In this document: piece after piece, positions 1 to 22,563 of the stretch
Layout of the letters: each line of letters starts with the position of its first letter
Position numbering within the stretch: the stretch's first letter is position 1
Source: a virus
Reading direction: 5' to 3' (one strand)
IMG/VR virus record: IMGVR_UViG_3300037493_000502
Coordinates: 1 to 22,563 of that record
Length of the DNA stretch: 22,563 nt
The notes under the pieces: generated by a model
Seen by the model: the letters and a program-made list of their open reading frames with translations, nothing else
Told to the model about the DNA's origin: nothing
Database searches by the model: none
Made by a program: the position numbers and the translations under genes

Positions 1-739
1 AAATTGGCGTTCCGTTAAAAGATAAAGCTCCGTTTGTGTACCATTGCGTACCTTGTGCGCCAATACCCGCGTTTGCTTGTGAGTTAGCACCTAAAACGCC
101 AAAACCACCTAAAGCTGCAACGTATGCTTTTGCTACGTTTTGAGAAACATAGATTTTTAAATCTGATTTTCCGTAAAGTGATGCTGGAATTGCGTTGTCA
201 ACTAATTGCATTTGGGCAATAACGTTAACGGGTGTAATCGCTACGTTTGCAATTAATTGAGCGGGTGGTAAATTTACGTCAACTAAAGCCGTTGAAAACA
301 AGCCGTCGAATTCGCCACCAACCGCACTTGAACCTTGCCATAAAGAAACTTCGTTAGCGGAAGCAACTTGTGCGGCTACGTGTGCAATTAAGTAATCAGC
401 AAAAGATTTAGGTAATACGTCAAAAGACGAAAAACCTTGTTCGATACCTTGCCAAGTGTTGTGAAATTGACTTTTACAAAGTTGCATATTTACTTGTAAA
501 TCTTTAACTTCTAAAATTCTTTCAGTTAAATCAACGGTTGAGTTTGTTTGGAAATCACAAGACGCATCTTCTAAAACTCCCGCAGTTTCTAAACGTTGAA
601 TAACTGATTTGAATTTGATGTTCGGCATAACGGTAACTCCGCCATTTTCGATTGTTGGTGCGCTTAATAAAGCGGCACTAATGTACTTACCCGCAAATTG
701 ACCCGCGTAAGTAGTGGTAATAACTGGTTGTGTAGGCAT
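1..739 (-). CDS. Major capsid protein, N-terminal part (gene runs off the window)
   Basis: The open frame begins at an ATG at 737-739 and stays open for 246 codons to the window edge, so the C-terminus is missing. The translation starts MPTQPVITTTYAGQFAGKYI and later has DVLPKSFADYLIAHVAAQVA and IYVSQNVAKAYVAALGG. This hydrophobic, Ala/Gly/Val-rich composition and the N-terminal pattern resemble HK97-fold major capsid proteins annotated in Flavobacterium phages. The position fits as well: it follows a prohead protease, scaffold-like proteins and an acidic Glu-rich protein in the late operon. No Shine-Dalgarno is present; the leader is A/T-rich (AATTTAATTTAAAAGA before the ATG). It should build the icosahedral shell. 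The identification rests on context and remembered similarity, not on a database hit. Confidence 0.8.
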   Translation of the reverse strand, partial: MPTQPVITTTYAGQFAGKYISAALLSAPTIENGGVTVMPNIKFKSVIQRLETAGVLEDASCDFQTNSTVDLTERILEVKDLQVNMQLCKSQFHNTWQGIEQGFSSFDVLPKSFADYLIAHVAAQVASANEVSLWQGSSAVGGEFDGLFSTALVDVNLPPAQLIANVAITPVNVIAQMQLVDNAIPASLYGKSDLKIYVSQNVAKAYVAALGGFGVLGANSQANAGIGAQGTQWYTNGALSFNGTPI

Positions 740-763
740 TTCTTTTAAATTAAATTGTTAATA

Positions 764-1348
764 TTATTTGTTAAATTTTTCTAATATAGAATCCATTGTA
801 TTGCGCGGTCTTTTAGCGCCTATTTTATGGAATTCAATTTCTTTGGTATTCTCAGGATTAAAACTAATTGGTTTAATGTCCGAAAGTTCGGTTGATTCTA
901 ATTCAACTGCGTCAACTTTGGTTAATAATTCCAACTTCGCTTTTAACTCGTTATTTTCGTTTGTTAGTTTTTCCATTTCAGTAAAGAAAGTTTCTTTAAC
1001 AATTGATTCGATTGTTTTCTTTGGTGCGGTTGTTTCGTTTTTTGCTTCAACTTCTTCTTCAACAACTTCTTCTTCTGCAACTGGCGCTTCTTCTTCTTCG
1101 GCTTCAGCTTCTTTGTAATCCGCAATAATTCCTTCTTCAACTACGGACATAATAAAGCCGTCTTCCATTTCGTACTCTCCGATTGGAACGGGTATTTTTT
1201 GCTCGTCTTCAGTAATAACAAAAACTTCGTTATCCATTTCGAATGCGTCCGCTTCGATTAATGTAACTCCGTCCGCCATTTTTCTTTGTTCTAACTTTAC
1301 GTCCATTCCAAGTAAAGTTTTGATTTGATTAATTACGCTTGTTTTCAT
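764..1348 (-). CDS. Glu-rich scaffold-like or capsid-assembly protein
   Basis: 194 aa. Residues 1-75 look like a small beta-rich domain (LLGMDVKLEQRKMADGVTLI, then a PVPIGEYEMEDG turn). Residues about 78-104 are almost entirely Glu, Ala and Val. Residues about 110-145 form a heptad-like coiled coil (TFFTEMEKLTNENNELKAKL), and the tail is basic (KRPRNTMDSILEKFNK). Proteins of this design sit directly before the major capsid gene in many Bacteroidota phages and are usually annotated as hypothetical or as scaffold. An acidic, coiled-coil protein with a basic C-terminus that could contact the shell fits a scaffolding role. That role is inference; a head decoration protein is an alternative. The spacing of about 24 bases to the capsid gene indicates one operon. 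Confidence 0.6.
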   Translation of the reverse strand: MKTSVINQIKTLLGMDVKLEQRKMADGVTLIEADAFEMDNEVFVITEDEQKIPVPIGEYEMEDGFIMSVVEEGIIADYKEAEAEEEEAPVAEEEVVEEEVEAKNETTAPKKTIESIVKETFFTEMEKLTNENNELKAKLELLTKVDAVELESTELSDIKPISFNPENTKEIEFHKIGAKRPRNTMDSILEKFNK

Positions 1349-1372
1349 ATTTTATTTTTGTTTATTTTATTA

Positions 1373-1741
1373 TTAAAGTTTTCCAGAAGTTAAAAAATTA
1401 TCATAAATTTTAATTACATCTTTTATTTCAGCCGTGTGAGCAAGTGAGTTTTTATACTCTGCAATATTTGTTGGTTCTAACCCTAAATCTTTTGCTGAAA
1501 TTAAAATTTTATCTCTTAAATCCCCAAGTTCTGTTAAATAATTATTTAAATCAACTCTATTTTTTTTTGAGTATTCAACAAGTTTTGTTCGTGTATCAAA
1601 TAGAAAATTAATAGTTTCTCTAAATCCTTTTGCTTTTTTATTTAAAGCCGTTAAATTATCAACCAACCCCAACTCAATTTCGTGTTTTGCTAACTCGGTC
1701 TTGTCGCCTAATTTGTCGTAAATGGTTTTTAGTGTATTCAT
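1373..1741 (-). CDS. Scaffold-like helical protein, paralogue 1
   Basis: 122 aa, predicted mostly alpha-helical and highly charged. Its first 31 residues (MNTLKTIYDKLGDKTELAKH...) are nearly identical to those of the next gene upstream (1765-2199), so the pair arose by tandem duplication or by sharing a 5-prime cassette. Downstream of that block the two diverge, but both keep a motif AK/VK-x-LGL-D/E (residues about 83-89 here). The same motif lies in the C-terminal tail of the prohead protease (2641-3561). Location between protease and capsid supports an internal scaffold or core protein. I recall similar hypothetical proteins in Flavobacterium phages but no established function. The part after the conserved 5-prime block is strikingly CpG-poor (3 CpG in 300 bases against 4 in the first 60). 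Confidence 0.65.
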   Translation of the reverse strand: MNTLKTIYDKLGDKTELAKHEIELGLVDNLTALNKKAKGFRETINFLFDTRTKLVEYSKKNRVDLNNYLTELGDLRDKILISAKDLGLEPTNIAEYKNSLAHTAEIKDVIKIYDNFLTSGKL

Positions 1742-1764
1742 CTATTTTTGTTTTGTTTATTTAA

Positions 1765-2199
1765 TTATCTTAATTCAGCTAAAATCTTTTCAGCTACTTT
1801 CTTTGATAAGTCAAGTTCTTTTGTTAAAGAATTATTTGCTTTTATTATTTCAAGTGCCGTTGAATATCCTTTTATTCCTTTTACGTCTAAACCTAATTGT
1901 TTAACTTGCGTTTCAACTTGTAATATTATTTTATTTATATCTTGTGAGCTTCCGCCAAGATTTGCCTTTGCGCCTTCGATGTTGCTTAATTGTATTTTCA
2001 TACTATCAATTTCATCTTTAATGCCGTTAAGAACTTTAAATAAAGAACTAACATTATCAATTAATCTTTTAGCGTTGTCGGTGGGCTTTGTATTGCTTTG
2101 AATTAATTTTGTTAAATCGTCAACTAAACCCAATTCAACTTCGTGTTTTGCTAACTCCGTTTTGCCTATCTTATCGTAAATGGTTTTTAGTGTGTTCAT
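1765..2199 (-). CDS. Scaffold-like helical protein, paralogue 2
   Basis: 144 aa, helical and charged. Residues 1-30 (MNTLKTIYDKIGKTELAKHE...) match the neighbouring paralogue at both protein and nucleotide level. Residues about 98-105 are QVKQLGLD, the motif shared with that paralogue and with the protease tail. The middle (about 45-75) is heptad-like, consistent with a coiled coil. The start follows an A/T-rich leader, as in the neighbours. Its place between protease and capsid suggests a role inside the assembling head (scaffold, core or protease substrate). This is inference: the family has no function I can name. Confidence 0.65.
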   Translation of the reverse strand: MNTLKTIYDKIGKTELAKHEVELGLVDDLTKLIQSNTKPTDNAKRLIDNVSSLFKVLNGIKDEIDSMKIQLSNIEGAKANLGGSSQDINKIILQVETQVKQLGLDVKGIKGYSTALEIIKANNSLTKELDLSKKVAEKILAELR

Positions 2200-2236
2200 A
2201 TAACTATAATTTAATTGTTTATTTTTTGTTGTAAAA

Positions 2237-2410
2237 TTAGTTTACGTTTCCGATTCCTTGAGCTTGTAAAGACCCGTCGCAACACTTCCGAGAATAGCGC
2301 TTTCCGTCCTTACATAAACACCCCCTTCTGCCCCCAACGGGACTTGAACGCGGTCTATCAATTTCTTTTTTTTTCCCTTCGGAAACCTTTATGTTTATTG
2401 AATTTTCCAT
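2237..2410 (-). CDS. Small Cys-rich protein (CLC...CC motif)
   Basis: 57 aa, ATG at 2408-2410 and TAA at 2237-2239. Residues 28-46 read RRGCLCKDGKRYSRKCCDG, giving Cys at 31, 33, 43 and 44, followed by QAQGIGN. I recall short proteins with an RRGCLC...YS..CC.G...QGIG signature in Bacteroidota phages and prophages, usually unannotated. Cys spacing would allow a compact metal-bound or disulphide-bonded structure. The coding assignment is supported by the conserved-looking motif and by the lack of any other gene in this stretch. It sits in the late operon between the protease and scaffold-like genes, so a virion-associated role is possible, but function is unknown. Confidence 0.7.
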   Translation of the reverse strand: MENSINIKVSEGKKKEIDRPRSSPVGGRRGCLCKDGKRYSRKCCDGSLQAQGIGNVN

Positions 2411-2438
2411 TATCTTTAGTTTTAGGTATAATCTATCG

Positions 2439-2485
2439 TTAAAGTATTAAAGTTCGTTAAATCGCATTAAAACGGCATTAAAACG
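2439..2485. repeat. Helically phased TTAAA repeats with a perfect 11-bp tandem
   Basis: GCATTAAAACG occurs twice in perfect tandem (2464-2474 and 2475-2485). Together with three further copies, TTAAA starts at 2439, 2447, 2457, 2467 and 2478, spacings of 8, 10, 10 and 11 bases. This lies in the 89-base intergenic gap (2411-2499) between two small genes of the late operon. I see no TAnnTTTG promoter or terminator in the gap. Near-helical spacing suggests curved DNA or a protein-binding array. Confidence 0.5.
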
Positions 2486-2499
2486 AATTTATGTTTTTC

Positions 2500-2637
2500 T
2501 TATCTTCCTTGCCTTGCGTAACTTTTTTTATAGTTTTTGCTTGACTTTAACCCGCTATTTCTTGTCTTTGCGTGAACTCCAGAACGCTTAATTTTTGGTT
2601 TTTTTAAGTGGTTTTGTACGCTCGTTTGCTTCGACAT
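2500..2637 (-). CDS. Small, very basic protein (45 aa)
   Basis: ATG at 2635-2637, three bases after the protease stop, and TAA at 2500-2502. Lys and Arg make up about a third of the residues, with almost no acidic residues. It ends KSSKNYKKSYARQGR, and the middle has KRSGVHAKTRNSG. I recall short proteins with a GVHAK...S.NYKK..RGQGR pattern in Bacteroidota phage genomes, without a known function. The tight spacing to the protease gene argues for translation in the same operon. The composition suggests nucleic-acid binding or an internal head peptide, but this is inference only. Confidence 0.68.
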   Translation of the reverse strand: MSKQTSVQNHLKKPKIKRSGVHAKTRNSGLKSSKNYKKSYARQGR

Positions 2638-2640
2638 TTA

Positions 2641-3561
2641 TTATGGTTTTATAGAGGCATATTTTACTTGTTGGTCTAATGCCGATTTATGGTATTTAAG
2701 AATTTGCGTTCCCGCCTTTAAAAATTCTTTTCCAATAGGTGTTTGTGCAATATCTAAACCTAATTCCTTTGCTTTGTTTTGAATTATTGTATATTCTTTT
2801 GAGTTGGAATCCATTATTGTTTTAATTTTATCAACTGCATTTTTATAATTATTTACAATAGTTAAATTTGTTTTGTCCGCAAATTTATTGGAATCAGAAT
2901 ATATTTGAAACGCTAACTTATCATATTCAGTAGGGTCGGGTATTGCCAACTCAATTTTATTGCTTTTTAATTCGCTTTTAATAATTAGTTCTTTGATTTT
3001 TTCAACCATTACTTTTTCTTCCATATCTTCAGTTTTTAAACTCATTTCTAATTTGTCTGCAAAATAACCTTCTATTGAAAATCCTTTTACTTCGCCTAAT
3101 TTAACTTTGTCCCAAATTTCGTCGTTGTTTACTTTCATTGAAATCATCCAAGTACCTTGCGGTAAATCAAAACCATAGTTTTTCGACTTGTCGTTATCGC
3201 CTTCAATAATCCAACTTTCGACAACGCTTAAACCTTTTAATTTTTGGCTATGTTCTAACGTACTATTATTTTGGTTTGCATTCATTAAAAACAATTCGCT
3301 TGCTTTTCTTATCGTAGCCTTTGAGAAATAAATATAATATTCGTCTTTTGTCTTTTCGTTCTTGCGGTAAATTTGTTTGTCGGGAACTAAAGCTGGTCCC
3401 ATTAAGATACGCTTTTCTGCGTCTATTTCTTTTAATAGTATTTCGTGTTTTGACAAGTGAATAAAGTTTTCTTCGATTGCGGGACTCATTACAACGCTTA
3501 TTGCGTCAATCCCGCTTTGCTCGTCCTGTTCGTCTATTATTAATTCTACTATTCTAAACAT
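2641..3561 (-). CDS. XkdF-like prohead serine protease with C-terminal extension
   Basis: 306 aa. Residues about 50-170 match the XkdF-like phage prohead protease family (peptidase S78-type): GPALVPDKQIY, then LEHSQKLKGLSVVESWI with candidate catalytic His104, then GTWMISMKVNN and KGFSIEGYF with candidate Ser162. The enzyme would process scaffold and capsid proteins during head maturation. Residues about 190-306 are a charged helical extension unlike the protease core. It contains KAKELGLD (263-270), a motif shared with the two scaffold-like proteins encoded downstream, so this tail may be a scaffold domain. The extension is CpG-poorer than the protease domain (about 7 CpG in 2641-3000 against about 17 in 3061-3420), which suggests separate origins. 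The start has the leader TTAATTATATAGAT before the ATG. Confidence 0.85.
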   Translation of the reverse strand: MFRIVELIIDEQDEQSGIDAISVVMSPAIEENFIHLSKHEILLKEIDAEKRILMGPALVPDKQIYRKNEKTKDEYYIYFSKATIRKASELFLMNANQNNSTLEHSQKLKGLSVVESWIIEGDNDKSKNYGFDLPQGTWMISMKVNNDEIWDKVKLGEVKGFSIEGYFADKLEMSLKTEDMEEKVMVEKIKELIIKSELKSNKIELAIPDPTEYDKLAFQIYSDSNKFADKTNLTIVNNYKNAVDKIKTIMDSNSKEYTIIQNKAKELGLDIAQTPIGKEFLKAGTQILKYHKSALDQQVKYASIKP

Positions 3562-3582
3562 ATCTATATAATTAAAGTATTT

Positions 3583-5958
3583 TTAAATTGTTGCATTATT
3601 TATTCTATTCCTTTCGAGTGCTTGGGCGCTTGTCATTTCAGAACTCACAACATACGCTTGTACGGGTTTTTGTTGTAATTGCGCTAATTGATTCATTCCG
3701 TTATTTCCAACTACGTTAAATTGGGGTGCTTGGACTGCACCGCCACCACCACCACCGCCACTACTTGCGCTTGGTTCTGCACCGCCTTCAAACTGAGATT
3801 CTTTTATTTTCTTGATATTCATTAAACCCATTGCAATTGCTCCCGCACTTGCTAAAGGCGCTAATACTGGTCCGACAACGGGAACGCCTATAACCGACTT
3901 ATAAGCACTTTGAGCGCTTACAAACGTGTCAATTGTTGCACTTGCTATATTAGTAGCTTTTTGAATATTAAACGCTCGTTTTTGACTTGCTTTACTTTTA
4001 CCTGCAAATAGTTCGGCTATGTTTGCAATTGAAGATAAACCGCCTTTAACTGCGTCTAATTGTGAATTTAATAATTCTTGTTTTTTGTTTTTTGCGTCTT
4101 CGTCTAACTTCGCAATTTCTACATTTGTTTTTTCGGTTAATGCTTTTTTAGCCGTTTCGTATTGTTCTTGAGTTAATAATTTTAAATCATAATCGCTTGT
4201 CAACTTTGCTAAATCCGCAATCGCTTTTTCGTCTATTGCTTGACGTGCTAATTCTTCTTCGCTTAAAACAATTAAATTATAATTCTTTATGGCTTCAATT
4301 TCTTTTTGCCTTTGTGCTTCTTTGATTGCTTCAGCTTCGGCTAAATATTTTGCGTCAATTGCTTTTAGCGCTTCTTGGTGTTCAATTGTTAGTTTTTCTA
4401 TATCCGTTGCCAATAAACTTTCAGCGTCGAATTTTTGCATTAAAACTAATTTTTCATAGTCTTGTTTACTTAAATCAATTTCTTGTTGTTTTAGCCAGTC
4501 TTCGTCTTCTTTTTTTATTCGGTCTTGAGTGTATTTGTCCCGTATTTTTTGTTCGTCTATTCCTTGTTGAATAACATCTTGTGCTAATAATTCGTCGGCT
4601 TGTTTCTTTTTAACTGTTTTTTCTTTTACTTGCTTTTCTAAATCTAATTTTTTACGCTCGTATTGAACACGAATTAATTCAAGTTCTTTTTCTTGTCCGT
4701 CTGCTAACGCTTTTAATTTTGAATCTTCTATTTCACGTGAAATATCTTTAACTTCTTTAACTGATTTTTTTGCATCATTTGATTTTTGTTTTGCTTGGTC
4801 TCTTGACGCTTTTGCGTGTTCGGCTTCTAAAATTGCTAAATCGTTAACTGCATCTTTATAACTTTCATTCGCAACTCTATTTTCTTCAATTATTTTGTTT
4901 TCTTTTTCATTTAATTTTGCTAATTCTTCTTTTGCGACGGCTATCTGAACACTACCGAACGTTTCTTTGTTTTGTTCCAAATATTGAATATAAAATTCAG
5001 CACTCGCTTTTTGTTGCGCTTGTGTTGCTTTTACTGATTTATATTGTGCGGCAGTATCGTTTACAAGACTTTTTTGAAAAGAAATTGACGCCTTTATTCT
5101 GGCGCGTTCTAATTCATAGGTGTCTTTTCCTTGTGCTTTTAATAGAGCAATCTGGCGCCCCATTGCATCGTCTTCTTTTGTGTATGATTTTAATTTTTTT
5201 GCATTTGCTTTTTCAAAGGCTACAATTTGTTCGTCTAAAGCTTTTGTTTTTGCTTCGGCAATTTCCTTTGATTTGTTATTAGCTTCGTCTTCGGCAAAAC
5301 TTGTTAATCCAATCCAATCGCCAAAATCTTTTAATAATTGTATAGCACCACTTATGGGTGTCATTAACATTTCAAAATTTGCAATTAATAAACCAACCCC
5401 AACAACTAAAGCGCCTATACCCGTTCCAATCATTGCAAGTCTAAACAACTTCATTGCGCCAGTTGAAGCTCCAACAACTGCGGAATAAACGCCCGTTGCT
5501 ACGCTTAAAGCCGTTGTTTTTACGGCATCAACTCCCTTCATAAATGCGCTTTCCTTTTGCAACGCTATTTGAACTTGTTGAACTCCATTCGCCAAAGCCA
5601 TTGCGCTTTGTACTTTTAGCATTGTTTTTTGTAAGTTTTCGTTTTCAGAACCTACCAAACCCATTGCACCTTGAACCGCTTCGAATCCACCCGTTACCGC
5701 ACTTAGTCCGCCTAAAGCCATATCAACTTTTCCCGTGTCGGACGCAAAGTTTTTAACTTGTTGGTTTAAGTCTCCAATTTTGTCTTGTAACTTACCCGCT
5801 TCAGCAACTAATTCTTTAAAACCTTCCGAACCTTCGTCCATCGTTCCAAGTTGCTCCTTCATTTCCTTAAGTTGTTGCTTAAGGGTTTTCGTTTTTTCCG
5901 TTACTTGGTCGAATCCACTTTCTTTTACTTCGAGTTCAATTGTTCGTTTTTCAGCCAT
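3583..5958 (-). CDS. Tail tape measure protein
   Basis: 791 aa. The N-terminus is coiled coil (TEKTKTLKQQLKEMKEQLG). Residues 80-170 are Ala/Gly/Val-rich helical, and about 174-195 form a strongly hydrophobic segment (IGTGIGALVVGVGLLIANF). About 220-640 are long charged coiled coils rich in Lys, Glu and Ala. A Gly/Ser stretch lies near 735, before a short C-terminal domain. This architecture (long helical rod plus central hydrophobic segment) is typical of tape measure proteins, which set tail length and sit inside the tube. At about 1.5 angstrom per residue the tail would be near 120 nm, an estimate from family rules. Its start overlaps the preceding 51-aa gene by one base (TAATG), indicating coupling. 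It lies directly before the prohead protease, not after the tail chaperones. Confidence 0.88.
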   Translation of the reverse strand: MAEKRTIELEVKESGFDQVTEKTKTLKQQLKEMKEQLGTMDEGSEGFKELVAEAGKLQDKIGDLNQQVKNFASDTGKVDMALGGLSAVTGGFEAVQGAMGLVGSENENLQKTMLKVQSAMALANGVQQVQIALQKESAFMKGVDAVKTTALSVATGVYSAVVGASTGAMKLFRLAMIGTGIGALVVGVGLLIANFEMLMTPISGAIQLLKDFGDWIGLTSFAEDEANNKSKEIAEAKTKALDEQIVAFEKANAKKLKSYTKEDDAMGRQIALLKAQGKDTYELERARIKASISFQKSLVNDTAAQYKSVKATQAQQKASAEFYIQYLEQNKETFGSVQIAVAKEELAKLNEKENKIIEENRVANESYKDAVNDLAILEAEHAKASRDQAKQKSNDAKKSVKEVKDISREIEDSKLKALADGQEKELELIRVQYERKKLDLEKQVKEKTVKKKQADELLAQDVIQQGIDEQKIRDKYTQDRIKKEDEDWLKQQEIDLSKQDYEKLVLMQKFDAESLLATDIEKLTIEHQEALKAIDAKYLAEAEAIKEAQRQKEIEAIKNYNLIVLSEEELARQAIDEKAIADLAKLTSDYDLKLLTQEQYETAKKALTEKTNVEIAKLDEDAKNKKQELLNSQLDAVKGGLSSIANIAELFAGKSKASQKRAFNIQKATNIASATIDTFVSAQSAYKSVIGVPVVGPVLAPLASAGAIAMGLMNIKKIKESQFEGGAEPSASSGGGGGGGAVQAPQFNVVGNNGMNQLAQLQQKPVQAYVVSSEMTSAQALERNRINNATI

Positions 5959-6113
5959 TATTTTTTCTTATTATAAATTATTTGTCGCTTTGCTTTTTTC
6001 CAACCTTGTTTTATTGTTATGGCTAAAATATATTTTCCTTTTGCTATTTCGATATTTTCGGTTTGCCCGTAGTGTTCGGACGATTCCAATAGTTGAATTA
6101 TAAGTGCTATCAT
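5958..6113 (-). CDS. Small basic protein coupled to the tape measure gene (51 aa)
   Basis: ATG at 6111-6113 overlaps the stop of the jelly-roll gene (ATGA), and its TAA shares one base with the tape measure start (TAATG). This double coupling is strong evidence that it is a real gene. The protein begins MIALIIQLLESSEHYGQTEN and ends basic (GWKKAKRQIIYNKKK). The position just before the tape measure would suit a tail-assembly partner, but the sequence gives no recognisable family. Function unknown. Confidence 0.68.
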   Translation of the reverse strand: MIALIIQLLESSEHYGQTENIEIAKGKYILAITIKQGWKKAKRQIIYNKKK

Positions 6114-6703
6114 CCTATGCGGTTTATTGTTGCAATTACTGACGGCGTGGCGGGGTGCAATGGTTGTTCTTCTTCCATTTGTAATTGGATTGTTTCAACG
6201 CTTGGCATCCACATAATTTCTATGTAATCGTTTTCGCTCATAGTTAAAACAAAGTTCCAAGAAGCTACCATATAATGCGAATTATTTGCAATTGTAATTC
6301 TTGTATTTGAGTTGTCAATATTAACTCCGTTCAAAGCAAACCAAATATCAACGTGTGCGTTTGTTCCGCCAGACGTTCTATAAAGTTGAGCGGAAAACTG
6401 AACGTTAAAAACTCCCGTTTGATTAGTTGTTATTTTGGTATCGTCTGCAATAGAACAAAAGTTAGCTAAAGCAGTATTCCCTAATGTCATAGCTTTTGGA
6501 GTATTTGCTAAAGTCGTTTGTGTCCCCGTGTCGTAAAAAGAACCCGTAACGTTTCCGTTAAAAACTCCGTCCCGAATTAAATACCCTTTTATTTTCTTTG
6601 TTGTATAAATTTCACGCATTGCGTCATACTCGGAAACACACGCCAAATCTTCATAATCTAAAGCGGTTGCTTTTTCTTCCATTTCACTAAATTTGATTGC
6701 CAT
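6110..6703 (-). CDS. C1q/TNF-like jelly-roll phage protein
   Basis: 197 aa. Residues 1-45 are a charged lead-in. From about 50 the protein is beta-rich with the rhythm of C1q-like jelly-roll domains: TGVFNVQFSAQLYRTSGG, then AHVDIWFALNGVNI, then a Ser/His/Tyr segment ending SWNFVLTMSENDYIEIMW. Such domains form trimers and occur in tail fibres, head fibres and decoration proteins, where they bind receptors or stabilise the particle. It sits between large tail proteins and the tape measure, so a tail-tip or receptor-binding role is likely but inferred. The ATG at 6703 follows the previous stop by one base, so translation is probably coupled. Confidence 0.68.
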   Translation of the reverse strand: MAIKFSEMEEKATALDYEDLACVSEYDAMREIYTTKKIKGYLIRDGVFNGNVTGSFYDTGTQTTLANTPKAMTLGNTALANFCSIADDTKITTNQTGVFNVQFSAQLYRTSGGTNAHVDIWFALNGVNIDNSNTRITIANNSHYMVASWNFVLTMSENDYIEIMWMPSVETIQLQMEEEQPLHPATPSVIATINRIG

Positions 6704-6704
6704 T

Positions 6705-8825
6705 TTATTCTATAATTAAATTAATACTATCTTCGGTTTGCATTTGTATATCGTCTTCCGTTATTATTCCGCCTTCTTGTGGTTCGGGTAATATTGGTAT
6801 AAAATCATTTAATAAATTAAATATTGTTTCGCCCGTTGTTAAATTCGTTTTAAAGTCGTTTATAATATATCTTTTGTCTCTTATTATAAGCCTATCGTTT
6901 AGTTTTAACGACGTTAAAATTGAAATAGGTAATACCGCTTTTACGTTTGTTAATCTATTCTTAGGGTCAAACAAATTAGCTAAATAATCAAAGTAATAAG
7001 TTGCAAATAAACTTTGTTGAATCGGTATTCCTAAGTAAGTTGATGTTTCTGGAGCAAAGTTTAACGAGTAATCAACCCCACCAACGTTTGTGTCTTGTCC
7101 AAATATTTGAACTGAGTTACATACGTTTGTTCCCGTTGAATCTTTTATATAAATTGGATTTGTTGCTACTACGTCTTGTCCATAATACAAAATGCAAGGC
7201 TTCGGTATGTACGGAGACAAAGCATTATTAATTGAAAATCCAACTTGAACGTTTGTTCCCGTGTATTTGCTAAACATTAAGTTTTCAAAAGGAACGTCTA
7301 TGTTTAATTCCCCGCCGTCGTATGGGTAAGGTTGCTCCGTGTTTCCGTATTCTTTTAAACCCGTTTGTAAATAAAACTTATTTGTTATGCTTTCGCTCGG
7401 TTGATACCTAAACGAAATCTTTTTGTAAAGTTTTACCCTTTCAATATCTATGCTTGTTGAATCCGTAAAAGTTGTTATATCAAAAACGTTTCCAGACGCA
7501 TACCAATAGTTTAATGTTTCAACTAAAAACGTGTTTGGAGTATCCGTTCCCGTAACCGTTAAATTAAATTCCCTAAGCAACCCCGAAAAGAAATCGGAAA
7601 TTTTTAAGTCGGGTGCGTTTCTTTGTAAAGATGTTGTTGGAATATTAACTATTGATGAACTTTGCCATTGTGCAACTGGAGCGATTGGTACTCCAAAAGT
7701 ATATTCGTAAAAATAATATATATTGAAATCTAAATTTATTGTTCCTTGCGCTCTAATTTGAAAATAATACAAATTATTTAATCCCAATATGTCGGGTATA
7801 TTTACAACATTAAAAATTGCCCCCGTTCCGTCTCCTTGTATTGATTGAACTAAATTACCATTTGAATAAACGTCAACAAAATAAGGTATTAAAGTTGGTG
7901 GCGAAATTAGTTCTAAATATACTGAATGACCTCCGCCATTCGAAGCGTTTGTTGTTGCTTGAATTAAAAGAGTATTATTAATTGTATCAACAAAACTTAC
8001 CATTAAAACGTTATTTGGAAATGGTGGAAATGCCGATTGTCCTAAAAAAGTTGTAAACGCTAAAGTTTGTGGCGTAGACATTATTTCAAAGCGGTCTCGG
8101 TTTTTATACCACAAATAAGCATTTTTAAAATTGTCCGTTAAAAAGAAATTACTTGTAAAAGTTATTCCGTAATGCAACTCTATTAACTGCATTATTCTAC
8201 TTAATCTTAAGGCGGGGAATAATTCGCTTATATCTATTGCCCCTAAAAAAGTATCTATTTCACTTGCCGTGCCTAAATTAAACCACGACGGGGGCGTACC
8301 ACTTGCGGGAGTTGAGTTATATTTCCAAAATTCGCCAGAACTAATTAACGGAAAAGAGATGTCGGTAAAAGCTAAAGTTCCTTCAATAAACAATTGTAAC
8401 GTTGTTAAATTTAACGCTTGGTCTACGCTTAAGTAATCCAAGTCGCTTAACTTGTCTTCGCCGAATAAATCTTTTAAGCTCGTCAATTGCCCGTAAAAAG
8501 TAATCGTATAGTTTTCAACTTGTCCGTTCTTTACGTTTGACTTTTCTAACTGAATTCGTCCACGTCTAAAGGTAGTCATATCAATTTCAATATATCCGTC
8601 TTTACGTTCTTGAAAATTATAAGTGCCGTCTACGTCGCTTTGGTAAAAGTGTTGGAATATTGCGTTGTTTCGTGTCGTTGCGGGAATCGTAAACGCTTGG
8701 GAAAAGTCCGTACTTGTCTTTGAAATATCCGCAATATTTTGAACGCTTGAATTTACTTCAATTGTTTCGTCGTTGAATAAATCTATTTGTTGCCCTTCGA
8801 TAAAAACCCTTACTTCCCTTTTCAT
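6705..8825 (-). CDS. Large tail or baseplate-like structural protein
   Basis: 706 aa, beta-rich, Asn/Thr/Tyr/Phe-rich, with few Cys. The start (MKREVRVFIEGQQIDLFNDE) and the following SSVQNIADISKTSTDFSQAF segment match a type of large structural protein that I recall from Bacteroidota siphophages, encoded close to the tape measure. Residues 1-135 look like one domain. The middle (about 180-400) is low in charge and may be an Ig-like or lectin-like insertion, and 410-660 is a second conserved-looking part. It may be a distal tail, baseplate hub or tail-associated protein. It starts at a TAATG overlap with the upstream 372-aa gene, so the two are probably made in linked amounts. Exact role unknown. 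Confidence 0.6.
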   Translation of the reverse strand: MKREVRVFIEGQQIDLFNDETIEVNSSVQNIADISKTSTDFSQAFTIPATTRNNAIFQHFYQSDVDGTYNFQERKDGYIEIDMTTFRRGRIQLEKSNVKNGQVENYTITFYGQLTSLKDLFGEDKLSDLDYLSVDQALNLTTLQLFIEGTLAFTDISFPLISSGEFWKYNSTPASGTPPSWFNLGTASEIDTFLGAIDISELFPALRLSRIMQLIELHYGITFTSNFFLTDNFKNAYLWYKNRDRFEIMSTPQTLAFTTFLGQSAFPPFPNNVLMVSFVDTINNTLLIQATTNASNGGGHSVYLELISPPTLIPYFVDVYSNGNLVQSIQGDGTGAIFNVVNIPDILGLNNLYYFQIRAQGTINLDFNIYYFYEYTFGVPIAPVAQWQSSSIVNIPTTSLQRNAPDLKISDFFSGLLREFNLTVTGTDTPNTFLVETLNYWYASGNVFDITTFTDSTSIDIERVKLYKKISFRYQPSESITNKFYLQTGLKEYGNTEQPYPYDGGELNIDVPFENLMFSKYTGTNVQVGFSINNALSPYIPKPCILYYGQDVVATNPIYIKDSTGTNVCNSVQIFGQDTNVGGVDYSLNFAPETSTYLGIPIQQSLFATYYFDYLANLFDPKNRLTNVKAVLPISILTSLKLNDRLIIRDKRYIINDFKTNLTTGETIFNLLNDFIPILPEPQEGGIITEDDIQMQTEDSINLIIE

Positions 8826-9943
8826 TAAATTACATTGTTTATAACATCAAACGCCATTTCGAAATCTAAAGAATAATTTATTTTTTTGTTGTTTAAATTC
8901 TTTTCTTTGTTTATGCTTTTCGTGTTTATTCTTATTGGTAATTTCGTGTTTCCTTTAGTCCATAAAACCCGCTCACTTAATAAAAGTTGTTGTAAGTTTT
9001 CGTTAAACGTTTCGTCAACCCAACCCGAATTCACTTTATATTTTGTGCTTCCGTTATTATTAAAGATTTGTTTTTGCCCTTGCTTAACGTCGTAAGTTAA
9101 AGCGTCGATTGTCATCATAAAATTATAAGGGGTCGATTGAACTTCTAAGTTTTCAAAACTTGCCTTAAAAAATGTTTCCCGTTGCCAACCCCCGTACTTA
9201 TTTATAAAGTCCAGAACGATTGGTTCGTATTTACATTCCGTAACGGGTCTAAAATATCCAACCCAAAAAGGTAAAACAAACGGCGGTGGTCCAGTATAAA
9301 TGACAACTTTTGCACCTTCAGCAATCATAGACGAAGGCACTCTAAATAAATCAAATACACTTGCGCTTGTGGTTACATAACTAAAATTTGTTAATGTTTG
9401 TAAGCCCGTGTATTCAACCGTATAATCAACCCCTAAATAAGCCGTAATTGTACCCGCTAAACTTTCGCTTGTTGTTGGGTAAGCGGGGTCATAATAATAA
9501 TTGTAATCCATTTGGTCCGCTAAAACAACCGCTTGTCCATATGAATAGTCGGGGTTAATTCCCGTTTCATAATATCCGAAGCCGTCAAACGCTCGGTAAG
9601 TTGCATTAAATTGAGCAACGTAATTACCGCCAATTAGATTGTAAGTGTAAACATCAACTAAAGTATATTCGTCGTAAGGCGTTAATTGTAAGTTGACGTT
9701 TGCGTTGTCGGGACTTGTTGGGTGCGTTATGTTTTCGCGTATGTACGGGCTTAGATTGTAAAGCGTAACCGTGTTGTTTGACGCGGGTATTAATTTACTC
9801 AAAGTATAAGTCGGTGTTGCGGGTGGTAATGCGTTCGCCTTGTAAATGAATATTTCGACTTTCGAACCCGTTTGCGTTGGGTCGTCAACTTCGATAATAA
9901 AAGGACTGCGGACAAAAATATGGTCTTGAGTAGGTAACGCCAT
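8825..9943 (-). CDS. Tail/baseplate-associated structural protein
   Basis: 372 aa. It begins with a beta-sandwich-like region (RSPFIIEVDDPTQTGSKVEI, then LYNLSPYIRENI). Next comes a Tyr-rich section (GYYETGINPDYSYGQ, DYNYYYDPAYPTT) and a charged C-terminus (KGNTKLPIRINTKSINKEKN). The pattern resembles proteins encoded beside the large tail protein in other Bacteroidota phages, where a virion role is assumed. It lies two bases after the preceding gene and overlaps the next start by one base. No catalytic motif is visible. A tail-tip or baseplate function is the best guess from position. Confidence 0.55.
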   Translation of the reverse strand: MALPTQDHIFVRSPFIIEVDDPTQTGSKVEIFIYKANALPPATPTYTLSKLIPASNNTVTLYNLSPYIRENITHPTSPDNANVNLQLTPYDEYTLVDVYTYNLIGGNYVAQFNATYRAFDGFGYYETGINPDYSYGQAVVLADQMDYNYYYDPAYPTTSESLAGTITAYLGVDYTVEYTGLQTLTNFSYVTTSASVFDLFRVPSSMIAEGAKVVIYTGPPPFVLPFWVGYFRPVTECKYEPIVLDFINKYGGWQRETFFKASFENLEVQSTPYNFMMTIDALTYDVKQGQKQIFNNNGSTKYKVNSGWVDETFNENLQQLLLSERVLWTKGNTKLPIRINTKSINKEKNLNNKKINYSLDFEMAFDVINNVI

Positions 9944-9945
9944 TG

Positions 9946-10488
9946 CTATATGTTTTTAAAATTTTCTTCCATTATTGTATTAAATGTTTCTTCAGCTTCT
10001 AAGCCGTATGCTTCAATCATTTCGTCGGGTAAATTCTTAAATGCTTTTTCGAAAGGTGTGGTAAAAAATAAACTCCTTGATATACCTTGTCTAAAAACAC
10101 TTTCGCGAACTGCAAACGGACTTAACCCCTTTGAATTTGCCCATTGTGTAAAATGCTTGACGCTTGGTTTGTTTCCTATCTTAAAACTAAACGGACTGCC
10201 TTTTCCTTTTTGTTTCCACATTTTACCCTTGTTGTCCGTCTTTTTGAATTTGCTTGTTGTTGACCTTACGCCCCCCGCACCCATAACCCCTTGGTCTTGA
10301 TAAAATCCGTATTCTTCCATATCAAAATAAAGACGCAAAGAATTTGGCATAACTTTTATTTCGCCAGTAATGGAATCGTAAAGTTTGCGGGTGTGGTTCT
10401 TTTTTAACTTGCTTAAATTGCTTCGTGCTTGTTGTATAACGTAGTCCCTAAAATTTTCAAGAATTATTTGTTGTTCGTCTTTTTCCAT
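9946..10488 (-). CDS. Head-tail joining or tail-completion-like protein
   Basis: 180 aa. The N-terminus is helical and charged, residues about 30-60 hold beta strands (KLYDSITGEIKVMPNSLRLY), and a basic Gly/Lys-rich loop follows (RSTTSKFKKTDNKGKMWKQK). The segment RESVFRQGISRSLFFTTPFEKAFKNL near 128-153 resembles the C-terminal helix region of HK97 gp10-like neck/tail completion proteins. It lies next to a tail-terminator-like gene, as gp10-type genes usually do. The function is inferred from this order and from the mixed alpha/beta shape. Spacing is one base after the upstream gene and two bases before the next, so it is part of the tail operon. Confidence 0.5.
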   Translation of the reverse strand: MEKDEQQIILENFRDYVIQQARSNLSKLKKNHTRKLYDSITGEIKVMPNSLRLYFDMEEYGFYQDQGVMGAGGVRSTTSKFKKTDNKGKMWKQKGKGSPFSFKIGNKPSVKHFTQWANSKGLSPFAVRESVFRQGISRSLFFTTPFEKAFKNLPDEMIEAYGLEAEETFNTIMEENFKNI

Positions 10489-10489
10489 T

Positions 10490-10945
10490 TTAACAAATTG
10501 TCATTTCGTTTGGAACTAAAACGTCAAATGTCATCGTCCAACCGCTTAACAAGTTTTCGAATCGTTCCGTAAATGGTTCGCAATTTGGGTTTCCGTCAAT
10601 CTGGAATAAATCATAAGCTAAACTCCCGTGTAACATAATATCATAGGCTCGGTTTAAGATAGCTAAAGTTGAGTTTAAAGCGTCTTGTGTATTGTCGTTG
10701 CCTAAATATACGCTCGTGTTTTCCGTCTTCGATATGTCTACTAAATCCATTGCAATTAAAGAAATATTAAACCGCAAAACGTTTACTTCAAACGTACACG
10801 AATTAACCATAATGTGAACAAGTGGAAAAATAGTTTGCTTTGCTAAATCAACTTGGAAAATGTCGCCTTCGCTTACTGAGTTAACCAATGCGTCTGCGTC
10901 AAAGTGTGTTTTAAGTTTGTCTATTGCCGTGTAAAATCCTATCAT
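10490..10945 (-). CDS. Tail-terminator-like structural protein
   Basis: 151 aa. A short helical start (YTAIDKLKTHFDADALVNSV) is followed by strand-rich segments (FPLVHIMVNSCTFEVNVLRF, then WTMTFDVLVPNE) with a helix between them (ALNSTLAILNRAYDIML). The helix plus antiparallel sheet order and the size of about 150 aa match tail terminator or minor tail proteins. The start overlaps the preceding stop (ATGA at 10942-10945), so it is coupled to the frameshift product. I recall close relatives in Flavobacterium phages annotated only as hypothetical. The assignment is moderate at best. Confidence 0.5.
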   Translation of the reverse strand: MIGFYTAIDKLKTHFDADALVNSVSEGDIFQVDLAKQTIFPLVHIMVNSCTFEVNVLRFNISLIAMDLVDISKTENTSVYLGNDNTQDALNSTLAILNRAYDIMLHGSLAYDLFQIDGNPNCEPFTERFENLLSGWTMTFDVLVPNEMTIC

Positions 10946-11214
10946 TTTAAATACTTATTTAATTGTCTTTGTTCTATTTCGTTTTTTTGTTTCTCAAACG
11001 TTAAGTAAGTTAAACATTTAAGTAATCCCATTCGGGTAACTTCGTCAAATTTTGTGACATCTCCTTTAGCGAGCGCATAAATAGATTGATACCATCCCCA
11101 TTGTTTTGAAAATTGTGTTCTTTCGCTAAAGTCTCCAAGACCTTCGGGTTCTTCGCTATCTCTTGTTCTAAATAAACTATCGTAGCCGTTAGTAATTCGC
11201 TTCCTAAATTCCAA
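10942..11214 (-). CDS. -1 frame extension (GT-like) of the tail chaperone-like protein
   Basis: 90 codons open from TTG at 11214-11212, with no ATG start of its own in a usable place. It lies in the -1 frame relative to the gene at 11010-11702 and overlaps that gene's last 205 bases. Its first codon falls exactly at the end of a T TTT TTT slippery heptamer (11220-11214), so it is most likely read as a fusion: 163 residues of the upstream frame plus these 90, total 253. The sequence has QFSKQWGWYQSIYALAKGDV and MGLLKCLTYLTFEKQKNEIE. This Trp/Tyr-Ala-Gly-Asp pattern resembles the T-domain of tail assembly chaperones I recall from Bacteroidota phages. Translation from TTG as a separate protein, or a sequencing error in the T-run, are alternatives. 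Confidence 0.72.
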   Translation of the reverse strand: MEFRKRITNGYDSLFRTRDSEEPEGLGDFSERTQFSKQWGWYQSIYALAKGDVTKFDEVTRMGLLKCLTYLTFEKQKNEIEQRQLNKYLK

Positions 11215-11702
11215 AAAAAAACCGACGAACTTAATACAACTCCGAGTGGTGCGAACTTCATTAAGTCTGAAAATTCAGCCGTTCCAGTATAATCAATTAT
11301 TTCGTGTCCGTCTTTTCGTTTAATCTTAATTGGACGATACATTACCGCCATTGCTTTGTGGTAAGTGTCCCAACTTTTTAAGTTTTCTTCTAAGTCTACA
11401 TATTCGCCAAAACTTATATTTTGTAAGTCGGGAATAAATCCAAACTCCATATCTTTAATTTTAAAAGTAGGTGTAAACTTTGGTGTCTCAGAAAACAATT
11501 TATTAAAGTGAGTAACTAACTTTTGTACTTCAGTATATTTGATATTTATAATTTCTTTTAATTCAATATCGCAAAATATCTGAATCATTTTTTCCGCTAA
11601 CATTTCGTTGTCGGTTGTTGTCTCCTTAACCTTAATAAACTTTTGGTATTGCCCTAAAGTAATTTCGTTTAAGTCTGTTGGAATGGTTAATTCTAATTTC
11701 AT
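11010..11702 (-). CDS. Tail-assembly-chaperone-like protein (G-like, zero-frame product)
   Basis: 230 aa from ATG at 11702. An upstream in-frame ATG at 11741 would overlap the 57-aa gene at 11713-11886, so the internal start MKLELTIPTDLNEITLGQYQ with leader TTAATTATATAAAT is preferred. Residues 1-150 are a helical domain (QKFIKVKETTTDNEMLAEKM, FSETPKFTPTFKIKDMEFG). After residue 163 the frame continues for 67 more codons while the -1 frame carries a different, conserved-looking domain. The pair resembles lambda G and G-T, which shepherd the tape measure during tail assembly and dissociate before the tail is complete. Here it lies about 5 kb upstream of the tape measure, which is unusual, so the functional name is a hypothesis. 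Confidence 0.65.
   Translation of the reverse strand: MKLELTIPTDLNEITLGQYQKFIKVKETTTDNEMLAEKMIQIFCDIELKEIINIKYTEVQKLVTHFNKLFSETPKFTPTFKIKDMEFGFIPDLQNISFGEYVDLEENLKSWDTYHKAMAVMYRPIKIKRKDGHEIIDYTGTAEFSDLMKFAPLGVVLSSSVFFWNLGSELLTATIVYLEQEIAKNPKVLETLAKEHNFQNNGDGINLFMRSLKEMSQNLTKLPEWDYLNV
11214..11220 (-). other. Slippery heptamer T TTT TTT for -1 frameshifting
   Basis: On the minus strand a run of nine T (11221-11213) lies in zero frame as GTT TTT TTT TGG. This gives a canonical X XXY YYZ heptamer, T TTT TTT. A shift of -1 makes the next codon TTG at 11214-11212, which opens the 90-codon downstream frame. The zero frame is open through and beyond the site, so this is not a simple broken gene. 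Nine T could also promote transcriptional slippage. I did not establish a downstream pseudoknot. Confidence 0.72.
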
Positions 11703-11712
11703 ATTTATATAA

Positions 11713-11886
11713 TTAAGTTTTCGTTTTCTTGTTATATGCAACCGCTATTTCGTAAGCGTATAAAAGCATTTCAAAATGCAATACAAATTTCCTTGAATCG
11801 CTCATATTTATTTTAACCCTTACCCCTTTGCGTTGGTAAATGTATTCTTCAACTACGGCAATCATTACGCTAATATCGTTTGTCAT
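11713..11886 (-). CDS. Small protein of unknown function downstream of terminase (57 aa)
   Basis: ATG at 11884-11886 overlaps the terminase stop (ATGA), and TAA lies at 11713-11715, ten bases before the start of the chaperone-like gene. The protein runs MTNDISVMIAVVEEYIYQRK, then GVRVKINMSDSRKF, and ends in a basic tail (NKKTKT). It is a likely helical mini-protein. The exact fit between neighbours and the ATGA coupling make it a real gene. I do not recognise a family. Confidence 0.72.
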   Translation of the reverse strand: MTNDISVMIAVVEEYIYQRKGVRVKINMSDSRKFVLHFEMLLYAYEIAVAYNKKTKT

Positions 11887-13043
11887 CTTATTGCGTATTT
11901 TCCAAAGTTTGCGCTTTTGCCCAATGATTCCATTTCGTGATAACGTAAGGCGTCAATAGTATGGTTAAAGTTGTCTATTGGTTTATTCATTTGTTTGCCC
12001 GTCTTGTCTCTATCCCAACAATAAGCGCGTAACTCCTTTATTAGATTTGTGCTTTGTGCGGTTACTAAATACGATTGACTTTGCATTATTTGAATTCCAA
12101 AATTAACGCTATCTTGTCCCTTTGTAACGCCTTTAATTAGTTGCCCCGTTCTTCTTATTTCCTCGATTGATTTGGGTTCGCTACTATCTGCGTAAGCTAT
12201 TACGTTTTTTTGTAGCTTCTTCGATATTTCGTTATTCACAAGTCCCGTTTGATAAACAATTTCGTTTACTATTCTTTGTCCGTTGTAATTGTATATTTCT
12301 ATTATTGCAGTCGGGTCGTTTGTAAACCCAAAATCTAATCCGTAACCAATTAACTTTGCTTCGTTCGGTATCGTGTCAATCATTTTCCAATTGCTAAAAA
12401 CTACGCCTTCCAACATTCCTATTTCGCCTAAGCCATAAACACGCCACCAATTCGCCCAATAACTACTTGTCGACGCTTTAGAACGATTCTTTTCTATTTC
12501 CTTTACTATTCGTTCGTCGAGTGCTTCGTTGTCCTTATACGTCAAAATTAAGAAATCGGAATCGTCTTCGTGTTTTAGTTCGGTGTGTACCCAAAATTCG
12601 TTCGCTGGGTTAAAGTCTAAATAAATTTCCCGCTTGGTTCTTATTGATAGTTCATTGTATGCTTCAAACGTTACGTTGTTGCATTCGTTTATGTAAAGAA
12701 TGTCCCTTCGCGCTCCCCTTAACTTACTTGAATCGTCTGCGGAAAAAAATTCGATATAACTTCCGTTCCCGAAATCGTATCTTAATAATGATTTGTTAAA
12801 CCGCCCTTCAAAAAAACGGCTTGTCCATTTCATTATGTTTATGAAATCTTTTAACGCTCCCCGTCTTAAGTGCGGTATTGATTCCGCTACTATGCTTATT
12901 TCTAAGTTTGGGGTTTTGGCTGCTTTGCTTATTAATACGGGAATGATTCCAAATGTTTTACCCGCACTTGTTCCGCCTTGTATTATTTTGATTCGTTTTT
13001 TTAACGCTATAATTTTATTAACCGCCGTTGTTCTAACTAACAT
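11883..13043 (-). CDS. Terminase large subunit (packaging ATPase and nuclease)
   Basis: 386 aa, near the usual size for a phage large terminase. Walker A is GGTSAGKT at residues 23-30 and a Walker B-like strand is ILYINE (115-120). The C-terminal RNase H-like nuclease has Asp237 in LDFGF, Asp286 in YADSSEP and Asp364 in HTIDALRY, in the expected order and spacing. The enzyme binds the empty procapsid portal, translocates DNA using ATP and cuts the genome. Its start overlaps the small-terminase-like gene by 11 bases, which fits a small/large subunit pair. It resembles the Terminase_3/Terminase_6 groups of Bacteroidota phages. Complete, with no odd residues. Confidence 0.93.
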   Translation of the reverse strand: MLVRTTAVNKIIALKKRIKIIQGGTSAGKTFGIIPVLISKAAKTPNLEISIVAESIPHLRRGALKDFINIMKWTSRFFEGRFNKSLLRYDFGNGSYIEFFSADDSSKLRGARRDILYINECNNVTFEAYNELSIRTKREIYLDFNPANEFWVHTELKHEDDSDFLILTYKDNEALDERIVKEIEKNRSKASTSSYWANWWRVYGLGEIGMLEGVVFSNWKMIDTIPNEAKLIGYGLDFGFTNDPTAIIEIYNYNGQRIVNEIVYQTGLVNNEISKKLQKNVIAYADSSEPKSIEEIRRTGQLIKGVTKGQDSVNFGIQIMQSQSYLVTAQSTNLIKELRAYCWDRDKTGKQMNKPIDNFNHTIDALRYHEMESLGKSANFGKYAIR

Positions 13044-13353
13044 CTGGAAATAACGGTTGTTCTATATTGGTTTGTTCGATTTGTTGAACGGGTGCGCCAT
13101 ATCCACTATTCATTAATTCTTTGTACGCTGAAACATCGCCGTCCCTTGCTTTTTTTATTAAGGCTAAAGTAATCATATCTTCTTGGCTCATTGTTTCTTG
13201 TTCGCCTGTTATTGGGTTCTTTAATGATTGATTAACTTCTAACCATTTCCGCGCTATCGTGCTTCGGTTTCTGCTTCCTTTTGGTCGTCCGTTTGGGTTT
13301 CCGCTTTCGCCTTGTTCAAATGGTTTTAAAGTGCCTCCGTTTTTTCCTTCCAT
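13033..13353 (-). CDS. Terminase small subunit-like protein (DUF5681-like start)
   Basis: 106 aa. The N-terminus (ESGNPNGRPKGSRNRST) has the G-NPNGRPKG-S-N motif of DUF5681-type proteins, often encoded just before phage terminases. Residues 35-90 are helical and charged and could form a DNA-binding unit, and the tail is acidic and Gln-rich. It lies directly upstream of the large terminase with an 11-base overlap, so it probably recognises the packaging site. The small-terminase role is inferred from motif and context; the DNA site (cos or pac) is not visible to me. Confidence 0.72.
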   Translation of the reverse strand: MEGKNGGTLKPFEQGESGNPNGRPKGSRNRSTIARKWLEVNQSLKNPITGEQETMSQEDMITLALIKKARDGDVSAYKELMNSGYGAPVQQIEQTNIEQPLFPDVS

Positions 13354-13363
13354 AACTCTGTTT

Positions 13364-14539
13364 TTACATTGTAATTCCGTTGCGTTTAATTTCTAAACTC
13401 GGGTCAAGTTTTTTCATTCGGTCAATTATTACTTGACAATACTTTGGGTCTAATTCCATTCCGTAACATTTGCGTTTAAGTTGGTGGCTTGCAACCATTG
13501 TACTTCCAGAACCTAAAAAGAAATCAAAAACTAAACTATTTTCGTTTGAACTTATTTTCATTTCATTTGCTATTAATTCAATTGGCTTCATTGTTGGGTG
13601 TAATCCTTTTTCCCTTCCGTATTCTAAACACCTTGAATAATTAACATCTTTTAATCCGTTATTCCAAATTGCATTTTTTCTAAATAAAATTAAATATTCA
13701 ATGTCGGGTCTGTGGCTGTCTCCTATTGGAATAGCATTTGGTTTTTTCCATATTAAAACATTAAAAGAATAACCGATATCTTTTGCCCAAACTAAATAAT
13801 CAGGTAATAATTCTTTGTTGCAAAATATGTAAGCATTTAATTTATTTTTGTCAAATATTAAAGGCAATACTTGTAAAAATTCAGTTGGTTCGAAATTAGA
13901 AATAAATTCAATACTTGCCCCTTGTTTTTTTAATCCTTTACCTATGCTTCCATTACATCCACCTTCCGTTTCTATTTTATAAGGCGGGTCTGTAAATACC
14001 ATATCAGCCTTCTCGCCATTCATTAACTTTGCAACTGTATCTGAACACGTACTATCTCCACAAAGTAAACGGTGTTCGCCTATTTGAAATAAGTCTCCTA
14101 ATACTATGTCCGTGTTTATTTCGTTTGGTATTTCGTAATCGTCTTCTTCAGCTTCTAATTCCTGAACGCTAACATCCAACGGTAAGTCTAAACCCCAATC
14201 TTGTAATTTGTCGGTGTCCCATTCATTCGCTAAAATATCCCAATCCCATTCTCCAAAACCTACGTTGTCTTTAACTATAAATTCGTCTTTTTGTTGCTCG
14301 GTTAAGTCTTCAGCCTTTACAATAAATACTTCTTTTAATCCTACTTCAATACAAGCCTTTAATCGCATATTTCCACCCAGAACAATATTGTTTTCGTCAA
14401 CTACTATCGGACGTAATTCCAACATTTGCGGAAATTCTTGTATTGACTTAACTAACTTTCTAAACTTGTCGTCTTTTATTAAACGTGGGTTCTTTGGGTT
14501 CGTTTTTATGGTGCTTATTTTAACTAACTGCGTCTGCAT
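13364..14539 (-). CDS. ParB-like domain fused to DNA methyltransferase (beta-class)
   Basis: 391 aa. Residues 1-95 match a ParB/sulfiredoxin-like nuclease domain (KISTIKTNPKNPRLIKD, then VLGGNMRLKACIEVG). Residues 150-391 are an amino-methyltransferase with catalytic DPPY at 184-187 and the SAM-binding FDFFLGSGST at 338-347. That motif order (DPPY first, FxGxG last) is the beta class, which makes N6-methyladenine or N4-methylcytosine. The fusion is common in phages and mobile elements and may protect phage DNA from host restriction. The central segment after DPPY (residues about 187-306) holds 5 CpG in 360 bases against 16 in the preceding N-terminal 360, so this target-recognition part may have been swapped. 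No partner restriction enzyme is visible. Confidence 0.85.
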   Translation of the reverse strand: MQTQLVKISTIKTNPKNPRLIKDDKFRKLVKSIQEFPQMLELRPIVVDENNIVLGGNMRLKACIEVGLKEVFIVKAEDLTEQQKDEFIVKDNVGFGEWDWDILANEWDTDKLQDWGLDLPLDVSVQELEAEEDDYEIPNEINTDIVLGDLFQIGEHRLLCGDSTCSDTVAKLMNGEKADMVFTDPPYKIETEGGCNGSIGKGLKKQGASIEFISNFEPTEFLQVLPLIFDKNKLNAYIFCNKELLPDYLVWAKDIGYSFNVLIWKKPNAIPIGDSHRPDIEYLILFRKNAIWNNGLKDVNYSRCLEYGREKGLHPTMKPIELIANEMKISSNENSLVFDFFLGSGSTMVASHQLKRKCYGMELDPKYCQVIIDRMKKLDPSLEIKRNGITM

Positions 14540-14939
14540 TGTCTTCTTTGTATTCGTTTACAACTTTGTTCAATCCGTTTACAACTTCACGTAAACAACT
14601 CCCGCAACTTGTCGGTTGCCTTTTTTGTGAAAAGACACGGTTATAAATTTTAAGTAGTTCCCTTTGTTCACTTGGAATTAAAGAATTAGTATTTAAAACT
14701 TTAGTTGTAGTTAAGTAAGTATATTCTTCTTCGGTTAAACATTTTGGTTTTGCGTATGGAAATAGTTTGTTTAACTTTTCCTTTCGTTCTTCACAACCGC
14801 AATCTTCGCCTAATAACCATTTGGCTACTTTTGCGATTCCCGTTTTTTCTAAAACAATTTCGATTGTGTCTCCTAATCCAGTAGGTTCGATAATTGTATT
14901 TTCTTCAATGTCAATTTTAGTTAGTTTTTTCTTTGCCAT
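14520..14939 (-). CDS. Conserved Cys-containing phage protein
   Basis: 139 aa. It begins basic (MAKKKLTKIDIEENTI), has a GLGDTIEIVLEKTGIAKVAK segment that may be amphipathic, then DCGCEERKEKLNKLFPY with paired Cys, and KPKCLTEEEY. Near the C-terminus is SCGSCLREVVNGLNKV. The two Cys pairs could bind a metal, though no standard zinc finger is complete. I recall the CGCEERKEKLNKLFPY pattern from several Bacteroidota phage genomes as an unannotated protein between sigma factor and terminase genes, as here. It follows the sigma gene after five bases and overlaps the ParB-methyltransferase start by 20 bases. Function unknown. Confidence 0.7.
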   Translation of the reverse strand: MAKKKLTKIDIEENTIIEPTGLGDTIEIVLEKTGIAKVAKWLLGEDCGCEERKEKLNKLFPYAKPKCLTEEEYTYLTTTKVLNTNSLIPSEQRELLKIYNRVFSQKRQPTSCGSCLREVVNGLNKVVNEYKEDNADAVS

Positions 14940-14944
14940 AATTT

Positions 14945-15478
14945 CTATTTTATAAGTTCGTAATCTTTGTTTTTATAATCTTGGTAATTCTCTTTTAAGT
15001 TTTCTTTAATTCGTGTTTTGCAATATTTCAACGTGTGAAAAATACTCGTAACGCTTATATTAGTTTCCTTGCTTATTTCTCTCATAGACATATCGGAATC
15101 CTTGTATAAGTTAAAAAGCATTTGGTCGTACCAATGCCATTCATCAACTACGTTTTCAACTTGGTTTAATATACAATTATATGATTCGTGTTTTTGTACT
15201 TCTGGAGCTTCGTCGGGTAACATCGCGATTGAATCTAAATCGACCTTTTGCATTTTGTTTGCTTTATTCACGTGTTGTAAAAAAGTATTCTTTAACGCAA
15301 GCCAAACATAACTTTTGTTTAAGTTCCCGTTTGTAAATAGTTTGTCTTCGTTGCTCCATTTTAAAAGCATTAAATAAGTTTCTTGGACTATGTCTTCAGC
15401 AAAGAAATATTCGCCAAATGAGTTGACTATTTTAACCCATTCTTTGTGATGTTTTACTACTTTGTTAATCCATTCCAA
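14945..15478 (-). CDS. Sigma-70 family RNA polymerase sigma factor
   Basis: 177 aa. Residues about 25-41 (FFAEDIVQETYLMLLKW) match sigma region 2 (core binding). Residues about 110-165 hold region 4 with a helix-turn-helix (DSDMSMREISKETNISVTSI, then KYCKTRIKENL). The size fits a two-domain ECF-like or phage-type sigma factor. It is the first gene after the early-module terminator, preceded by a host-type promoter, so it probably redirects host RNA polymerase to late genes or reinforces its own operon. The target promoter sequence is not identified. Region 2.4 is hard to recognise, so promoter specificity cannot be guessed. Confidence 0.8.
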   Translation of the reverse strand: MEWINKVVKHHKEWVKIVNSFGEYFFAEDIVQETYLMLLKWSNEDKLFTNGNLNKSYVWLALKNTFLQHVNKANKMQKVDLDSIAMLPDEAPEVQKHESYNCILNQVENVVDEWHWYDQMLFNLYKDSDMSMREISKETNISVTSIFHTLKYCKTRIKENLKENYQDYKNKDYELIK

Positions 15479-15501
15479 TTTTACTTTGTTTAAATATTAA
15501 T

Positions 15502-15535
15502 CAAATATATGTTTATTTTTTCAACAAGTAACAAA
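15502..15535 (-). promoter_or_regulatory. Bacteroidota-type promoter of the late operon
   Basis: The minus strand carries TATATTTG (15509-15502), a match to the -7 consensus TAnnTTTG. TTTG (15535-15532) lies 22 bases upstream, within the spacing known for Bacteroidota promoters. A start near 15495 would give a leader of about 17 bases for the sigma factor gene at 15478. The host primary sigma factor could use it, so the phage sigma gene would be expressed without phage help. Confidence 0.62.
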
Positions 15536-15563
15536 AAATTTTATCAACAAACTTTTGTTAAAT

Positions 15564-15590
15564 AAAAAACCCCTCGTTAAAGGGGTGTAA
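15564..15590 (-). terminator. Intrinsic terminator ending the early module
   Basis: On the minus strand CCCCT (15574-15570 on the far side of the loop) pairs with AGGGG around a loop of six bases, followed directly by TTTTTT (15569-15564). It lies just after the stop of the 67-aa gene. Together with the promoter on its downstream side it marks the early/late boundary. Confidence 0.85.
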
Positions 15591-15592
15591 AC

Positions 15593-15796
15593 TTATTGCA
15601 ATTTCAAGCGGTAAATATACTTGTCTAACTTCTTTGCGGTTTCTAAACTTACGTCTTTTCCTGCTAAAAATCGGTCTATATTGTATTGATGGAATTTTTC
15701 CCCTTTACCTTTTATTTCTTTTACAACTTGGTTTCGTGTTCGTGTTTTTAATGCTTCGAGTAAACAAGCTCGTAAATTATAATCGTCTATTAGCAT
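15593..15796 (-). CDS. Small helix-turn-helix-like protein, possible regulator
   Basis: 67 aa, helical throughout. Residues about 22-52 (NQVVKEIKGKGEKFHQYNID, then FLAGKDVSLETAKKLDKYI) have the shape of an XRE-like helix-turn-helix: a first helix, a Gly-containing turn, a recognition helix and the SLETAKKLDKYI closing helix. It is the last gene of the early module, directly before the terminator and the late promoter, a natural place for a switch protein. The ATG overlaps the preceding gene by seven bases. The regulatory role is inferred; DNA binding is not proven. Confidence 0.55.
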   Translation of the reverse strand: MLIDDYNLRACLLEALKTRTRNQVVKEIKGKGEKFHQYNIDRFLAGKDVSLETAKKLDKYIYRLKLQ

Positions 15797-16014
15797 CGGT
15801 CTAAATTAATTTCGTTGTCGCTTAAAATTTCGTGGAACTTTTCGTTAAACTCTTCAATAAATTTGTATTGCTCGTCTCGTAATTCTCCGTATTTTAAAAC
15901 ACTTCTAATTTCTTCTTTTATTTCAGTTAGTGCAAAATACATTTTCATAGATTTGACGGCGTTGTTAAATTCGAATTCGTCTTCTGGCAAGTTATATTTT
16001 AGTGTTGCTTTCAT
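15790..16014 (-). CDS. Conserved phage protein of unknown function (KATLKYNLPED start)
   Basis: 74 aa, starting MKATLKYNLPEDEFEFNNAV. The start and the following helix (MKMYFALTEIKEEIRSVLKY) match a short family that is very widespread in phages of many hosts, usually as hypothetical protein. The rest is charged and helical (DEQYKFIEEFNEKFHEIL). Nothing enzymatic is visible. It lies in the recombination operon and overlaps the next gene by seven bases. Confidence 0.72.
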   Translation of the reverse strand: MKATLKYNLPEDEFEFNNAVKSMKMYFALTEIKEEIRSVLKYGELRDEQYKFIEEFNEKFHEILSDNEINLDRC

Positions 16015-16034
16015 ATCATTTCTATTTAATTAAT

Positions 16035-16051
16035 GTGGCAACTTTTACCAC
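16035..16051 (-). other. Small hairpin between the SSB-like gene and the 74-aa gene
   Basis: The minus strand reads GTGGTAA AAG TTGCCAC, a stem of seven pairs (one G-T wobble) with a three-base loop, inside the 47-base gap 16015-16061. There is no T-run after it, so it is not a standard terminator; it could stabilise or process the transcript. Confidence 0.35.
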
Positions 16052-16061
16052 TTATCCTTTA

Positions 16062-16292
16062 TTAAAATGGTAAATCGTTATCTTGTTCATCGTTAATTGG
16101 TCTGCGTTCTGCAACGTATGGTTCGCTAAAACTTGCCGAAAAATACTTTGTACCTTTTGACGATTCTTTTAGCCATAACGCGACTTCCATTTCTTTGCCG
16201 TTTACGTTTACTTTTCCTTTGTAGTCTGGGTGATTTTCCAATTTTTTGTTGTCGTTTTTGAAAATTGCTCCCGTGTTAATCTTTGTTTCCAT
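16062..16292 (-). CDS. Small protein with SSB-type acidic C-terminal tail
   Basis: 76 aa. It starts METKINTGAIFKNDNKKLEN and has a beta-rich middle (KGKVNVNGKEMEVALWLKES, then TKYFSASFSEPYV), suggesting a small OB-like barrel. It ends in EQDNDLPF, close to the DDDIPF-like tip of bacterial single-stranded DNA-binding proteins, which recruits partner enzymes. It lies directly downstream of the exonuclease and ERF genes, so it may bind single strands or recruit repair proteins during recombination. I recall similar short proteins in Bacteroidota phages. Too short for a full standard SSB, so DNA binding is not certain. Confidence 0.62.
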   Translation of the reverse strand: METKINTGAIFKNDNKKLENHPDYKGKVNVNGKEMEVALWLKESSKGTKYFSASFSEPYVAERRPINDEQDNDLPF

Positions 16293-16295
16293 AGT

Positions 16296-16388
16296 TTATT
16301 TTTTTAAGTAATTATAAGTTAGTGCAATAGTGCAGACCCAACCCCAAACAATTGCTGGAGTTAAAAGAATTATTAAAAGTGTTATCAT
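16296..16388 (-). CDS. 30-aa single-pass membrane microprotein
   Basis: ATG at 16386-16388 overlaps the preceding stop (ATGA), and TAA at 16296-16298 lies three bases before the SSB-like start. The peptide begins MITLLIILLTPAIVWGWVCT, a continuous hydrophobic stretch of about 24 residues, and ends YNYLKK, so Lys faces the cytoplasm under the positive-inside rule. The fit between two coupled genes is the main evidence. A membrane role, for example a small holin-like or inhibitory peptide, is speculation; it is in the early module, which speaks against lysis. Confidence 0.6.
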   Translation of the reverse strand: MITLLIILLTPAIVWGWVCTIALTYNYLKK

Positions 16389-16576
16389 AGTTTTTGGTTT
16401 TTATATTGTTTTAATCTATTTAAAAAATCTTGATAATTTTCGTCAATATCAAAGGTGTCATCATCTAAATAAATTTTAGTCCAAGTACCCATATCTCTAA
16501 AACTTTTTAACCTTTCAATTCTAAAAGAAAATTTTAAGTTATGTTTAATAGTAACCTCCATAAAGTTAATACTCAT
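16385..16576 (-). CDS. Small protein of unknown function (63 aa)
   Basis: Starts MSINFMEVTIKHNLKFSFRI at an ATGA overlap with the exonuclease stop; a second in-frame Met at residue 6 is an alternative start. The rest is mixed strand and helix with an acidic loop (YLDDDTFDIDENYQ) and a basic end (QYKNQKL). I recognise no family. Coupling at both ends (ATGA) places it in the recombination operon. Confidence 0.6.
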   Translation of the reverse strand: MSINFMEVTIKHNLKFSFRIERLKSFRDMGTWTKIYLDDDTFDIDENYQDFLNRLKQYKNQKL

Positions 16577-17244
16577 AAGATTTGAATTAAATTATTATAA
16601 TATTCTCGGCATTCTTCTATTCGTGTTTTGATTGATTCAATTACAACCTCGTCTTTTGCTATTTTAAACGTTTTTAAGCGCTTTTCTTTTGGTATATGTC
16701 CAAACGTATGCTTTGCTTGTACAAACGCTCTTAAATCTAAACTTTCTTCAATTAAACTTGCCTTCCAATGTTCGCGTCTAATTTCATCTTCAACGATTTG
16801 TAAAGGGGTGTCAATCAAACAATAGCATAAAAGCGCTTCCGTTTTATTCGTAAGCCATAAATACCCTTGCAATTGGTAAAAGTACTCTTTATTTTTTAGT
16901 TCGGTATCGAAAAATGGAAACGTTGTAGCGTCCCAACTACTCTTTACATCGAGTAAAATTTCGTCCGTGTTTACGTCGGGAGTTCCCGTAATCCAATCGT
17001 TTGAATAGTATTCTTCGTTTTTATAAATGAATCCTAAATCTAAAACATCGTTACAAAGTGAAATTGAAAGTTCTTCAACCTCGTTGCCTTTGTCGGTATA
17101 TCTGCTTGAAAATTCTTTGCGTATTCCGTAAATTTCTTCAACTGCTAATTCTTGTAAGTAAGTTTTAGTAGTTTGGCTTAATGATTCCCCTTTTGTTTTG
17201 GGGTTTGTCATTATTTTTCCGATTGCTGAGCATCTTATTTTCAT
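16573..17244 (-). CDS. Lambda exonuclease/YqaJ-like recombination nuclease
   Basis: 223 aa, the usual size of lambda-exonuclease-type PD-(D/E)XK nucleases. Motifs are in order: Glu55/Glu58 in GNEVEELS, Asp90 in WITGTPDV, Asp99 and Lys101 in LLDVKSS, and Gln124/Gln126 in YFYQLQGYLWL. Such enzymes degrade one strand from a double-strand end and load an annealing protein, here the ERF protein encoded immediately upstream with an ATGA overlap. Together they form a phage single-strand-annealing recombination pair that can repair or concatenate replicating DNA. The N-terminus (IRCSAIGKIMTNPK) is typical of the family. Confidence 0.87.
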   Translation of the reverse strand: MKIRCSAIGKIMTNPKTKGESLSQTTKTYLQELAVEEIYGIRKEFSSRYTDKGNEVEELSISLCNDVLDLGFIYKNEEYYSNDWITGTPDVNTDEILLDVKSSWDATTFPFFDTELKNKEYFYQLQGYLWLTNKTEALLCYCLIDTPLQIVEDEIRREHWKASLIEESLDLRAFVQAKHTFGHIPKEKRLKTFKIAKDEVVIESIKTRIEECREYYNNLIQIL

Positions 17245-17768
17245 TGTTCAAGGGTTTTAAGTTGTTCTGGTGTTAATTCGAAAGTCTTTGTAAGTTCGTC
17301 CATTGTGTAACCGCCTTCGCTTATTGCTTTAATTGCCTTTGCTAATCGTTTGTCGTCAATAGCTACTTTTTTAGTTTCGTTTTTTGGTTCGGTCTTTACT
17401 TGTTCGCCCCCTGCGTCCGTGTCTTTGTCCGTAACTAATCCTAAAGCACTTGATAAAGCGTAACGTCTTAAGTAAGTAATTGCACTTCCTAAAACTTGGA
17501 AATCATTCATTCCCTTTAATGCAACGTTTTGCGGTATTGACGTTTTGCTTTCGAGTGTTTCCCCGCTTTCAACGTGAAATACAATCGTAATTAAGTCCGT
17601 GCCGTGAATCAATTGAGTAAACCCTAAGCCGTGCTTTTTTAGTAGTGGGTTAATTACTTCAAAGATTTTCGGCAAGTCTGCGTAGGTATATCCGTACCCT
17701 TGCGTCGCTTTGTGAATCGTTGGAACTTCTTGCTGAAATTCCGCTAAACTTTTAAATAAGTGTTTCAT
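17241..17768 (-). CDS. erf: ERF family single-strand annealing protein
   Basis: 175 aa. ERF hallmarks: YGYTYADLPKIFEVINPLLK near residues 25-44, then GSAITYLRRYALSSALGLVT at 94-113 and DKDTDAGG. The C-terminus has a Lys/Glu linker (EPKNETKKVAIDD) and a short helical end. ERF proteins anneal complementary single strands and form rings; this one is paired with the exonuclease encoded next (ATGA overlap). It starts a transcription unit from a consensus promoter 28 bases before the expected leader. Complete in length for the shorter ERF members. Confidence 0.9.
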   Translation of the reverse strand: MKHLFKSLAEFQQEVPTIHKATQGYGYTYADLPKIFEVINPLLKKHGLGFTQLIHGTDLITIVFHVESGETLESKTSIPQNVALKGMNDFQVLGSAITYLRRYALSSALGLVTDKDTDAGGEQVKTEPKNETKKVAIDDKRLAKAIKAISEGGYTMDELTKTFELTPEQLKTLEQ

Positions 17769-17800
17769 TGTTTTTAGTTTTATTGGTTAATAATTATATG

Positions 17801-17828
17801 CAAATATAACAAATTTATTAATACGCAA
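17801..17828 (-). promoter_or_regulatory. Bacteroidota-type promoter of the recombination operon
   Basis: The minus strand has TATATTTG (17808-17801) and TTG (17828-17826) 17 bases upstream, matching the consensus TTG-N17-23-TAnnTTTG. A start near 17795 gives a leader of about 27 bases for the ERF gene. A second overlapping -7-like TAAATTTG lies at 17817-17810. Confidence 0.72.
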
Positions 17829-17837
17829 CTATTTTTT

Positions 17838-18221
17838 TTATATTTTTTTTCCTTGGTTAATATTTATTAATCCGTAAGTTTTTTGAATTTTCGTTTTTGT
17901 GTTGTGTTCGGTTGTTTTCGGCATTGTTTTATCCGTAATCCAAACGGGGTTTATTGTTCTTAAATCAAAAGCAAATACTCCTTCTGGAGTTGAGTTTATG
18001 TATAAAGGTATTTCGTTTAGTTCTATGTATTTTTTTACTAAATAGTAATACTTTGATTTTTCAATCATTAATTCTTTGTAGTGTGTTTTTCTGCATTTAA
18101 GTTCTATTCGTGTTTTTGTTGAGTGTGAAAAGCAATCCCACGAACTAAATTCTTCGGTGCTTAATTCTAAATCATTCCAATACTTATTTTTCAAATAATT
18201 AAATAGCGTCTTTTCGTTCAT
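17838..18221 (-). CDS. PD-(D/E)XK-like nuclease fold protein
   Basis: 127 aa. Asp29 in SSWDCFS, then IELKCR giving Glu40-x-Lys42, followed by a helix (THYKELMIEKSKYYYLVKKY) and strands (IPLYINSTPEG, FAFDLRTI). This D-E-x-K layout with a following helix fits a minimal PD-(D/E)XK nuclease core, as seen in small phage proteins I recall from Bacteroidota phages. It overlaps the NinG-like gene by 23 bases and ends just before the ERF promoter. It might be a structure-specific or repair nuclease; the role is not proven. Confidence 0.58.
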   Translation of the reverse strand: MNEKTLFNYLKNKYWNDLELSTEEFSSWDCFSHSTKTRIELKCRKTHYKELMIEKSKYYYLVKKYIELNEIPLYINSTPEGVFAFDLRTINPVWITDKTMPKTTEHNTKTKIQKTYGLININQGKKI

Positions 18222-18729
18222 TTATTTTTTGCTTGTATATGCTAATTATTTCTTTTAGTTCTTCCCTTGAGTATTTTCGTGTTTCGTGTGCTTTTTCACT
18301 TAGTTCAATTAAGCGTTCCGCTCCAATTCTTTTTTGTATTCCTATTTGATAATTTAATAAGTTTCCGTGTAAATATTGATTGCAGTAAACGCATTGCCCG
18401 TGTACGTTGTCTTCGTTAAACGTTACCGCTTTATGTCCGCCCATTGAGTAATAATGTCCAGCATCAAACTTTTGACCTAATAACGAACCGCACGAAATAC
18501 AACCTTTTGTTCGGTCTCTATTCCGTATAAAACTATTAAAATAGGTTTGAGCTAATTTTGTAAGTTCTTGAATCGTTTGTAATTTTTCCTTTATTTCGTG
18601 TTTTCGTGTTTTCCATTCTTTTTCCTTTTGTGAGTTAACCCAAACTTTTATGCAAGGTTCATCTAAGCAATATTTTTGGTTGAATCTTATTGGCGTAAAT
18701 TCCGCCTTGCAATTTTTACATTTTTTCAT
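18199..18729 (-). CDS. ninG: NinG-like HNH recombination endonuclease
   Basis: 176 aa. The N-terminal zinc site has Cys4, Cys7, Cys21 and Cys26 (CKNCKAEFTP...YCLDEPC). The second Cys/His region is GCISCG (Cys77, Cys80), DAGHYYS (His92), NVHGQCVYCN (Cys113, Cys116) and HGN, the typical NinG/Rap layout. Lambda Rap (NinG) cuts branched recombination intermediates. A central coiled helix (residues 35-65) is usual. It overlaps the methyltransferase by four bases. All conserved positions that I can name are present. Confidence 0.9.
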   Translation of the reverse strand: MKKCKNCKAEFTPIRFNQKYCLDEPCIKVWVNSQKEKEWKTRKHEIKEKLQTIQELTKLAQTYFNSFIRNRDRTKGCISCGSLLGQKFDAGHYYSMGGHKAVTFNEDNVHGQCVYCNQYLHGNLLNYQIGIQKRIGAERLIELSEKAHETRKYSREELKEIISIYKQKINERKDAI

Positions 18730-19586
18730 AATTCTATAAATCTAAATATATGTTCAATAATTGGTAGTGTCCATCCATCACCTAATAAACTTCCTGCTTT
18801 TGCCGTTGTAAGTATATCGCAATAATTATCGGGAAAACCTTGTAACCTGCACATTTCAACTTTGTTTACTGTTCTTACCATTTCATTTTCTTTAATTAAA
18901 GTAATCATTCCTGTAGTAGAATTTCTATGTAATAAATATTTTTGATTTTTACTTTCAGAACCACTGCCTGTATTTAAACAAGTATGTTTATCTATTTCTA
19001 CTTTACCACTTGTAATTACATCTTTAAACATTATGCCTTTATCTTTTGGTTGTGGTATATCTGTTATAACATCTCCAAACATTCCATCTTGTTTAGTTCT
19101 TATGTTACTCCAATAGTATCTATCACGTAATTGAGCAGTAACTAAACTTGAATTAATACGTACAGGATATACTCCCAATGCTCTAGACATAATACCTACA
19201 TCAAATTTATTTGCACTACCTACATTTTCTTGTAAAAATAAAACATTTGGATTTAGCGTTTTAATATGTTCTAAAATTTCGATAAATACAAAAAACAAAC
19301 TGCTTCGACTTCCGTGTATTCCTGCTCGTTTTCCTGCTGCACTTAAATCTTGACAAGGTGAACCACTTAAAATTAAATCAATGGTTTGCCAATCAATATC
19401 CCATTCTTTCCATTTTGTAACGTCCCCAACTTGTATCGTGTCGGGAAAATGGTGTTGAGTTAATTCAATTGCATAAGGCTTAATTTCACTTGAATAATAT
19501 TTATTTACTTTTATACCTACATTTTCAAGCGCTTGTCTACCTGTGTTCATTCCGTTAAATAAACTTACTACGTTCATATGTTTCAT
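18726..19586 (-). CDS. DNA cytosine-5 methyltransferase
   Basis: 286 aa. Motif I is VVSLFNGMNTG near the N-terminus, the catalytic motif GSPCQDLS (Cys78) follows, ENV is at 120-122 and QLRDR at 152-156. The last motif lies near KVEMCRLQGFPDNYC. This is the full order of a C5 methyltransferase, with a short target-recognition region. It probably methylates phage DNA for protection from host restriction or for control. Two in-frame starts (ATG at 19586 and 19577) are possible. Residues about 109-248 are encoded by CpG-poor DNA (3 CpG in 18841-19260 against 20 in 18241-18660), suggesting this part came from elsewhere. No cognate endonuclease is visible. Confidence 0.9.
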   Translation of the reverse strand: MKHMNVVSLFNGMNTGRQALENVGIKVNKYYSSEIKPYAIELTQHHFPDTIQVGDVTKWKEWDIDWQTIDLILSGSPCQDLSAAGKRAGIHGSRSSLFFVFIEILEHIKTLNPNVLFLQENVGSANKFDVGIMSRALGVYPVRINSSLVTAQLRDRYYWSNIRTKQDGMFGDVITDIPQPKDKGIMFKDVITSGKVEIDKHTCLNTGSGSESKNQKYLLHRNSTTGMITLIKENEMVRTVNKVEMCRLQGFPDNYCDILTTAKAGSLLGDGWTLPIIEHIFRFIEL

Positions 19587-19587
19587 C

Positions 19588-19872
19588 TTAAAAATTGTTT
19601 GCTTCGATTTCGTTTTCTAACTGCTTAATTCTAAATTTTAACTCTAAATTTAATTGTTCTAAATTATTTGAGCTTGACGAAAACATACGGGCTTGTTTTT
19701 CCAGAACTAAAAAAGTAGTTAATACTTCGCTTAATTCGTTTTCGGTTTCAATCATAGAATTTATTAAATCGGTTCTATGTCCGTTTTTTTCTTCTATTTC
19801 TTCACGGCTTATTTTTAACTTGAGTAAAGTTTTTCGTAAAATTGCCGTTGCGCTTAGTAATTTAATTTCCAT
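19588..19872 (-). CDS. Small coiled-coil protein of unknown function
   Basis: 94 aa, helical throughout with heptad-like Leu and Ile spacing: ATAILRKTLLKLKISREEIE, then NSMIETENELSEVLTTFLVL, then QLNLELKFRIKQLENEIEAN. Only a Ser-rich break (FSSSSNN) near residue 65 interrupts it. It lies between the helicase and the methyltransferase, one base before the latter. It may act as an oligomeric adaptor in the replication complex, a guess from position. I recognise no family. Confidence 0.6.
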   Translation of the reverse strand: MEIKLLSATAILRKTLLKLKISREEIEEKNGHRTDLINSMIETENELSEVLTTFLVLEKQARMFSSSSNNLEQLNLELKFRIKQLENEIEANNF

Positions 19873-19884
19873 TGTTTCGTGTTT

Positions 19885-20808
19885 TTATTGGTTTATAATT
19901 TGTTTAGTTGCATACGCTTTTTGATAAACGTTCGGTGCTGGGTTCGTTTGTTCGTAATAACTCAATCGTTCTTTGTCAAACCAAATTTCAATCATTCCAA
20001 TATTTCCGTTTGAACGTGGTTTAATTTTATTAAAATGTATTTCTGCAAGGTTAAAAGTTGGGTCTTGTCTATGAACCGTAATCATACATTTACCACTATT
20101 AAACCATTCCGAACCGCCTTTTAAATCGTAAGGAACGGGAGCGTTTCTTTTTCCGTTTTCCTTTTCAGTTAATTTTGGGTGTATAATCGTATGTAAATGT
20201 AAGTTGTTATCTTCAGCTATTTGGTTTCGATAAGGTAAAACATATTCCAAATATTGAGCGTAACCCCCAAACTCGTTATAAGGGTGGTTTAAATCCTTCC
20301 AACTATCAATTGATGCCGTGTGTAATTCCCCGTGTTTTTTTAATTCAACCGCCATATCCCAAAATTGAACGGGCGTTAATTTTGCTTTTACATCCTTTTT
20401 AGTCAACACTTTAAAATGGTTTAATACCCAGTCAATTGCTTGGGTTATTTCTCTATCTTGTATGACATTTCTATCCAAAGGGTTAAAACTTTTGCCCGTT
20501 TTTTTGTTTATTAAGTCTGCTATTATTTCAACGTTTGTACCTACGTCGGGGAAATAAACTAAATGCTTCCATCCGTAAAATTTAGACGTATTCATTAAAC
20601 ATTCCATTAAAACTTGCGTTTTACCGCTCATCGGAAAACCCGTCCAATCGGTGCAATTTCCCAAGCTCATAGAATAATGTTCGTGTAACTTAGCAAAGCC
20701 TAAATATTTTCCTTTTTGATTATAAGTATCTCTATACTTAAATAAGTCGGTTATTACGTCTCCAACTTCGGTAATTTTATATCCATTTAACTCCACGGTG
20801 CTTTCCAT
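19885..20808 (-). CDS. DnaB/RecA-fold replicative helicase-like ATPase
   Basis: 307 aa. Walker A is GFPMSGKT at 57-64, and a Walker B-like strand TASIDSW (Asp168) follows. Later come HTIIHPKL, GGSEWFNSGKCMITVHR and KIKPRSNGNIGMIEIWFD, which match the C-terminal region of DnaB-type helicases. No primase or N-terminal DnaB domain is present, so it is a short stand-alone ATPase. It should form a ring on single-stranded DNA and unwind or load. It overlaps the initiator gene by 22 bases, which fits an initiator-helicase pair. A recombinase-like or loader function is the alternative. Confidence 0.78.
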   Translation of the reverse strand: MESTVELNGYKITEVGDVITDLFKYRDTYNQKGKYLGFAKLHEHYSMSLGNCTDWTGFPMSGKTQVLMECLMNTSKFYGWKHLVYFPDVGTNVEIIADLINKKTGKSFNPLDRNVIQDREITQAIDWVLNHFKVLTKKDVKAKLTPVQFWDMAVELKKHGELHTASIDSWKDLNHPYNEFGGYAQYLEYVLPYRNQIAEDNNLHLHTIIHPKLTEKENGKRNAPVPYDLKGGSEWFNSGKCMITVHRQDPTFNLAEIHFNKIKPRSNGNIGMIEIWFDKERLSYYEQTNPAPNVYQKAYATKQIINQ

Positions 20809-21413
20809 TTTTTAGGTTCGTTTACTTCTTTTATTTCAATTGGTTTTTCCCAAGTCCTTACACAAGCCTTCCAATCTATCATTTTATTCTTGCCAACCAT
20901 CCAACCTTTAGCCGAATAGAAATTAAGAAATTTGTTTACATCAACTCCGTTTTTTCGTTCTGAACAATACTCAAGAATATCATTATAAGTAGGTTCTATA
21001 AATATACTTCTTTCATTCTTTACATTCTTTTCATTCTTGTTAGTTGTTAGTTGTTTGTTAGTCGTTTGTTGATTGTTTGTTATTGGTTTGTTAGACGTTT
21101 CGTTTTCGTCTTGGTAACATTCGTATTTACAGATAGTTACGATAGTATATTGGCTTGTTGATTTTAGTTCAATTTCGTTTGTCTTTTCCAACTTTTTTAA
21201 AATCGTTCTAATTGTTTGAACACTTATTCCAGTAGCGCTTGAAATATTTGCTAAAGACGAAATAAATTGTCCCCTTTCAATATCAATTCCTTGCCATTTA
21301 CCGCTTTTATGATTTGCTTTTATTAGCATAAATAAAAATAAATGTACCGCTTCAGACTTATTAAACCATTCCCAATCTAAAAATTTTCTATGTATTTTAA
21401 TCCATCCGCTCAT
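20787..21413 (-). CDS. Replication initiator-like protein (winged helix, iteron-bearing gene)
   Basis: 208 aa. Residues 1-100 form a winged-helix start (WIKIHRKFLDWEWFNKSEAV, then SSATGISVQTIRTILKKLEK). Residues about 105-138 are a low-complexity Asn/Thr/Lys linker, and 140-205 resemble a DnaD/DnaT-like C-terminal domain (VNKFLNFYSAKGWMVGKNKM, then WKACVRTWEK). Such proteins start phage replication and recruit the helicase encoded next. The linker is encoded by tandem DNA repeats that do not repeat in the protein, which suggests they are an origin, as in the lambda O gene. The start overlaps the 59-aa gene (ATGA). Confidence 0.78.
   Translation of the reverse strand: MSGWIKIHRKFLDWEWFNKSEAVHLFLFMLIKANHKSGKWQGIDIERGQFISSLANISSATGISVQTIRTILKKLEKTNEIELKSTSQYTIVTICKYECYQDENETSNKPITNNQQTTNKQLTTNKNEKNVKNERSIFIEPTYNDILEYCSERKNGVDVNKFLNFYSAKGWMVGKNKMIDWKACVRTWEKPIEIKEVNEPKKWKAPWS
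21014..21094 (-). repeat. Iteron-like repeats inside the initiator gene (possible origin)
   Basis: On the plus strand four 11-bp units lie head to tail (21051-21061, 21062-21072, 21073-21083, 21084-21094), each with the core GTTTGTT and exact 11-base spacing. Next to them is TTGTTAG twice (21037-21043, 21044-21050) and CATTCTT three times at nine-base spacing (21014, 21023, 21032). Because 11 is not a multiple of 3, the encoded protein does not repeat, so selection appears to act on the DNA. Confidence 0.7.
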
Positions 21414-21589
21414 AACTCATTAAATATATAAATAGATAAATAATGAATCAATTTTGCAGTATCTTTTTTTTCAATACAAATTGACCTTGATTTTTCATTT
21501 TCAATAACTTCAAAACAAATATGCGTTCCCATCGAAACTATCATTTTGTCGTTTTCATTTTCAGTACATCGTAAAACAATTTCTTCCAT
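21410..21589 (-). CDS. Small conserved protein upstream of the initiator (59 aa)
   Basis: ATG at 21587-21589 and TGA at 21410-21412, overlapping the initiator start (ATGA). The sequence begins MEEIVLRCTENENDKMIVSM and later has EKKDTAKLIHYLSIYI. The gene fits exactly between its neighbours, and its layout (two strands, then a helix with KDTAKLI) resembles short phage proteins I recall, without a known function. It is probably expressed with the initiator. Confidence 0.7.
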   Translation of the reverse strand: MEEIVLRCTENENDKMIVSMGTHICFEVIENEKSRSICIEKKDTAKLIHYLSIYIFNEL

Positions 21590-21593
21590 AATC

Positions 21594-21653
21594 TTAATTT
21601 TTAAGTAAATAAAAAAGCCTTACTAACTCGGTTGGGTCTAACTTCAACTTCAT
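21594..21653 (-). CDS. Candidate 19-aa peptide inside the structured leader (weak)
   Basis: ATG at 21651-21653, TAA at 21594-21596; peptide MKLKLDPTELVRLFYLLKN. The frame is also open upstream of the ATG without a start codon. It ends four bases before the 59-aa gene, so it could be a leader peptide. It overlaps the proposed terminator, so either reading could be wrong. Confidence 0.3.
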   Translation of the reverse strand: MKLKLDPTELVRLFYLLKN

Positions 21654-21700
21654 TAATAAGGCTAATAATTCCTTTTTGTACTTATAATGTTAGACCGTAC
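21611..21700 (-). ncRNA. Pseudoknot-capable leader or small RNA with terminator-like end
   Basis: Between the DnaA-like gene and the 59-aa gene. On the minus strand, GGTCTAAC (21696-21689) is near the predicted 5-prime end, AGCCTTA (21663-21657) follows, then GTTAGACC (21642-21635), and TAAGGCT (21622-21616) precedes TTTTTT. GGTCTAAC pairs with GTTAGACC over eight bases and AGCCTTA with TAAGGCT over seven; these crossed pairings form an H-type pseudoknot. GTTAGACC also sits in the loop of a small GTTG/CAAC hairpin. The second stem plus T-run resembles an intrinsic terminator, so the first pairing could control it. Existence of the RNA is inferred. Confidence 0.48.
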
Positions 21701-21705
21701 AATTG

Positions 21706-21713
21706 CAAATATA
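21706..21713 (-). promoter_or_regulatory. -7 promoter element TATATTTG before the structured leader
   Basis: Exact copy of the TATATTTG found in the other two promoters. A start near 21699 would place GGTCTAAC at the very 5-prime end of the RNA. No TTG lies at the expected -33 distance (21731-21740), so strength is doubtful or an activator is needed. Confidence 0.45.
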
Positions 21714-21723
21714 AACTTTTATT

Positions 21724-22125
21724 TTAATCTAATTCGTTTTTATCTGAAAACTTATAAACATTATTTTGCAAACGCTTTTTAATCTTTGCTAAATCGTGGT
21801 AGTTTTTGCCATCCATTATGTCTTGTATTAAATTTCGCTCCTTTAATTCAATTTTTTTATTATTAAATTCCTCGAATAAATCTTTAGTGTCTATCAAGTA
21901 CATTTCGTCTTTTGCTCGTCCAAAAAGTTTCGATTGTGTTATTCCGTGAATTATAGTAGCGTGGTTCATCTGGAACAATTCAGCTATTTCACGAAGAACA
22001 AAATTGTTTCTTCGTAAGTAATTAAATATAAACCAACGCCTATGCACTTTGTTTGGTTTCTTTGTTCGTTCCCGCAAATTTTCCGTTTCAATTATTTCGT
22101 GTATTCGTTCAATCAAGTTTTCCAT
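21724..22125 (-). CDS. DnaA domain IV-like DNA-binding protein
   Basis: 133 aa. Residues about 28-70 (RRWFIFNYLRRNNFVLREIA, then LFQMNHATIIHGITQSKLF) match the C-terminal DNA-binding domain of DnaA, including the NHATIIHG stretch that corresponds to the DnaA signature DHSTVLHA. There is no AAA+ ATPase domain. A basic segment (RERTKKPNKVHRR) precedes the motif and a charged helical tail follows. It may bind phage origin sequences, block or help host DnaA, or act as a regulator. I saw no clear DnaA box (TTATCCACA-like) nearby. Early position in the replication module supports a replication role. Confidence 0.72.
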   Translation of the reverse strand: MENLIERIHEIIETENLRERTKKPNKVHRRWFIFNYLRRNNFVLREIAELFQMNHATIIHGITQSKLFGRAKDEMYLIDTKDLFEEFNNKKIELKERNLIQDIMDGKNYHDLAKIKKRLQNNVYKFSDKNELD

Positions 22126-22183
22126 ATAAGTAAGTTATAATTTTTAAATAAATATAGTTTCGTATTTCTTTTAATTTTTTCAT
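22109..22183 (-). CDS. Candidate 24-aa peptide before the DnaA-like gene (weak)
   Basis: ATG at 22181-22183 overlaps the preceding stop (ATGA); the frame reads MKKLKEIRNYIYLKIITYLY and four more residues, then TGA at 22109-22111 inside the start of the next gene. The coupling at one end is suggestive, but the sequence is A/T-rich and short enough to occur by chance. It may serve translational coupling only. Confidence 0.3.
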   Translation of the reverse strand: MKKLKEIRNYIYLKIITYLYGKLD

Positions 22184-22335
22184 ATTGTTTCAACTTTTAA
22201 AATTAGTTTTCTTTGCATTGCCATACGCATTATGGCGTGGTCTCGGTCAAGCGCTTTTAGAACACGATAACCAATTGTTTTTTTAGTGCATTGCGTATCT
22301 AAATAAAACACGTATGTAATTTTATAATTTTTCAT
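22180..22335 (-). CDS. Small basic protein of unknown function (51 aa)
   Basis: ATG at 22333-22335, TGA at 22180-22182. The sequence begins MKNYKITYVFYLDTQCTKKT and continues IGYRVLKALDRDHAIMRMAM, ending with a basic strand-like tail. One beta strand followed by a helix is likely. It overlaps the preceding gene by 14 bases. I recall no named family. Early-operon position suggests a host-takeover or replication accessory role, but no evidence is at hand. Confidence 0.62.
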   Translation of the reverse strand: MKNYKITYVFYLDTQCTKKTIGYRVLKALDRDHAIMRMAMQRKLILKVETI

Positions 22336-22525
22336 TACTATTTGGTATTTCGTTAAATTCTTGATTCTCTAAATAGTCAAGGTAAAGGTTTAAATTGAAA
22401 CTCCCGCCTTTGTCTCCTTCAACGCTTTGTTCACGCCACCAGTTCATTTTTCGTTTTAATGAAAAAGTTGTTTGAGTAAATTGGTTTTCTGTGGTCGCAA
22501 TTTGCGACTTTAATAATTGTTTCAT
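22322..22525 (-). CDS. Small protein of unknown function (67 aa)
   Basis: Begins MKQLLKSQIATTENQFTQTT, has a basic, Trp-rich segment (KRKMNWWREQSVEGDKGG), and ends with an acidic, Asn-rich tail (NQEFNEIPNSNEKL). The start overlaps the stop of the partial frame at the window edge (ATGA) and its end overlaps the next gene. No family recognised. Confidence 0.58.
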   Translation of the reverse strand: MKQLLKSQIATTENQFTQTTFSLKRKMNWWREQSVEGDKGGSFNLNLYLDYLENQEFNEIPNSNEKL

Positions 22526-22563
22526 AAGTTCTCGTTTTTTTGTTCGTTATAAAAATCTAATTC
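22522..22563 (-). CDS. C-terminal end of an upstream gene (partial)
   Basis: The last 13 codons of a frame entering from the window edge: ELDFYNEQKNENL, stop TGA at 22522-22524 overlapping the next ATG. The ATGA coupling, as used throughout this genome, is the only evidence. Confidence 0.5.
   Translation of the reverse strand, partial: ELDFYNEQKNENL

Follow-up and report, generated by a model that had tools for sequence, protein, structure and literature searches.

A conserved run of nine or ten T and predicted −1 frameshifting in a phage gene family adjoining the terminase

Introduction

In several phage genes, a −1 shift yields two products that share a start, and the recorded shifts of such layout in tailed phages are mostly those of tail chaperones (PMC5009743, PMC10885494). 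In lambda gpG/gpGT, the slip occurs at GGGAAAG at the end of the N-terminal domain and gives rise to a short and a fused product, with an 18-nt overlap of the frames beside the tape measure gene H. Chaperones of this type bind both the tape measure and the tail tube proteins, depend on the ratio of their two forms, and are missing from the virion. The P2 pair gpE/gpE+E′ makes its −1 shift at the T-rich site TTTTTTG, with a 20-nt overlap, and likewise adjoins the tape measure gene. The SPP1 pair gp17.5/gp17.5*, which directly precedes the tape measure gene, shifts −1 at UUUUUUC and has 112 aa in common, gp17.5 itself being 173 aa long (PMC6316719). Bacterial cases of transcriptional slippage, such as the A9 run of Thermus dnaX and those of IS elements, have also been described, slippage of this kind being selected against at length nine in many bacteria (PMC1088944).

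Here we analyze a gene comparable to each of these systems from a 22,563-nt viral sequence (IMG/VR record IMGVR_UViG_3300037493_000502, positions 1 to 22,563; hereinafter the window). Like lambda gpG/gpGT, it has one start, a predicted −1 slip where the N-terminal domain ends, and predicted short and fused products; however, its slip sequence and overlap differ, it lies away from the tape measure gene, and hhalign finds no similarity between the two. With the P2 pair it shares a T-rich slip site and a −1 shift, and it differs from it in the length of the overlap and in its neighbor. The SPP1 zero frame, by its published description, runs 61 codons past the U-rich site, a long overlap as in the window; therefore, long overlaps at U-rich sites are not new, and the first-pass annotation of the window, which had called the overlap unusual, was right with respect to lambda and P2 and wrong with respect to SPP1. 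Unlike the SPP1 genes, the window gene does not directly precede the tape measure gene. In the cultured Nonlabens phages P12024L/S (Inhavirus), gp40 and gp41 (P12024L numbering) represent the same gene family, placed in synteny after the terminase; there, the zero-frame extension is about 25 codons, and the two parts are annotated as separate genes with the frameshift unannotated. Finally, the window gene resembles Thermus dnaX and the IS elements in having a coding-region run of nine A or T, but its site also fits the classical ribosomal heptamer.

Results and discussion

A T9 run at the junction of two reading frames

The minus strand of the window reads ...TCG TCG GTT TTT TTT TGG AAT TTA GGA... 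around the site, with the zero-frame codons GTT (11222-11220), TTT, TTT, and TGG (11213-11211) spanning a run of nine T (11213..11221, minus strand). The run contains T TTT TTT at 11220-11214, which has the X XXY YYZ form of the slip sites of lambda-type tail chaperones. A re-reading of the window upheld all of these coordinates as first annotated. The zero frame extends from an ATG at 11702 to a stop at 11010 (11010..11702, minus strand); its predicted 230-aa product, supported by translation, an alignment of 24 relatives, and AlphaFold modeling, comprises a 163-aa N-terminal domain and an extension of 67 codons beyond F163. In the −1 frame, translation past the T-run gives LEFRKRITNGYDSLF..., with 90 codons ending in a stop at 10942 (10942..11214, minus strand), which would form the C-terminal domain of a 253-aa fusion. 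The two frames overlap for 205 nt (11010..11214, minus strand). The translation of the window accordingly bears out the initial account of the 67 open zero-frame codons past the site, of the overlap, and of the 90-codon −1 frame. The statement that the −1 frame opens exactly at the slip point did not stand, since this frame is already open for 20 codons upstream, from a TGA at 11277-11275, although that stretch is devoid of ATG, GTG, and TTG.

By dinucleotide shuffles of the window (33% GC), 25 matches to A9 would be expected over the two strands, against the three present; A/T runs of at least nine are otherwise depleted in it. A lone T9 in DNA of this composition is not significant by itself, and the significance of the run at 11221-11213, the only one of at least nine in the window made up of T in the coding sense, derives from its conservation across relatives. 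An A9 in the coding sense is seen elsewhere, at 1560-1568 on the minus strand (TCA AAA AAA AAT, in the ORF 1741-1373), where a TAG directly follows in the −1 frame; this might be a dnaX-like truncating slip site.

Conservation of the run in relatives

We fetched an unbiased set of loci with peptide patterns based on either the zero-frame product or the peptide of the −1 frame, the run itself being excluded. Among the nonredundant relatives in this set that have both domains, 156 of 157 show exactly T9 and the −1 relation, and a deeper lineage, reached by a scan seeded with a very divergent member, has T9 in all 21 of its 21 loci. Scans with T8, T9, or T10 patterns, biased by design, served to reach divergent members and were left out of the T9 statistics; the loci from the T8 and T9 scans are those among the matches listed. 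A divergent clade among the listed matches to the T-run patterns carries T10 with the register and the −1 relation unchanged, because its preceding codon is also TTT. Across 314 nonredundant relatives, again among the matches listed, the run is nine or ten T long and never shorter than nine. A tblastn search extended the family to the cultured P12024L/S at 27% identity: P12024L has the T9 followed by ATCATTTAGG, with both frames present. A scan of bacterial genome contigs recovered no relative, and a literature search on flavobacterial phages, covering open-licence papers, found no report of the slippage site. The comparison of homologous loci that the first-pass annotation had proposed thus found the T-run and both frames retained. 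The presence of T9 in the same register across relatives excludes a sequencing error, and the comparison identifies the T-run as a real programmed −1 signal conserved in hundreds of related phages.

Two further observations concern the sequence next to the run. The pentamer TTTAG, four bases past it (11214-11190 in the window, and in relatives), is nearly invariant; it is forced by both frames (x-L-G and F-R) and may also have a separate role. In P12024L, gp41 (L158 4528-4695) is annotated from an internal ATG that lies about 75 nt past the T9 run at which the conserved −1 frame begins.

The sole exception among the 157 unbiased relatives (L118) has T10, which places both domains in one frame; as its near relatives have T9, a single base may have been inserted in this contig. 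A continuous version without slippage is also found in the Flavobacterium phages FPSV-D15 and 23T (Unahavirus, phrog_25418), which code for a 293-aa protein whose N-terminal domain is related to that of the window gene in profile comparisons (E = 0.006). In a Foldseek comparison, the fragment from Flavobacterium phage 6H likewise matched the N-terminal domain (E = 1.9e-5). The common domain order of the FPSV-D15/23T protein and the fusion, and the likeness of their C-terminal parts, were judged by eye; profile searches found no similarity for the C-terminal part. A continuous homologue had been named at the outset as an observation that would refute frameshifting. Such homologues do exist, in L118 and FPSV-D15, and we read them as evidence that the two domains form one chain; the single frame of the FPSV-D15 relatives nevertheless weighs against the account proposed below. 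In 6H (L585), the region ~10350-10400 is 2 nt longer than in relatives, splitting the 293-aa ORF through a mutation or a sequencing error.

Both frames of the overlap are conserved

The two-frame reading of the overlap was assessed from codon-position and synonymous-site rates, a frame-open test, and a closed control frame. Grouped by zero-frame codon position, pairwise differences in the window clade average 0.087/0.055/0.305 before the site, 0.093/0.127/0.118 within the overlap, and 0.032/0.288/0.077 past the zero-frame stop. The free position thus moves from 3 before the site, to none in the overlap, to 2 (the −1 wobble position) after the zero-frame stop, the pattern expected of single, then double, then single coding. 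A similar loss of contrast between positions across the overlap is seen in two other clades, whose post-overlap stretches are too short for use. Fourfold sites behave comparably: in the −1 frame their difference is 0.145 within the overlap versus 0.556 past it, and in the zero frame 0.448 before the site versus 0.086 within the overlap (locus pairs are non-independent, hence no P value is attached to any of these pairwise rates). When the −1 protein was held fixed and its synonymous codons were redrawn at random, the probability of the zero frame staying open across the overlap by chance was P = 0.002 for the window, with a median of 0 over 109 loci. In the relatives, the median open stretch of the third frame, used as a control, is 2 codons versus 67 for the zero frame, and the zero-frame extension is mostly about 25-88 codons long, going down to 16. 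The substitution patterns show that both frames in the overlap are under selection.

The −1 frame is predicted to be expressed as a fusion

The first −1 codon in relatives is TTG, TTA, or TTC, with no conserved start codon, and conservation of the −1 peptide sets in with its very first residues (L-x-F-R-x-R). At its other end, the −1 stop overlaps the start of the next gene (10945-10490) as ATGA (10942..10945, minus strand); this 4-nt overlap, which recurs in 198 of about 264 relatives, suggests translational coupling to that gene. The lack of an early start, taken with the usual ATGA end, argues that the −1 ORF is expressed only as a fusion. The first-pass annotation had proposed products of 230 and 253 aa with a common stretch of 163, and the comparative evidence, namely conservation and substitution patterns, strongly supports the prediction that both are made from one start.

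Two simpler accounts of the locus were considered and rejected. One would have the −1 ORF be a gene with its own start that overlaps the first, as GenBank has it in P12024L, where gp41 begins at an internal ATG; the TTG that about half of the relatives have at the slip point could be taken in the same sense. However, the other half begin the −1 frame with TTA or TTC, and 294 of the 314 relatives (among the matches listed) have no ATG before −1 codon 40, in keeping with the early remark that this frame has no usable ATG, even though the peptide is conserved from its start. Moreover, L118 joins both parts in one frame. An independent −1 gene is thus very improbable, for want of a start codon. 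The other account, in which an indel or a sequencing error in the T-run would have disrupted a gene otherwise in a single frame, could appeal to the error-prone nature of homopolymers and to the continuous T10 version in L118, yet well over 150 relatives, sampled in many metagenomes, keep the exact T9 in register, as does the finished genome of a cultured phage, and both downstream frames are under selection. We regard such an error as scarcely credible, given the conservation in both the unbiased set and the deeper lineage.

Mechanism, function, and gene neighborhood

We propose that most ribosomes would read GTT TTT TTT TGG straight through to make the 230-aa protein, while in a fraction of expression events a −1 shift at the T9 would yield the 253-aa fusion of the shared domain to the 90-aa −1 domain. 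This shift would most likely take place through two tRNA-Phe slipping on the ribosome from UUU UUU to UUU UUU one base back, the classical heptamer allowing perfect re-pairing of both tRNAs. Both proteins would be expected to accumulate, in a fixed ratio that serves tail assembly as in lambda gpG/gpGT, in which the shared domain would coat the tape measure protein, and tail subunits would be recruited by the −1 domain. This account as a whole, a programmed −1 shift setting a gpG/gpGT-like ratio, is in our estimate reasonably likely.

The gene lies in a late structural cluster, with the terminase large subunit (Pfam Terminase_3/Terminase_3C) encoded upstream at 11883..13043 and the tape measure protein (PHROG tail length tape measure, 3e-14) about 5 kb downstream at 3583..5958, both on the minus strand, the latter at the distance first annotated; protease and capsid genes were recognized by eye. 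It thus adjoins the terminase and does not sit between the major tail protein and tape measure genes. AlphaFold models the 230-aa protein at pLDDT 75, with a confident N-terminal domain and a less certain extension. The model of the L118 fusion has a mean pLDDT of 82 with a weak C-terminal domain, the rows of the fused alignment having been chosen for MAFFT alignability, which affects only this structure model. Searches of Pfam, NCBIfam, and PDB, along with hhalign comparison to lambda gpG, found no match to known tail chaperones, and PDB searches by fold and by sequence gave nothing usable. The best fold matches in BFVD are all uncharacterized phage proteins, the first named chaperone coming at E = 0.19 (prob 0.77). 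In 8 of 24 relatives there is a weak match to PHROG 166, a "tail protein", with E = 0.0016 at best. As the recorded −1 shifts of such layout are mostly those of chaperones, we infer a gpG/gpGT-like tail chaperone role, which we hold to be probable. The atypical position and the lack of detected homology are the reasons for not filing the gene in the lambda-type chaperone family. Of the initial description as tail-chaperone-like frames joined by a programmed −1 shift, the joining is therefore sustained by conservation and substitutions, and the family membership is not.

Two alternatives bear on this account, one on the slippage and the other on the role of the products. RNA polymerase might add one U or otherwise alter the length of the run at T9/T10, such that unshifted ribosomes translate a mixed mRNA pool into the same 253-aa fusion, along with short products from the other lengths. 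The site has the uninterrupted, conserved coding-region run of at least nine A/T that such slippage calls for, and nine is the usual length for RNA-polymerase slippage. The run never falls below nine in the 314 relatives (among the matches listed), though a ribosomal heptamer needs seven, and A/T runs of this length are otherwise depleted in the window. In addition, the search for a downstream stimulatory RNA structure suggested by the first-pass annotation gave no signal in 60 relatives and the window, with mean z values of 0.01 and −0.02 for 70-nt windows at +5 and +30, respectively. On the other hand, the T's beyond seven can be accounted for by protein constraints, given the conserved flanking residues (V/L/I/F-F-F-W/Y/S for the zero frame, L/F for the −1 frame). 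For the known tail chaperones, the shift is described as ribosomal (PMC5009743), and we found no reports in the literature of slippage by a Bacteroidota polymerase. On balance, we lean toward a ribosomal shift and consider transcriptional slippage possible but unlikely, with a small remaining weight that includes a combination of both; the more specific proposition that polymerase slippage at an invariant T9-10 sets the two-product ratio of a phage assembly gene is a little more doubtful still. The second alternative retains the programmed shift and has its products serve head completion, the neck, or packaging. The place of the gene after the terminase large subunit, 5 kb from the tape measure gene, and its lack of homology to tail chaperones would fit such a role, but the record of −1 shifts cited above, the weak match to a PHROG tail protein, and the position of the distant continuous homologue in FPSV-D15, which precedes the tape measure gene by about 3 kb, all favor tail assembly, and we judge this second alternative improbable.

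Within the scope of our searches, the new elements are the gene family, the strict T9-T10 run, the wide range of zero-frame extensions, the demonstrated selection on both frames, and the place beside the terminase. Together with the tail assembly role preferred here, these results add a widespread and essentially unannotated frameshifted phage gene family, with hundreds of loci filed in PHROG under "unknown function", and probably name the tail chaperone of this phage group; annotation misses the frameshift, e.g., in P12024L. The strict run of nine or ten T, with no detected RNA stimulator, provides a clean natural system for ribosomal versus transcriptional slippage, and the conserved double coding at known divergence makes a good test bed for overlapping-gene evolution. 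Were RNA polymerase responsible, a large group of phages, both uncultured and flavobacterial, would have conserved its slippage, and double coding would extend up to about 100 codons past the run. Judging from P12024, the hosts may be flavobacterial; in the phylum that is probably theirs, ribosomes work without Shine-Dalgarno pairing (PMC9976891).

The rest of the window holds further points of note. The gene order across 6110-3583 and 3561-1 is unusual in that the capsid genes (by eye, protease-, scaffold-, and capsid-like) come after that of the tape measure protein, and no portal gene was recognized in the window. The neighboring minus-strand genes 2199-1765 and 1741-1373 begin almost identically (MNTLKTIYDK...TELAKHE.ELGLVD.LT) and look like a tandem duplication.
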